From: Oligoflexia bacterium
Lineage (GTDB): Bacteria > Bdellovibrionota > UBA1018
Direction of reading: 5' to 3'
DNA: 59,325 bases
NCBI GenBank assembly: GCA_014376785.1
Contig: JACMQW010000096.1
Coordinates: 1 to 59,325 of the forward strand
In this document: positions 1 through 59,325 of the stretch, piece by piece
Layout of the letters: every line of letters starts with the position of its first letter
Position numbering within the stretch: the stretch's first letter is position 1
The notes under the pieces: model-generated
The model's database searches: none
What the model was told of the DNA's origin: nothing
The model's input: only the letters and a program-made list of their open reading frames with translations
Position numbers and translations under genes: made by a program

Positions 1-2
1 AC

Positions 3-35
3 AAAAAAACCGGAGCCCCCTAGAAAGGGGCTCCG
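3..35 (-). terminator. Rho-independent terminator of the ppi/mfd transcript
   Basis: A 9-bp perfect GC-rich stem (11-19 paired with 27-35) has a 7-nt loop. Read on the minus strand it is followed by seven T residues (complement of 3-9). It lies about 50 bp after the stop codon of the isomerase gene, so it should end the leftward mfd-ppi transcript. Confidence 0.85.
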
Positions 36-82
36 TTTGAGAAAAGAACTGAATCAATCAAAGAAAGGTCGGTGAGTGGTGC

Positions 83-892
83 TTAGCGAACGAGGTCGTT
101 CTTCACTTGCACTTGCGCCTTTGCGCGGAGGCCTTTCATGTATCGTTCGAAGGCATCTTGCTTGCGCTCTCCGAACATCACTTGCTTGATGACTGCTGGC
201 TCCACTTCGTTCCAAGGGCGAATCGCGGTCAGTTTGATGATGTGGTAACCAAATGCAGAGCGAACGATGCCGGAAACTTTTCCAGGAGTTTTCAGGGCCA
301 GGGCAGAATCGTAATAGTTCGAATCGAGCTGAGCCTTCGTTTGGTAATCGATGTCGCCTCCCATCGGAGCCGCAATTCCTTCAGAGAATTTCTGAGCGAC
401 TTCCGCAAATGAACGACCGGAGCTCAGTTCGCGGTCCTTGATCTCCTTAATTCGCTTTAAAGCAGCCGCTTCGTCTTCTTTTGGCGCGCCCAGAGGAACG
501 GCGATGAAAATATGCGACGTGCGGATTTCCGGATATTTATTGTACCAAGCTTTTGCATCGGTATCCGTGATTTGAACCTTATCGAGGTCTTTTGCGAGCT
601 GCTTCCGGAGAAGCGCTTGATAAAGGACGGAGTTTAACTCGTCTTGGACCTCAGGATCGTTTTCTATTTTCAGCCGTTTTGCTTCTTGAATGCCGAGCTC
701 GCGCTTAATCAAATCTTCTAAGACGACTTGTTTGGTCGGAGTCTTCGTTTGATAAAGTGGAAGCAGGGCTTGGTATTTTTTATTGAACTCTTCGAGAGTG
801 ATCGGAGTGCCATTCACTTTTGCGAGCTCAGTCGCCGCACTAGCGCTTAGGGAAATTAAGAGTAACGCGGAAAGCATCGAAATTTTCTTCAT
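83..892 (-). CDS. Exported parvulin-type peptidyl-prolyl cis-trans isomerase (SurA/PpiC-like)
   Basis: 269 aa. Residues 1-20 form a signal peptide (two Lys, then a hydrophobic run ending SASAA). An N-terminal helical chaperone-like segment (about 25-115) is followed by a PpiC rotamase domain (about 125-225) with the family signatures SHIFIAV, FAEVAQKFSEG and FGYHIIKL. By family knowledge such proteins assist folding of outer-membrane or secreted proteins in the periplasm. The gene starts 33 bp after mfd on the same strand, so the two are probably co-transcribed, and a strong terminator follows. It is shorter than E. coli SurA (about 430 aa) and has only one rotamase domain, so a symbol is not assigned. 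Confidence 0.9.
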   Translation of the reverse strand: MKKISMLSALLLISLSASAATELAKVNGTPITLEEFNKKYQALLPLYQTKTPTKQVVLEDLIKRELGIQEAKRLKIENDPEVQDELNSVLYQALLRKQLAKDLDKVQITDTDAKAWYNKYPEIRTSHIFIAVPLGAPKEDEAAALKRIKEIKDRELSSGRSFAEVAQKFSEGIAAPMGGDIDYQTKAQLDSNYYDSALALKTPGKVSGIVRSAFGYHIIKLTAIRPWNEVEPAVIKQVMFGERKQDAFERYMKGLRAKAQVQVKNDLVR

Positions 893-925
893 ATTCCCTA
901 AGTTTAAGTCCTGAAATGCGAAGCT

Positions 926-3900
926 TCAATCTCGGAATGTTAATTCCCGCAGAAGAGTCGAAACAGTGTGAAAAAGATCCTGGAGCGACAGGATTTTGAC
1001 TTTCGCAACGAACTTCGAATCGGGAGTCAGCGCATACTTGTCGCCGTGGCTCGACATGAGGGCGATCGCTCGCACGGGATCGAGAGCGCTGTCCACGCCC
1101 GGAGTAAGGACCACTCTTTGAGGCCCTACCGTGAGCGCATCGATTTTTAAGACTTTTAGCAAACGCTTGATCCGAATGAGCCAAAGCAAGTTCTTTGCGG
1201 TTTCCGGCAGTTTCCCAAATCGGTCCTGCAGTTCCACTTCGATTTCATCAATCTCTTCATCTCGAGAGGAGCTCGAGAGGCGCCGATAAATTCCGAGACG
1301 CTGTTGGGAGTCAGCAACGTATTCCTCGGAAAGAAAGGCGCTGAAAGGCACTTTGATTTCCGGTTCGCGGTGAGAGTCTTCGGCTTCGAGAGGTTTTCCC
1401 TGTAAGTCGCGAATCGCGGCGTCGAGAAGTTCAGTGTAAAGATCAAACCCAATGGCATTAATGTGTCCACTTTGCTGAGGGCCGAGAATGTCTCCGCCGC
1501 CTCGGATTTCGAGGTCGTGGGAAGCGATCGAAAAGCCGCTTCCGAGTTCGACAAATTTTTGGATCACTTCCAAGCGTTTTTTAGCGTCCCCGGTGATCAT
1601 TCCCTCAGGTGGGATGAAGAGGTAAGCGTAAGCGCGGGTTTGGGAACGACCCACTCTCCCGCGAAGCTGATAAAGTTGGGCGAGGCCGAAAGTATCCGCT
1701 CGGTCGATGATCATGGTGTTTGCCGAAGGAATGTCGATCCCAGACTCGATGATGGTCGTCGCGACCAAGACGTTGGCCTTTTTTTCATAGAACTCCATCA
1801 TGACTTTTTCGAGCTGTCCCTCCCCCATTTGGCCGTGACCCACCACGATTCGTGCGCGCGGGACTAAACTTTTAATTTTATCTGCGACCGACTGGATGGA
1901 TTGGACGCGGTTATGGATGTAATAGACCTGCCCCCCCCGCGCGAGTTCCGTTTCCACAGTTCGCTTCACAAGGTCTTCATCAAATTTCGAAACGTACGTG
2001 CGGATCGGCAAGCGATTCACCGGAGCCGTATTAATCAGGGAGATTTCTCGAAGGCCAGACAGTGAAAGGTGAAGCGTGCGAGGAATCGGAGTCGCACTTA
2101 AGGTGAGGACGTGGGTGTTTGTCCGGAATGTCTTTAATCGTTCCTTATGCTCGACACCGAAACGGTGTTCTTCATCGATGACGACTAAGCCAAGTTTTTT
2201 AAAGTGCACGTCTTTGGAGAGGAGCCGATGGGTCCCGATCACAATATCGACGGTTCCGGCTTTCACACCGGCGAGGACGGTCTTTTGCTCTTTCGCGGAC
2301 TTAAACCGGGACACGGATTCCACGCGAATCGCAGAGAATTCTTTTGCAAACCGCTGTCTAAAGTTTTGCTCATGCTGATGCGCAAGCACTGTCGTAGGAA
2401 CGAGGACCGCGACTTGGTAGCCGTCATAGACCGCTTTAAAAGCGGCGCGAATGGCAACTTCTGTTTTTCCGTAACCGACGTCGCCACACACGAGCCGGTC
2501 CATCACACGGCCACTCTCCATGTCTTCAAACGTCGCATCGATTGCGCGCAGCTGATCTGGCGTTTCATCGAAAGCGAAAGAAGCTTCGAAGCGGTTCATT
2601 TCCGCGTCCCGAGGAGAAAAGCGAATTCCGGGCCTTACTTTGCGTTCCGCATAGAGCTTTACGAGATCGATCGCGATTTTCTTTGCCGACTCCTTGGCTT
2701 TTTCCTTCGCTTTCGTGAATTTTTCGCCACCGAGTTGGTCCAGAGAAACGTGCTCACCCGTTCCGCCGAGGTACTTCTGGATAACGTTTAGTCGATAGAC
2801 CGGCAGGTAGAGCTTGTCTTTATTCGCGTACTCTAGCAGGAGAAAATCGTTCGAAGCACCGTTCAAATCCAGTCGAACAATTCCCGTGTAACGTCCGATC
2901 CCATGGTCGATGTGGACGATAGGGTCACCCAAATTTAAATCGGTGAGGGCTTGGAGATTTGACCACTCCTTCGCCGCGGATTCATCCTGCTTTCGCTTTC
3001 TTTTGGTTTGGTGCCGGGATTTTGTTCCGAGAATTTCGGAATCCGTCAGTACAACGAGGCCTTCCGCAGGCCAGCGGAATCCTTCAGCGAGAGTGCCCTC
3101 AACGAGCGTGGTCACTCCAGCCATGGGAACGACTCCGGTAGATACCGGTATATTTCTTTCTTCGAGGAGGAACTGGAGCCGGTCGATCTGACTTTGGGTG
3201 GCGCAGAGAATGATGGTTTTAAATCCCTGCTTTTTCCAAAGCCGAATTTTCGGCTCTAAATTTGGAATGGAGGGTGGTTTTCCGTCGTGAAGGTCGGAGT
3301 TTGACTTAACGACCGCCCGGTGCCGAGTTTTCGGACCTTCCTCATCGCTATCGGCTTCTTTCGTTTCAGAAAAGTCAGCGAGTTCCAAGACGTCGAGGAA
3401 CAGCCGCTTCTGGATTGGCAGGTTGTCCAAGGATTTTAATTCGGTCGAAAATTCGGCCTCGATTTTCGGCAGAATAATCCCCGAAGCGAGGGCTTCTTTC
3501 TCTCGCTCGCGTTGGTCAGCAAGCCAGATGTCCCAACCCTGCTCGGTGTCTAGAGCATCAACGACAACGACTCGGTTCCAAGGGACGAAGTCGAGCAAAG
3601 TGCGAGCCCGTTCGGCATAAGCAAAAGAAGCCCAGAAATCAGCATTTTCCGGGTACGAGCCGGGGTACACACGTTCAAGCAGCGGATCTCGAACCGAGCG
3701 CGGAATTCCCTCATCATCCGCACGCTTTTTTAAGCGATCCCGGACCCCAGGAACGGTTTCTGAGTTCAGAAGCACTTCTCTCGCCGGCCCGAAGCGAATT
3801 TCATCCGGCGCAAGTTCGGAGAGTGTCCTTTGAGTTTTCGAATCAAACTCCCGAATGTTTTCCACATCGTCGCCCCAGAGCTCTATCCGGACGGGCCGCT

Positions 3901-4465
3901 CAAACTCGGGCGGGAAGATGTCGATGAGGTCACCACGAACCGCGAACGATCCACGGTCTTCCACCGGATCGACCCGGAGGTAGCCCGCCTCTTCAAGACG
4001 GCGAGCGACGATTTCACGACCTTCTCCACTTTCCCCCTTTTTAAAATGGAAGGAATGTTTCGCAAGTTCGGAGAGCGGGATCGTGCGGTGAAGTGCTGCT
4101 TGAAGTGTCGTAATGACGAGTGCAGGCGGAGTTGCTGAAGAAACCAAGCAAGTGAGAACGGAGATTCGCGTGAGGCGAGCCCCAATCGAAGGGGCGATCG
4201 AAGAATAAGGAGAGTGATCCCACCCCGGAAAGCCCGCGACCCGCACGGGATCTCCCAGGGCTTCCGAAAGAGATTCAATTTCTTCGCTCAGTTCCGTCAC
4301 CATTTCATTCGTTGGGCAAATCACTAGCGTTGGAGCGCTGAAATCGCGAGCTACGCGCGCCAGTAAAAGAGCGCGAGCGCCCCGCGTTAGCCCAGTCGTG
4401 CGCACCGGATCGTTTAATTCCCGCCAAGAATCTAAAATTGAAAGAATGGAACTCGAGGCTATCAC
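926..4465 (-). CDS. mfd: Transcription-repair coupling factor Mfd
   Basis: 1179 aa, close to the usual length of about 1150. It removes RNA polymerase stalled at DNA lesions and recruits UvrA. The N-terminal UvrB-like region (about 1-350) is followed by the RNA-polymerase-interacting domain (around 500-560, with HIDHGIGRYTG). Then comes a RecG-like translocase with Walker A GDVGYGKTE (about 655), a DEEH box in VVIDEEHRFG (about 760), motif III LSATPIPRT and the motif VI/TRG region ending LRGRVGRS. A C-terminal autoinhibitory domain completes it. The start is GTG at 4465. Its 5' end lies back to back with the first nuo cluster, and the likely nuo promoter overlaps this start codon. Confidence 0.97.
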   Translation of the reverse strand: MIASSSILSILDSWRELNDPVRTTGLTRGARALLLARVARDFSAPTLVICPTNEMVTELSEEIESLSEALGDPVRVAGFPGWDHSPYSSIAPSIGARLTRISVLTCLVSSATPPALVITTLQAALHRTIPLSELAKHSFHFKKGESGEGREIVARRLEEAGYLRVDPVEDRGSFAVRGDLIDIFPPEFERPVRIELWGDDVENIREFDSKTQRTLSELAPDEIRFGPAREVLLNSETVPGVRDRLKKRADDEGIPRSVRDPLLERVYPGSYPENADFWASFAYAERARTLLDFVPWNRVVVVDALDTEQGWDIWLADQREREKEALASGIILPKIEAEFSTELKSLDNLPIQKRLFLDVLELADFSETKEADSDEEGPKTRHRAVVKSNSDLHDGKPPSIPNLEPKIRLWKKQGFKTIILCATQSQIDRLQFLLEERNIPVSTGVVPMAGVTTLVEGTLAEGFRWPAEGLVVLTDSEILGTKSRHQTKRKRKQDESAAKEWSNLQALTDLNLGDPIVHIDHGIGRYTGIVRLDLNGASNDFLLLEYANKDKLYLPVYRLNVIQKYLGGTGEHVSLDQLGGEKFTKAKEKAKESAKKIAIDLVKLYAERKVRPGIRFSPRDAEMNRFEASFAFDETPDQLRAIDATFEDMESGRVMDRLVCGDVGYGKTEVAIRAAFKAVYDGYQVAVLVPTTVLAHQHEQNFRQRFAKEFSAIRVESVSRFKSAKEQKTVLAGVKAGTVDIVIGTHRLLSKDVHFKKLGLVVIDEEHRFGVEHKERLKTFRTNTHVLTLSATPIPRTLHLSLSGLREISLINTAPVNRLPIRTYVSKFDEDLVKRTVETELARGGQVYYIHNRVQSIQSVADKIKSLVPRARIVVGHGQMGEGQLEKVMMEFYEKKANVLVATTIIESGIDIPSANTMIIDRADTFGLAQLYQLRGRVGRSQTRAYAYLFIPPEGMITGDAKKRLEVIQKFVELGSGFSIASHDLEIRGGGDILGPQQSGHINAIGFDLYTELLDAAIRDLQGKPLEAEDSHREPEIKVPFSAFLSEEYVADSQQRLGIYRRLSSSSRDEEIDEIEVELQDRFGKLPETAKNLLWLIRIKRLLKVLKIDALTVGPQRVVLTPGVDSALDPVRAIALMSSHGDKYALTPDSKFVAKVKILSLQDLFHTVSTLLRELTFRD

Positions 4466-4467
4466 CG

Positions 4468-4496
4468 TTGACTCTCTATGGCGGCTTCAGTACTTT
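4468..4496 (+). promoter_or_regulatory. Candidate sigma70-type promoter for the first nuo cluster
   Basis: TTGACT (4468-4473), a 17-bp spacer and TACTTT (4491-4496) match the -35/-10 pattern. The predicted transcript would begin near 4502-4504, only about 10 nt before the ATG at 4512, so the leader would be very short. A second -10-like TACAAT (4505-4510) sits directly before the ATG. No ribosome-binding site is visible ahead of that ATG. The -35 box lies against the divergent mfd start. Confidence 0.5.
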
Positions 4497-4511
4497 TTTA
4501 CACTTACAATC

Positions 4512-4949
4512 ATGATGCCCACCCCCTGGCCGAGCTACATTTTAATCCTGATCACCGCACTGCTTGGACTGCTAATCCCGCTTGTCTTGCCCCAGCTTTG
4601 GAGGCTTGGGCTGAAGAAAGCGCAGCCGAAGCGACTAGATGCTGAGTCTCAAGCTCATTCGGAAGCGAAACTGGGACCGAGCCCTTCCCGCCTCTTTGCC
4701 GCGCCCATCGCGATCCGATTTCATCTTGCGGCGCTTCTTTTTGTCGGATTTTTTGGGCTCGTGATGTTGCTGCTTCCCTTTCTTTTCGGCGTTCATGGCG
4801 ACCGCGGTAACTCTGCGGCGATCGTGCTTGCGGGGATTGCAGTGCCGCTGGTCATTGTTTTATTTTACTGTCTTCGAAAAGGTGATCTTTCTTGGAGCGT
4901 TCCGCGCGCGCGAGACGAATCCTTTTTCACTGAGGATCGGCGGAAATGA
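4512..4949 (+). CDS. Divergent NuoA-like subunit of the first complex I-type cluster
   Basis: 145 aa from ATG 4512 (ATG 4515 is an alternative; the open frame runs further upstream but overlaps mfd). Three hydrophobic helices fit the NuoA topology: about 4-24, 73-95 and 103-121. The helix-2 region RFHLAALLFVGFFGLVMLLL aligns with the canonical NuoA at 14349. It lacks the conserved FDVE acidic pair (FFGL instead), and the ECG cysteine motif of the loop is missing. Position (first, before nuoB) and topology support the call more than sequence does. The stop codon overlaps the nuoB-like start (ATGA). Confidence 0.75.
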   Translation: MMPTPWPSYILILITALLGLLIPLVLPQLWRLGLKKAQPKRLDAESQAHSEAKLGPSPSRLFAAPIAIRFHLAALLFVGFFGLVMLLLPFLFGVHGDRGNSAAIVLAGIAVPLVIVLFYCLRKGDLSWSVPRARDESFFTEDRRK

Positions 4950-5392
4950 GCACATTTATTTCCTCTAACTTAGAAAGCTTGATGGCTTGGGCGCAAGCGA
5001 CCTCCCTTTGGACATACTCGATCGGAGGCGGCTGCTGCGTCGACGAGATGCTTTCGGCGCAAGGATGTCGCTACGACCTCGAGCGCTTCGGATGTCTGCC
5101 GCAATCCCACCCGGAACAAGCGGACCTCTTGATTGTCAGTACGGCAGTGACGCAACGAATGTCAGAAGTGATTCTCGAGATCTACGGACGAATGCCTTCG
5201 CCGAAATATGTCATGGCGGTCGGAGCTTGCGCAAACGGGGGCGGCCCTTTTTCAGAGCGCGTAACCTATGCAGCGGCTCGGCCGTTGGAAGAGATTTTGC
5301 CAGTAGACGTTTACGTACCGGGGTGTCCGCCTCGGCCCGAAGCGCTCATGAATGGATTAATTCGCCTTCAAGAAAAAATCAGGAGTGGCTAG
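4946..5392 (+). CDS. NuoB-like subunit (Fe-S cluster N2 protein) of the first complex I-type cluster
   Basis: 148 aa. In complex I, NuoB holds the terminal 4Fe-4S cluster N2 that passes electrons to quinone. All four ligands are present: the tandem pair in GGGCCVDEM, GACANGG and VPGCPPRPEAL. So the metal site looks functional even though partner subunits have lost theirs. It is shorter than the canonical copy at 14739 (187 aa) because the C-terminal tail is missing. The start ATG overlaps the previous stop (ATGA) and has GAGGA 10 nt upstream. Confidence 0.9.
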   Translation: MSTFISSNLESLMAWAQATSLWTYSIGGGCCVDEMLSAQGCRYDLERFGCLPQSHPEQADLLIVSTAVTQRMSEVILEIYGRMPSPKYVMAVGACANGGGPFSERVTYAAARPLEEILPVDVYVPGCPPRPEALMNGLIRLQEKIRSG

Positions 5393-5393
5393 G

Positions 5394-5864
5394 ATGCAGC
5401 TCCCGCTAAAGAAGCTCTTAGAGTTATTTGGAGAAGCTGCCCAACTCGGTGAATTCGGCGCACTCCGAATCGATTTGCTGAACGTTGATGTTTCGAGGCT
5501 GATCGAAGCTGCCGCTTGGCTACGAATGGAAGAATCCTTTCGCATGGATTTTCTCGAGAACGCATCCGTTTTCGAAAAAGATGGAAAGCTGCTTTTTACT
5601 TATTTTATTCGTTCCTTCTCTAAACCACACCGCCTCGTCCTTCGCAGTTCAGTACCCGCACCCGTCGGTAATGAATGGGTCGACTTTCCTTCGCTGGTTC
5701 GCATCTGGCCTCAAGCCGAAGCATTCGAATCCGAAATGGAGATTCTTTTTGGCGTACGATTCGCGGATCGGCCACCGAATCGACAACACCTAAAAAATTT
5801 CGGTAAGTTTGATGGATTTCCATTACGGAAATCATTCGAATGGGGAGAGGGAGTCGACCTTTGA
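5394..5864 (+). CDS. Divergent NuoC-like (30-kDa) subunit of the first cluster
   Basis: 156 aa from ATG 5394, chosen because AGGAG (5381-5385) is well spaced from it; GTG 5385 is possible. NuoC is a peripheral-arm scaffold protein without cofactors. The C-terminal signature is recognisable but eroded: ILFGVRFADRPPNRQHLK and FDGFPLRKSF stand where the canonical subunit (15311) has YDMYGVRFSGHPNMRRIL and FVGHPLRKDYP. The order B-C-D supports the assignment. It ends by overlapping the next start (TTGA). Confidence 0.78.
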   Translation: MQLPLKKLLELFGEAAQLGEFGALRIDLLNVDVSRLIEAAAWLRMEESFRMDFLENASVFEKDGKLLFTYFIRSFSKPHRLVLRSSVPAPVGNEWVDFPSLVRIWPQAEAFESEMEILFGVRFADRPPNRQHLKNFGKFDGFPLRKSFEWGEGVDL

Positions 5865-6994
5865 TTTTTTCGCGTGAAAAACTTCATGCATCAATTTCGG
5901 ATCTGAGTTGGGGGCCTTCAGACCCAGCTCTTCCAGGTATCTTTCGTCTTTCTCTTCGTGCGGAAGGAGACCTCATCCGCGAAGTTTCAATTGAAACAGG
6001 GTACCTACACAAAGGCCTAGAGAAGAGTTTCGAAAGAAGAAATTGGTTTACCTCGATGTTAATCGCAGACCGAGTGGACGCAGAAACGGCGTATTCTGCG
6101 GAGCTCGCTTACTCGATGGCAGTGGAAGAAGTTTGTGGAATCGCTGTCCCGCGACGCGCTCAGGTCATTCGACTCATCCTCTGCGAACTGGGCCGTGTCG
6201 GTTCCCATCTTGGCTTTCTTGCACGCCTGGCCCTGGCTACGGGATTTGAAACCGTTTCTCATTACATCCTTCGCGAGCGAGAGCTCGTTCTTGATTTATT
6301 GGAGCTCATGACGGGCAGGAGATTTAATCCAAACTTCTTTCGATTCGGAGGGGTTTCTGCCGATATTACCGAAGGATTTATCGAGCGTATTCACGAAGCA
6401 ACACGCCTCATTGAAATCCGCCTTCGTGAGTACCACGCGCTGATGATCGAAAACCGCGCGTTTGTGGATCGACTGGCTTGGCAAGGCGTATTAAGCGCAG
6501 ATGCCGTCCAACTGCGTGGACTCACCGGCCCCTCGGCACGAGCCAGTGGAGTGCGCTTTGATGTGCGTAAAGCCGAACCTTACAGCGGTTACGATCAACT
6601 CGATTTTAGAGTTCCGATCGGCAGCGGCGCTCGCGGAACGACGGGCGACGGGTTTGACCGAGTGATCATCCGACTTGAAGAAATTCGTGAAAGCTTGCTG
6701 CTCCTTTCTCATGCGGTCGATAGTGTTCCTCCGGGAGAGTTCATCGGGAAATTTCCTACCCCCGATTTCACGGTTCCTGCCGGAGAGGCTTACTCTCGAG
6801 TGGAGGCCCCTCGCGGACTTCTCTCTTGCCATGTGGTTTCAGACGGCGGGTTTCATCCGTTGCGCGTCCAGTGGCGGACGCCGAGCTTGGTGAATATAGA
6901 GATTATTCCCGAAGTGCTCAAGGGTGTGACCATTCAAGACGTTCCGGTCGTCTTAGCGACCTTTGACCTTTCTATTGCCGAGGTCGATCGATGA
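5861..6994 (+). CDS. NuoD-like (49-kDa) subunit lacking the quinone ligands
   Basis: 377 aa from TTG 5861, which has the strong site GAGAGGGAG 9 nt upstream and overlaps the previous stop. The fold markers are clear: GYLHKGLEK (about 47), DRVDAETAY (about 70), GPSARASGVRFDVRK and GEAYSRVEAPRG. In the family, the HPxxHG motif and a Tyr (His38 and Tyr87 in Thermus Nqo4) hold the quinone head. Here HPAMHG is DPALPG (residues 21-26) and the Tyr is Ala74 in a gapless local alignment. The NiFe-hydrogenase cysteine motifs are absent too, so it is not a hydrogenase large subunit. The canonical partner at 15889 keeps all ligands. Confidence 0.88.
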   Translation: MIFSREKLHASISDLSWGPSDPALPGIFRLSLRAEGDLIREVSIETGYLHKGLEKSFERRNWFTSMLIADRVDAETAYSAELAYSMAVEEVCGIAVPRRAQVIRLILCELGRVGSHLGFLARLALATGFETVSHYILRERELVLDLLELMTGRRFNPNFFRFGGVSADITEGFIERIHEATRLIEIRLREYHALMIENRAFVDRLAWQGVLSADAVQLRGLTGPSARASGVRFDVRKAEPYSGYDQLDFRVPIGSGARGTTGDGFDRVIIRLEEIRESLLLLSHAVDSVPPGEFIGKFPTPDFTVPAGEAYSRVEAPRGLLSCHVVSDGGFHPLRVQWRTPSLVNIEIIPEVLKGVTIQDVPVVLATFDLSIAEVDR

Positions 6995-8052
6995 AGGAAT
7001 TTTTTGATTTTCCAATACCGACGGCATCTTACGGGTGGAACGCGCTCTTTGGAATGAGTGAGCAAGTACCCGTGATTTTCGTACTCCTCGCGGCGTTTGT
7101 TTTCTTTTTCTGTTTTATTTTATTCCCGCTATTTTTTGGTCTCAGTTTCGCGGAAAGAAAGCTTTCGGCAGATTTACAGGCACGCGTAGGCCCAAATCGA
7201 ACGCCAGGCTACGGCGTGCTGCAGTCTCTCGCAGACTTACTGAAGCTCGGCGCAAAAACGGAGAATAATCCGGACGCTACTCCTAAAATGCGGTGGTTTA
7301 TGGCGCACGGAGCAGCGCTCTACATGAGCTTTGCTTTCTTGCCGTTTGGAACGGCGCTTATTTTTCTTGATAGTGAAATGGGAGCCTTCCTTCCATTTCT
7401 TAGTATCGGTCTTCTTTTTCTTATTTCTCTTTTTGCAAATGAAGGCGCGCGGGATTTAGAGGACGAAATTCTTGTTCATCGACAGTCGTTTCTTTGGGTA
7501 TCAGCATGGATACCGGCACTCATTGCGGTGACTGTCGTGGTCGCCCGAACCGGAAGTGCCCGGTGGAGCACCATCCTCGCATCCCAATCCTCTGGTCTCT
7601 TTTCGTGGACCTTTTTTTCAAGCCCATTCGGCGCGATTTCGTTTTTTATTTTTCTCTTTTCAGGACTGATCGCGCTCCAGCTTCCTCCCTTTCACACCAT
7701 TGACCGTGGCGCTCGCCATCGTTCCGGGGTGCGGTTTGGAATGTTTGAAATGAACCAATTCTACGCAACGTTCGCCTGGTGCGTTTTAGCGTCGTCTCTT
7801 TTCTTAGGCGGTAATGCAGCTCGAGAAATATCGGACACGACATTTTTAATTGCTGCGGTTGAGTTGGTTTTCACTCTGCTGAAAGCGAGTGTCATTTTTC
7901 TCACGATTAGAGTCGTCGCACGGGCTTTGCCGCAGCTTCGGCAAGATCAAATGACCGAGTTTTGTTGGCGCGTCCTCACCCCGGTGGCAATCCTATGTCT
8001 CGTGGGCGAATTGTTTTGGATTCGGGTTCTCGCGGGAGGGCTTTCCGGATGA
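6991..8052 (+). CDS. NuoH-like membrane subunit with altered quinone-channel loop
   Basis: 353 aa with about eight membrane helices. NuoH anchors the peripheral arm and forms much of the quinone channel. The first cytoplasmic loop is well kept: ERKLSADLQARVGPNRTP then YGVLQSLADLLKLG. The other hallmark loop is AETNR-PFDLPEGESE-VAGYHLEY in the canonical copy. Here it is LPPFHTIDRGARHRSGVRFG (about 230-250), so the conserved glutamates are gone and the loop is basic. The start overlaps the NuoD-like stop (ATGA) and the end overlaps the NuoI-like start (ATGA). Confidence 0.88.
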   Translation: MKEFFDFPIPTASYGWNALFGMSEQVPVIFVLLAAFVFFFCFILFPLFFGLSFAERKLSADLQARVGPNRTPGYGVLQSLADLLKLGAKTENNPDATPKMRWFMAHGAALYMSFAFLPFGTALIFLDSEMGAFLPFLSIGLLFLISLFANEGARDLEDEILVHRQSFLWVSAWIPALIAVTVVVARTGSARWSTILASQSSGLFSWTFFSSPFGAISFFIFLFSGLIALQLPPFHTIDRGARHRSGVRFGMFEMNQFYATFAWCVLASSLFLGGNAAREISDTTFLIAAVELVFTLLKASVIFLTIRVVARALPQLRQDQMTEFCWRVLTPVAILCLVGELFWIRVLAGGLSG

Positions 8053-8543
8053 GGGACAGCATCGTCGGCACGATTGCGAACGCATTCGCCATTCTCTTTG
8101 ATGGCACTCGATCATTTATTCGTGCGCTTTCCGCGTCTCTACCCTATCTCTTCAACATGAATCCGAACACGCTCCGGAAAGAAGTAACCGAGCAGTACCC
8201 GGATCCCGTCTCTTCCAGAACGGTTGATGACTTGCCGCCGAGGACAAAGGGTCTGATTCAGAATGACATCGACCAGTGCATTGGTTGCCGAGAGTGCGCA
8301 AAATCTTGTCCTGTTGATTGCTTTACAATTGAAAGCGAGCGACTACTCGACACTCAAAAAGAATGGGTATCCCTCTTCGATATCGACCATTCTAAATGCA
8401 TTTCCTGTAGCCTTTGTGTTGAAGTCTGCCCAACGAGTTCTCTATCCAACTCGAAGCGGTACGAGTTCGCGGCTTACGACCGGAAAGAGATGGTAGAATC
8501 TTTTGGAAAAGGCGAGCCGCCAAGGCGAGGAGAATATCGGTGA
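8049..8543 (+). CDS. NuoI-like 8Fe ferredoxin subunit of the first cluster
   Basis: 164 aa from ATG 8049, which overlaps the previous stop (ATGA); an upstream in-frame extension is unlikely. NuoI carries 4Fe-4S clusters N6a and N6b between the NADH arm and N2. Both CxxCxxCxxxCP motifs are complete: CIGCRECAKSCP (about 77) and CISCSLCVEVCP (about 117). The N-terminal amphipathic helix for membrane contact is also present. An intact electron wire (this protein plus the NuoB-like one) contrasts with the missing quinone and proton sites elsewhere in the cluster. Confidence 0.92.
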   Translation: MRDSIVGTIANAFAILFDGTRSFIRALSASLPYLFNMNPNTLRKEVTEQYPDPVSSRTVDDLPPRTKGLIQNDIDQCIGCRECAKSCPVDCFTIESERLLDTQKEWVSLFDIDHSKCISCSLCVEVCPTSSLSNSKRYEFAAYDRKEMVESFGKGEPPRRGEYR

Positions 8544-9046
8544 AAACATTCATTTTGTTGACCATTCTCTCTCTCTCAACAGTTTCAGGCACATTTGCCG
8601 TTTTAACTCGTTCACCGAAACGAATGGTTCTTTTCTGGTTGGTAACGGGCCTCCTCCAGTCCGGATTCTTTATTCTCGTTGGATTTGAGTTTTTGGGAAT
8701 TGTGAACGTTCTATTTACGGTTGCGGGAGCTACGATGCTCCAACTCTACTCCGCTCTTTTTGGAACTCGGGATACTCGAAATGCCGAAGGAGTTTCTACG
8801 CGGAGGGATTGGATTCAAGGAGTCGGCGCGACGATCACACTCGGAGCGGTGCTTGTCTTCGCATTTTCCGAAATTCCTGGATTTGAAAAACTGGGGGAAG
8901 ATCTAGATGCTTCTCGCTTCGGTTCATTTCTATTAGAAAAATTTCCTGAACTTCCTTTGGTTCTCGGCTTTGTTCTTTTTCTCAGCATCGTCTGTGCGGC
9001 AACTGTGGGAAGACCTGCTTGGAAGAAAGTAGGAAAAGACGCATGA
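8540..9046 (+). CDS. NuoJ-like membrane subunit of the first cluster
   Basis: 168 aa with about five hydrophobic helices. It aligns loosely with the canonical NuoJ at 21997: VLFTVAGATMLQLYSALFG corresponds to the helix-3 segment [18 protein letters not shown]. It starts with GTG overlapping the NuoI-like stop (GTGA), preceded by GAGGAG. It ends in a basic tail and overlaps the next gene (ATGA). By itself the sequence would be hard to name; the place between I and K decides it. Confidence 0.78.
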   Translation: MKTFILLTILSLSTVSGTFAVLTRSPKRMVLFWLVTGLLQSGFFILVGFEFLGIVNVLFTVAGATMLQLYSALFGTRDTRNAEGVSTRRDWIQGVGATITLGAVLVFAFSEIPGFEKLGEDLDASRFGSFLLEKFPELPLVLGFVLFLSIVCAATVGRPAWKKVGKDA

Positions 9047-9339
9047 TACTTCACCCTGCGTGGGCACTGCCTCTTCTTCTCGTCGGATGGCTCGGGTTCA
9101 GTATGAGAAAAACCGCTTTAGGCGGAGTCGTTGCGATTCTCATCGCTTGGCAGGGCTTATTGGCTACGGCAGCCCTTTTTGTTTTTCATCGTGAAAATCC
9201 CTCGGAAGGTGCGGTTCTTCTTTGGTTTATGGGTTTTGCGGCGACCGCCTCATTGCTCATCCTTTTCACCCTCGCTCTTCGGCAGTACTACGGGAAAAAG
9301 AACATGAGATGGGCCGAAAACGAGGAGATTAAACATTGA
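9043..9339 (+). CDS. NuoK-like membrane subunit without the conserved glutamates
   Basis: 98 aa from ATG 9043, which overlaps the previous stop (ATGA), with three hydrophobic helices as in NuoK. NuoK normally carries two membrane glutamates needed for proton transfer (Glu36 and Glu72 in E. coli). In a local alignment with the canonical copy at 22533 the first falls on Leu (about residue 33) and the second, from AAAESAVGL, on Thr in AATASLLIL. The charged C-terminal tail (RWAENEEIKH) is unlike the canonical one. The stop overlaps the next start (TTGA). Confidence 0.8.
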   Translation: MILHPAWALPLLLVGWLGFSMRKTALGGVVAILIAWQGLLATAALFVFHRENPSEGAVLLWFMGFAATASLLILFTLALRQYYGKKNMRWAENEEIKH

Positions 9340-11228
9340 GTGAATCTTTGAGCGGCCTCGATTGGCTGTCATCATCATCCGTACTTCTCAGTGTTTGGAT
9401 GCTTGCGCTTTTGTTGGCGCTCACGGGTGCGGTGATTCTCTGTTTTGTCCCGAAAAGCGCAGAAAAAATTCGGCGCGGACTTTTTTTCGCTTTGGTTATT
9501 CCTGCGATCCTCGTCCCGCTTGCTTATGCCATCCGGGGATTCCACTTGTTGGATCGTCCCACGGTACATTGGGTGTTCCAAAAAACGGCGATCGACGGCC
9601 TTCGGCTCGGCATCTTTTTTGACCCCGTGAGTTTTGTCTTGAGTGTGGGATTTGCCTTTACCCTGGGCGCGATCGTCTTCAGGAATCGCACTCCGGTTCG
9701 GCTTACCTCTTCGCTGGTCATTTCTTGGGTTGGTCTCTGCTTGGTGGCTTCCTCAAAAACGCTCTGGGTTGCGGCAATTGGCTTGGGAATTCAAACCGCC
9801 GCTCGACAGTTGCCTATTCTCGCCGGGACCGAGTCTGAAACCACCACGGACGATGGGCTGTGGATGGCCACTACGAAGCGAGCATGGATTTCACTTTTTT
9901 TCATTTTAGCCGGAGGAGCAGGAATCGCTTCGCAGGGCATTCATCTCGACTTTTCGCAGCTAAACTCATTTGGCGAAGCAACGTCTAGTCTCTCCTTCCT
10001 GGTCTCCGCCGCGCTGTTTGGAGCTGGGTTTATCTGTCTTTTGGCACCCGCTTTCAGTGCACATGCGCTTCATGCCGAATCCCAGAGCACTTTCGAAGAG
10101 GACCAGTTCATTTTTGAAAGCGCCAGTTCGTGGAGTGCAGTCATTGTGCTTTACCGAATGCTGCCCGCGATTGCCGAAACTTCTTGGGGACTAGCATTAT
10201 CAATTTCTGCTACAGTGCTCCTTTTGTTCTCCGTATTGACCGGAGTTTTTCTAGAATCCAAGCGTCGTTCGATCCATCTCTGGCTAGCCAGCATTCCCTT
10301 GATGCTCACAACGATTCTTCCCTTTCTTCACGCTCAACAAGCTTTTCTTTGGCTAACGGGAAGCGCCCTGGCGTTCTCCGGTCTCTTTCTGACTTTAGAT
10401 CATGAGAGAAAGACACTCGAGAAGGTCATCGCGACGTTTTTCTTTCTCGGGATTTTTGGATTTTTCGGATGGTCGACTTCTTCGGGCGTGACCGAGTTTT
10501 TTTCACGAATTGAATCTCTCCCCCTTCTTTGCGGATCGGTATTCTTCGTTTGGTTGCTTTTTGCTGCGGTAGGATTTCGCCTCGTGCTTCGCGGAGGAGA
10601 GTCATCGGCGCGAAGTCACCTCGTGCCGAGTTGGATTGCTCTCGGAGTGATGGCTCTCCTAGGCTTCGGACCGCTTCTCTCCGGTAGGTGGAGTGGCGGA
10701 GGATTGCCCGAGAAGGTCGATTTTCTAGACGGTGCGGAAGAGTGGCCGTGGATTCTGGGGGTTTCGACCGAAAACTCGGGTGGGAGCTGGCTTGGATTTG
10801 GATTGGGTCACGGGATTCTCATTTTAGCGATTTTAGTAGGCACTTTTGTTGCGGCGAAAGCGGGGCTGTTTCCTTTTGCGGAAAAATATCCGAAAGGGAA
10901 AAAAGCGGCTCAAAGGATGTTTGGTTTTGCTTGGTTTCCTGAAATCAGCGCGACTGCCATCGTTCGTACGGGGTCTCTGCTCGCCGTTTTTTCCGATCTC
11001 GTCTGGGAAAAGTACATTCCCAAAACAGTTCGAGCGCTTTTTCATGGTTTGAAGCGCGCAGGCGATAAAGCGGAATCTTGGGTCGACGGGTTGACCTCAG
11101 AGAATTACGGAAAGCTTTTTTCTGCTCCATCTAAATTGGTGCAATGGCTACACGGCGGCAATGTCCGACTTTATGCATGGTTCACATTGGTGTGGGTGCT
11201 GATTTTTTCAGTCTACCTCACTCGTTAA
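9336..11228 (+). CDS. Highly divergent NuoL-like antiporter subunit
   Basis: 630 aa with about 14-16 membrane helices and a TTG start (TTGA overlap, preceded by GAGGAG). It keeps the overall NuoL shape, including the C-terminal amphipathic stretch and last helix (SKLVQWLHGGNVRLYAWFTL...). The pumping signatures are gone: WEGVGLCSYLL is replaced by a GLGIQTAARQL region, the TGKSAQIPLYVWLPDAM segment is unrecognisable, and HAATMV corresponds to a segment with no His. It is the most diverged protein of the cluster. Identification depends on length, topology, the C-terminus and its place before nuoM- and nuoN-like genes. Confidence 0.75.
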   Translation: MSESLSGLDWLSSSSVLLSVWMLALLLALTGAVILCFVPKSAEKIRRGLFFALVIPAILVPLAYAIRGFHLLDRPTVHWVFQKTAIDGLRLGIFFDPVSFVLSVGFAFTLGAIVFRNRTPVRLTSSLVISWVGLCLVASSKTLWVAAIGLGIQTAARQLPILAGTESETTTDDGLWMATTKRAWISLFFILAGGAGIASQGIHLDFSQLNSFGEATSSLSFLVSAALFGAGFICLLAPAFSAHALHAESQSTFEEDQFIFESASSWSAVIVLYRMLPAIAETSWGLALSISATVLLLFSVLTGVFLESKRRSIHLWLASIPLMLTTILPFLHAQQAFLWLTGSALAFSGLFLTLDHERKTLEKVIATFFFLGIFGFFGWSTSSGVTEFFSRIESLPLLCGSVFFVWLLFAAVGFRLVLRGGESSARSHLVPSWIALGVMALLGFGPLLSGRWSGGGLPEKVDFLDGAEEWPWILGVSTENSGGSWLGFGLGHGILILAILVGTFVAAKAGLFPFAEKYPKGKKAAQRMFGFAWFPEISATAIVRTGSLLAVFSDLVWEKYIPKTVRALFHGLKRAGDKAESWVDGLTSENYGKLFSAPSKLVQWLHGGNVRLYAWFTLVWVLIFSVYLTR

Positions 11229-11239
11229 GGAGAGATTCA

Positions 11240-12721
11240 TTGAGAGCGTTAATTCCACTACTCGTATTTGCCCCCGCAATAGGCGCCCTTCTCCAGGCAG
11301 TGAATCCCCGCCCACTGTTCGCCAGAACGGCAGCCCTCATCATGAGCGTGGCCAGTTCGATTGCCGCCATACTTTTATTCATCAATATCGGTGCCCACCT
11401 GGGCGACGAGACGCCGCACTTTGTGGTGAGCTGGATTCACTCCTACTCAGTTCACTTTGCGCTCGGGGTGGACGGTCTAAATCTCCTGCCCACCCTCGTG
11501 ATTGCGATTATTTTTCCCTTTCTCATCGTATCTGAATGGGATCGGCAGTTTGGCCGCCGTGGAATTCACGCGCTTCTCCTCGTCTCGCAGACGGCAATTC
11601 TCGGAGCCCTCTGTTCCCTGGATCTTTTCCTGCTTCTCTTTTTCTTCTCTATGATTCCACTTCCGCTTTATCTCATGGCTTCTATCTGGGGGGATGAAGG
11701 GCGTGAGGTTTCCGCGTTTCGAATGATCTCGGTTTCGCTGGTGGCCAGCGCGAGCGTTTTTTTCGGAGTCTTACTCATTTATCATGCGATCGACCCCCAT
11801 ACGTTTCTGATCGAAGAGCTGCGAGGTAAACTCGCGGGGAAGACGACAGAAATATTCGGTTTAAGTGTGGGTTTACCTCAGATTGCGTTTTCATTGATCA
11901 CATTTGGGCTGGCGCTCCGCGCGCCGATTTGGCCCTTTCATGGATGGTTTCGTAAATTGGTTCTAAAAGTACCAACGACCATCGGCCTCGCGGCCCTGCT
12001 GGGCGGCTTCCCGGTAATTTTAACGGTTTTTACGCGAATCGGATTTGAGCTTTTTCCGGAAACGATGACGAATCATCTGGATGTTTGGGTGACGGCGGGA
12101 ATCGCGAATCTTGTTTTTGGTTGCCTGTCGCTTCTCCAAGAAAAAGACATGCGCGGAGTGATGGTTTCGCTCTCGACCGTGCTGGCAGGCTTTTCCCTCA
12201 TTGGGATAGGCACTGGGCACCCGACGGGACTAGTGGGGTCGCAGTTTATCCTCTTTTCCTCGATGCTATCCTTCGCAATCTTTGGCTTTGCCTCTGAAAT
12301 TCTCCGCTACCGAGCCCGGACGTATGAAATTGCCTCGTATCGTGGGGTTTTGCGTGCGCTTCCAGATTTAGGGAGCGCAACGCTGCTGGGGATGGCGAGC
12401 GCATTCGGCGTGCCGGGCACGGCGGGCTTTATTGCATTCGCGTTGCTGCTCATGGGGATGTTTAATTACCATCCAGGGATCGTCGTAACGGCGCTGTTTA
12501 CCATGATCGTCGTTTCAGCTTTTCTCATTCAAATTTTCAGGCAGGTTTTTCTGGGAGACAAAACGGATGACCGATATGCGAAACTGGGAGCGCGAGAAAA
12601 GTTACTTCTCTATCCGTTGGTGGCGCTCATTCTCGCGGTCGGATTTTTTCCATCTCCATTCGTAGACATTGTAAGAGTGACGATCGTCAAAATCTTGAGT
12701 GTTGGGAGCGCCGGGGCTTGA
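11240..12721 (+). CDS. NuoM-like antiporter subunit lacking the pumping Glu/Lys residues
   Basis: 493 aa from TTG 11240, chosen because AAGGAGAG lies just upstream and the longer frame would overlap the NuoL-like gene. It is clearly NuoM: LDLFLLLFF...P.PLYLMASIWG and the LALRAPIWPFHGWF segment align without gaps to the canonical NuoM at 24913. At the positions of E. coli Glu144, Lys234, Lys265 and Glu407 this protein has Ser137, Arg227, Pro258 and Phe (GFIAFALLL for GFIGEFLIL). By family knowledge the first three are essential for proton translocation. The stop overlaps the next start (TTGA). Confidence 0.9.
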   Translation: MRALIPLLVFAPAIGALLQAVNPRPLFARTAALIMSVASSIAAILLFINIGAHLGDETPHFVVSWIHSYSVHFALGVDGLNLLPTLVIAIIFPFLIVSEWDRQFGRRGIHALLLVSQTAILGALCSLDLFLLLFFFSMIPLPLYLMASIWGDEGREVSAFRMISVSLVASASVFFGVLLIYHAIDPHTFLIEELRGKLAGKTTEIFGLSVGLPQIAFSLITFGLALRAPIWPFHGWFRKLVLKVPTTIGLAALLGGFPVILTVFTRIGFELFPETMTNHLDVWVTAGIANLVFGCLSLLQEKDMRGVMVSLSTVLAGFSLIGIGTGHPTGLVGSQFILFSSMLSFAIFGFASEILRYRARTYEIASYRGVLRALPDLGSATLLGMASAFGVPGTAGFIAFALLLMGMFNYHPGIVVTALFTMIVVSAFLIQIFRQVFLGDKTDDRYAKLGAREKLLLYPLVALILAVGFFPSPFVDIVRVTIVKILSVGSAGA

Positions 12722-14175
12722 AAGACGTCGCACTTTTTTTACCAGAGATTTACCTCGCTTTAACCGCGATCGGTTTGGTGCTCGGAGAAGTGGGGTACCA
12801 AGGCGAGCGCACGCGCGTGATCTTAGCTACGGCGATGCTGAGTGTGATTGGCGCGCTCCTGCAGCTGCTTTTGAATTACGCCCTGGGCGCCGGTCGGTAT
12901 GGGAGCCTTAATTTCGTTAATGATGGTTTTGCCCTCTTTCTGAAAGCGCTCCTGCTTTGTTCAGCTGGCATCGGCCTTTTAGCCGACCGTAAATCACAAG
13001 AGGTTTCTATCGAGAACCGAACGGAACATGCGGCTCTGATTCTAGGCGTGACGGCGCTCGGAATGTTGCTTTGTTCGGCCGTGAACTGGATCTGGATATT
13101 AGTTTTACTCTTCAGCGTACAAATTCTCGGGTCGCTCATTTTCGCCCTGAAAAAAATCGACTTCCGCGCGATCGAAGCGGCATTTAAAGGAAGCCTGTCT
13201 TCGATTTATGCGGTTTTCTTTTTATCGATCGGGGTTTTGCTTTTTTATTCGATCACCGGTGAGTTCGATATTTACCGCATCCATTCGGCGCTGGTCGCAC
13301 AATCCCCCGTCCCGCGAATTTATGCCGTGGGGTTCTCGCTCATTGTGGTTGGCCTCGGATTCTTTGGAACCTATTTTCCCTCCCAGCTCTGGGCGAAAGA
13401 TGCGTATGAGGGGGCTTCACTTCCGGCTACCGCATTCGCATCTTGTCTCTTCCGTCTGACGAGCTTCGGAGTGCTCATCCGGGTGATTGTGATTCAATTC
13501 GCCAAGGAAACGGAAATTCCAGGATACTGGGAACCGATTTCAACGATGGACTGGACACCGGTCATTGCGACCATCGCCGCCACGACTCTTCTGATGAGTG
13601 CCCTTTATGTTTTTCGGCAAAAGAAAACGCGGAAGCTCTTTTCAGGAATTCTGATATTTCAGAGCGGCTTTTATTTGCTTGGCCTTCTTGCCCTCGATCA
13701 AGTGGGTTTCGCATCCATTCTTTTCGGACTGGGCACAGAGATCTTCATGGTCGGAGGATTGTTCGGAGCGCTCACCTTTTTCGAAGATAGACGCGACGAG
13801 TTAAATCCAAAAGGCCAACTCTCTCGATCCGTTCCTGAGGGAATCGCACTTTTACTTTTCATGATCTGTGTCATCGGAATGCCCCCCCTCCCTGGATTTA
13901 TTGCGAAGTTTGCCCTTGTGAGCTCGGCTGCACGACATCATTGGAACGGATTGGTTGCGATCGCGCTTCTTTCGCTCGTTCTGGTAGGAACGGCAGTCTT
14001 CCGGTGGGTCTACCCTTGGGTTTATGAACTGCGTTACAAAAATGAGAACTTTCCCGTCTCTTGGTCCCACCGCGCGCTCATCCTAGGCTTGCTCGTTCCA
14101 CTCCTCATGATCTCGGTTTTCGCAGAGTCGATGTTGAACTGGGTCGGCTCAAGCGTCGCATTTTCAATCTGGTAA
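12718..14175 (+). CDS. NuoN-like antiporter subunit lacking most pumping residues
   Basis: 485 aa from TTG 12718, overlapping the previous stop. It has about 14 helices. The motif RAIEAAFKGSL matches RSNEAAMKYFI of the canonical NuoN (26442), and KDAYEGASLP matches PDVYEGAPTP, which fixes the alignment. The residues equivalent to E. coli Glu133, Lys217 and Lys247 are Phe132, Phe216 and Arg246; the Lys of the ASKYYLF region is kept (IAKFALV). It closes the cluster. No terminator is visible in the 173 bp before the next nuo operon, so read-through is possible. Confidence 0.88.
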   Translation: MKDVALFLPEIYLALTAIGLVLGEVGYQGERTRVILATAMLSVIGALLQLLLNYALGAGRYGSLNFVNDGFALFLKALLLCSAGIGLLADRKSQEVSIENRTEHAALILGVTALGMLLCSAVNWIWILVLLFSVQILGSLIFALKKIDFRAIEAAFKGSLSSIYAVFFLSIGVLLFYSITGEFDIYRIHSALVAQSPVPRIYAVGFSLIVVGLGFFGTYFPSQLWAKDAYEGASLPATAFASCLFRLTSFGVLIRVIVIQFAKETEIPGYWEPISTMDWTPVIATIAATTLLMSALYVFRQKKTRKLFSGILIFQSGFYLLGLLALDQVGFASILFGLGTEIFMVGGLFGALTFFEDRRDELNPKGQLSRSVPEGIALLLFMICVIGMPPLPGFIAKFALVSSAARHHWNGLVAIALLSLVLVGTAVFRWVYPWVYELRYKNENFPVSWSHRALILGLLVPLLMISVFAESMLNWVGSSVAFSIW

Positions 14176-14216
14176 AACTTTAGGGTAGAACGCGGTTTTA
14201 GGCAGAGCTATAGTTT

Positions 14217-14340
14217 GTTTAAAGTTAAACTTAAGTCTTTCAAACTTCTGGCTAACGCTCTTCGTTAAACCGAAGACGTGGAACTCAGCAAAACTGCCTG
14301 AGCTTCGAGTCAGAGAAAACCTGAGGATTTTTCCTCAAGG
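14217..14340 (+). promoter_or_regulatory. Structured leader of the canonical nuo operon, with a hairpin over the nuoA ribosome-binding site
   Basis: The spacer 14176-14348 holds an inverted repeat GTTTAA-AG-TTAAAC (14217-14230) and a small hairpin CTTCG/CGAAG (14260-14275). A pair CTCAG (14284-14288)/CTGAG (14298-14302) follows. A further hairpin is CCTGAGG (14320-14326) with CCTCAAGG (14333-14340), with one bulged A. The right arm of the last hairpin contains AAGGA, the only ribosome-binding site for ATG 14349. CTGAG occurs twice, so alternative pairings are possible. No convincing -35/-10 pair was found. Confidence 0.45.
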
Positions 14341-14348
14341 AAAACCGC

Positions 14349-14708
14349 ATGCAATACCTTCCGGTTCTCATTTTGTTGGGTGTGGGATTAGGACTCGGGA
14401 CCGTCATCATTCTCCTTTCGAGTTTCCTCGGGCCGAAAATTAAGAGTTCGATGAAGGACACACCGTTTGAATGCGGAGTGCCGCCGCTCGGAGATACCAA
14501 GCACCGGTTTTCGGTTCGCTTTTACCTCGTCGCAATTCTGTTCCTTCTCTTCGATGTTGAAGCGATTTTCTTTTTCCCTTTCGCGCTGATCTACCGTGAG
14601 TTTCTGAGCGTGAACGCTTTTATCCTTGTAGAGATGGGTTTTTTCGTTGGAATTCTTTTCGTGGGATACATCTATGTTCTTCGGAAGGGCGCTCTCGAAT
14701 GGGAATGA
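14349..14708 (+). CDS. nuoA: NADH-quinone oxidoreductase subunit A
   Basis: 119 aa, the normal length, with three membrane helices. It contains the conserved loop DTPFECGVPP and the helix-2 motif FYLVAILFLLFDVEAIFFFP with the acidic pair. It is a membrane-arm subunit at the junction with the peripheral arm, near the quinone channel. First gene of the 14-gene operon; AAGGA 9 nt upstream sets the start. Contrast with the divergent copy at 4512, which lacks these motifs. Confidence 0.97.
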   Translation: MQYLPVLILLGVGLGLGTVIILLSSFLGPKIKSSMKDTPFECGVPPLGDTKHRFSVRFYLVAILFLLFDVEAIFFFPFALIYREFLSVNAFILVEMGFFVGILFVGYIYVLRKGALEWE

Positions 14709-14738
14709 ACTTAAAGTTTAACAGACAGGACGAATCAG

Positions 14739-15302
14739 ATGTCTAAAGACGGCTCATCCATATTTTTTACGACCAAACTCGACGCGATGGTGAACTGGGG
14801 AAGAAAAAACTCCCTCTGGCCACTTCCTTTTGGAACCAGCTGCTGCGGCATCGAGATGATGGCCACTCTTGCTTCAGATTATGACCTTGCTCGGTTCGGA
14901 GCGGAAGCGATGCGCTTCTCTCCGAAGCAAGCAGATATGATGATTGTTGCGGGGATCGTGAATACGAAGATGGCTCCCATTCTGCGTACCATTTATGAAC
15001 AAATGGCGGAGCCGAAATGGGTCATCTCGATGGGGGCCTGTGCCTCGTCCGGAGGAATCTTCAACGTCTACTCAGTTACTCAGGGCATCGACACGATCAT
15101 TCCGGTCGACGTCTACGTGCCAGGTTGCCCCCCTTCTCCAGAAGGGCTCATGCACGGCTTTATGCAGCTCCAGGAAATGATTCAAAACGGCACGACTCGC
15201 GCGTTTAAACGCGAGCAAGCATTGAAGCGAATGAATTTGCTCAAGCCATTCGGCGTGAGTGAAGCAGATGACTTTAAAAAAGCCGGCTACCACCTCGAAT
15301 AG
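14739..15302 (+). CDS. nuoB: NADH-quinone oxidoreductase subunit B
   Basis: 187 aa. It holds 4Fe-4S cluster N2; the ligands are visible in [10 protein letters not shown] (tandem Cys), GACASSGG and [11 protein letters not shown]. It also shows the ADMMIVAG and [12 protein letters not shown] motifs. It passes electrons to quinone at the interface with NuoD and NuoH. It lies 30 bp after nuoA and 8 bp before nuoC. Confidence 0.98.
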
Positions 15303-15310
15303 GACGTCCG

Positions 15311-15889
15311 ATGAACATCCACCAACCCGTCTCTACGATTTACGGAAAAATGTTCGATACCTACTCAGCGATATGGTTGAAGCAGGTGGCTGAGCTTCAG
15401 GCGCGCTTCGGTGGCGCGGTTGAAGAAGTTCGAATGCCCAAAGAATATCCGACAGACGTACCGATCCTCTTTATTCGCGCGGAAAGCATCGTTGCAGTCA
15501 TGGACTTCATGCGCACTGCAAATGGCTTCGAATATGGCTTCTTAGCCGATATCACGGCCACGGACGAAGAACTTGAGCCTCGGTTTGAAATTGTCTATCA
15601 GCTCCTTTCCCATTCGAACATGAGCCGCATTCGGTTAAAAGTTCGAGTTCGTGATGGCGAAGAAGTTCCTACCATTACATCCCTCTGGGTGGCCGCAAAC
15701 TGGCCGGAGCGTGAGATCTACGACATGTACGGCGTCCGGTTCTCTGGGCACCCAAATATGCGGCGGATCTTGATGGATGACCGATTTGTCGGTCACCCAT
15801 TGCGCAAGGACTATCCTTTGCGCGGATACCAAATTTTTCCGGACACTCCCCTTCCGAATCCGAACTTGCTTGAGAGGTCAGTGAAATAA
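15311..15889 (+). CDS. nuoC: NADH-quinone oxidoreductase subunit C
   Basis: 192 aa. The 30-kDa signature is intact: WPEREIYDMYGVRFSGHPNM, then DDRFVGHPLRKDYPLRG. It is a scaffold subunit of the Q module with no cofactor. The stop codon shares one base with the next start (TAATG), so translation of nuoD is probably coupled. Confidence 0.97.
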   Translation: MNIHQPVSTIYGKMFDTYSAIWLKQVAELQARFGGAVEEVRMPKEYPTDVPILFIRAESIVAVMDFMRTANGFEYGFLADITATDEELEPRFEIVYQLLSHSNMSRIRLKVRVRDGEEVPTITSLWVAANWPEREIYDMYGVRFSGHPNMRRILMDDRFVGHPLRKDYPLRGYQIFPDTPLPNPNLLERSVK

Positions 15890-17151
15890 TGGAAACCAAC
15901 CTAAAAGCGCAAAGCGGAATCGAAAAACACCTCGGTCTAAGCGGCGAACATTACTCGATCGAGAAAGACTCGGATGATCTGTGGGATGACTCCCGCGTGA
16001 TCGTGAACATTGGTCCGACCCACCCGGCGATGCACGGCGCGCTTCGGATGATCGCCCAGTTAAACGGTGAAACCATCGAGAAGAGTTACGTCGAATTCGG
16101 TTTCACACACCGCGCGAAAGAGAAGCTCGGCGAGAACCGCACCTACCACCAATTCATCGTCTACACAGACCGCCTGAATTATTGTTCAGCTCTCTTGAAT
16201 AACGTGACATATGCCATGTCGGTTGAGCGTCTCATGGGAATTCAAGTTCCGGATCGCTGCACTTGGCTTCGCATGGCGGTTTGCGAAATTTCTCGGGTGA
16301 TGGATCACCTCGTTTGTCTGGGAATCAATGCCGTGGATATCGGCGCGTTTTCATTCTTTCTCTATGGATTCCATGAGCGCGAAGAAGCCTACACATTGGT
16401 CGAAAAACTCTGCGGCGCTCGCTTAACCACTTCGTACACTCGAATCGGTGGCCTCATGCACGATGCGCCTGCGGGTTGGGAAGACCAAGTGAAAGCGTGG
16501 GTAAAGAAAACCCGTAAAACGCTCGACGAAATGGACAAGCTCCTGACCGGAAATAAAATCTGGGTTCAGCGAACGGTCGGCATCTCCGTTTTCAGTAAAG
16601 AAGATTGTCTTCGTTACAGTTATTCGGGCCCCGTGGCGCGCGCTTCCGGGATCGACATCGATCTTCGGCGCGACCAGCCCATGATGTTCTACGACAAAGT
16701 CGAGTTCGACGTGCCGATCGCGCAAAATGGCGACGTTTTCGATCGCTACCTGGTGCGAATGGAAGAGATCCGGCAGTCTCTGAATATCATTCAGCAGTGC
16801 ATGGAGCGCATCAAGCCCGGCCCGATCTGGGCGGACGATAAGCGGACGCGGATTCCAGAAAAAGACCTCGTCCACAACACGATGGAAGGGCTCATTTACC
16901 ATTTTAAATTTTTCATGACCGGATTTGACGTGCCTGAAGGTGAAGCCTACACGCAAATGGAAGCGGCAAACGGAGAGCTCGCTTTTTACATCGTGTCGAA
17001 GGGCGGCCCGAAAGCGCACCGTATGCGGATTCGCGGTCCGTCGGTTTATCACTTCCAAGGTTTGTGCGAGATGGTTCAGGGCGAAAAAATTGCGGACATG
17101 GTGGCAGCCCTCGGCTCCATCAACGTTATCGCGGGCGAGCTGGATCGGTAA
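15889..17151 (+). CDS. nuoD: NADH-quinone oxidoreductase subunit D
   Basis: 420 aa. Quinone-binding 49-kDa subunit. The ligand motif is GPTHPAMHG with His45 and His49, and the quinone Tyr lies in DRLNYCSAL. SGPVARASGIDIDLRRDQP and GEAYTQMEAANGEL complete the family pattern. Separate nuoC and nuoD genes (not fused as in E. coli) are normal for many bacteria. Confidence 0.98.
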   Translation: METNLKAQSGIEKHLGLSGEHYSIEKDSDDLWDDSRVIVNIGPTHPAMHGALRMIAQLNGETIEKSYVEFGFTHRAKEKLGENRTYHQFIVYTDRLNYCSALLNNVTYAMSVERLMGIQVPDRCTWLRMAVCEISRVMDHLVCLGINAVDIGAFSFFLYGFHEREEAYTLVEKLCGARLTTSYTRIGGLMHDAPAGWEDQVKAWVKKTRKTLDEMDKLLTGNKIWVQRTVGISVFSKEDCLRYSYSGPVARASGIDIDLRRDQPMMFYDKVEFDVPIAQNGDVFDRYLVRMEEIRQSLNIIQQCMERIKPGPIWADDKRTRIPEKDLVHNTMEGLIYHFKFFMTGFDVPEGEAYTQMEAANGELAFYIVSKGGPKAHRMRIRGPSVYHFQGLCEMVQGEKIADMVAALGSINVIAGELDR

Positions 17152-17172
17152 GCGAGAGCGAGAAGAAATATT

Positions 17173-17658
17173 ATGGCGAAAATCTTATCCGAAAAATTCT
17201 ACACCGCGATGAAACGACTCGAGCCGCGGTACCCGACCAAGGTCGCTCTTTTGCTTCCGGCGTTGCACGCTGCCCAGGATGAGCTCACGTGGCTTCCTCC
17301 GGAAGCAATGCAAGAAATCGGTGAATACATCGGAATCCACCCGGCTCAGGTAAAAGAAGTGGCGTCGTTTTACACGATGTACAACTTAAAGCCGGTCGGA
17401 AAATACCATCTAAAAGTCTGCACAAACGTCGCATGCTGCCTGCGTGGTGCATACGATGTGGTCGAGCATTGCGAGAAGAAGCTCGGCATAAAGGTCGGCC
17501 AGACGACGCCGGATAAGCAGTTCACTTTGCATGAAGAAGAATGCCTTGGTGCGTGCGGGACGGCCCCAGCAATGATGTTGAATAATGATTACGTCGAGAA
17601 CCTCGACATTCGAAAGATGGACGAGATTTTAAACCGCCTCTCCGCGAACGCGAAGTAA
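17173..17658 (+). CDS. nuoE: NADH-quinone oxidoreductase subunit E (24 kDa, 2Fe-2S)
   Basis: 161 aa. Part of the NADH-input module; it carries 2Fe-2S cluster N1a. Ligands are visible as CTNVAC and CLGAC in HEEECLGACGTAPAMML. The N-terminal helical part (AALHAAQDELTWLP) is typical. It lies 21 bp after nuoD. The first nuo cluster has no counterpart. Confidence 0.97.
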   Translation: MAKILSEKFYTAMKRLEPRYPTKVALLLPALHAAQDELTWLPPEAMQEIGEYIGIHPAQVKEVASFYTMYNLKPVGKYHLKVCTNVACCLRGAYDVVEHCEKKLGIKVGQTTPDKQFTLHEEECLGACGTAPAMMLNNDYVENLDIRKMDEILNRLSANAK

Positions 17659-17667
17659 GGACTAAAA

Positions 17668-19008
17668 ATGGCTGGCCAACCAAAAGACTTCGAAACCCTC
17701 TACGTTCAGCACTTTCACGAAGAAGCGCGCGCCCTGGCTTATTATCAAGCGAAGATGGAGGGCTATACGGCTTTGAAGAAAGCTTTCGGCATGACCGCCG
17801 ATGCGATCATCGACGAGATGAAGAAGTCAAACTTGCGCGGCCGTGGCGGCGCAGGATTTCCGACCGGAATGAAGTGGGGCTTTATTCCAAAGCAGTCCAC
17901 CAAAGAAAAATACCTCGTTTGTAATGCCGACGAATCTGAGCCCGGCACGTTTAAAGACCGCGATATCATGCGGTACACTCCACATCTGCTCATCGAAGGA
18001 ATGGTCATCGGAGGGTTCGTGATCGGTGCGCACCATGGTTACATTTACATCCGTGGCGAATACACGCGCGAGGCAAAGCTTCTCGATGCCGCCATCGATG
18101 AAGCCTATGCAGCTGGCTTCCTCGGAAAAAATATTCTGGGATCGGGATTCGATTTCGACCTCACCGTCCACCGCGGTGCTGGCGCTTATATTTGCGGCGA
18201 AGAAACCGGCCTCTTAAACTCTCTGGAGGGGAAGCGCGGAGAGCCTCGCGTGAAACCTCCGTTCCCTGCGCAGGCGGGCGCTTTCGGTGGTCCGACGATC
18301 GTAAATAACGTCGAGACGCTCACCGATGTGCCATTCATTATTAACCGCGGCGGCGAGTGGTTCTCGAAACTTGGAAAGCTGGAAAAGTCTGGGGGCACTC
18401 GCCTCTTCTCGGTTTCTGGACACGTGAATAAACCCGGCGTCTACGAGCTCCCGTCCGGCGCCTACACCCTTCGCCAAATTGTATACGATGTTTGCGGCGG
18501 CGTGCTCGATGGAAAAAAACTGAAAGCAGTGATTCCGGGCGGTTCTTCCGCCCCGGTTCTGACCGCAGACGAAATCGACGTCATCGCAGACATCGAGCCC
18601 ATCATGAAAATCGGCTCGATGCTTGGATCCGCCGCAATCATGGTCATTCACGAAGACCAGTGCATGGTCCAGCTGATCGAGCGGATCACGAAGTTCTACG
18701 CCCACGAGTCTTGTGGACAGTGTACCCCTTGCCGCGAAGGCTGCCGTTGGATGGAAGACATCATTCAGCGCATTCTCCATGGAAAAGGGAAAATGGAAGA
18801 CCTTGATCTTCTGCTCGACATCACGAACAACATCAATGGGAAGACGCTCTGCGCACTCGGCGACGCAGCGGCCGGACCAGTCGCGAGTTTTGTGAAGAAA
18901 TTCCGTCCGGAGTTTGAAGCTTACATCCGTGGCGAAAAACGCCTCGCGGGACACGCCCCTGGGCACGGCGGCAAGCACGCCGAAGGACATGGTGAACAAC
19001 ATGGCTAA
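17668..19008 (+). CDS. nuoF: NADH-quinone oxidoreductase subunit F (51 kDa, FMN/NADH) with a His-rich tail
   Basis: 446 aa. Binds NADH and FMN and the 4Fe-4S cluster N3. It shows the glycine-rich motif LRGRGGAGFPTGMKWGF, CNADESEPGTFKDR, and the cluster ligands ESCGQCTPCREG plus the Cys in KTLCALGDAA. The last 20 or so residues are unusual, with repeated Gly-His (GHAPGHGGKHAEGHGEQHG). This could bind metal and may favour the overlap with nuoG, whose start lies within this tail's coding sequence. Confidence 0.98.
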   Translation: MAGQPKDFETLYVQHFHEEARALAYYQAKMEGYTALKKAFGMTADAIIDEMKKSNLRGRGGAGFPTGMKWGFIPKQSTKEKYLVCNADESEPGTFKDRDIMRYTPHLLIEGMVIGGFVIGAHHGYIYIRGEYTREAKLLDAAIDEAYAAGFLGKNILGSGFDFDLTVHRGAGAYICGEETGLLNSLEGKRGEPRVKPPFPAQAGAFGGPTIVNNVETLTDVPFIINRGGEWFSKLGKLEKSGGTRLFSVSGHVNKPGVYELPSGAYTLRQIVYDVCGGVLDGKKLKAVIPGGSSAPVLTADEIDVIADIEPIMKIGSMLGSAAIMVIHEDQCMVQLIERITKFYAHESCGQCTPCREGCRWMEDIIQRILHGKGKMEDLDLLLDITNNINGKTLCALGDAAAGPVASFVKKFRPEFEAYIRGEKRLAGHAPGHGGKHAEGHGEQHG

Positions 19009-20440
19009 GTGTACGATTGACGGCCGAGAAGTAGAATTCACGGCTGGAGAGAATCTGATCGAAATTGCTCGGCGGGTGGGCGTCGAAATCCCTTACTTCT
19101 GTTACCATCCGGGCCTTTCGGTAGTGGCCCAATGCCGGATGTGTGCAGTCGAAGTCGAAAAAATGCCGAAGCTCCAAACGGCGTGTTCGACTCCCGCTTC
19201 CGACGGAATGATTGTTCACACGGATTCGGAGCGCGCGAAGTCGAACCAGAAGTCCATCATGGAATTTCTTCTGATCAATCACCCCCTCGACTGTCCGATC
19301 TGCGACAAAGCGGGCGAGTGTGACCTTCAAGAGAACTCTTTCAAATACGGCGACGCCTACATGCGCACGTCTGAAGAGCGCCGCACTTACCTTGACCTCG
19401 ACATGGGTCCGGTGATCAAAAAGAACATGAACCGCTGCATTCACTGCACGCGGTGCATTCGTTTCGGAGCTGAAGTTGCCGGCGTCCGTGAAATGGTGGC
19501 CGTTTCCCGCGGGAATAATACGGAAATTACCACGATCGATGGTCGCCCACTCGAAACCGACTATGCCGGTAACTATGCCGATATCTGCCCGACCGGTTCG
19601 TTGACCCTTAAGGACTTCCGGTTTCATAAGCGCGCGTGGATGTTGAAAAAGACAGCCACCGTTTGTGAAGGCTGCTCCAAGGGCTGTAATATGGAAATTC
19701 AGCAAGATAACAACGTGATCGAACGCTGCATTCCGCGTCCGAACATGGAAATCAACCGCTACTGGCTCTGTGACGAAGGCCGATTCAATTACCACTACGT
19801 GAACGACCGATCTCGCATCACCGCGCCGACTTCTCTCGGCGGGAAAACCAGCTGGACGAGCGCGGTTGCGGCGGCAAAGGAAGCTCTTAAGGGTAAGAAG
19901 GTTTTGGTTCTTGCGGGATCGGACCTCACCCAAGAAGAAGCGAAGCTCTTGATCGAGTTTGCTCCGAAAGCGTTTCCAGGTTCGACCCTTCTTCATTTTG
20001 GTACGCCGGGAATCACGGCGACCACCCAAGACGCGCCTGCGGACACGCTATTAAAGCGCAAGTCGAAGACCTCGAATCTGAACGGATGGGAAAAGCTCGG
20101 CGTAAAAGGAGCAGATTCTATTCCCGCGGGAACCGAGGCAGTGCTTGTGATTCGTGGCGGACGAGCTGAACTTCCGAACCTTGACGGCGTGTCGACCGTG
20201 GTTGCGATCGGTGTCTTCAATGAATCCGAAGTTGCCGCTGCGAAAGTCACCCTTCCCGGAACGAGCTTTTCTGAGAAAGACGGAACGATCGTAAACTACG
20301 AAGGTCGCGAACAGCGCCTGCGCCGATCGATCAATCCGGTCGGCCAATCCAAGCAACTCGGTGAAATCCTGATGCTCTGGACGCACTCGGCTGCGGCGGC
20401 TCCCCGTCCGATGGAATCCGTGAAGGGTGTGGTGGCTTAA
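19001..20440 (+). CDS. nuoG: NADH-quinone oxidoreductase subunit G, short form
   Basis: 479 aa from ATG 19001, chosen because the ferredoxin domain begins at once (MAKCTIDGREVEF) and GGTGA precedes it; it overlaps nuoF by 8 nt. The 2Fe-2S ligands are CYHPG...CRMC...C. The His-ligated cluster is in HPLDCPICDKAGEC. The third is CIHCTRC...CPTGSL, and an N7-type site is CEGCSKGC plus the Cys in YWLCDEGR. The C-terminal molybdopterin-like domain is cut down to about 250 residues, against roughly 680 in E. coli NuoG (about 900 aa in all). Confidence 0.96.
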   Translation: MAKCTIDGREVEFTAGENLIEIARRVGVEIPYFCYHPGLSVVAQCRMCAVEVEKMPKLQTACSTPASDGMIVHTDSERAKSNQKSIMEFLLINHPLDCPICDKAGECDLQENSFKYGDAYMRTSEERRTYLDLDMGPVIKKNMNRCIHCTRCIRFGAEVAGVREMVAVSRGNNTEITTIDGRPLETDYAGNYADICPTGSLTLKDFRFHKRAWMLKKTATVCEGCSKGCNMEIQQDNNVIERCIPRPNMEINRYWLCDEGRFNYHYVNDRSRITAPTSLGGKTSWTSAVAAAKEALKGKKVLVLAGSDLTQEEAKLLIEFAPKAFPGSTLLHFGTPGITATTQDAPADTLLKRKSKTSNLNGWEKLGVKGADSIPAGTEAVLVIRGGRAELPNLDGVSTVVAIGVFNESEVAAAKVTLPGTSFSEKDGTIVNYEGREQRLRRSINPVGQSKQLGEILMLWTHSAAAAPRPMESVKGVVA

Positions 20441-21538
20441 GTGAATGCCGAACTCGACACCTTCGACTTGATTGCGATGGGTTTGAAAATCGCGGTGGTA
20501 GTGGTGATGCTCCTCCAAGTCGTACCGATCATGGTGTGGGTTGAGAGACGCGGATCTGCACTCTTGCAGAATCGTTTAGGCCCAAACCGCATCGGACCTC
20601 TGGGTCTTTTCCAATCCCTCGTGGATGCGGTGAAGATGATGACTAAGGAAGATCGCGCCACGGGACACGTGAATCCGTTTTACTACCGTCTCGCGCCACT
20701 TGTTTCTCTCTTGCCTGCGTTTTTGACGTTTGCAGCGATCCCTTTCGCAAGCCACATCACGATGGGTGACAAAACGGTTCAGTTCCAGATCGCAGACCTC
20801 AACGTCGGCCTTCTCTACATTCTGTCCGTAACCTCACTCTCTGTTTACGGAATCATCATGGGGTCCTGGGCATCGAATAATAAATATTCGATGCTCGGCG
20901 GGCTTCGTTCGACGGCCCAGATGATTTCTTACGAGCTCTCGATGGGGCTCGCGATCATCGGAATCGTGATGATTTTCGGTTCCATTCAGATGGGTGACAT
21001 CGCCACAGCTCAGGGTGCAACGCTCATCCAACTCGGCCCGATTGCCATTCCGAAATGGGGAGTTTTTCTCCAGCCGCTCGGTTTCATCATTTTTCTGATC
21101 TGCACTTACGCGGAAACCAATCGACTTCCGTTCGATTTGCCCGAGGGTGAATCCGAAATCGTCGCAGGTTACCACCTTGAATATTATTCCATGATGTTTG
21201 GGATGTTCATGATGGCCGAATACATCAACATGACGGTGGCTTCGGCTTTCGTCACGACGCTGTATTTTGGTGGGTGGCAGCTGCTTCCGGGAATGACCTT
21301 TCTTCTGACCCATAGCGGTTTAGAAGGAATGAATTTCGAATGGGCACGAGTGGCGCTCGAGGCGATTTCGTTTGTCTTGAAAGTCGCTTTCTTCATGTGG
21401 CTCTTCGTTTGGGTTCGCTGGACCATCCCACGGTTCCGCTATGACCAAGTGATGCACCTCGGGTGGAAAGTCCTTCTGCCCCTCTCGCTCCTCAACATCC
21501 TGATCACGGGATTTTTGATTTACCTGAAAGTTCTCTAA
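20441..21538 (+). CDS. nuoH: NADH-quinone oxidoreductase subunit H
   Basis: 365 aa, GTG start directly after the nuoG stop. About eight helices. The hallmark loops are intact: ERRGSALLQNRLGPNRIGPL and AETNRLPFDLPEGESEIVAG followed by YHLEYYSMMFG. It forms the quinone channel and the link between electron transfer and proton pumping. It is the reference for the altered loop of the copy at 6991. Confidence 0.98.
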   Translation: MNAELDTFDLIAMGLKIAVVVVMLLQVVPIMVWVERRGSALLQNRLGPNRIGPLGLFQSLVDAVKMMTKEDRATGHVNPFYYRLAPLVSLLPAFLTFAAIPFASHITMGDKTVQFQIADLNVGLLYILSVTSLSVYGIIMGSWASNNKYSMLGGLRSTAQMISYELSMGLAIIGIVMIFGSIQMGDIATAQGATLIQLGPIAIPKWGVFLQPLGFIIFLICTYAETNRLPFDLPEGESEIVAGYHLEYYSMMFGMFMMAEYINMTVASAFVTTLYFGGWQLLPGMTFLLTHSGLEGMNFEWARVALEAISFVLKVAFFMWLFVWVRWTIPRFRYDQVMHLGWKVLLPLSLLNILITGFLIYLKVL

Positions 21539-21553
21539 GAAAGCGGATGAGAT

Positions 21554-21997
21554 ATGCTCGTTAAACGCGACGTAAAAGCCCTCCAAAATATTTATCTGAT
21601 CGAGGTCTTAAAGGGCCTGGCGATCACGATGAAACACATGCTCTTTTCCAAAGCAGTCACGATTCAGTATCCGGAAGAACGTCGGAACTACTCGGACCGT
21701 TACCGCGGAATGCATTACATCAAGGCCACCAATGGAGTTGAGAATTGCACGGCGTGCATGCTCTGCCCGACGGTTTGTCCTGCAGAGTGTATTCACATCG
21801 TGGCAGGAGAGCGTCCAGACAAAGAAAAGTATCCGGTGAAGTTTGAAATCGACATTCTTCGCTGCTGTTTCTGTGGCATGTGTGAAGAGGCTTGTCCGAA
21901 AGATGCGATTAAGCTCTCGAAGATTTACGAAATGAGTACGTCGAAGCGCGTCGTTTACGATAAAGACTATTTGCTCGAGCAGAGGGGACATAAGTAA
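21554..21997 (+). CDS. nuoI: NADH-quinone oxidoreductase subunit I
   Basis: 147 aa. Two ferredoxin motifs: CTACMLCPTVCP (about 59) and CCFCGMCEEACP (about 98), binding N6a and N6b. It has the N-terminal membrane-contact helix and the YRGMHY motif. Its stop codon shares a base with the nuoJ start (TAATG). Confidence 0.97.
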   Translation: MLVKRDVKALQNIYLIEVLKGLAITMKHMLFSKAVTIQYPEERRNYSDRYRGMHYIKATNGVENCTACMLCPTVCPAECIHIVAGERPDKEKYPVKFEIDILRCCFCGMCEEACPKDAIKLSKIYEMSTSKRVVYDKDYLLEQRGHK

Positions 21998-22536
21998 TGG
22001 ACATCTCGCCCGTTGGTTTTTACCTCTTCGCCGGAGTTGCGATTGCTTGCTCACTTTTAGTGGTCTTCAAGAAAAGTCCCGTTTCGAGCGCATTTAGTTT
22101 GATTCTAGTGTTTGCCGCATTCGCGGGCATCTACGCAAACCTGGCTGCCCACCTTGTCGCCGCACTCCAAGTGCTCGTGTACGCGGGAGCGATCATGGTT
22201 TTGTTCATCTTCGTCATCATGCTCCTCAGCGCCGACGAGCCTTCATTCGACATGGGACGATCGCATCCGCTCGTAAAAGCACTCGTTGGGTTTTTCTGTG
22301 TCGCCCTGTTCGTCATGTTCGTTTGGGCGCTGAAGAAATCCGATCACGGCCAAGTCCTCGTGGGCCCGTACTCGGTTGCGGCCGTGGCGGCTTCGGGAGG
22401 TAACTCAAAAGTAGTCTCCCAGCTGATGTTCACTCGTTACATTCTTCCATTTGAGCTCACTTCGATTTTGCTTCTCGCGGGAATCGTCGGTGCGATCGCC
22501 CTAGCGAAACGAAACCTCGGAAAAGAGGGAAAATGA
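21997..22536 (+). CDS. nuoJ: NADH-quinone oxidoreductase subunit J
   Basis: 179 aa with five helices. Helix 3 carries the conserved [20 protein letters not shown] pattern with the family's Tyr. It is a membrane-arm subunit beside NuoK and NuoA. It overlaps nuoK by ATGA. Confidence 0.96.
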
Positions 22537-22850
22537 ATACCGAAAACCTTGTTGCCCCTTGGGTCGTTCAGTCTTTTTGCGCGATGATTTTCTTCATCGG
22601 TCTCTCGGGGGTTCTTGTCCGCCGAAATATCCTTGTGATTCTCATGTGTGTGGAACTCATGCTGAATGCGGTGAACCTGTCATTCGTTGCATATGCGCAC
22701 CAGCTCCAGGACATGGGCGGTCAGATGGCTGTATTTTTCATCATCGTCGTTGCGGCGGCTGAAAGTGCTGTCGGACTGGGTCTTTTGATCGCGATGTTCC
22801 GGACGTTGAAAACTGTCGATACGGACGAAATCCGTCTCCTGAAAGAATAG
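22533..22850 (+). CDS. nuoK: NADH-quinone oxidoreductase subunit K
   Basis: 105 aa with three helices. Both functional glutamates are present, in [11 protein letters not shown] and [11 protein letters not shown]. It is a Mnh/Mrp C-like proton-path subunit. The start overlaps the nuoJ stop. Confidence 0.97.
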
Positions 22851-22860
22851 GCTCGAGACT

Positions 22861-24885
22861 GTGGAAAATACGATGCTGAAATGGATCCCGCTTCTTCCGC
22901 TAATCGGTTTCACGATTAATGGATTTTGGTACGCCCTCATCCAATGTCGTCCCGGCGCAAAAAAGGCAGGAGCAACGATTCCCGGTCTGATTGCGACGCT
23001 TGCCATTTTTGGGGCGTTTTTGATTTCAGTGAAGACGTTCCTCGAGCTCAAGGGAATGCCAGCCGAAGGACGCTTCGTCGAGCAGCACCTCTTTAATTGG
23101 ATCCACGTCGGCGACCTTGATTTAAAAATGGCGCTGCGAGTGGATTCGCTTTCCACTCTTTTTACCCTCGTGATCACGGGAGTGGGAACGCTCATTCACC
23201 TCTACTCCATCGGCTACATGAGCCACGATGCGACTCCTGGAAAGTTTTTCGCTTATTTGAACCTGTTTTGTTTTGCGATGCTCATGCTCGTCATGGGGTC
23301 TTCGCTTCCAATCCTGTTTTTGGGCTGGGAAGGCGTCGGTCTTTGCTCTTACTTGCTGATCGGCTATTGGTATGAGGATCTTGAAAAAGCGAAAGCGGGC
23401 AAAAAGGCCTTCATCGCGAACCGGGTTGGAGACTTAGGCTTTCTCCTCGGCATGTTCATGATCTACACGCATTTCGGGACTTTGGAGTTCACGAAAATTA
23501 CGGAGCTTCTCGCGCGGGGCGACTTCATTGCGGCGATCAGCCCAGCAGCAATTACCGCGACTTGCTTACTTCTGTTCGTCGGTTGCACCGGCAAGTCTGC
23601 GCAAATTCCGCTTTATGTTTGGCTGCCGGACGCTATGGCGGGCCCGACCCCTGTTTCTGCACTCATCCACGCGGCTACGATGGTGACCTCGGGAATCTAC
23701 TTGGTCTCTCGGCTGAACGGACTCTTCTCGCTTTCGCATACCGCGATGATGACCATGGCGGTGATCGGCGGGCTGACCGCATTTTTTGCGGCGACGATTG
23801 CGATTGCCCAGAACGATATCAAAAAAGTACTCGCGTACTCGACCGTTTCGCAGCTCGGTTACATGTTCCTCGCGTGTGGTGTGGGCGCTTATACCGCAGG
23901 TGTCTTCCATGTCATCACGCACGCTTTCTTCAAGGCGCTGATGTTCCTCGGAGCGGGTTCCGTGATTCACGGCATGCACGAAGAGCAAGACATTCTAAAA
24001 ATGGGCGGACTGCGTTTGAAGATGCCCGTCACTTTCGTCACTTTCTTAGTAGGTTGGGTCGCGATTTGCGGTCTCCCTCCGTTCTCCGGATTTTTCTCGA
24101 AAGATGAAATCCTGTGGAACGCGTTTGCAAGCCCTCACGGAAGCAAACTCCTCTGGGTCGTGGGTGCGGTGACTGCGGCAATGACCGCCTTCTACATGAC
24201 CCGAATGTTTTACCTCACGTTCATGGGTAAGCCTCGTTTCGATGAATCGAAAATGGGTGGCGCTCACGATTCGCACGCGGCTCACGGTCACGACGATCAT
24301 GCCGGACACGGACATGCGGATCACGGCCATGCTCCTCAAGGTGTGCATGAGTCTCCGGCCACGATGACGATCCCCCTCGTTGTACTGGCGATTCTTTCGA
24401 TCGTGGGCGGATTCATCGGCATCCCGCACATGAGCTGGCTTGAAGAGTGGCTCGAGCCCGTCATTCCCGCGCACGACCCGGCAACTTTTACTGCGGGACA
24501 CACGACCGAATACTTGCTGATGGGAGTGTCGACCCTCATTGCGATTCTGTCGATCGCGTACGCTTGGAAGACGTATACGAATCTGAAAGAGGCTTCGGCG
24601 CGCAAAGCTCGTCACGCAAAACTCCACGAGACGCTCGAGCATAAATGGTACGTGGATGAAGCTTACGAAAGCGCCGTCATCCAGCCGATTTACGAAATGT
24701 CGGTGAAGCTCTGGAAGAATGTCGACGTGGCAGTGATCGACAGAGTGGTGCTTGGATTCGGGCGCGTTTCCGAGTGGACCGGTCAAGCAGCGAGAACGGC
24801 TCAAACCGGCTCGATTCAAGTTTACGCAGTGATGATTCTCATCGGCCTTGCGCTGAGTCTGGGTTATCTCGTTCGCGGATTTTAA
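22861..24885 (+). CDS. nuoL: NADH-quinone oxidoreductase subunit L, with a His-rich insert
   Basis: 674 aa (GTG 22861; ATG 22873 is an equally possible start). Proton-pumping antiporter-like subunit. The key segments are intact: WEGVGLCSYLLIGYWY, CTGKSAQIPLYVWLPDAM, AGPTPVSALIHAATMV, and the long C-terminal lateral helix with a final membrane anchor. Unusual is a stretch at about residues 465-495 with more than ten histidines (DSHAAHGHDDHAGHGHADHG and beyond) in the loop between late helices. Metal binding is possible but unproven. Confidence 0.97.
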   Translation: MENTMLKWIPLLPLIGFTINGFWYALIQCRPGAKKAGATIPGLIATLAIFGAFLISVKTFLELKGMPAEGRFVEQHLFNWIHVGDLDLKMALRVDSLSTLFTLVITGVGTLIHLYSIGYMSHDATPGKFFAYLNLFCFAMLMLVMGSSLPILFLGWEGVGLCSYLLIGYWYEDLEKAKAGKKAFIANRVGDLGFLLGMFMIYTHFGTLEFTKITELLARGDFIAAISPAAITATCLLLFVGCTGKSAQIPLYVWLPDAMAGPTPVSALIHAATMVTSGIYLVSRLNGLFSLSHTAMMTMAVIGGLTAFFAATIAIAQNDIKKVLAYSTVSQLGYMFLACGVGAYTAGVFHVITHAFFKALMFLGAGSVIHGMHEEQDILKMGGLRLKMPVTFVTFLVGWVAICGLPPFSGFFSKDEILWNAFASPHGSKLLWVVGAVTAAMTAFYMTRMFYLTFMGKPRFDESKMGGAHDSHAAHGHDDHAGHGHADHGHAPQGVHESPATMTIPLVVLAILSIVGGFIGIPHMSWLEEWLEPVIPAHDPATFTAGHTTEYLLMGVSTLIAILSIAYAWKTYTNLKEASARKARHAKLHETLEHKWYVDEAYESAVIQPIYEMSVKLWKNVDVAVIDRVVLGFGRVSEWTGQAARTAQTGSIQVYAVMILIGLALSLGYLVRGF

Positions 24886-24912
24886 GCGGTTTTAGAGGAA
24901 GGCACTCGTTAT

Positions 24913-26442
24913 ATGGAATGGTTAAATACCCACTTACTGACCGCTTTGACATTTCTCCCGCTCGCTTGGGCGGTAGCAGGAATGGCAATTCCGGGAAGGT
25001 TTTCGAAGCACTGGACTCTCGCAGGATCATTACTGCTGTTTGCGGTTTCGCTGAAGCTTTACTACGGATTCGATCCTCACGGAGCTGAGTTCCAGTTCGC
25101 AGAATCAGTGGAGTGGATTCCTGGCCTCGGCGTGAATTACCTCATCGGGATGGACGGCATCAGTCTCTGGCTGATTTTGCTCACGACCTTCCTCATGCCG
25201 ATTGTCGTTCTCTCCTCTTACAACGGAGTCGAAGACCGAGAAAAAGAATACTACACGCTTTTGATGGCGCTCCAGACGGGGATGATCGGCGCATTCGTTT
25301 CGCTCGATTCATTCCTGTTTTACGTCTTTTGGGAAGCCATGCTCATTCCGATGTATTTTTTGATCGGAATTTGGGGCGGAAAAGACCGAATTTACGCCAC
25401 GATGAAATTTTTTATTTTCACTATGGTCGGCTCGCTTCTGATGCTCGTTGCGATCTTCTTCTTAGCTTATCAGCATAAAATGCAATTCGGCTCCTTCTCT
25501 ACGGCACTCGTCGAACTCTATAAAGTGAGGCTCGACGGAAGCGGTTTCCTCTCGACTCAGAGCTTGCTCTTCCTAGCCTTTGCCCTCGCTTTTGCAATTA
25601 AGGTTCCCCTTTTCCCGCTCCACACTTGGTTACCCGATGCGCACGTCCAAGCTCCGACCGCAGGTTCGGTGATCTTGGCGGGTGTGCTCTTGAAAATGGG
25701 CGGTTACGGATTCATCCGCTTCGCGTTTCCTCTTTTCCCGCAAGCCGTAGTCTTGTACCAACCGACCTTTCTGGTTCTCGGATCGGTTGCGATTGTCTAC
25801 GGTGCCTGGGTTGCCATGGTTCAGCCAGACATGAAAAAGCTCGTCGCCTATTCGTCGGTCTCTCACATGGGGTACGTGATCATCGGCCTCTTTTCGTTGA
25901 ACGCGATTGGATCTACGGGGGCCGTCTATCAGATGTTGAACCATGGGATTTCGACTCCGGCGCTCTTCTTGATGGTCGGTATGCTCTATGAAAGACGCCA
26001 CACGAAAGAAATCAAAGAGTACGGCGGAATCACGAAGGTCATGCCACTCTTCGCGGTCGCGTTCATGATTGCGACGCTTTCTTCGGTTGCCCTTCCTGGA
26101 ACGAACGGCTTCATCGGTGAGTTCCTGATCCTCTTAGGCGCATGGAAAGCAAATCCTGGACTGACCGTGCTTGCCGCAACCGGCGTCATCTTCGGCGCGG
26201 TTTACATGCTCTGGATGATCCAAAGAGTGATGTTCGGACCCCTCACCAACGAAGCAAACAAGAAGCTGAAGGACCTCTCACTCAGAGAGATTGTCGTCCT
26301 CGCGCCCCTCATGGTCGCGATTTTTTGGATGGGCGTCGCACCGAACTTCTTTTTTCGTAAAATGGAAACTTCGATCACCCGTTTAGTGGATCGCACCGCG
26401 AAAGCGGGCGCGGTTGCTGTGGCCTTGAAAGGCGAAAGATAA
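24913..26442 (+). CDS. nuoM: NADH-quinone oxidoreductase subunit M
   Basis: 509 aa, about 14 helices. It keeps the pumping residues: Glu141 (FWEAMLIPMYF), Lys230 (AIKVPLFPLHTWLPDAH), the Lys of VLLKMGGYG, and the Glu of GFIGEFLIL. A proton-translocating antiporter-like subunit. The stop shares a base with the nuoN start (TAATG). Confidence 0.98.
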   Translation: MEWLNTHLLTALTFLPLAWAVAGMAIPGRFSKHWTLAGSLLLFAVSLKLYYGFDPHGAEFQFAESVEWIPGLGVNYLIGMDGISLWLILLTTFLMPIVVLSSYNGVEDREKEYYTLLMALQTGMIGAFVSLDSFLFYVFWEAMLIPMYFLIGIWGGKDRIYATMKFFIFTMVGSLLMLVAIFFLAYQHKMQFGSFSTALVELYKVRLDGSGFLSTQSLLFLAFALAFAIKVPLFPLHTWLPDAHVQAPTAGSVILAGVLLKMGGYGFIRFAFPLFPQAVVLYQPTFLVLGSVAIVYGAWVAMVQPDMKKLVAYSSVSHMGYVIIGLFSLNAIGSTGAVYQMLNHGISTPALFLMVGMLYERRHTKEIKEYGGITKVMPLFAVAFMIATLSSVALPGTNGFIGEFLILLGAWKANPGLTVLAATGVIFGAVYMLWMIQRVMFGPLTNEANKKLKDLSLREIVVLAPLMVAIFWMGVAPNFFFRKMETSITRLVDRTAKAGAVAVALKGER

Positions 26443-27944
26443 TGGAAGCGCTGAAAATCGTCGATCCGAGCCTTCTCGGACTTACCTCTGAACAATATTC
26501 CTCGCTCGGACCTTACCTTTGGGTCGTGGGTGGATCCTTGCTTGCGATGATCTTCGCGGTTGTTCCGTTCATTCCCGCACGGATTTCGGTGGTTTGCATC
26601 GCCATCGCTTCACTCATCGGAGCAGTGGTTTCGGCCGCACACCAAATCACCGCTGACCGGACGGACCTCTTCGCCGGAATGATGGTCAGCGACGGCTATT
26701 CCGCATTTTTTAATATTCTGTTTTTAGCCACTGCTGCGCTTTCGATTCTGGCTTCGGTTCGCTACCTCGAGAAGCAAAAGCTCGAGTACCCGGAATATTA
26801 CGTTCTCATGCTCTTTTCGACTTTTGGGATGATGCTGATGGCATCCACGCTCGATTTGATTTCGATTTTTATCGCGCTCGAGATCATGTCGCTGTCTGCC
26901 TATGTCCTGGTTGGATTTCGTCGGAACGACCGAAGGTCAAACGAAGCGGCGATGAAGTATTTCATCCTCGGTGCGGCAGCGTCCGCGATTCTACTTTACG
27001 GCACTGCCCTGCTCTACGGCTCCACGGGCAGTTTCCTCATCACGGATATTCTGGCTCGGGTGACCACGAAACCAGAGCTCATGACCCCCGCTTATCATTT
27101 GGGTGGCTGGCTCGTGATCGTCGGATTTCTTTTCAAAGTTGCCGCCGTTCCTTTCCATATGTGGATGCCGGACGTTTATGAAGGTGCTCCCACTCCGATC
27201 ACCGGGTTCATGACGACCGGAATTAAAGCGGCTTCTTTCGCTGCGTTTGTCCGAGTGTTCATTTCGCTTGGTTATGGAAAAGACATCGAAGCCGCTATCG
27301 GTGGTCGGTTACATGATGTTCTGTGGGTGATTGCGCTGATCACGATGTTCTTTGGGAACGTGATCGCCCTCACGCAGACGAATCTGAAACGGATGCTGGC
27401 CTACTCCTCCATCGCGAATACGGGATACCTGCTCGTAGGAATGATCGCTGCACCTCACTCAGAGGCTGGATACGCACCCATTCTGATGTACCTCGCAACA
27501 TACACCGTGATGAACCTGGGAGCCTTTTCGATCCTCTCGGTTCTCTCGGGTAAGGGCGACACGAACCTGAACTTGCACGATCTTTCGGGGCTCGCAAGAC
27601 GACATCCTTGGCTCTCGTTTGCTTTTGCGGTCTTTCTATTCTCGATGGCCGGCATTCCTCCTACGGCGGGTTTCGCGTCGAAGTACTACCTCTTTTATTC
27701 GGCGATTCAAGCAGGTGAAATTTGGTTGGTCGTTCTCGCAGTGCTCTGTAGCGTGATCGGAGTGTATTACTACCTCCGAGTCATCGTTTACATGTACATG
27801 CGTGAGAACGAGGGACTCGAGAAGTTTGCGGTCCCCGCACTCGCAGCATTCTCCATCGCGATGATGGTTGCCATGACCCTCCAGATCGGAATCCTTCCTT
27901 CGAAGATGATTGCGGTCACGAAAAAGGTTGTCGCTAAGCTCTAG
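26442..27944 (+). CDS. nuoN: NADH-quinone oxidoreductase subunit N
   Basis: 500 aa. Pumping residues are present: Glu in ALEIMSLSAYVLVGF, Lys in FLFKVAAVPFHMWMPD, Lys in TTGIKAASFAAF, and Lys in FASKYYLFYSAI. It also has VYEGAPTPITGF. Last gene of the canonical operon; a hairpin 32 bp downstream may end the transcript. Confidence 0.98.
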   Translation: MEALKIVDPSLLGLTSEQYSSLGPYLWVVGGSLLAMIFAVVPFIPARISVVCIAIASLIGAVVSAAHQITADRTDLFAGMMVSDGYSAFFNILFLATAALSILASVRYLEKQKLEYPEYYVLMLFSTFGMMLMASTLDLISIFIALEIMSLSAYVLVGFRRNDRRSNEAAMKYFILGAAASAILLYGTALLYGSTGSFLITDILARVTTKPELMTPAYHLGGWLVIVGFLFKVAAVPFHMWMPDVYEGAPTPITGFMTTGIKAASFAAFVRVFISLGYGKDIEAAIGGRLHDVLWVIALITMFFGNVIALTQTNLKRMLAYSSIANTGYLLVGMIAAPHSEAGYAPILMYLATYTVMNLGAFSILSVLSGKGDTNLNLHDLSGLARRHPWLSFAFAVFLFSMAGIPPTAGFASKYYLFYSAIQAGEIWLVVLAVLCSVIGVYYYLRVIVYMYMRENEGLEKFAVPALAAFSIAMMVAMTLQIGILPSKMIAVTKKVVAKL

Positions 27945-27976
27945 GACTAAGGCAGTCAGATGAATCACTGCGCTCC

Positions 27977-28016
27977 CTCGGCAAATAATGCCGAGCGAAA
28001 CAAGCGCATGCTTTTT
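27977..28016 (+). terminator. Possible terminator after nuoN
   Basis: A perfect 7-bp hairpin CTCGGCA-AATAA-TGCCGAG (27977-27995) is followed 16 nt later by a run of five T (28012-28016), itself after a small AAGC/GCTT hairpin. The T run is not directly after the main stem, so intrinsic termination is only partly supported. Just beyond it, TAAAAT (28028-28033) is a -10-like box 6 nt before the next start codon. Confidence 0.4.
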
Positions 28017-28039
28017 CTGTAATCTGTTAAAATAAGGGA

Positions 28040-31000
28040 GTGTATTCAGCTGCCCTTTATAAGGTTAAGCACCACTCGGGAAGAATTCTCGGGCCCCTCG
28101 ACGCCGAGCGGGTGCGATTACTGATATTAAAAAAACAAATCACGGGCGTTGAACTTGCGAAAGTCCATCCAGACGGAGTTTGGGAAGACATCAACCGCAT
28201 TCCAGAAATTGCAGAAATGCTTTTTGCGAATGCGTCCGGAAGTTTAAGTTCGAGTACGACTCTGAAGAGTGAACAGAGTAGCTATCGACCCATTCTCAGT
28301 CCGACTCACGCCCAGTTTGCGCCGACGGTCGTCCTTCCTCAGCCCATGGAATTAAAACCGCCGAAGGAAGAGCCCGAACCTGCGGGAACAATCTCGATGC
28401 AATCGAGTGAGCCGCCAAAAGATGAGCGAGCTGAAGGAGAAGACCGCACGGTTTTAGCGAAGGCCGAAGAAGTTTCCGATGAGGAGCTTGAACCCACCCT
28501 TCTCGATACCAGTCCTCTGATGTTAGATGGAAATCTCGAAATCAGAGACGACTCTCGAACCATTCAAGCGGATTCTTCCATCGCACCTAAATCGGAGCTA
28601 TCCGAACTTTTAGAAAGCTCGGAGTACCGAAAAATAGTCGCGGAAGCGACGGTGATGGTGAAGCGGCCCGGTTTGGTGAAGGCGCCGAGACAGTTTCGGA
28701 TTCCCCGAGGAAAAGAACTTTTTCGAATCATCGCGATCTCAGCGATTCTCGGATATTTCGCATACGATGAATTTTTAAACGACACGACAGGAAGGGGACA
28801 AGCCGTTTTTTCGAAGGCAGAGGCGTTTCGGCCCACCCTTCCCCATAAAACCAATGGAAAGCCAAATCCGGCGTTGAGTACGAAACTCTACGAAGAGGGC
28901 CTGAAGTTTTTCACTTACGACCATATTCAGGGTTATAAGGCTGCCGCATCTCGAATGAGTGAGGCCATTACGGCGGACCCCGATAACTTGAAAGCTTACG
29001 CGATGCTGGCGAGCGCTTATGTGAACCTGATCGACACATCGACGAAAGACGAGACCTTCTTTTCAGTCATTTCGCAGTTGATCGAATCCGCGAAGACGAA
29101 AGGCATCGAACTCCCGGAGATCGTTATAGCCGAGTCTGAGTTTTTGACCGTAACGGGGAGACCAGACGCGGCGGTGCAGAAAATCGTCGAATACACGAAA
29201 GGTCGTGCGACCTTCGATCCTTCGCTTTTTATCTATATCGCTGATGCCTTTCTTGCGAAGGGAAAGGCATCGGAGGCGGCAAAATACTTACAAAATTTCC
29301 CGGATAATCGTGCATGGACGCCGAGGATTTTCTACCTTCGCGGTAGGATTTCGGAGGAGTTAAATGAGATTGCCGATGCGAATGCTCAGTACGATAAAGC
29401 CCTGAAGGGCTGGCCGACTCACGCAAAATCACGACTGCGAAAAGTAGCCCTGGCTTGGAAAGATGGTCACACCAGCGTGACGGGTTCGGATCTAGAAAAA
29501 ATTCTAGATCATCCAGAGTTTCTGGCACCCAAAGACCTCGGCCAAGCGTATTACCTTTTGTCCCAGTATTATTCTGTGAAGCAGAACTTTTCTTCCGCGC
29601 TCGGTGCGGTCGAGCGCGCACTGAAGCTTGATCATCAAAACCGGGATTATCTCCTCGAGTACTACACTCTGCTTGCGCGCGAAGGGGGCTCGGTGGCTCA
29701 CGCTAAGAGCGAAGCAAGAATGTACTTCTTCCTCGGAGAAGGTGAGAAAAGCTTAAAAGGCGGAAATCCGAACGACGCGCTTGCGCAGTTTCTGAACGCT
29801 CGAAGTGAAAACCCCGCATCGGTGTCCCCGCTTCTAAAAATCGGCGACATGTTTCTGCAATTAAATGATCTGCCGAACGCGAGAATCAATTATCAAAAGG
29901 CGGCCGAAATTTCTCCAAACAACATCGACGTCTGGTCGAAGTACATCTCGGTTCTCATCCAAAGTTACGAGTGGGAAGACGCCCAAAAAGCGATGGATAA
30001 GTTTCGAAAACTTCCGGTCGGTCAGTCCTCGATCGATAAAGCCGCCGGCGATATGTATGCGAAACAAGGGCGCTACGCGGAAGCCGCAGCATTTTACCGA
30101 AAAGCGATGAGTCGAGAATCTATCGACCCTGATGTGTACATCGCGTATGGAAAAATTTTGGTCGCCGTAAAAAGTTTCAAAGACGCACCCTTCTTTTTCT
30201 CTCTCGCGAGACGATTCGATCCGTTAGCGACGGAGCCGGTCATTCTCACTGCGAAAGCGGTGGCCGAAGTCGAGGGACCAGACGCCGGAATTCAATTTCT
30301 TCAAGACGAAATGCAAAAGAGCACATCCACTCGAGCCGAACTGCTCGGAGCGATGGCGGAGCTTGAAATACGTAAGGGCCAATGGACGGCAGCCCAGCAG
30401 TACGTCGACCAAGCGCGGGCGGCGAATGCGGAATACGCCTATCCTTGGAAGCTTCAGGCTCAGATTTATCTGAATGACGAAAACACGGATAAGAAGGCGC
30501 TCGATAAAGCTCTCGAATCTTTCAAGAGCTATTCCGATCGAAACCCCTCTGATCCGTCGGGATACCTCGAGCGATACCGGATTTTTATGAAGAAGGCGCA
30601 ATTTGAGAAAGCGCAGCTGGAGCTTGAAAAGATTTACGCGATTTACCCGAAATACCCGAACCTTCACCTCTATAAAGGGATCATGTATTCGAATATGGGA
30701 AATCACAAAGTGGCGGCCGAGGAGTTCGGTACCGAATTAAAGAATAATCCGAACTCTGCCCCAACGCTCATTTCGCTGGGGAAAGCGCTTCTGGAGCTCG
30801 GGGACCCGAAGGGGGCATTGACGCATCTTGCGAAAGCGATGGCCATCCAGCCCACTAACGCCGAGGCGAAAATGTTTGCCGCAGTCGCTAACCAGAGGCA
30901 GAAGAACTACACCGGGGCGATCGCTCTTTTCCAGGCCGCAGTCCAGCTCGATGCCGGAAATCCCCTGGTTTATAAGCGCATGGGTGAATGTTACCGCGAC

Positions 31001-31096
31001 ATGGGTGACTTGATAAACGCTCGGAAAGCGTTCCAAAAATACCTGCAAATGGAACCGGATGCGACCGATAAAGCTGAAATCGAACGTTACCTTTAG
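28040..31096 (+). CDS. Membrane-anchored TPR protein with N-terminal GYF_2-like domain
   Basis: 1018 aa, GTG start. Residues about 6-60 (YKVKHHSGRILGPLDAERVR...VWEDINRIPEIAEML) resemble the GYF_2/DUF4339 type of domain. Then comes an acidic, Pro/Ser-rich linker (about 60-215), one membrane helix (about 229-250, LFRIIAISAILGYFAYDEFL), and from about 285 to the end many tetratricopeptide-like repeats of roughly 34 residues (for example NPASVSPLLKIGDMFLQLND). This suggests a cytoplasmic N-terminus and an extracytoplasmic protein-interaction superhelix. No enzyme motif is visible and the function is unknown. It sits between nuo and serS with 25 bp to serS, so it may be co-transcribed with serS. 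Confidence 0.85.
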   Translation: MYSAALYKVKHHSGRILGPLDAERVRLLILKKQITGVELAKVHPDGVWEDINRIPEIAEMLFANASGSLSSSTTLKSEQSSYRPILSPTHAQFAPTVVLPQPMELKPPKEEPEPAGTISMQSSEPPKDERAEGEDRTVLAKAEEVSDEELEPTLLDTSPLMLDGNLEIRDDSRTIQADSSIAPKSELSELLESSEYRKIVAEATVMVKRPGLVKAPRQFRIPRGKELFRIIAISAILGYFAYDEFLNDTTGRGQAVFSKAEAFRPTLPHKTNGKPNPALSTKLYEEGLKFFTYDHIQGYKAAASRMSEAITADPDNLKAYAMLASAYVNLIDTSTKDETFFSVISQLIESAKTKGIELPEIVIAESEFLTVTGRPDAAVQKIVEYTKGRATFDPSLFIYIADAFLAKGKASEAAKYLQNFPDNRAWTPRIFYLRGRISEELNEIADANAQYDKALKGWPTHAKSRLRKVALAWKDGHTSVTGSDLEKILDHPEFLAPKDLGQAYYLLSQYYSVKQNFSSALGAVERALKLDHQNRDYLLEYYTLLAREGGSVAHAKSEARMYFFLGEGEKSLKGGNPNDALAQFLNARSENPASVSPLLKIGDMFLQLNDLPNARINYQKAAEISPNNIDVWSKYISVLIQSYEWEDAQKAMDKFRKLPVGQSSIDKAAGDMYAKQGRYAEAAAFYRKAMSRESIDPDVYIAYGKILVAVKSFKDAPFFFSLARRFDPLATEPVILTAKAVAEVEGPDAGIQFLQDEMQKSTSTRAELLGAMAELEIRKGQWTAAQQYVDQARAANAEYAYPWKLQAQIYLNDENTDKKALDKALESFKSYSDRNPSDPSGYLERYRIFMKKAQFEKAQLELEKIYAIYPKYPNLHLYKGIMYSNMGNHKVAAEEFGTELKNNPNSAPTLISLGKALLELGDPKGALTHLAKAMAIQPTNAEAKMFAAVANQRQKNYTGAIALFQAAVQLDAGNPLVYKRMGECYRDMGDLINARKAFQKYLQMEPDATDKAEIERYL

Positions 31097-31112
31097 GGAT
31101 GACCTTTGGTAA

Positions 31113-32455
<1,343 letters not shown>

Positions 32456-32456
<1 letters not shown>

Positions 32457-32506
32457 AGCAGCGCTCAGCGCTCTCAGAGTTCTTCTTCCTTTAGACTCGG
32501 AAGAAG
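32456..32506 (+). other. Two hairpins between serS and tRNA-Ser
   Basis: The first pairs AGCGC (32460-32464) with GCGCT (32468-32472), extended by GAG/CTC around a bulge. The second is an 8-bp perfect stem, CTTCTTCC (32482-32489) with GGAAGAAG (32499-32506), ending 7 nt before the tRNA. No T run follows, so they are more likely RNA-processing or mRNA-stability structures than terminators. Confidence 0.4.
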
Positions 32507-32513
32507 CAGATGC

Positions 32514-32601
32514 GGAAAGGTGGCAGAGTGGTCTAATGCACCGGTTTTGAAAACCGGCGATGGGCAACCATCCGAGAGTTCGAATCTCTCCCTTTCCGCC
32601 A
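32514..32601 (+). tRNA. tRNA-Ser (anticodon UGA)
   Basis: An 88-nt class II tRNA including an encoded CCA. The acceptor stem is GGAAAGG (32514-32520) with CCTTTCC (32591-32597). The anticodon stem CCGGT/ACCGG encloses loop TTTGAAA with anticodon TGA at 32548-32550. The long variable arm pairs GATGG/CCATC, and the T loop is TTCGAAT. It lies directly downstream of serS. Confidence 0.97.
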
Positions 32602-32621
32602 CTTCTTTTCATACCGAATCC

Positions 32622-32734
32622 GCCATCACTCCCCAAAACTGCCAAAGTTGTTTCTTGTGGCCATCCCGGCCACCGCAACGACCGCGCATCCTGCGCGTGC
32701 GAGAAAATCTTTTGCAGTTTTGGGGAGTAATGGC
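32622..32734. repeat. Long inverted repeat enclosing two hairpins (three-way-junction element)
   Basis: Outer arms 32622-32642 and 32714-32734 pair over 20 of 21 positions, with one C/A mismatch. The 71-nt interior holds two perfect hairpins: GTGGCC-ATCCC-GGCCAC (32657-32673) and CGCGCA-TCC-TGCGCG (32683-32697). The whole could fold as a cloverleaf-like RNA or a DNA cruciform on either strand. No coding frame is credible. Family unknown. Confidence 0.6.
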
Positions 32735-32786
32735 CGTTGGGTAAAGAAGGGCGGATAGATTCGCCGAGCGTTTAGATGGAATCACC

Positions 32787-32815
32787 AGAAGTGGCGGAGA
32801 GGGAGAGATTCGAAC
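32787..32815 (-). pseudogene. Inverted fragment of the tRNA-Ser 3' end
   Basis: Read on the minus strand, 28 of 29 bases equal the 3' part of the tRNA-Ser gene plus 5 nt beyond the CCA (32578-32606). The copy holds the T loop, the 3' acceptor strand and the CCA. Upstream on the minus strand the 5' half is absent and the T stem does not pair, so it cannot be a working tRNA. The orientation is inverted, unlike the direct repeats left by tRNA-targeting integrases. Confidence 0.8.
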
Positions 32816-32818
32816 GAG

Positions 32819-32890
32819 AATTCACGGCCTCGTCGGATTCCGAAGGAGTCCGACGAGGTAGGACATGCAGGAGGCATGGCCTAGTGAATT
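32819..32890. repeat. Second nested-hairpin element next to the tRNA fragment
   Basis: Outer arms AATTCAC (32819-32825) and GTGAATT (32884-32890) enclose two hairpins. One is a 14-bp stem (32828-32841 with 32845-32858, one G-T pair, GAA loop). The other is a 5-bp stem CATGC/GCATG (32864-32878). Another 6-bp hairpin lies at 32750-32765. Together with the element at 32622 this makes the 326 bp between the tRNA and the next gene almost all paired sequence. Confidence 0.5.
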
Positions 32891-32927
32891 GTCGTTGGCG
32901 AGTCCGCAAATAAAAGATGGATAGTGT

Positions 32928-34076
32928 TCAAAAAGAACCTAGAAAAAGTTCGAGGTCGGAAATTTTTCTGCTGAGATTCGAAGCGTTCTCTCGATAGGTA
33001 TCGAGCACGCTGATTTGAATTTTTAAAAAAGCTTCCAAATTATAATCATTTCCCATTTGTGCTCTGTTGAAAAAAATAAACCGTCCATCTGGAAGCTTTA
33101 CAAAAGAGTCTGCGCCGCTGGTGGAACCCGGGTAATCATTTATCTCTAAGTTGTTTAAGCCATGGGCGGTGTGCAAAATGGGTAGGTCATTTTCAAGAAA
33201 GCGATGGAGCCATTTTAAACGACCTTTGGCGTTTTCAATAAGTTCGGATGCATTTTGCAGATGCATTGATTTTTCAGAGTCGATAGCGCTCTCAGTGGAA
33301 GCTAATTCTTCGGTGGCACGTTGAACAAATACTTTCGCCGGTAGGAGGACGCCTTCAGCTTCCTCCAATGTGTGTTGAGCATAGTAAGAGGTCCCTTCCA
33401 GGGATCCTCCCAGTCCCGGTGGTTGGAAGAAAATGATTCTTGCGTCTTGGCGCAGTTTTTCACCAGAAGATGTTTGGGAATCCTCAAACGCGTGGACTTG
33501 TCTAATATAGTGCATCCATTCGTGAGCGTTGGAGAGGTTCATTTTCTTTTCGTCGAGTAGCCCGTCCCAGGAGAGCCGCAGCAGCCCCTCTTTATGGCTC
33601 CAAGATGCTCCGTCCGTGAGGTGTTTCGAATCAAAGCAAACTTTTGCATTAAGCGGCCCGGTCTCCAATTTAACGGCCATCTTTAATATCCAAGACTTTC
33701 CCCGCAAGTACAGATTCCTTTGAAACACTGGCCTTCGCAGAATTTCATCCGGCTCAATAATGACCCGCCAAAAATCGCCGACTTGAGAAAGATAGGAATG
33801 AATTCCTATCGACTCCAAATAAGTTTGAGTGGCCTTAGATATGAGCTTTTGCTCGGCCAGAGTCATTGGTTCAGTGGGCCTTTCGTCAGGCAAAAGATCG
33901 CGGATGATAGTCGGCGAGCGTTTTTTAAACTCGCTCCATCTGAGCGAGTCCGCGGGATAGGCGTAGGAATGGGATATCGGAAGGGCAATTTCTTAAAGGA
34001 GTTTTAAACATTCTGCGCTTCCTAGTGCGGATGTAGAGAAGAACGGAAGCAGAATGAGAAATTGTCTGAACCGCAT
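32928..34076 (-). pseudogene. Putative exported zinc metallopeptidase-like protein, broken by an in-frame stop
   Basis: The main open part (TTG 33893 to 32928, 321 aa) has a HEWMH motif at about residue 124 (LSNAHEWMHYIRQ) and a TLEEAEGV segment about 50 residues later. This resembles a gluzincin HExxH...E site. It has no signal peptide, but the same frame continues upstream through 33 codons to a TAA (33993-33995). Beyond that it runs to ATG 34076, which encodes a good signal peptide (MRFRQFLILLPFFSTSALGSA). So the simplest reading is a 382-codon secreted protein interrupted by one nonsense codon. The family is not recognised. Stop-codon read-through or a sequence error are alternatives. Confidence 0.6.
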
Positions 34077-34139
34077 AAGGAAAGTATCGGGAAAAAATCT
34101 GATTGGCCTTAGCAGTTCTGGAGCAAACGGATCCAAACG

Positions 34140-34533
34140 CTAGAAAGATGACGGCGGATTATTCGAAAGTTTTACGATATTCGACAAAGTCTTATCGACG
34201 CGCACGACCAGCGGGCTGTGGGAAAAGTAAGTAACGACTAATTTTTGCTCTGAGATGTCAGTCGGAGTCTTTCCACATCTTCCGATGGAGCGAGTTGCCC
34301 TTCCAGTTGAAGTCGAGAAACTCGAGATCCGGAAAATCACTTCGGCGGAACGCCGCACCACTCTGTAAACCTCTCTGCAGACGGAACACCGCTCATTTTC
34401 AATTCGGTTGGGTTGCAGAAAGGATGAGTCGACTCAAACGCCCGTAGGTTTAAAGATTATCTAAAAAATTAAACTCCTCAACCCAACATTCGCTCTCGGT
34501 CAGAACGGTCGGCGAGTGGAATAAAGAAAGAGA
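34140..34533 (-). pseudogene. Decayed coding remnant (exported-protein-like)
   Basis: No single frame is open, but protein-like segments follow in order across the three frames. From upstream they are FHSPTVLTESECWVEEFNF, NLRAFESTHPFCNPTELKMS, SDFPDLEFLDFNWKGNSLHR and, finally, ISEQKLVVTYFSHSPLVVRV through to the stop at 34140. Joining them needs about three frameshifts. It lies between two other damaged genes. Family unknown; the reading is by eye and could be chance. Confidence 0.4.
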
Positions 34534-34543
34534 CCTGAAAAAT

Positions 34544-35082
34544 ATGCGACTCACACTAAACAGGTCTTATTTGATTTTTTACTCATTCTAGTGGGTTTGA
34601 CGACAATGAACGGCTAGGGAGCAGAGTCGGAATCCGTAGAAAATGAAGGCCATTTCGGAGTTTTAGGGGCCCTCACCGAAGACCTTTGGAAGGGCGGATT
34701 TATTTACGAGGCGCCGAATTGGGAAGCGCAAGTGATCGGGCATTACTGCACGACAGAGGGTCATACCGTCGAATCTCACCTCATCACGAAACTGGGCCTT
34801 GGACACAGCATCGGTCATCAGAACTTTCTGTCCTATGGAATCGATTGTCAGGCGCATCCTGGCCGGAAAGAGAGCGGAGTTAGCTTAAGCAGCGAGTATC
34901 AGATCGGGCCCTACTTGGGATTTGCGCGGTATTTCGCAGGATCCCCCATCATGCTTTCGCTCTGGGTAAACCCGTTCCAATATGATCATGGGGCATCCGT
35001 CGATGGGAATGGACAAGTCGTTCACACAAACTCACGACATTTTTTCCAAACGGGTGGATTCGGGATCGCCTATCTTTTCTGA
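34544..35082 (+). pseudogene. Decayed outer-membrane-type protein
   Basis: From GTG 34732 a clean frame runs to 35082 and ends in GGFGIAYLF, the aromatic C-terminus of beta-barrel proteins. The same frame continues upstream past a TAG (34615-34617). Adding one T to the run at 34575-34580 restores a signal peptide from ATG 34544 (MRLTLNRSYLIF then LLILVGLTTMNG). So there are two lesions: a 1-nt deletion in a homopolymer and a nonsense codon. The restored protein would be about 178 aa. Function unknown. Confidence 0.55.
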
Positions 35083-35118
35083 TTTTCAATCGGCCATAGC
35101 AAAACCCCGCACAGGCAA

Positions 35119-35162
35119 AGCGGAAATAAGTCCGCAAAACTTGCGAGGGAAGTTGAAACTTC
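35119..35162. terminator. Possible bidirectional terminator between convergent genes
   Basis: Two inverted repeats lie in the 131-bp convergent gap: GCGGA-AATAAG-TCCGC (35119-35134) and GGAAGTT-GA-AACTTCC (35147-35162). Only short T runs follow on either strand, so termination is tentative. Nothing else is seen in the gap. Confidence 0.3.
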
Positions 35163-35213
35163 CTTTCAATCACTTCCCAAATGAGTCACTGAAACGAAAA
35201 CATTCCATTATCT

Positions 35214-35741
35214 TTATTCCCGCTTCAGCCATTCGGCACAACGATTCGTCCTGCGGTAGCCTCTCTGCAAGAGCACGGTGAAAATGTCGTCGGGTGACAG
35301 CCCGCTTTCGCCGCGAGGGAGATTCTTCATTCCGCTCCAATCATCGGAGCTGAAGCTCATCGGAAGGGGCGCGATGTGAAGAAGCTCCCCGACCAATTTC
35401 GCGCAATAAGTCCTATCGTTTGAATCCCAATTAAAACTTTGGTCGTAACGTCGGGGAATTTGTCGCACGATTTCTGGCTCGGTTGGCTCTTCCGCGCTTT
35501 CGTTTGTGAGAACTACGCTCTCTTTTCCCATACCGTTTAAATGTTCGACCCACTCCACATCTCTTCCTGGATAAACATGCAGCCACTTTCCGCGGACTAA
35601 AATCGCAACATGGGCGTACTTACCTCCGACCTCATAGACGGAAAAACGACCTCTCGAAGTTTCTTCTCGAAAGAAAGCCACCGAAACGGATGCATCGGTT
35701 TCTCGCGAAATAAAATAGAGAACCATCATGAGAAGAGTCAC
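35214..35741 (-). CDS. YiiX/NlpC-P60-like permuted cysteine hydrolase
   Basis: 175 aa from GTG 35741, which overlaps the bioY stop (GTGA); the much longer open frame upstream is only a shadow of bioY. A short hydrophobic N-terminus (LLMMVLYFI) may export or anchor it. A His in KYAHVAILVRGKWLHVYPG precedes a Cys in RTYCAKLVGELLH. This is the circularly permuted order of the YaeF/YiiX branch of the NlpC/P60 papain-like superfamily. Those enzymes cleave amide or acyl bonds; the substrate here is unknown. Coupling to a biotin transporter is curious. Confidence 0.65.
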   Translation of the reverse strand: MTLLMMVLYFISRETDASVSVAFFREETSRGRFSVYEVGGKYAHVAILVRGKWLHVYPGRDVEWVEHLNGMGKESVVLTNESAEEPTEPEIVRQIPRRYDQSFNWDSNDRTYCAKLVGELLHIAPLPMSFSSDDWSGMKNLPRGESGLSPDDIFTVLLQRGYRRTNRCAEWLKRE

Positions 35742-36301
35742 TGAGGTTTTCGGCCACGAAACTTCGTTACAGCCAGCGCAGCCGCGAAATTTTTTAGGAT
35801 ATCGCCCGGAAGAAACGGAAAGAGGCCGGCGGCCAAAAGGTCTGGAAATGGAATGAAAAAGTGAAGGATAAAAAGACCAATGAGAAAAGTGAAAGCGCTG
35901 CCAAGGCTGCAGAAGAGCCAAGCTTTTAACAGCGTATTTGTCAGTCCATGATCGGTGAAAACACCGATGAAGACGCCCGATAAGAGCATTCCGATAAGGT
36001 ATCCGAGAGTTGGTCCCCATTCGAGTCCGCCAGAAAAATCCGCAAATACTGGCAAGCCGATCGCACCTTCGAGCAAATAGATCCCTACCACGGCGAACGT
36101 TCTTTTCCCGCCCCAGAGAAGCGCGAGAGTCGCTACTCCAAACGTTTGGCCTGTGATGGGTACGGGAGTGAAAGGAAGCGAAAATGAAATCTGGGCAAGC
36201 AACGCAAGATAGAGGGTTCCGGAACCCACCCAAAAGATCTCCCATGCTTCGGTGTTCTGTCTGCGCGAGATCCACTGAGGAACAAAAGCTTGACTCATCA
36301 T
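35738..36301 (-). CDS. bioY: Biotin transporter BioY (ECF S component)
   Basis: 187 aa with about six helices and the BioY signatures FTPVPITGQTFGV, GLPVFADFSGGLEWGPTLGY and FPFLPGDILKNFAAALAV. It captures biotin in the inner membrane. No bioM or bioN partner is nearby, so it may work alone or share an ECF module. The start is ATG 36301 (or 36298). A tandem palindromic operator lies 79 bp upstream, shared with a divergent MarR-type gene. Confidence 0.93.
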   Translation of the reverse strand: MMSQAFVPQWISRRQNTEAWEIFWVGSGTLYLALLAQISFSLPFTPVPITGQTFGVATLALLWGGKRTFAVVGIYLLEGAIGLPVFADFSGGLEWGPTLGYLIGMLLSGVFIGVFTDHGLTNTLLKAWLFCSLGSAFTFLIGLFILHFFIPFPDLLAAGLFPFLPGDILKNFAAALAVTKFRGRKPQ

Positions 36302-36379
36302 TCCGATTTCTCCGAATGTGATTCTACGGTTCTTTTTCGATGGATGAAAAAGCGAACAGAAGTAGTTTCGAATGAGATC

Positions 36380-36410
36380 GTTTAACGGCTAAACGGTTTA
36401 GCAGATAAAC
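36380..36410. promoter_or_regulatory. Tandem operator GTTTA-N5-TAAAC between bioY and the MarR-type gene
   Basis: Two copies of a 15-bp palindrome, GTTTA-ACGGC-TAAAC (36380-36394) and GTTTA-GCAGA-TAAAC (36396-36410), are separated by one base. Their inner halves form a third perfect palindrome GCTAAAC-G-GTTTAGC (36388-36402). Symmetric repeats of this size between a regulator and a divergent gene are typical MarR-family sites. Confidence 0.65.
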
Positions 36411-36427
36411 ATTTAGGGCTAGAAGTT

Positions 36428-36871
36428 ATGAAGATCACAAAGTTTCTTTTGGAAAATCCTTCTCTTCGCATTCTAGATGCCGCTTCAAAAATAGAACTTA
36501 AAATGAATCTCGACCTCTCGGCGCATTCGTTGAATATTTCACAGAGTTTGATGCTCGTGGCGCTCTTCTCCGAAGAAGGCCGAGACATTCGATCAAAAGA
36601 ACTCAGCGCCGTTTTCGGTTTAACAAAAGGCGCGATCAGCCAGGGAATTTCCCACCTGGAATCTTTGGGCCTTATTAAAAGAAAAGCAGACCTAAAAGAC
36701 CGGCAGGGAACATCTCTCCAAATGACCGATAAGGGTCGGAATGTCAGTTTGAAGCTCGTGGCCTATTTTGAAAAAAGTCAGCAAAAAGTGGAACGAACAC
36801 TTTCATCCGGAAAAGTTTCGCGGTTTTTAAGCACAATCGAAGCCGTCACGACTCCGCAGGGACACGCTTAG
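36428..36871 (+). CDS. MarR-type winged-helix transcriptional regulator
   Basis: 147 aa. The central winged helix shows IRSKELSAVFGLTKGAISQG then HLESLGLIKRKADLKDRQG (wing), followed by LQMTDKGR, as in MarR proteins. The flanking helices would form the dimer interface. It is divergent from bioY across a tandem palindrome, so it may sense biotin status or a linked signal; this is inference. Its last 26 nt overlap the convergent oxidoreductase gene. Confidence 0.82.
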   Translation: MKITKFLLENPSLRILDAASKIELKMNLDLSAHSLNISQSLMLVALFSEEGRDIRSKELSAVFGLTKGAISQGISHLESLGLIKRKADLKDRQGTSLQMTDKGRNVSLKLVAYFEKSQQKVERTLSSGKVSRFLSTIEAVTTPQGHA

Positions 36872-38369
36872 GTGCGAGGTCGGTTACCGTTGGTGTAGCG
36901 ATCGCTCTTCCATGCCGATCGAACCGCGATCCGTGACAAGGACAGTCCCAGGTTTTCTCGCCCGAATTCCAGCGAACAATTCCGCCGAGGTGCGGACACA
37001 CCGCGGAGCAAGCACTCAGTTTTCCATCCTCAGCGCGGTAAACCGCAATTCGTTCGACACCTTTTTTAACGATCGTTCCCTCGCCGCTTGGGAGCCCGCT
37101 GAGTGCATCGTCTTTCTGAGGCGTTATCCAATCGAGGTACTGTTTCCCGGCATTTAAGTTTTCTCTCAACCAGGTGCCAGACGTTTTCAGGCTTGCTCGC
37201 GAAGGCGAGTAAAGTTCCGCGTAAGGATTTTCCCTCTCCAAAATGAGATCACGCGTGATCATCGCGCCGAGAGTTCCATGCGTGATGCCGTGACCGGAAT
37301 CGCCCGTGATTAAAAAAGAATTTTCAGGATTGCCCGGGTTCTGCCCGATCAGCGCGAGTCCATCAGGAGTTTCGAGAACTTGTCCGGACCAGCGGTGAGT
37401 GATGGCCGCGAGCTTCGGCCAACGTTTTCTCGCCCATGCTTCCAGCTTTCGGTAACGGTCATCGGCATCATTCTCTTGCCCAGTTTTGTGATCTTCGCCG
37501 CCGATAATAAGTAGGTCAGGAGTAGATGTGCTTTCATCGCCAGGCTGAAGACGAACATAATGATAAGGATCTTCGGTATCCCAGAAAAGCGCATGTGGAA
37601 CTTCGCCGCGTGGAATCTGGCCCGCAACGACGAACGTGCGGTAGGGATAGAGTTTCGTGATCGTTCGCATGCTGCCCGTCACGAGCGAATTCGAAGCTTC
37701 GACGACGAACTTCGCTTTCACGCGGTGGCGAGATTCCGTCTTAACGGTTGCGACCTCCGCCCACTCGACGTCCGTGACTGGAGTATCCGTATAGATTTTT
37801 CCTCCGAGAAGAATCACGGAGAGCGCAAGCTTCCGAAGATACTGAACGACGTGAAACTGTGCTTGCTCCGGAAATTCAAGCGCAGGGCCCGTGTCGAACC
37901 CTTCGATCGGAGCGCCTTTTATTTTTGAAACAGGAATATCGAGAAGCTTCGCTGCCTGAAACTCGGCATCCACTTTTCCCCAGAGGTAGGCGGGAAGCCG
38001 GGAGTATCCACAATCGATCTTCTCGTCTTGAATGATTTTCTCAATCAGAGCAATCGCGTCCGAATGGCTCTCGTAAACTTTTTTAGCCCCCTCCTTTCCA
38101 TGCCATTTCACCATCTCGGATAACCCGTCATCCATGAGTGGAGAAAGGTGGGCAGTCGTCCTTCCGGTGTCTCCACCCGCGAGCGAATTGCGCTCGAGGA
38201 CGATTACAGATTTGCCGGCCTTTAAAAGAAGGTAGGCGGTGGTCAGGCCCGAAATACCCGCACCGATCACGCACACATCGACCTCCGGGCTCGAGAGTAG
38301 GGGCGCGAAAGCCGGAACAGATTCATGATCAAACCAGAGTGAGCGAGACAAACCGGACGGTGATTCCAT
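36846..38369 (-). CDS. FAD-dependent oxidoreductase with C-terminal Rieske domain
   Basis: 507 aa. An N-terminal DAO-type FAD domain begins with the dinucleotide motif VCVIGAGISGLTTAYLL (about 32-48) and has the late motif LITGDSGHGITHG. The C-terminal Rieske domain has all 2Fe-2S ligands: Cys458 and His460 (CPHLGG), Cys476 and His479 (CPCHGS). Such fusions are known in many bacteria, but the substrate is usually unknown. No signal peptide, so probably cytoplasmic. Confidence 0.9.
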   Translation of the reverse strand: MESPSGLSRSLWFDHESVPAFAPLLSSPEVDVCVIGAGISGLTTAYLLLKAGKSVIVLERNSLAGGDTGRTTAHLSPLMDDGLSEMVKWHGKEGAKKVYESHSDAIALIEKIIQDEKIDCGYSRLPAYLWGKVDAEFQAAKLLDIPVSKIKGAPIEGFDTGPALEFPEQAQFHVVQYLRKLALSVILLGGKIYTDTPVTDVEWAEVATVKTESRHRVKAKFVVEASNSLVTGSMRTITKLYPYRTFVVAGQIPRGEVPHALFWDTEDPYHYVRLQPGDESTSTPDLLIIGGEDHKTGQENDADDRYRKLEAWARKRWPKLAAITHRWSGQVLETPDGLALIGQNPGNPENSFLITGDSGHGITHGTLGAMITRDLILERENPYAELYSPSRASLKTSGTWLRENLNAGKQYLDWITPQKDDALSGLPSGEGTIVKKGVERIAVYRAEDGKLSACSAVCPHLGGIVRWNSGEKTWDCPCHGSRFDRHGRAIATPTVTDLAPKRVPAES

Positions 38370-38452
38370 GAGGTTTCATTTTGCAAAGCGCATACTGGGG
38401 CGAGAAGGCGGGGTCATTCTGAAGATGGTTTAGGAATTCCTAATGACTGCCG

Positions 38453-39118
38453 ATGAGTGCTCAGATGATTCTCATTTCGTTGATCGCTCACCTCTTCATA
38501 CTGTCTGCCCAGGCTGAAAATTCGGCTTGTCCGTCAGATTTACCGGTCGATCAGCTCCTCCCCGGTACCGAGATTCGACTGAAAACGGGCCTTAACCTTC
38601 CGCCGAAAAGCTTGAAGCGCGGAGACCAGGCTGATCTAGACGCCTATTTTCTGACTTTCGTGAATGGCGACCTTACCGACGGCGCCAGCGTGATCGTCGG
38701 TCTCCAGCGCAGCGTATCGACTGCGTTTTTCAGACATGCCGCCAAAGATCGACGCGCTTTCGAAAGTGGGCGAATTCCTCCCTTCCAGTGCCGAGTCGTG
38801 GTGAGTCAGTCAAACGCCGTTCGTTACCGCTTCGGAGAGGACGGTGGAACCGATATTCAGCTTTCGGAAGGTTGCCCGATGGCGACGCTTTCGTTTGACC
38901 GCGCGTCGTTAGATCCGCGGACAAGTCAAATGACCCTGGCTTCTCTTAAACACAATCTCGGCCCTTCGTTCGAGGTGATCGCGCGCTGTGCAGAAACGGA
39001 CGGAAAGAACGCATCCGTTTCGTCGCTCCAGCAAAAGCCCGAAGGTCTGAGCCCTGATCAATCGCGCTCCGGCTCCCTGCCCCAAGCAGGCGGCCTTTCT
39101 ACCCAACAAGCCAAGTAG
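38453..39118 (+). CDS. Exported protein of unknown function
   Basis: 221 aa. A signal peptide (1-21, ending SAQA) is followed by a mature part with four cysteines and a Gln/Ser/Pro-rich C-terminal tail (QQKPEGLSPDQSRSGSLPQA), probably disordered. No known domain is recognised. Start ATG 38453. Divergent from the FAD/Rieske gene with 83 bp between. Confidence 0.75.
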   Translation: MSAQMILISLIAHLFILSAQAENSACPSDLPVDQLLPGTEIRLKTGLNLPPKSLKRGDQADLDAYFLTFVNGDLTDGASVIVGLQRSVSTAFFRHAAKDRRAFESGRIPPFQCRVVVSQSNAVRYRFGEDGGTDIQLSEGCPMATLSFDRASLDPRTSQMTLASLKHNLGPSFEVIARCAETDGKNASVSSLQQKPEGLSPDQSRSGSLPQAGGLSTQQAK

Positions 39119-39173
39119 GAAAGCACGTTCGGGCACTCGACAGCAGCCATTTATTCGCGTTAAAAACGCATGG

Positions 39174-39380
39174 ATGTTCATCTCTCACCGCGAGCTCAGT
39201 CCGGAAACGCTTCAGGCATTGATTGAGGAATTCGTTTCTCGAGAAGGCACGGATTACGGCGCTAAAGAACTCGAGTTCGGAACGAAAGTTTCTCAGGTGA
39301 GACGTCTTCTCGAGTCTGGGAAAATCACGATCGTTTTCGATGCGGAAACGGAAAGCTGTGACCTTCGAGAAACTCGATGA
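39174..39380 (+). CDS. yheU: YheU-family (UPF0270) small protein
   Basis: 68 aa. The pattern is that of YheU: HRELSPETLQALIEEFVSRE then GTDYG-KELEF-TKVSQVRRLLESGK and a short beta strand IVFDAE. The family is widespread but of unknown function. The stop region overlaps an upstream alternative start of the next lipoprotein gene, so the two may be coupled. Confidence 0.82.
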   Translation: MFISHRELSPETLQALIEEFVSREGTDYGAKELEFGTKVSQVRRLLESGKITIVFDAETESCDLRETR

Positions 39381-39409
39381 ACCCTCTTTCAAACCCGAAA
39401 GGTTATCCG

Positions 39410-39847
39410 ATGTGTAAAAAGCTCACCCACGCCATTTTCTTTCTCGGCACTCTTTCCGTATTAGCGCTTTTTTTTGCAGGTTGTTCGACGGCTGAAGTTC
39501 GAGTTCTTCCCGGTGAGGACGGGGTAAACCGGGTTGTGTCTCGCGATATCGAAAGAGACGGAGCAGAGAAAGAAGCTTTGAAAAAAGCCGAAAAATATTG
39601 TGAAGACCGCCATAAAGAAATGGTCGTTGTTCAGGAAGATAAGACGGCCTACGAGGGGTCGATGGATGAAGAGAGCCGTAAAACGATTCGCAACGCTTCT
39701 AAGGCTGCGGTCCTCCTGGGCGGCCCAGCGGGAGTTCTATCGAATAGTTATGGTGTCGGCGGAGCCGTCGGAGCAGCGGGCGGCGTGGGTTATTCCATGA
39801 CCAGTGACCGCGACTACAAAGCTGAGTTTAAATTCCGGTGCCGGTAA
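39410..39847 (+). CDS. Lipoprotein with glycine-rich segment
   Basis: 145 aa from ATG 39410, preferred over ATG 39377 because CGAAAGG lies 7-10 nt upstream and the signal peptide then has normal length. The lipobox is FFAGC. The mature part starts with charged sequence (RVLPGEDG, ERDGAEKEALKKAEKYC) and later has a Gly/Ala-rich hydrophobic stretch (GGAVGAAGGVGYSM) like the glycine-zipper lipoproteins. Function unknown. Confidence 0.75.
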   Translation: MCKKLTHAIFFLGTLSVLALFFAGCSTAEVRVLPGEDGVNRVVSRDIERDGAEKEALKKAEKYCEDRHKEMVVVQEDKTAYEGSMDEESRKTIRNASKAAVLLGGPAGVLSNSYGVGGAVGAAGGVGYSMTSDRDYKAEFKFRCR

Positions 39848-39853
39848 GACGCC

Positions 39854-40921
39854 TTATTTTCTGAGTTGGCGAGGGGATTTCGATTCGACCGCGGCATGCT
39901 GGCGAATCGTTTCCTCGCCGACATAGTTTCGAAGCCAAATTTTTTCGATGATCGGATAAGAAGCCACGAGTGGAAGAACGAGAATAGCGCCCGGCACTCC
40001 AGCGAGCGTCCCCGCGATCATAAAGGACATCAGCACGACGAGTGTCGAGAGGCGCATGCGGTTTCCATAAATTTTCGGAACCAGCACATAGTTTTCGAGT
40101 AGGTGGTAGCCGACACAAAGTGCAAGCACCGTAAGCGCCGTAGAGGAAGAAACGGTGAGCGCCATCAGAACGATTAAAACCACGGATGCGATGAAGCCGA
40201 CGATCGGCAGTAAATCGAAGAGGGACGCGATGACCGCAAGCACAAGCGCAGCCGGAACGTGGAACGCGGTCAGAACGGCAAAAGTGAAAACCGCAACCAG
40301 TCCGCAGGTGATAAGCTGACCGGCAACGTATGCCGAAACGACTTGCGACATTTCTTCCGCAGTTTGGTCGAGTTTTTCTTGATTTGGTTTTGAGAGGAAG
40401 GCCGATAACCAGCGGTAGGTTCCCTTGCCATCGATGAGTAAATAAATCGACGTGATGAGAAAAACGCCGAAATTCAACAGGGTATCGAGCGCCGAAAAAC
40501 TAATGGCAAGAAGCTTTCCTGCGGCATCTCCACCCACGACTGCTTTCGGATCATGAGAAAAACGGACCAGGAAATTATGAAGGGATCCGGGCGGTACTTT
40601 CGCTAAGAAGTCTTGCTCGACCTTCGGCAGGGTTTCCGCAAGCTGCTTCATTTGGTCGATCATTTCCGGAACGATAAAGAGCACTGAGAGTGCAAGCGTT
40701 CCGATCATCGCGAAGACCACCATACCGAGCGCCACTCCCCGAGGGACGCGCTTCGTTTCTAACCATTCCACGACCGGATGGAGAGTCGCTGCGACCAGCA
40801 CGGAAAGCAGGACGATCAAAAGCAGGGGCGCGAGCTTCACCAAGCTGACCGCGATCAGGGCGGCGAAGGCGATTTTCAAAAAGGTGGTTGCTGGAACGTC
40901 CAGCCGAACTTTATTTTCCAT
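39854..40921 (-). CDS. AI-2E family (PerM/TqsA-type) membrane transporter
   Basis: 355 aa from ATG 40921, chosen because GGAAA is well placed and the longer frame overlaps the gene at 41016. About eight helices with the family layout: two N-terminal hydrophobic pairs, an extracytoplasmic helical domain (about 100-160), then helices with FDLLPIVGFIASVVLIVLMA and LLENYVLVPKIYGNRMRLS. Family members export autoinducer-2 or act as Na+/H+-linked exporters; the substrate cannot be told here. Confidence 0.87.
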   Translation of the reverse strand: MENKVRLDVPATTFLKIAFAALIAVSLVKLAPLLLIVLLSVLVAATLHPVVEWLETKRVPRGVALGMVVFAMIGTLALSVLFIVPEMIDQMKQLAETLPKVEQDFLAKVPPGSLHNFLVRFSHDPKAVVGGDAAGKLLAISFSALDTLLNFGVFLITSIYLLIDGKGTYRWLSAFLSKPNQEKLDQTAEEMSQVVSAYVAGQLITCGLVAVFTFAVLTAFHVPAALVLAVIASLFDLLPIVGFIASVVLIVLMALTVSSSTALTVLALCVGYHLLENYVLVPKIYGNRMRLSTLVVLMSFMIAGTLAGVPGAILVLPLVASYPIIEKIWLRNYVGEETIRQHAAVESKSPRQLRK

Positions 40922-41015
40922 GGGAGTCATTTCCAGGCGTAGGAGTGGACGAAGAAGTGGACAACTTTGGCTAAGAAGCCTTGTTTTTAGGGCCGTGTAA
41001 AGCGATCGTTTCAGG

Positions 41016-41219
41016 GTGTCATTTGAACCCGCCACTTTATTTGCCGGACTCATTTTTTCGACCCTCGGAATTTACGTTTTCAAAGAGGGGCGACGCTTGG
41101 CGAATGTGTCCAAAATTGTCCTGGGGATCGTTTTAATGGCTTACCCCTATTTCATCGAATCGCCTTGGCTGACGTGGATCATCGGCGCAGGGCTCTTTGC
41201 GCTGTCCTTCAAAGTCTAA
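41016..41219 (+). CDS. Small two-helix membrane protein
   Basis: 67 aa, GTG start. Two hydrophobic helices (about 6-24 and 35-65) flank a basic turn (KEGRRLANVSK). The pattern VLMAYPYFIESPWLTWIIG is that of a small conserved proteobacterial membrane family of unknown function. It is convergent to spoVG with a 21-bp gap. Confidence 0.7.
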   Translation: MSFEPATLFAGLIFSTLGIYVFKEGRRLANVSKIVLGIVLMAYPYFIESPWLTWIIGAGLFALSFKV

Positions 41220-41240
41220 GCGAAGCGTCGAATTTCTCGA

Positions 41241-41549
41241 TTAAGCGTCCCGGGATTCCGCCTCCAAGGCGGACTGGGTCACACAACCACCCAAACTCCG
41301 GAGTTCATCGAGGTAGGCGTCTAGGATCTTCTTTTCGAGAATTGCCCGAGTGGAGTGATTCAAAGGATGGGCAATGTCCTTGAAGGTGCCGTCTTTTCTC
41401 TTCTTGCTCGGCATCGCGACAAATAGCCCACCCATGCCCGCGATGATTTTTAAGTCCCGCACGACAAAACAATCATCGAGGATGATCGTGATGTAGGCCT
41501 TCAGTTTTTCCTCGTTAATCGGAAAGACTTTGATTTCGGTGATGTTCAT
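41241..41549 (-). CDS. spoVG: SpoVG-family regulator
   Basis: 102 aa. The conserved core is ITEIKVFPI, AYITIILDDCFVVRDLKII and GLFVAMPSKKRKDGTFKDIA then HPLN, typical of SpoVG. In other bacteria SpoVG binds DNA and RNA and affects division, envelope and virulence genes. It follows clpB on the same strand after 83 bp, and a strong hairpin covers the region of its ribosome-binding site. Confidence 0.95.
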   Translation of the reverse strand: MNITEIKVFPINEEKLKAYITIILDDCFVVRDLKIIAGMGGLFVAMPSKKRKDGTFKDIAHPLNHSTRAILEKKILDAYLDELRSLGGCVTQSALEAESRDA

Positions 41550-41559
41550 GACGGCTCAC

Positions 41560-41598
41560 TCTCTCTCGCTCCCCTATTCTAGGGGGTAGCGAGAGAGA
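41560..41598 (-). promoter_or_regulatory. Long hairpin in the clpB-spoVG spacer covering the spoVG translation start region
   Basis: The 11-bp arms TCTCTCTCGCT (41560-41570) and AGCGAGAGAGA (41588-41598) pair perfectly. The stem continues as CCCCTA (41571-41576) with TAGGGG (41580-41585), with a 2-nt bulge and a 3-nt loop. On the minus strand the arm GAGAGAG nearest the ATG (41549) is the best ribosome-binding site, 11-12 nt away. No T run follows, so a translational control element is more likely than a terminator. Confidence 0.6.
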
Positions 41599-41632
41599 AT
41601 TCAACCTGCCATAGATGCGGAGGGCTAGTCGC

Positions 41633-44221
41633 CTAACTTGAGGCCTTGAAAGAAAAGTCTCCTTTTTCGACGCCCACATGGATCGTCGTTCCGGCAGGAA
41701 ATTTTCCTTCGAGTAATCCGACCGCCAAAGGGTTTTGGATCTCGCGCTGGAAAACGCGTTTCATCGGCCGTGCTCCGAAATCGCGGTCGTAGCCTTTTTC
41801 CGTCAAAAGCTCGAGCGCCTCAGGGTTAAAGTCCAGTTTCAGATTTCGTTCTTTCAGCATCTCGTTTAAACGGCCCGCATGCTGGGTGATGATCTTCGTA
41901 ATTTGGGAGCGGTCGAGGTGATCAAAGGTCACGACTTCGTCAATTCGATTCAAAAACTCTGGGCGAAAGTGTCCCCGCAGCAGTTTCAGAATTCCGTCCT
42001 CAAGCTTCTTTGGATCTTTTTCTTCCAAGATCAAGTGACTTCCAATATTCGAGGTCATGATGATGACGGTGTTTGTAAAATCAACGGTTCTTCCCTGACC
42101 GTCGGTTGCTCGTCCATCGTCTAGAATCTGGAGAAAGACGTTAAAGACATCAGGATGCGCCTTCTCGATCTCATCAAAAAGAAGCACGCTGTAGGGCCTC
42201 CGCCTGACGGCTTCGGTTAGAGCGCCTCCTTCTTCGTAGCCGACATATCCGGGAGGGGCGCCGAGAAGCCGAGCCACCGAATGTTTTTCCATAAATTCCG
42301 ACATATCGATTCGAACCATGGATTGTTCATCATCAAACAAAAACTCCGCTAACGCTTTTGCCGTTTCGGTTTTGCCGACGCCCGTGGGACCGAGGAAAAG
42401 GAAGGACCCAATCGGTCGATGTTTTTCTTGAAGCCCCATGCGCGAGCGGCGTACTGCGTTTGAGATAGCAGCGAGCGCTTTGCCTTGGCCGACGACGCGG
42501 TCCTCTAAGCGAGTCTCCATCTTTAATAGTTTTAGCTGTTCGCCTTCCAGCATCCGAGTGACCGGAATTCCCGTCCATTTCGCGACAACTTCGGCAATGT
42601 CGGCTTCGGTGACCTCATTCCGAAGGAGGGCGTTTTCTTTCACCACTCCTTCTCCGTTGGATTGGGCGTCCATTTCCTTTTGAAGCCCAAGGAGTTTTCC
42701 GTACCGAAGTTCAGCCGCTTTTTCGAGGTTTCCCGAACGTTCGGCTAATTCCGATTCAAGTCGAACTTTCTCGATTTGTTCCTTAAGGTTTTTAACTTTT
42801 CCCGCTTCGCCTTTTTCGGTTTCCCAGCGCGCTTTTAACTTCGAGCTCTTTTCTTTCAGCACCGAAAGTTCGGACTCGATGATGGAGAGTCGTTCCGTCG
42901 AAGCACGGTCTTTTTCTTTTTTAAGAGCTTGTTTCTCAACTTCAAGTTGCAGGATGCGCCGCTCGAGTTGGTCGACTTCTTCGGGGCGCGATTCGATTTG
43001 CATGCGGATTCGCGCGGACGCTTCGTCGACTAAATCGATCGCTTTGTCGGGCAGGAAACGGTCGGTGATGTAACGATTCGAAAGGGTCGCTGCCGCAACC
43101 AAGGCGGAGTCACGGATCGTGATTCCGTGGTGAACTTCGTACCGTTCGCGCAGGCCGCGAAGAATAGAAATGGTGTCTTCTACGGTCGGCTCTTTTACGA
43201 ACACCGGCTGGAAGCGCCGCTCGAGCGCCGCATCTTTCTCAATGTATTTTTTATATTCATCGAGCGTCGTCGCGCCGACGACGTGAATTTCACCTCGCGC
43301 TAAGGCGGGCTTCAAAAGGTTAGAGGCGTCCATTGCGCCTTCGCTCGCACCCGCACCCACGAGGGTGTGGAGCTCATCGATGAAAAGAATCACTTCGCCT
43401 TCAGCTTCGGCGACTTCTTTGATGATCGATTTCAATCTTTCTTCGAACTCTCCACGAAACTTTGCCCCCGCGATCAAAGCTCCGAGGTCGAGCGTGAGGA
43501 GGCGCCTATTTTTCAGTGATTCCGGCACGTCCCCATTCACGATCCGAAGAGCGAGCCCTTCCGCGATCGCGGTCTTCCCCACCCCAGGCTCGCCGATGAG
43601 CACCGGATTATTCTTCGAACGACGGGATAGAACTTGAATCACTCGCCGAATTTCTTCGTCGCGGCCGATGACCGGATCAAGTTTCTGTTTACGTGCGAGC
43701 TCGGTTAAATCTCGGCAATACTTATCGAGCGCTTTCTTCAGAGTATCTCCGCTTTGTGAGTCCACAGTTTTTCCTTTGCGTAATTTTTCTAAAGTGGTTT
43801 CGACCGACCGACGAGTCAGGCCGAGCTTGAGAAGTTCTTTTTGAGTTTCTGAGCCTTCGAGTTTCGTCGAGAGAAGGGCGAGCAAAAGGTGCTCGGGGGC
43901 GACGTAAGCATCTTTCAGTTTCTTTGCTTCATCTTCGGCTTGGACCAGGAGGCGATTAAAGTTACCCGACGGGTAGAGGTTTCCACTTCCGCCTTGGACC
44001 CGCGGTAAACTCGCGAGGAGTTTTTCGGATGCGGCTTTTGCAGTCTTCGGATTGAGCCCAGAAAGACCCAGGAGGTCTGAGAACGAGGACTCAGAAGCAA
44101 TGGCAGCCGCGAAAACATGCTCTGGACCGAGTTCCTGGTGGTCATGGCGAATCGCTTCGTTCTGGGCAGCGGCGAGGATCGCTTGGGTGGATTCTGTAAA
44201 CTTTTCGGTCTGTGAGGACAT
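41633..44221 (-). CDS. clpB: ClpB disaggregase
   Basis: 862 aa from ATG 44221, set by AAGGAG 6 nt upstream. A hexameric AAA+ chaperone that rescues aggregated proteins with DnaK. Domains in order: N-terminal Clp repeat (about 1-145), first ATPase with [13 protein letters not shown] and VILFIDELH, a coiled-coil M domain (about 410-520), second ATPase with [15 protein letters not shown] and [12 protein letters not shown], and the C-terminal domain. Its promoter has the sigma32 pattern. Upstream lies degP, downstream spoVG. Confidence 0.98.
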
Positions 44222-44265
44222 GCATTCTCCTTGGAGCGGCACTTTAAGGGAGTGGCGCTCTTAAA

Positions 44266-44293
44266 AGATGGGGCCGGGAGTGCTCCCGTCAAG
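44266..44293 (-). promoter_or_regulatory. Sigma32-type heat-shock promoter of clpB
   Basis: On the minus strand, CTTGAC (44293-44288), a 14-nt spacer and CCCCATCT (44273-44266) match the heat-shock consensus CTTGAAA-N13/14-CCCCATNT closely. It lies 45 bp before the clpB ATG. The spacer contains the palindrome CGGGAG-CA-CTCCCG, which could be a regulator site or a weak terminator for degP. Confidence 0.75.
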
Positions 44294-44331
44294 CAAGGCG
44301 TGTGAATGAATGTGTGGGCGATCGGAAAACG

Positions 44332-45813
44332 CTATTTCAAATCGAGGACGACGACTTGAAAGGTTTCATTTCCGCCTTCATCTATGCGCAGCACGCGAAT
44401 CAGGTAGGATTTTTTAGCTCGCAAAAGGGAGTAAAAGTCCGATTCATTCTTGACTGGCTTCCGATCGACTTCGACGATCAAGTCCCCTCGCATCAGCGCA
44501 GCTTTATCTCCGGGGCTCTCGAATCGAATGTCGTTCACCACGACGCCTTTTACATTCGGTCGCAGCCCCAGTTCTTTTGCAGACTCGGGCGTGACTTCCT
44601 CGACATCGAGCCCGGAGAGCGCTTTTCCAGGCTCTTCCTTGGGTGCGGATTTCGAGCGAGACCGAGGATCTGGTTTCGAACTCGGGCGAAGCGCCACCTT
44701 CAGTTCGAATAGCTTCTCTTTCCCTGAGCGAAGCGCTTTTACTTTGACCGTTTCTCCGACCGAAATGGCCGTGACCGCCAGGATCAGATCATTCGCAGAA
44801 GTTACTTTCTTTGCGTTGAATTCCGTAATGATGTCGTAAGGGCGAAGTCCTGCTTTTTCCGCAGGTTCTCCTGGATAAACGTGTGCGACAAAGCAACCGC
44901 GGATATCTTTTGGAGCATTCACTCGCTGCGCGATTTCCGCATTCAAATCGTTTACCTGGATTCCGATGTAACCGCGCGAAACCGTACCCGTAGATTTAAG
45001 CTGAGTTAAAACAGATTTCGCGAAATTAATGGGAATCGCAAATCCGATTCCTTGGGCCCTGGCATCGATTGCGTTGTTAATTCCGATGACTTCGCCTTTT
45101 AAATTCAGCAGCGGCCCCCCGGAGTTTCCAGGGTTAATCGGGGCGTCCGTCTGGAGGTAGCTTGCGAGTGCGAAATCTGGAGAACGACGTCCCTTCGCAG
45201 AAATGATTCCATGAGTGACCGAATGTCCTTGGCCGAATGGGTTCCCCACCGCCATGACGTATTCACCGACTTGCAGGGCATCGGAATCTCCGAGAGCAAC
45301 GGGCGTGAGCTTCTTTTTCGTTTCAACTTTAATGAGCGCCAAATCCAGGTCGGGGTCACGTCCCACGACCTTTGCTTCGGTCGGAGTTTCGTCGAGGTCT
45401 TCAGTGAAAATAATTTTGATTTCGTCTGCGCCGTTTACGACGTGGTTGTTGGTCAGAATCAGTCCAGAAGCATCAATGATGAAACCCGTTCCCAGGGCCA
45501 TTCCTTCGGGAGCGGGAGCTCCTTCCCCGTCTTCGTCAGGAGTGGCTCTGCGGCCGGTACCATTTCTCAGAAAATCTTCGAAAAATTTTCGGAAGAGATC
45601 GTCTTGGCTTCCGCCTCCTCCGCCCCCGTTGCGAAAACTACGATGCCCTTTTGAAACAGTCTGAATATTCACGACCGACGGCACGACTTTTTTTGCCAGG
45701 TCGACAAAAATGTTCGGGTTAAAGTCTACCGCCGCATCTGCTGAAGTGATTGCCAGACTTCCCTGAGTAAAAGTGAGCGCCGCTGCAATCAAAAGGAAAA
45801 AGTTTTTCATCAT
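44332..45813 (-). CDS. degP: HtrA/DegP-type periplasmic serine protease
   Basis: 493 aa with a signal peptide (1-21). Trypsin-like triad: His in LTNNHVVNG (about 122), Asp in DPDLDLALIKV (about 154) and Ser in NPGNSGGPLL (about 229). Two PDZ domains follow (about 270-360 and 390-480). It degrades and refolds damaged envelope proteins. A Gly-rich, basic insert (FRNGGGGGGSQDDLF) precedes the LA loop. Translation is probably coupled to the upstream DUF1844 gene (TAATG). Which DegP/DegQ/MucD subtype it is remains open. Confidence 0.93.
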   Translation of the reverse strand: MMKNFFLLIAAALTFTQGSLAITSADAAVDFNPNIFVDLAKKVVPSVVNIQTVSKGHRSFRNGGGGGGSQDDLFRKFFEDFLRNGTGRRATPDEDGEGAPAPEGMALGTGFIIDASGLILTNNHVVNGADEIKIIFTEDLDETPTEAKVVGRDPDLDLALIKVETKKKLTPVALGDSDALQVGEYVMAVGNPFGQGHSVTHGIISAKGRRSPDFALASYLQTDAPINPGNSGGPLLNLKGEVIGINNAIDARAQGIGFAIPINFAKSVLTQLKSTGTVSRGYIGIQVNDLNAEIAQRVNAPKDIRGCFVAHVYPGEPAEKAGLRPYDIITEFNAKKVTSANDLILAVTAISVGETVKVKALRSGKEKLFELKVALRPSSKPDPRSRSKSAPKEEPGKALSGLDVEEVTPESAKELGLRPNVKGVVVNDIRFESPGDKAALMRGDLIVEVDRKPVKNESDFYSLLRAKKSYLIRVLRIDEGGNETFQVVVLDLK

Positions 45814-46106
45814 TATGCCTTGGAGGATTGGGTTCTTAATTTTTCGACGTAACGAGTGCGCAGTTCAAAAAGCAATTGGTCGAGAATCGCCGCCTCTTCC
45901 GGAGTTAGATTACCCTTAGTTTTCTCGTGCATCAACTCGAGTAAATCGATGTTCTGACGAGCGAGCGGAAGGTTGATTTCTATTTTTCCCTCAGCTTGCG
46001 CTGGAGTGAGGCCAAGTCCCATGTAAGCGGCTGAAGCGATCGAGAGAAAGAAGGTGGTTAAGTTGATTTTAATTGATGAGAAATCGGGTGACGAAGGTGA
46101 ATTCAT
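45813..46106 (-). CDS. DUF1844-family protein
   Basis: 97 aa from ATG 46106, which overlaps the previous gene's stop (ATGA). The family signature is clear: LPLARQNIDLLELMHEKTKG then NLTPEEAAILDQLLFELRTR and YVEKL. A hydrophobic stretch precedes it (TTFFLSIASAAYMGLG). DUF1844 proteins are short, often beside housekeeping genes, and of unknown function. It is sandwiched between an M48-like protein and degP. Confidence 0.85.
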   Translation of the reverse strand: MNSPSSPDFSSIKINLTTFFLSIASAAYMGLGLTPAQAEGKIEINLPLARQNIDLLELMHEKTKGNLTPEEAAILDQLLFELRTRYVEKLRTQSSKA

Positions 46107-46846
46107 GTCTCGAGATTTACCGCTCCTGAGCGTAGGAGACAAGCACGGCCGAGGGTGAGGAAAGCATCCGGCCATGGGCAAACGGCAGAGTGGCTCGAAA
46201 GAGCCACCGGCAACTTCGGAACGCAGCGTCTCGCCTCGGCTTCTAATTTGCGCAAAATCTCTTCTGGAATCTCAGTGGCGGGTGGGTTTTCCGAAAAATA
46301 AAAACAATCGACCAATACAATGAGCGATGTCCAAAGGATTCCCCGCAGGGAGTCACCAAAGCGAAGGGTTTTACTGCGCATTTGCCGGAAGAATAGAATC
46401 TCAGAGAATGCGTGAGGAATTCGGGCAGTCAGTCGGATCAGCCACGCGGTGAGCGCCGTTTCGAAACGGAGACCTTTGTTTTTGGACGCCCGGCTCAGGC
46501 CGTGAACTAAGGTGAAAATCTCTTCCGGAGGGAGCAATGAGAGTGCGCCTCGCGTAATCCAGAGCGTCGGTTCGGACGCAAGAAGCCCTTGGGTCACAAA
46601 CACATGACTCGATGGATCTTCGATCGCGTAGAGAGGGAGGGATCCCACATGCATCACGGAGGGACGCAGCACCTTCGTCAGGCGTTTTTCAGCTCCCAAG
46701 GCATCGATTAGGAGCCAAACCCCGACCAGCACGAAGGTTCCGAATGCAATGCGGTTTCCACCGAAAATCCAACTCACCGACGCCGGTACAATTGCTACGC
46801 ACGACCATAAAAATAGAAATTTTAGAAAAATGAAAGGAAGTCTCAC
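46103..46846 (-). CDS. Degenerate M48-like membrane protein
   Basis: 247 aa. Two N-terminal helices (about 5-25 and 32-47) precede a region laid out like M48 (HtpX/Ste24-type) peptidases: VFVTQGLL, TLWITRGALSLLPPEEIFTL. The expected zinc site HExxH is replaced by VHGLSRA, so no peptidase activity is expected. It may be a pseudo-protease partner in an envelope-stress operon with DUF1844 and DegP. The family call is by pattern only. Confidence 0.5.
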   Translation of the reverse strand: MRLPFIFLKFLFLWSCVAIVPASVSWIFGGNRIAFGTFVLVGVWLLIDALGAEKRLTKVLRPSVMHVGSLPLYAIEDPSSHVFVTQGLLASEPTLWITRGALSLLPPEEIFTLVHGLSRASKNKGLRFETALTAWLIRLTARIPHAFSEILFFRQMRSKTLRFGDSLRGILWTSLIVLVDCFYFSENPPATEIPEEILRKLEAEARRCVPKLPVALSSHSAVCPWPDAFLTLGRACLLRSGAVNLET

Positions 46847-46866
46847 CCTTCAAAGTCTAGCGAAGA

Positions 46867-48048
46867 TCACTCGTCTTGGGGAGAGCCATTTCCATGGGTA
46901 GGGTCCTCGTTTTGCTGGACGGCGTAATCATAGCCTTCCTTACGGTCGATTCCCGAGAGGCGCAGGCGAAGGTCATCCGGATTTGCCGAAGCAGACAGCC
47001 CTTCATCAAAGCTGATGTGCCCGTCGCGAATCAAGTGATCGAGGTCCATATTCATCGTATGCATTTTATAATACAGGTCGCTCTTATTCATGATGTCATT
47101 GATCTGTTCGAGTTGGTTTGTGCGAATGGCGTGCTCCACCGAAGGAGATTTGATCAATACTTCGGACGCAAGAATGCGCCCTTTTCCATCTGCACGAGTC
47201 AGAAGCTGTTGGGCAACGATGCCTAAGAGGGAGGACGCAAGCTGAACGCGAATCTGGTTTTTATGGTCTCCGGGAAACATGTCCAAAATACGGTCGAGCG
47301 CGGAACGCGCATCGTTCGTGTGGAGGGTCGAAATCACGAGGTGCCCAGTTTCGGCAGCCGTGATCGCTGTTTGGATCGTTGTGTAATCCCGCATTTCTCC
47401 GACGACGATCACATCCGGATCCTGTCGCATGCACGACGAAAGAGCTTCGTGCATGGTTGGAAAATCTGAACCGAGTTCACGCTGAGTGATCACCGATTTG
47501 TGGTCTTTGAAGACGTATTCGATGGGGTCTTCGATCGTGACGATGTGGGAGCGCTGCGTATCGTTTAAGTGTTGGACGAGCGAAGCCATGGTCGTGGATT
47601 TTCCCGAACCGGTCGACCCCGTCACGAGAAGGAGGCCACGCGGTTTTTCGAGAATCGATTTTAGGATCGCGGGTACCCGAAGGACGTCCATGCTGGGAAT
47701 GTCAAAAGGGATTCGGCGTATGGCTGCCGAAAGGCGATTCATCGAATAGAAGATGTTACAGCGGAAGCGTCCGAACTCTTCGACCTCGAAAGAGAAGTCG
47801 ATTTGGCGCTTCGTCTGCAAAGCGTCTGCGAGGGTCGATGGTATGAAAGGGCCTAGAATGCGCTCAATCTGCGCCGCGGATAAATTTGGCATGGAGGCCG
47901 GGAGGATGCGTCCATTAATGCGGTAAAGGGGGGGGCGATTCGGACGTAGATGCATATCGGACGCGCTATATTTTAAAAAAGCGCGAATTAAGAAGAGTAG
48001 GTCTTCTCGGTTATCTACGGCGTGAAGTTTTTCGACGGGAGCACCCAT
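46867..48048 (-). CDS. PilT/PilU-type twitching-motility ATPase
   Basis: 393 aa from ATG 48048; the longer frame overlaps the lipoprotein gene at 48084. A hexameric ATPase for type IV pilus retraction. Motifs in order: Walker A GSTGSGKSTTMASL, Asp box VTIEDPIEYVF, Walker B DPDVIVVGEMRD and His box GHLVISTLHTNDA. The PilT C-terminal signature AIRNLIRE is changed to AIRTNQLEQ, hinting at a PilU- or PilT2-type paralogue. Other pilus genes are not in the window. Confidence 0.9.
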   Translation of the reverse strand: MGAPVEKLHAVDNREDLLFLIRAFLKYSASDMHLRPNRPPLYRINGRILPASMPNLSAAQIERILGPFIPSTLADALQTKRQIDFSFEVEEFGRFRCNIFYSMNRLSAAIRRIPFDIPSMDVLRVPAILKSILEKPRGLLLVTGSTGSGKSTTMASLVQHLNDTQRSHIVTIEDPIEYVFKDHKSVITQRELGSDFPTMHEALSSCMRQDPDVIVVGEMRDYTTIQTAITAAETGHLVISTLHTNDARSALDRILDMFPGDHKNQIRVQLASSLLGIVAQQLLTRADGKGRILASEVLIKSPSVEHAIRTNQLEQINDIMNKSDLYYKMHTMNMDLDHLIRDGHISFDEGLSASANPDDLRLRLSGIDRKEGYDYAVQQNEDPTHGNGSPQDE

Positions 48049-48083
48049 TGCCGACTTATCGGAGAGGTGGGAGGATCGATTGA

Positions 48084-48548
48084 ATGGAAGTTTGGAATTC
48101 CTTAAAAATAATATTCCTCTCGTTCCTGTTCGCCGGGCTTTTGACGCTTTCCGCGTGCGGAATTCCGGGAGGGGTCGCCAGCTGCGTGACGAAAGCCCCA
48201 TCGGGCGGGGTGTTGACCTTTCAGGGAAGCTTTTCTCCCGCAAATAACTCCGGGGTCTCGGGAATTGTTCGCACTTATCTGGTGAACGGACTGATCGTGG
48301 TCACCATCGAATCCCTCGCCTTACCGAATTTGGGAGCACTGACTTTTTCATTGGAGACGCGCGACTCCGGAGTTTTCTACCAAACGACCGTGCGCGAGGC
48401 CGCTTGCACCCAAACTTTGGCGACCGGCCAACCCCTCGGCGCAACGAATCGATTCACTCAAGCGACGCTCAGGCTAAACAACTCCTCTTCATCGACACTT
48501 TATGGAACGGCCCTTCTGACCTCCGTATTACCAAATTCACTATACTAG
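48084..48548 (+). CDS. Lipoprotein of unknown function
   Basis: 154 aa. Signal peptide with lipobox LSAC (about residue 25). The mature part is rich in Ser, Thr, Gly and Leu and looks beta-rich (GALTFSLETRDSGVFYQTTV), with two further Cys. No known domain. Divergent from the PilT-like gene (35 bp) and overlapping murB by 9 bp at its 3' end. Confidence 0.75.
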   Translation: MEVWNSLKIIFLSFLFAGLLTLSACGIPGGVASCVTKAPSGGVLTFQGSFSPANNSGVSGIVRTYLVNGLIVVTIESLALPNLGALTFSLETRDSGVFYQTTVREAACTQTLATGQPLGATNRFTQATLRLNNSSSSTLYGTALLTSVLPNSLY

Positions 48549-49487
48549 CTTCGAACTGAGAATTTTCACTTCTTCTTGGATCTCGATTCCCAATTCATCT
48601 CTTGCTCGTCGTTTTGCAAGTTCGATGAGTCCGACCACATCTACCGCGCGAGCCGAACCTAAATTGAGAATCCAGTTCGGATGCTTTTCCGCGAACTGGG
48701 CGCCGCCGATTCGGTGCCCACGAAGTCCGAGCTTTTCGATGACTTCCCAAGCCCGGAGGCCGGAGTCGCGAGGGTTTTTAAACACACTCCCGCATGAAGG
48801 ATAATCGAGTGGCTGAGTTTCTTTTCGACGCCTAAAGAGCAGGTCGAGTTTTTCGCGAATCGCCGCGGGATCGCCCGCTTCATATTTCCAGGTCGCCGAA
48901 ACCACGATCTCTGCAGGACCAAGGAAGTGATTTTTTCGGTAACTCATTTTCAAAGCATCTGCGGTGTACTCGCGCAGCCCACCGTTGAGAGCGAACGAAA
49001 AAGTTTGCACGGATAAAAGGCGATCAGAGGTTTCTCCTAAATGGGTGCCCCCATTCATCGCTACGACTCCGCCTAAAGTGCCCGGGATTCCACTTAGAAA
49101 ATCAAACCCATCCCAACCCGAACTCGCAGCCGTTCGAAGAAAAGCCGCTACACTCAGGCTGGCATCCGTACGAATAACCCCGTTCAATAGCTCTGCCGGT
49201 TTATTTGCACCCGACGAGAGTTTCGTCGTTTTCATCACGAGGTAAGGAAAACGAGAATCGGGTGCTAAAATATTAGATCCCAAACCGAGAATGAAAAGTG
49301 GCGCATGATGCTTCAATGTAAAGTCGCGTAAAATTCCGAGGTCCGCTAAGTTTTTTGGAAAAACGACCGCTGCTGCGGCTGCGCCAATTTTAAATGAGGT
49401 GTGCTTAGAGAGCGGCTCCTCGTAAAAAATTTCCCCCTGAAAACCCTTGAGAATTTCGAGAGCCGAAGCCCAATCTGAGTCTACCAA
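48540..49487 (-). CDS. murB: UDP-N-acetylenolpyruvoylglucosamine reductase
   Basis: 315 aa, TTG start directly after the murC stop with AAGAGG upstream. Reduces the enolpyruvyl group to make UDP-MurNAc, using FAD and NADPH in the cytoplasm. Signatures: HTSFKIGAAAAAVVFP, LGLGSNIL, GIPGTLGGVVAMNGG, the catalytic Ser segment YPSCGSVFKNP and AEKHPNWILNLGSA. Last gene of the cell-wall cluster here. Confidence 0.96.
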   Translation of the reverse strand: MVDSDWASALEILKGFQGEIFYEEPLSKHTSFKIGAAAAAVVFPKNLADLGILRDFTLKHHAPLFILGLGSNILAPDSRFPYLVMKTTKLSSGANKPAELLNGVIRTDASLSVAAFLRTAASSGWDGFDFLSGIPGTLGGVVAMNGGTHLGETSDRLLSVQTFSFALNGGLREYTADALKMSYRKNHFLGPAEIVVSATWKYEAGDPAAIREKLDLLFRRRKETQPLDYPSCGSVFKNPRDSGLRAWEVIEKLGLRGHRIGGAQFAEKHPNWILNLGSARAVDVVGLIELAKRRARDELGIEIQEEVKILSSKLV

Positions 49488-50933
49488 TCAAGCACCTCTT
49501 AAGCGGTTAGCGATGAAATCAGGTAACTTGGTAATCGACCCTGCCCCCATGCAGAGGACTAGGTCGCCGTCTTGAATATCTTTGCAGATGGCTTCGGCAC
49601 ACTCTTCTAGAGTCGCTTCGAACGACACATGGGCGGGGCTTTTAGACGACCGAGTCACTCGCGTTTCTAAAAAGCGTCCGTCAACTCCCGGAATTGGGTC
49701 TTCTCCAGCCGCATAAACTTCGGTGAGGTAAAGTCGGTCCGCCCCGTGAAAACATGTTGCGAATGAATCGGCGGAGTTTTGCGTCCTTGAAAATCGGTGA
49801 GGTTGGAACGCCAAAAGCACTCTACCCCTCGCTTCAGCCGGAGCGAGGTTCAAGTAGGCGCGAGCGGCTTCAAGAGTTGCGATAATTTCGGTCGGATGGT
49901 GTCCGTAGTCGTCTAAAACTCGAATTCTCCGAGCAGGGTCTTCATATCGCAAATCAAACCGGCGGCGGACTCCCCGGTAATTTGAGAGGCCCGATTTTAT
50001 TTTAGCGAAAGGAATTCCCAAGGTCAGTGCAATCCCGATGACCGCGAGGGAGTTTCGAACGTTATGGTTTCCATGCACGGGGAGGTCGATCTCTCCGATC
50101 ACTCCAGCGTCTCGCTCGGTGACCGTGAAACGAGTGCCGCCCATGGATTCGACTAGGTTTTCAGCTCGAAGTTGGTTTTCCCCTCCGAGTCCATAAGTTT
50201 GGAAGGGTTTCGAAAATCGAGGAATGTTTCTCCGAACTCCTTCATCGTCTCCGCACACGAGCACGCGTCCGAAAAAAGGGATGCGTGAAACGAACGCGCA
50301 AAACGCATCGTCGATTTTCGACAAATCTCCATAGTGGTCTAGGTGATCGGAATCGATGTTTGTGATCACGCCGTAGACCGCGGGCAGGTAAAGGAAAGAG
50401 CCGTCGCTTTCATCTGCTTCGGCGACCACGTAGTCGCCCTTTCCGAGGCGAGCATTCCCACCGAAGGCGTCGACCTTTCCCCCGATGACGATCGTCGGAT
50501 CGTGGTCCGCGCCGGCAAGCACGGTGGCCATGAGAGTCGTGGTCGTGGTTTTTCCGTGGGTGCCCGCAAGCGCAATCCCGATTTTTCCACGCATGAGTTC
50601 ACCGAGAGCCTCTGCCCTGGGAATGACCGGGATAGAGAGACGGGCAGCCTCGAGCATTTCTGGATTTTCTTTTCTTACCGCGGACGAATAAACAACCACG
50701 CTCGCACCGACGACATTTTCAGGACGGTGACCGATTTCTATCCGGATCCCGAGTTCGGCAAGACGCTTGGTGGTGTCGCTTTCCGCGATATCTGACCCAC
50801 TCACGGAATACCCTTGGTTTCTAAAAACCTCTGCGATCCCGGACATGCCGATCCCACCCACGCCGACGAAGTGGAGGTGTAAAGGCTTGAGCAGTGGTTT
50901 TGGTTCGGAATTCCAAGAAGAAAAAAGTTTCAC
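49488..50933 (-). CDS. murC: UDP-N-acetylmuramate-L-alanine ligase
   Basis: 481 aa. Adds L-Ala to UDP-MurNAc. Mur ligase domains with VGVGGIGMSGIAEV, ATP loop GTHGKTTTTTLMATVL, NIDSDHLDHYGD, DDYGHHPTEI and FQPHRFSRT. It lies 3 bp after murG and directly abuts murB. Confidence 0.97.
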   Translation of the reverse strand: MKLFSSWNSEPKPLLKPLHLHFVGVGGIGMSGIAEVFRNQGYSVSGSDIAESDTTKRLAELGIRIEIGHRPENVVGASVVVYSSAVRKENPEMLEAARLSIPVIPRAEALGELMRGKIGIALAGTHGKTTTTTLMATVLAGADHDPTIVIGGKVDAFGGNARLGKGDYVVAEADESDGSFLYLPAVYGVITNIDSDHLDHYGDLSKIDDAFCAFVSRIPFFGRVLVCGDDEGVRRNIPRFSKPFQTYGLGGENQLRAENLVESMGGTRFTVTERDAGVIGEIDLPVHGNHNVRNSLAVIGIALTLGIPFAKIKSGLSNYRGVRRRFDLRYEDPARRIRVLDDYGHHPTEIIATLEAARAYLNLAPAEARGRVLLAFQPHRFSRTQNSADSFATCFHGADRLYLTEVYAAGEDPIPGVDGRFLETRVTRSSKSPAHVSFEATLEECAEAICKDIQDGDLVLCMGAGSITKLPDFIANRLRGA

Positions 50934-50936
50934 GTT

Positions 50937-52031
50937 TCAATTCCTTTTTTCGGCGTCCGCGCCCAGGAGAGAAACGATTCTGCCCGGCGATTCGCCTGCA
51001 TGAAATCCCGCGACGTTTCGTTCGAGTGCGTCTATTTTCAATGGATCTGCGATGGCCGCGCGAATTTTCAAGGCAAGGTCCTCCCCCTTTGCACGACCTT
51101 GGATCAGGATGTCCGCCGCCCCCTGATTCACAAACAACTTTGCGTTCTTCTCTTGATGATTATCCGAAGCATATGGAAACGGAATGAGAATGGCTGCGCG
51201 GTGAACCGCTGCAAGCTCAGCGAGCGTAGAAGATCCGGCTCGGCAAATCACGAGGGAGGCCGCCTCGTAACAAGCAGGCATGTCATAAATAAATTTTTCT
51301 ACCCGACCACTCACTCCGGCTTTGGCGTAAGCTTCGACCACGCGAGTGTAGTCTTTTTCTCCCGTCTGGTGGATCCACTGAATTCGCGGCATCAAATCTG
51401 CGAGTAAAGGGAAAGCTTCAATGACCAACGAATTAATCCCGACGGCTCCCAAGCTTCCGCCAAAAACGAAAAGGGTGAACGGTTCTCGCGCGGCGGGTTT
51501 AAACGGGATCATCGTTTTGCGAACCGGATTTCCGGTGAGGTGGGTTTTAGATTTTGGAAAATGTCCTTCGATTCCGGGAAAGGCACAGAAAACAGAGTGG
51601 GAAAAACGAGCAAGAATTCGGTTCGTAAATCCAGGAACCGCATTCTGCTCAAGAATAGCGGTGCGAACTCCCCAAGACCATCCGATGGCCCGAGCCATGA
51701 GGACGACCGGACCCGAGGCGTAACCGCCCACACCGATTACCGCCTGCGGCTTTTCCCGAATGAGGATGAATGCTGCTTTAAAAAGCGCGAATGGAATTTG
51801 AAAAAAGGTCTTCAGGCGTCGGAAGGTACTTACTCCTTTGAGCGAACCCAAGCTGAGCACTTCGAGAGGGTAATTCGCTTTCGGGACAAGCCGCTCTTCG
51901 ATTCCGCCCTTGGCGCCGACAAAAAGAATACGAGAATGCGGAAAACGCAGACGCCATTCGTCAGCGATCGAAATACCGGCGAACAAATGGCCGCCGGTGC
52001 CGCCGCCGGTTACGATGAGGGTGGAACGCAT
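50937..52031 (-). CDS. murG: UDP-GlcNAc:lipid I GlcNAc transferase
   Basis: 364 aa. Makes lipid II at the inner membrane. GT-B glycosyltransferase with the N-terminal GGTGGHLFAG loop, GVGGYASGP, EQNAVPGFTNR and the donor-site region VICRAGSSTLAELAAVHRA. The start overlaps the ftsW end by 22 nt. Confidence 0.97.
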   Translation of the reverse strand: MRSTLIVTGGGTGGHLFAGISIADEWRLRFPHSRILFVGAKGGIEERLVPKANYPLEVLSLGSLKGVSTFRRLKTFFQIPFALFKAAFILIREKPQAVIGVGGYASGPVVLMARAIGWSWGVRTAILEQNAVPGFTNRILARFSHSVFCAFPGIEGHFPKSKTHLTGNPVRKTMIPFKPAAREPFTLFVFGGSLGAVGINSLVIEAFPLLADLMPRIQWIHQTGEKDYTRVVEAYAKAGVSGRVEKFIYDMPACYEAASLVICRAGSSTLAELAAVHRAAILIPFPYASDNHQEKNAKLFVNQGAADILIQGRAKGEDLALKIRAAIADPLKIDALERNVAGFHAGESPGRIVSLLGADAEKRN

Positions 52032-53062
52032 GGATTTCCTTTAGAGATGTTGAGCAGGATTCCAATCGCGAATAAATCGACAACGAGCGCCGACCCACCG
52101 TAGCTCACAAAGGGAAGAGTCAGTCCCTTCGTGGGCAGAAGTCCGAGAACCACGCCCATATTCACGAATCCCTGGAGTCCTAAGGCAAGTGTAATCCCGG
52201 TCGCGGCTAAGGAGCCGAAGCGGTCTTGTTTTTCTTCCCAGCAATCTGACGCGATTTTCAACCCGCGGTAGATGAAAAAGCAAAATGCGAGGATTACTGC
52301 GCAGACCCCGATAAATCCGAGCTCCTCGCCAATCACCGCAAAAATAAAGTCGTTATGCGCTTCAGGCAGATAGAAAAGTTTTTCTTTACCGTTTCCCAAC
52401 CCCACCCCAAAAATCGAACCGTTATGAACTCCGAGCATCGACTGCAGCACTTGGAATCCCTTGCCGAGTGGGTCTTGCCAAGGGTCTAGAAACGTCATCA
52501 GGCGTGCACGGCGATAAGGACTTCCGAGAACCAGCGCCGCGGCCGAACCGCCGCCGAGCAGAAATATACCTCCAAGGTAGCGCTTCGGAACTCCGGCGAG
52601 AAACATCATGAGAAAAATCACGACCGTGATCATGACCGTCGAGCCGAAGTCGGGTTGCAAGAGAAGAAGGAGCATCGCCGGAAGCGGCACAATGAAATTT
52701 GAAAGGACTCCCGGGACGAATCGGTGAAGGATTTCTTTTTTCTTCTCGAGCTGACGAGCGACGAACAAGATCATCGCAAATTTAGCGATCTCGGATGGCT
52801 GCACGGAAATGGGCCCGAGTTTTAACCAGCGCTGCGCCCCGAGGACCCTAGATCCGACACCCGGTATGAGAACGATTGCGAGTAACCCAACGGCAGCGAG
52901 CCCGACCGGATAATACCAATCGGCCCACTTACGGTAAGGCACTCGCAGGGCAAAGAATAGGGCCACGAACCCGAGCGTCGCGAAGATGAGCTGCTTTTTG
53001 ATAAACGCGAATCCATCACCTGTGCGCTCTTGCGCATAGATGAAAGACGAGCTGTAAACCAT
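52010..53062 (-). CDS. ftsW: FtsW-type lipid II glycosyltransferase (start codon uncertain)
   Basis: 350 aa from the first in-frame ATG (53062), a SEDS-family septal peptidoglycan polymerase. Motifs: GAQRWLKLGPISVQPSEIAK, LLQPDFGST, NGKEKLFYLPEAHNDFIFAV and LPFVSYGGSAL. That ATG is inside the first membrane helix: upstream the same frame is open and encodes NLKGIDYVLLGLVCALVLFG, the natural start of FtsW. No ATG, GTG or TTG occurs there, as far as I can read, before the murD end. CTG 53137 would give 375 aa; other unusual starts or frameshifting from murD are possible. The coding part probably extends to about 53137-53150. Confidence 0.9.
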   Translation of the reverse strand: MVYSSSFIYAQERTGDGFAFIKKQLIFATLGFVALFFALRVPYRKWADWYYPVGLAAVGLLAIVLIPGVGSRVLGAQRWLKLGPISVQPSEIAKFAMILFVARQLEKKKEILHRFVPGVLSNFIVPLPAMLLLLLQPDFGSTVMITVVIFLMMFLAGVPKRYLGGIFLLGGGSAAALVLGSPYRRARLMTFLDPWQDPLGKGFQVLQSMLGVHNGSIFGVGLGNGKEKLFYLPEAHNDFIFAVIGEELGFIGVCAVILAFCFFIYRGLKIASDCWEEKQDRFGSLAATGITLALGLQGFVNMGVVLGLLPTKGLTLPFVSYGGSALVVDLFAIGILLNISKGNPCVPPSS

Positions 53063-53147
53063 GATGAGTCCGAAGAGAACGAGCGCGCAGACGAGTCCGA
53101 GCAGGACGTAATCGATTCCTTTTAGGTTTTCACGCAGGTCGACGGAA

Positions 53148-54530
53148 TCAGAGCTGATGGACCAATTTTTTGAAGTAATCGCCTCGCTCCTCGTAGTTTC
53201 TAAACATGTCGAAGGAAGAACAGCCTGGGCTCAAAAGAATGATATCGCCGTTCCGTGACTTTTGGAAAGCGAGGAGAACGGCTTCTTCAAACGTACCGAC
53301 TAGATAGGTCTCGGCGAAGTCGCCAAGTGCGCGGTTCATTTTTTCTTTTGCCTCTCCCATCAGAATTAGGAGCTTGCAACGCTGGCGAACCACATCTGCG
53401 AGTGGAGTGAAGTCGAAGTTCTTATCTTTCCCGCCCGCAATCAGAATGATGGGGTTCGTAGGGAAGGCGCCGATGGCTTTCAGCTGGCTTTGTGGATTGG
53501 TTGCTTTCGAATCGTTAAAGAAGAAAACGCCGTCTTTCTTGCGGACGAATTCTAGGCGATGGGCGATTCCGCGGAATTCCTCGATCACCTTCTGGATCGC
53601 TTGCGGACTCACGCCCATGGCGCGAACTGCGCAAATCGCGGCCATGAAGTTCTCTTTATTGTGTTCGCCGTAAACTTTAATGCGGGAGACGTCGTAGGTT
53701 TCTTCTTTGCCGAAGATTTTCGCGTAGATCTTTTTCTCGGCCGAAACGTAGTAGCAGCCGTTGAAGTTTTCTGCGAATGCGCCGCCGATGGAGATCGGGT
53801 TCTTCTTGGTGATCCACATCAGACGTCCGACGCAGTCCTGGCCAAAGGAGCGCGTGATCTCGTTATCGTAGTTTAAAACGACGTAAGTATTTTTATCACA
53901 GGCTTGAAGGAGGCGTTTTTTCGCGGCGATGTAGGCTTCGTAAGACGGATAACGATCGAGGTGATCGGGCTCTACGTTCGTGATCACGGCGACTGCGGGA
54001 ACGACTTTCTGAGTGAGTTCGAGCTGGAAACTCGAAAGCTCGGCCACGACCACGTCCGCGCGAATCGCGTCGGTCAGGTAATCCAGGAGTGGCTTTCCGA
54101 TATTTCCACCGACGTAGGCAGGGCGCGCGTCGGCTTTAAACATTTCGCCGATCAGGGTGGTCGTGGTGGTTTTACCGTTTGTTCCGGAGACCGCGATGAG
54201 GGGTTCTTTTAGCGCTGCGGCCGCGAGGTCGATTTCGTTTGTGATTTGGATGCCGAGCTCACGAACACCCTCGAGGGCTTTGATGTTCAGGGGAACGCCC
54301 GGGCTCATGACAATCATTTCAGCCGCCTTGAAAGTGGCTTCGTTGTGCTTGCCGAGTTCGTACTCGATTTTCAAATCCGCGCAGGCGGCAACGGATTCCG
54401 TGAGCTCTGACTTTTGTTTGGTGTCCGTCACGGTGACCTTTGCGCCTTGCTTGGTCATGTATTTTGCGACAGAGACGCCGGAAACTCCGAATCCGACGAC
54501 GAGAACTTTTTTGCCTTTGTATTTACTCAT
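53148..54530 (-). CDS. murD: UDP-N-acetylmuramoylalanine-D-glutamate ligase
   Basis: 460 aa. Adds D-Glu to the stem peptide. N-terminal VVGFGVSGVSVAKYM, ATP loop GTNGKTTTTTLIGEMF, NVEPDHLDRYPSYEAYIAAK, FFNDSKATNPQS and LLSPGCSSFDMFRNYEERG. It lies between mraY (44 bp) and ftsW. Confidence 0.97.
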   Translation of the reverse strand: MSKYKGKKVLVVGFGVSGVSVAKYMTKQGAKVTVTDTKQKSELTESVAACADLKIEYELGKHNEATFKAAEMIVMSPGVPLNIKALEGVRELGIQITNEIDLAAAALKEPLIAVSGTNGKTTTTTLIGEMFKADARPAYVGGNIGKPLLDYLTDAIRADVVVAELSSFQLELTQKVVPAVAVITNVEPDHLDRYPSYEAYIAAKKRLLQACDKNTYVVLNYDNEITRSFGQDCVGRLMWITKKNPISIGGAFAENFNGCYYVSAEKKIYAKIFGKEETYDVSRIKVYGEHNKENFMAAICAVRAMGVSPQAIQKVIEEFRGIAHRLEFVRKKDGVFFFNDSKATNPQSQLKAIGAFPTNPIILIAGGKDKNFDFTPLADVVRQRCKLLILMGEAKEKMNRALGDFAETYLVGTFEEAVLLAFQKSRNGDIILLSPGCSSFDMFRNYEERGDYFKKLVHQL

Positions 54531-54574
54531 GAGGACCTCAGTTGGTGGCGAAAACGCGACCGGTGTTTAAACGA

Positions 54575-55651
54575 TTAACGAAGTTTAAGGGTGGAAAGGG
54601 TGATCAGGGCGAGCAAGATCGAAAGAATCCAGAAACGAACAACGACCTTCGGCTCTGGCCACCCCTTTAGTTCGAAGTGATGGTGAATCGGAGCCATTTT
54701 AAAGACGCGCTTTCCGGTCGTCTTAAAGCTGAAAACCTGGATCATGACGGAAAGGGCTTCGATGACGAATATCAGCCCACAGAGCGCGAGTAGAATCTCG
54801 TTCTTCGTGATCACGGCGACGACGCCGAGAGCACCGCCGAGCGCGAGGGCACCGACGTCACCCATGAAAACCTGCGCGGGATACGTGTTGTACCAAAGAA
54901 ACCCGAGGCAACTCGCCGCGATGGTCGCTAGAAAAATCGCCAGTTCGCCTGCGCCAGGAACGTGGGGGATCGACAAGTAGCGCGCGATTTCCGAGTGGCC
55001 TGAGCAGTAAGCCAGGATGAGAAAAGTCACTGAACACGTGATGGTCGGGCCGACTGCGAGCCCGTCCAGCCCATCGGTGAGATTCACCGCATTCGATGAC
55101 CCGACGATCACGAGAATCGAGAAAGGGATGAAGAAAATACCAAGGTCAAACGCCAAGTCTTTGAAAAAAGGGAATCGAAGTTCGTTCGAAGTGCCGACGT
55201 CTTTGAAAATGAAATAGGCTGCCACCGCTCCAAATAAAATCTGACCGATGAGCTTATAGCGCCCGGCGAGGCCCTTCGGATTTTTTTGAATGACCTTCTT
55301 ATAGTCGTCAACGAATCCAATTAGGCCGTAAGAAAGCGTGAGCAGAAGAGCAATCCAGACGTTTCGGTTCGAGAGGTCCATCCACAGGAGAGTCGGAATG
55401 GCGACGCCGGCGAGAATCAGGGCGCCCCCCATCGTGGGTGTTCCTCGTTTAGAGAGGTGGGACTGTGGGCCGTCGTCCCTCACCACTTGCTTCATCTGCT
55501 TTTTTTGCATGAGGGAGATGAACCAGGGGCCTAGGAGCATGCAAAAGAGAACGCTGGTAATCGCCGCGCCGAAGGTTCGGAAGGTGATGTACTTGAAAAC
55601 GTTCAGGAAAGAATACTCAGTGTGGAGCGGATAGAGGAACAAATAGAGCAT
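54575..55651 (-). CDS. mraY: Phospho-N-acetylmuramoyl-pentapeptide transferase
   Basis: 358 aa with about ten helices. Forms lipid I from UDP-MurNAc-pentapeptide and undecaprenyl phosphate. Signatures: RDDGPQSHLSKRGTPTMGG, GFVDDYKK (Asp pair), SNAVNLTDGLDGLA, VFMGDVGALALGG and MAPIHHHFELKGW. First dcw gene of the run here; murE and murF, usually just upstream, are absent. Confidence 0.98.
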   Translation of the reverse strand: MLYLFLYPLHTEYSFLNVFKYITFRTFGAAITSVLFCMLLGPWFISLMQKKQMKQVVRDDGPQSHLSKRGTPTMGGALILAGVAIPTLLWMDLSNRNVWIALLLTLSYGLIGFVDDYKKVIQKNPKGLAGRYKLIGQILFGAVAAYFIFKDVGTSNELRFPFFKDLAFDLGIFFIPFSILVIVGSSNAVNLTDGLDGLAVGPTITCSVTFLILAYCSGHSEIARYLSIPHVPGAGELAIFLATIAASCLGFLWYNTYPAQVFMGDVGALALGGALGVVAVITKNEILLALCGLIFVIEALSVMIQVFSFKTTGKRVFKMAPIHHHFELKGWPEPKVVVRFWILSILLALITLSTLKLR

Positions 55652-55726
55652 GCTCTTCAGCTCTATTAGATTTTATGCACGACTGGAAGAGGTTTATTAA
55701 AAACCCATAAGTATTATGGAGTTAAG

Positions 55727-57472
55727 CTATTTTTTCGCCGAGTTTTTAACCTTTGCTTGAGACGACTCGTCCCCTTTCGTTTTGTGGAGGGTGGTCATGT
55801 AAGAAGTAAACAGACTCCAGAAGTCTTTCGCCTGGGAATTCACCTCGGGATCGAGGGTGAGATTCAGGTTGAGGTTTCCGAATCCATCACTCCTTACCTC
55901 GGCAAACTTCAGATCCTTCCCTTGCGCAAATGCAAGGGGTAGATCGATTTTTGCGGTACCGAGTGCCGTTTGCAGTTGGCCGCGTACTTTTTTAAGCACC
56001 ATTTTCTTCAGGCGAAGGTCCTGGAGATTGCTTGGAATGGTGCTGTAGCCCTGGAGTAAAACTTCATTCGATAAGTCTGCATCCGATAAGTGAAGTGAAA
56101 GGTGGGTCTGATTCGTCTCGGATCCTGGGAGCATCTCTAATCTTGGCGCAACTTTAATGGGAAATTCGATGATGCGTTTACCCAGCACCAAACTAATCAG
56201 CCATTTTACTTTCGTTTGGGCGTGAAGAGCGAAAACCCCGAGCCCGTTCCCAGGTTGATCCATTCGAACTTCGATGCCCTTCGGACCTAGGATCAGGTCC
56301 TTTGGAAAAGTGTCTTTCATGCATCCGGTAATCACGCTCCCCAGAGCCCATGAGATCGCGCGGTAACCTAATCCAATGACGACGTTTGATCGGTTGTGAT
56401 CGATCGCATCGAAAGTAGCTGCGGTGGATTCATCAAAATGTTCGACGCCATGAGTGCTCGATGGATAGTCGGGGTGGACGATCCGAAACGCCGCCTGCAA
56501 TTGGTCGGACCCGAGTTGGCCGTATCGAAGGAGGCTCAGGCCTGTTTTGCCGAAGCACGGCAATTCATATTCAATCAAAGCTGGAATCGTGTACTCGGGG
56601 AGTTTCTTACCGAACAGCATTCTCGGAACATCGCGGATTTCATCCGCAAGCGGGCTAATCATCATTTTCGCGATGGCTCCCTTTCGGCGCTCCACGGCTT
56701 CTTTCAATCCACCTGCGCGCATGGGCATTCGGGTGTTTCCGATTTGGAGGGTGAACGGAGGGGTGCTGATTTCGCCTGGATGAAGGGTGATTTCTTTCGT
56801 GAGTTGCGACGCGCGAAGGCCGTCAAAAATTTTCAGCACGCTTTGATCAAACCCGACTTTTGTTGAGCCATCCGGCCCAGTTCGCATCCGAATCGGAATG
56901 TCCATCGAGAGACTGTCGAGAGATGCGGCTCGGACGCTGGTGTTTTTTAGCTCGACATAGAAGTGATCTGCAAAAGAGCGATGTCTGGGATTTGGACGAA
57001 GCCGAACCCGGATTTTCTTAGCGAACGCGACCGTATTCTTCAAGCGAACGTCCAACGAAAAGTTTAGACCGCCGGGCACCGCGGAAATGTCGTGTAATCT
57101 TAGGGTCGATCCCGGGGTCTCAATGCTGAGGCCCTCGATGTCGATTTGGGCATCATTTTCATCTACCTTCACTTGAAGGAGGTCCTCGACGAGTCCCCGA
57201 ATCTCCTTGGCCATTCCCGTGTCGATTTTCGCATCGATGTGAATCGGGTCGAATGACTTCGAGAGCGGGTCGAAACCGGAGGATTTTATCAGAGCCGATC
57301 GAATTTGTTGAAAAAGTTCGGCCTGCGCTTTCTCGCTGAAAATCGATTGGATCGTCAAATCCGGGCGCGCGGAATCGATGATGACCATGTTTTGCTCGAA
57401 GGAAGCGAGCGCCGGGGCTGAAACGCTGAAGCCGATGAATGAGAAAGGGATGAGCCAGTTTGCAACTTTCAT
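55727..57472 (-). CDS. Large exported protein of unknown function
   Basis: 581 aa. Signal peptide at 1-23 (ending PALA). The mature part is mixed alpha/beta with alternating hydrophobic strands, for example VSGGLNFSLDVRLKN-like and FGNLNLNLTLDPEV segments, only one or two Cys and a Lys-rich tail. The layout vaguely recalls lipid-binding tubular (BPI-like) domains, but I cannot support a family. It overlaps the upstream gene by one base, so the two form an operon; they share style rather than clear sequence identity. Confidence 0.75.
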   Translation of the reverse strand: MKVANWLIPFSFIGFSVSAPALASFEQNMVIIDSARPDLTIQSIFSEKAQAELFQQIRSALIKSSGFDPLSKSFDPIHIDAKIDTGMAKEIRGLVEDLLQVKVDENDAQIDIEGLSIETPGSTLRLHDISAVPGGLNFSLDVRLKNTVAFAKKIRVRLRPNPRHRSFADHFYVELKNTSVRAASLDSLSMDIPIRMRTGPDGSTKVGFDQSVLKIFDGLRASQLTKEITLHPGEISTPPFTLQIGNTRMPMRAGGLKEAVERRKGAIAKMMISPLADEIRDVPRMLFGKKLPEYTIPALIEYELPCFGKTGLSLLRYGQLGSDQLQAAFRIVHPDYPSSTHGVEHFDESTAATFDAIDHNRSNVVIGLGYRAISWALGSVITGCMKDTFPKDLILGPKGIEVRMDQPGNGLGVFALHAQTKVKWLISLVLGKRIIEFPIKVAPRLEMLPGSETNQTHLSLHLSDADLSNEVLLQGYSTIPSNLQDLRLKKMVLKKVRGQLQTALGTAKIDLPLAFAQGKDLKFAEVRSDGFGNLNLNLTLDPEVNSQAKDFWSLFTSYMTTLHKTKGDESSQAKVKNSAKK

Positions 57473-59325
57473 TAGAGGCGAACCTCCGGGCTGATGGAGT
57501 TTCGCTTGGCGTCCTTGCGGAGGTGGTTATCTTGGAGACTGAAATCTACGGCGAGTGAACCGAGGTCACTAAAGACCACCCGTTCCAGCCTAAGTGGAGA
57601 TTTTTTCTCGATCACGTCGAGCTCGAAAGACGGCGGATGATTTGCGAGATTTTCGGTGAATGCTTTTAGCTTTTCTTCGATAAACATCGGAATGATTTTC
57701 GAACCATAAGGGACATTCGCCGCACGGACAACCGCCGATAAGATCTGGTCTTTAGAAACGGAGAGGCCGATGACGAGCTTTCGTGAAGTCGGGCTGCTGT
57801 CAGATTTTAGAATTCGTGGAGAGACCCCCAGCTCGAGCGGGATTTGGTAAATCCCGGCTGAATTACCGGTTAGCACCCGAGCGATGGGTAAAACCAGTCC
57901 TTGGAACGAATCGAGTTGGGGGACTTTTCTGAGGTCGATTTCTAAAGTCGTACCGACTCGGAGCTGATTATCTTTCCGAGCCTTCAGCGAAATTCCGGCA
58001 TCGCTGATGCGAAGACCGGCGGGAAGGAGACGTGATTGCTCTGCTCGCATCGATTCGACCAAGTCAACTTTCGAAGTAAAGAAGGAGTGATTCAAAATCA
58101 CGCGAAGGTCTGTTGGCCTCTGTTCGGGGAAACGGCCTTCATTGTTCGGGAGAACAGTCATTTCTGATTTCCGGTTGAGAGTGAGTTGGTCGACCAGATC
58201 CAGCCGGAGTCCATCGTCTCCGCCGCTGAGGGCGCCGAGGGAGAGCCGCTCTTGAATGTGCCAGAGGACTCGGTCGACTAAATTCGGTTTGCGGGCGGGT
58301 TCGGCCGCCACTTCTTCTACGATGTCTGAGAGCTGGTCTGCCCCGTAAGCATCCGATAGCTCGTCGACTAATTCGTCGATTTCTTGGTCGCGAATTTCGG
58401 AAGCGGAAAGCTGGAATCGTTTTTGGGGAAGAGCACGCGCGACGCGCGTTTTATCCGCCACGATGCTTCGATCGAGGTCGGGTAAAAAGACGAATGATTC
58501 AGGTTTAGCAAATTCGCGATCAACCGGGATCACCAGTTTCGCGAGCGCATCGCGAGTCGATTTCATGGCGATATTCGTGATGGTTTTGCCGAGACTCGAG
58601 ACGAGCTTCATCTTGATTCCATCGAGCATGGAATTGAAGATGACTTTAATTCCGCTGTCGTCGCCGATGTAGCAATCGTTTCCAATTTTAATAATGACGG
58701 GTGGAACTTCGAGCTTTGCTTTCAGAACGTAGTTCGGATTCAGAGTCTTCTCAATGTCGTGGGTCATCGAGAGTACGCGCAGTTTCATTTCGTGATCTTC
58801 ATAGGTCACTTCGAATTTTCCATGGGCATGAATCGGGCGTTCTCCGATTTCGGCCGAACGCGGAACCACCCGCGCGTCGAGGACTCGAGCCGCGATGCGG
58901 TCTTTACTGAACGCCGCGATTCGACTTCGAGCGACTTTGCAGCCCGTACTTTCATTTCCGTTTACCGGGGGGGTGAGCCCGACTTCCCGAACCCAGATTT
59001 CGCGCGAGCTCACGCTGACTCTTCGAATTTCGAGATCAACATCAACGAGCGCTCGGCTCCCCTCTTTAGGGGGTTCCGAGAAGGCCACTTTCGTTACCGT
59101 GACGTCGCCGCGGTTCAGTAGGTTAGAGATGTGGATTTGGAGTTGAAAGGGTTTATCGAGGTTTAACCCGAAGAGCTTAGAGCCGTAAATTTTCAACATT
59201 TCTGGAGCGGAAGAGAGGTCGACCTTTTCGATTTTGGTGTCGATTGGTTTTTTAATCGCGATCGTCACCGTAGAATCTCCATAAGAAGAAGGGATGCCGA
59301 TTGAGTCCTGAGCAATTTTCGCCGC
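57472..59325 (-). CDS. Large exported protein of unknown function (5' end outside the window)
   Basis: At least 598 aa from GTG 59268. The frame stays open to the window edge, adding 19 codons (AAKIAQDSIGIPSSYGDST), which look like the region after a signal peptide, so the true start lies beyond 59325. The visible part is rich in beta-type sequence (VTVTKVAFSEPP, VDLEIRRVSVSS, KLRVLSMTHDI), with a central helical, acidic region (about 290-330, EIDELVDELSDAYGADQLSD). No known domain. Operon partner of the gene at 55727. Confidence 0.75.
   Translation of the reverse strand, partial: AAKIAQDSIGIPSSYGDSTVTIAIKKPIDTKIEKVDLSSAPEMLKIYGSKLFGLNLDKPFQLQIHISNLLNRGDVTVTKVAFSEPPKEGSRALVDVDLEIRRVSVSSREIWVREVGLTPPVNGNESTGCKVARSRIAAFSKDRIAARVLDARVVPRSAEIGERPIHAHGKFEVTYEDHEMKLRVLSMTHDIEKTLNPNYVLKAKLEVPPVIIKIGNDCYIGDDSGIKVIFNSMLDGIKMKLVSSLGKTITNIAMKSTRDALAKLVIPVDREFAKPESFVFLPDLDRSIVADKTRVARALPQKRFQLSASEIRDQEIDELVDELSDAYGADQLSDIVEEVAAEPARKPNLVDRVLWHIQERLSLGALSGGDDGLRLDLVDQLTLNRKSEMTVLPNNEGRFPEQRPTDLRVILNHSFFTSKVDLVESMRAEQSRLLPAGLRISDAGISLKARKDNQLRVGTTLEIDLRKVPQLDSFQGLVLPIARVLTGNSAGIYQIPLELGVSPRILKSDSSPTSRKLVIGLSVSKDQILSAVVRAANVPYGSKIIPMFIEEKLKAFTENLANHPPSFELDVIEKKSPLRLERVVFSDLGSLAVDFSLQDNHLRKDAKRNSISPEVRL

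Follow-up and report, generated by a model that had tools for sequence, protein, structure and literature searches.

Among described systems, the closest to the element reported here is RtT RNA, encoded by rttR (RF00391) in the tyrosine tRNA operon of Escherichia coli, in which tandem units of 178 bp lie behind tRNA-Tyr and contain a 19-nt direct and a 10-nt inverted copy of tRNA sequence. The elements in the present study share with RtT the repeated units placed directly behind a tRNA, the direct copy of the tRNA 3' end with which the units end (AATCC to CCA in RtT), the short inverted copy of the T-arm, and the hairpins lying between these copies, whereas RtT lacks the long proximal palindrome and the core.

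Other systems show a more partial resemblance. REP, REPIN, and BIME sequences and MITE-like palindromes are short, non-coding, dispersed hairpins that often occur in inverted pairs; the similarity is a general one. The arms examined here vary by locus and copy the neighboring tRNA end, and no transposase is linked to them. Regarding MITE features, words of the inner arms are shared between copies, the outer arms are 42% identical, and no target duplication was apparent by eye. Quasipalindromes are perfected by template switching, in which one arm is copied from the other and the arms are made identical; they are isolated mutation hotspots, whereas a dispersed family with a common core at many sites is found here. 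CsrB-type sRNAs also carry hairpin loops of the CAGGA(U/A)G type, but each core of the present elements contains only two such hairpins, which lie on the antisense strand in most cases, and their binding by CsrA is putative. The sX4 sRNA model (RF02223) spans a tRNA-Ser and its downstream stretch. A few searches of open-access papers found no description of an element of this kind.

The present study concerns a stretch of 59,325 nucleotides from an Oligoflexia bacterium (contig JACMQW010000096.1), hereafter the window. G000 denotes the window's own genome, and G001, G003, G004, G009, G016, G023, and G030 those of relatives; L numbers denote individual loci, and R1 is a covariance model of the element. 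The sX4 model scored 40.7 bits at L117 (210-375) and 33 bits at L118 (3093-3264), in both cases over tRNA-Ser together with its trailer, against a gathering score of 70, mostly from the tRNA itself, and sX4 may partly be a model of tRNA-Ser.

Nested palindromes behind tRNA-Ser

The features of the locus are as follows.

31122-32456, + strand: serS, seryl-tRNA synthetase, the upstream neighbor (TIGR00414, 522 bits)
32514-32601, + strand: tRNA-Ser(UGA) with encoded CCA (ARAGORN; Rfam tRNA, 60.5 bits)
32578-32615, + strand: left outer arm, comprising the tRNA 3' end from the T-loop to CCA and 14 nt of trailer (inverted repeat I1)
32622-32652: left inner arm of the first three-way junction (inverted repeat I2; R1 match at 32616-32736, 29.6 bits)
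32657-32673: core hairpin a, loop ATCCC, GGGAT on the - strand (sequence, fold)
32683-32697: core hairpin b, CATCC, CAGGATG on the - strand (sequence, fold)
32704-32734: right inner arm of the first junction (I2)
32750-32765: small hairpin in the right half (sequence, fold)
32778-32815, - strand: right outer arm, an inverted copy of the tRNA-Ser 3' end that ends at the T-loop (I1)
32811-32898: second three-way junction, the distal core (fold -52.7 kcal/mol, z -8.1; inverted repeat I5)
32828-32858 and 32864-32878: hairpins of the distal core (the latter with a CAGGAGG loop on the + strand)
32928-33893, - strand: convergent open reading frame of 321 aa (ORF call)

The original prediction described a 113-nt three-way junction with more structure than expected by chance, and this description was borne out. 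The outer stem, 32622-32642 with 32714-32734, has 21 positions with one mismatch when read from the sequence, and both inner hairpins are perfect, with 6-bp stems each. The RNA fold of 32610-32746 has an energy of -70.2 kcal/mol, whereas shuffles averaged -37.4 (z -8.1), and none of 200 shuffles was as good. The inner arms extend the 21-position stem to 31 nt each at 87% complementarity. However, the prediction overlooked the repeat in which this junction is nested and the second junction at 32811-32898. The 113-nt junction lies inside a larger inverted repeat of 238 nt (DNA fold z -13.5), the arms of which, 32578-32615 and 32778-32815, are 87% complementary, and the symmetry of this large palindrome is broken by the hairpin at 32750-32765.

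The tRNA was the sole match in an Rfam scan of the window, and searches of Pfam and NCBIfam returned no family for the convergent reading frame. No intrinsic terminator, sought as a GC-rich stem with a T run, was found in 32300-33200. The adjoining position of serS and tRNA-Ser is shared by 17 of 24 serS loci, and the hairpin GCGCATCCTGCGC of core hairpin b is also present in the element behind a tRNA-Met (L053).

The right outer arm provides an indication of age. Its positions 32787-32815 are identical to the tRNA-Ser 3' end at 28 of 29 positions (E 5.7e-7), and it reads CTCTCC where the present tRNA-Ser has CTTTCC. The acceptor stems of the 16 other tRNA-Ser genes compared start with GGAGAGG or GGAGAGA, except for L027 (GGAAGGG), and none has the GGAAAGG of the window tRNA. 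Since the inverted copy has kept CTCTCC and none of these other tRNA-Ser genes carries GGAAAGG, this copy is probably older than the change in the acceptor stem. No direct copy of the tRNA-Ser 3' end remains in the window, and the distal module is without one. The window palindrome is, thus, probably old: its inverted copy preserves the earlier acceptor-stem sequence and the direct copy is gone.

Copies in the genome and association with tRNA 3' ends

A BLASTN search had been proposed as the check for a mobile repeat, of which several copies were expected; with the window element, it returned only its own copy in G000 and none in 39 relatives, which by that check speaks against a mobile repeat. 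A search for shared structure gave a different result. Behind the tRNAs of G000 (36 among the matches listed, 32 of which have enough downstream sequence for the stem count), three further long palindromes were found, at tRNA-Met (L053), tRNA-Thr (L063), and tRNA-Leu (L074). At L053, the end of the adjoining tRNA recurs in inverted form, whereas L074 and L109 have long stems with a different core. BLAST with the core of a G003 element found 26 places in G003 and no match in the other three genomes at E 0.001. R1 was built from an alignment (A4) of 22 of these 26 copies, with no other genome used, and recovered the window element at 29.6 bits (E 1e-4 in 104 kb) as well as L053 (42.8 bits) and L063 (41.9 bits); none of these three was in the training set. 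With more candidates scored, R1 found two more places in G000: C29, which follows a reading frame at a distance of 2 nt, and C81 (L343, 1501-1627), approximately 260 bp upstream of a frame that appears flagellin-like by eye from its first residues. G000, thus, has at least five such junctions, two of them away from tRNAs.

Under strict filters in 58 relatives, R1 found at least 33 distinct copies in G003 (42 rows, nine of which were the opposite strand of the same place), at least four in G016, at least two in G030, which belongs to another family of the same order, and at least one in G023. These counts are lower bounds because only the best 61-150 candidates were scored in whole genomes, and L053 and L063 were missed. 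Among the 33 listed G003 copies, 13 directly adjoin a tRNA and 20 lie elsewhere; the matches listed include six inverted pairs of copies approximately 240-300 bp apart, which have the same proximal-distal layout as the two cores behind tRNAs. A fresh copy measures approximately 150 bp, with arms of approximately 38-49 bp around a core of 50-65 nt containing two small hairpins, and the core stands in the opposite orientation at a tRNA-Pro (L237). R1 gave no match in G004 although similar structures are present there; therefore, the elements of different genera are joined into one family by their shape, their position, and short words in the loops. Behind a tRNA-Ser of G004 are two units in tandem, of approximately 350 and 373 bp, that both close with the tRNA 3' end in direct orientation and have a common core and arms that are largely unrelated between the units, but complementary within each; tandem units of approximately 345 bp follow a tRNA-Arg of G009. 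Among the three possibilities in the original prediction (a small RNA, a non-autonomous mobile element, and a transcription barrier), a dispersed non-autonomous repeat fits best in view of the R1 copies, despite the single copy by BLAST, and we interpret the window element as one decayed representative of a palindrome family that is dispersed and associated with tRNAs.

In G004, a contig ends no more than approximately 310 bp downstream of the tRNA in eight of 30 assembled cases (contigs C28, C30, C22, C34, C42, C44, C20, and C38), as expected of repeats that break an assembly, which suggests that the G004 assembly breaks at these repeats. A phage or plasmid origin was rejected, there being no match in viral contigs (exact G003-core pattern), plasmids (G003 element), or phages (window element).

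The association with tRNA ends was assessed in 110 of 157 assembled tRNAs from G000, G001, G003, and G004 that have at least 150 nt free of another tRNA, the sets of the latter three genomes being those among the matches listed. Copies of the tRNA end were counted at a score of 12 or more, and the tails compared with the downstream regions of other tRNAs served as controls. An inverted copy of the tRNA's own 3' end was found behind 19 of the 110 tRNAs against one of 660 controls (Fisher p 4e-16), and a direct copy behind eight against one of 660 (Fisher p 1e-6). The direct copies extend from the T-loop, or from close by, to CCA or a few bases farther, and a tandem-duplicated tRNA gene was rejected because the copied part extends from the T-loop to CCA and not over the whole gene. 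A long stem with a loop of 44-80 nt follows 22 of the 110 tRNAs (4 of 32 in G000, 1 of 27 in G001, 14 of 23 in G003, and 3 of 28 in G004) and none of 47 upstream regions; in three of the 22 (L088, L231, and L239), the stem is the tRNA arm itself without a proximal core. None of the 22 long-stem tRNAs has a simple terminator, in comparison with 35 of the 88 others (Fisher p 8e-5). The suggested transcription barrier is consequently possible on the basis of these counts, while the lack of a canonical terminator near the window element weighs against it. Simple hairpins flush with the tRNA were noted at L083, L017/L118, and L068, where the stem takes in the last bases of the tRNA (TCCA, CA), as if terminators, too, absorbed the tRNA end.

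Joint change of the two arms

The strongest evidence on the arms comes from one relative, G003. Two-sided changes were found in 31 of 33 arm pairs across 22 copies, and 94.0% of cells pair, against 71.4% when shuffled and at most 57.7% when slid. Pairs were counted in the 18 copies that are in register, the other four of the 22 being out of register in the alignment, with stems of their own that are long and nearly perfect. Among the resulting 594 arm pairs, 591 are Watson-Crick, three are mismatched, and none is G-U; for comparison, the acceptor stems of 150 tRNAs contain 21 G-U in 1050 pairs. Arm changes between copies were two-sided and one-sided at a ratio of 2239:46, as against 334:27 in acceptor stems, in counts that are not independent. 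What is expected of quasipalindrome copying was, thus, found in G003: the arms change together, almost without one-sided intermediates.

The same pattern is visible between L272 and L278, which hold the same element in different flanks: the four arm differences up to position 45 are two-sided without exception, and two beyond are one-sided. Arm pairing is at its maximum over the innermost 35-40 positions and is no better than chance past approximately 50. In five of 20 copies (L280, L281, L286, L287, and L290), inverted repeats reach 92-118 aligned positions, gaps allowed, and decay outward. At L290 (1300-1700), the inverted repeat takes in the final codons of the reading frame that lies upstream, and the mirrored codons lie where no frame of at least 90 aa was called.

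According to the original prediction, covariation would mean RNA. The covariation is very strong, yet nearly free of one-sided and G-U states, and the rule fails here because the near absence of these states points to arm copying. A selected RNA helix should leave G-U pairs and one-sided steps, which makes copying the simpler account. This comparison of aligned copies suggests that one arm is copied from the other and that selected RNA pairing is not the whole cause; selection for perfectly paired arms may contribute. Covariation is usually taken to prove a functional RNA; in this repeat family, the copying of arms accounts for it better, and a family of this kind would mislead tools that score covariation.

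Proposed origin and rival explanations

As the best overall explanation, and one that we consider reasonably probable, the window element is a decayed copy of a dispersed palindrome family, the arms of which are recopied and the hairpin of which replaces the terminator of the tRNA. We infer that the arms stay complementary since one is recopied from the other. For example, DNA polymerase would stall at the core hairpin, switch template within the strand onto its own new strand, copy the near flank outward, and then return, by which the arms would be kept equal. Where copying ran past the trailer, the tRNA 3' end would be placed inverted in the far arm, next to the core. At the distal core, folding back a second time would turn the inverted copy into a direct copy. 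The transcript would form a long hairpin standing in for the terminator of the tRNA, and the putative function of the element lies at gene 3' ends.

An account by selection alone, in which the element is a regulatory or 3'-end RNA, either a terminator or a processing hairpin, with arms kept paired by selection, draws on the missing simple terminators behind the 22 long-stem tRNAs and on the strong two-sided change of the arms. We regard it as unlikely considering the lack of any G-U among the 594 pairs, the inverted copy that competes with tRNA folding in the predicted fold, and the lack of a terminator-like site in 32300-33200; furthermore, the core occurs in both orientations, and its reversal at L237 speaks against the core having a fixed function as RNA. 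Integrases use T-loop sites, and a small cassette integrated at the tRNA T-loop by a site-specific tyrosine recombinase, with the direct repeats as attachment sites and the tandem units as repeated integrations, would account for direct copies that start at or near the T-loop and reach CCA or slightly past it and for the tandem units of G004 tRNA-Ser and G009 tRNA-Arg. Such a cassette is rather less likely still because inverted copies outnumber direct ones (19 against 8 of 110), 20 of the 33 listed G003 copies are not at tRNAs, and the locus-specific perfect arms are left unexplained by it.

The loops of the core may be viewed in another manner, as CsrA-binding hairpins of the form C-A(N)GGA(T/A/G)-G on one strand, with two per core for the CsrA dimer. 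The regions behind tRNAs contain 34 GGA-loop hairpins in 42 kb, in contrast to four in the remaining 58 kb of the window, while the average other trinucleotide reaches approximately one per genome in the same loop count; each of four genomes has one csrA gene, and the loops resemble the CsrB repeat motif CAGGA(U/A/C)G (PMC7652899). However, the GGA strand of the proximal core is mostly antisense to the tRNA, and several loops in G000 read ACGAT without GGA, for which reasons CsrA binding is kept only as a rival; GGA also ranks 6th of 64 in G000 alone, and we consider this reading improbable. The hairpin core, the dispersal, and the six inverted pairs in G003 would also suit a REP-type element moved by a RAYT (Y1) transposase. 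This identity was rejected as extremely improbable because the Y1 transposase is absent from G000 and G001, which both carry elements, and none of 12 Y1 loci examined in G003 and G004 has an element nearby.

The recopying of arms may be extended, tentatively and with doubt, to a class of self-templating palindromes in which the core makes the polymerase copy its flanks and thereby capture gene ends, with E. coli RtT as one fossil of a widespread process. If this were true, arms would be rewritten at every site, tRNA 3' halves would be captured in inverted and then in direct form, and the process behind RtT would be widespread beyond enterobacteria. The elements described here also provide RtT, so far a curiosity of a single locus, with candidate relatives at numerous tRNAs of a different phylum, and they make it testable by strain comparisons how tRNA-end repeats arise.

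RtT works like the distal module of the present elements and may be related to it. A unit of this type, closed by the 3' end of its tRNA in direct orientation, is found behind the eight of 110 tRNAs noted above and is lacking in the window itself. In terms of family membership, the best score of the RtT model was 28.2 bits at L118, below the gathering score of 45, the window gave no match, and none of 144 Bdellovibrionota genomes searched with strict filters had a hit above the cut-off. Plain sequence similarity of rttR to the regions downstream of tRNAs was not significant alone: the best score among 136 regions was 33, and 2720 shuffled comparisons reached as much as 32. The word AGCGAGAGAGCG of rttR is common to three regions, L088, L231, and L097. 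The match at L118, the element behind a tRNA-Ser of G009, covers all 130 positions of the model on the right strand, with an E value of 0.085 for the nine loci scanned and 0.0016 for that stretch alone. The model and L118 share GGAUGAGAA, GGUUCGA, and CCCGA-AGGGCGAGG, and the closing stem of the aligned stretch again sets an inverted against a direct T-arm.
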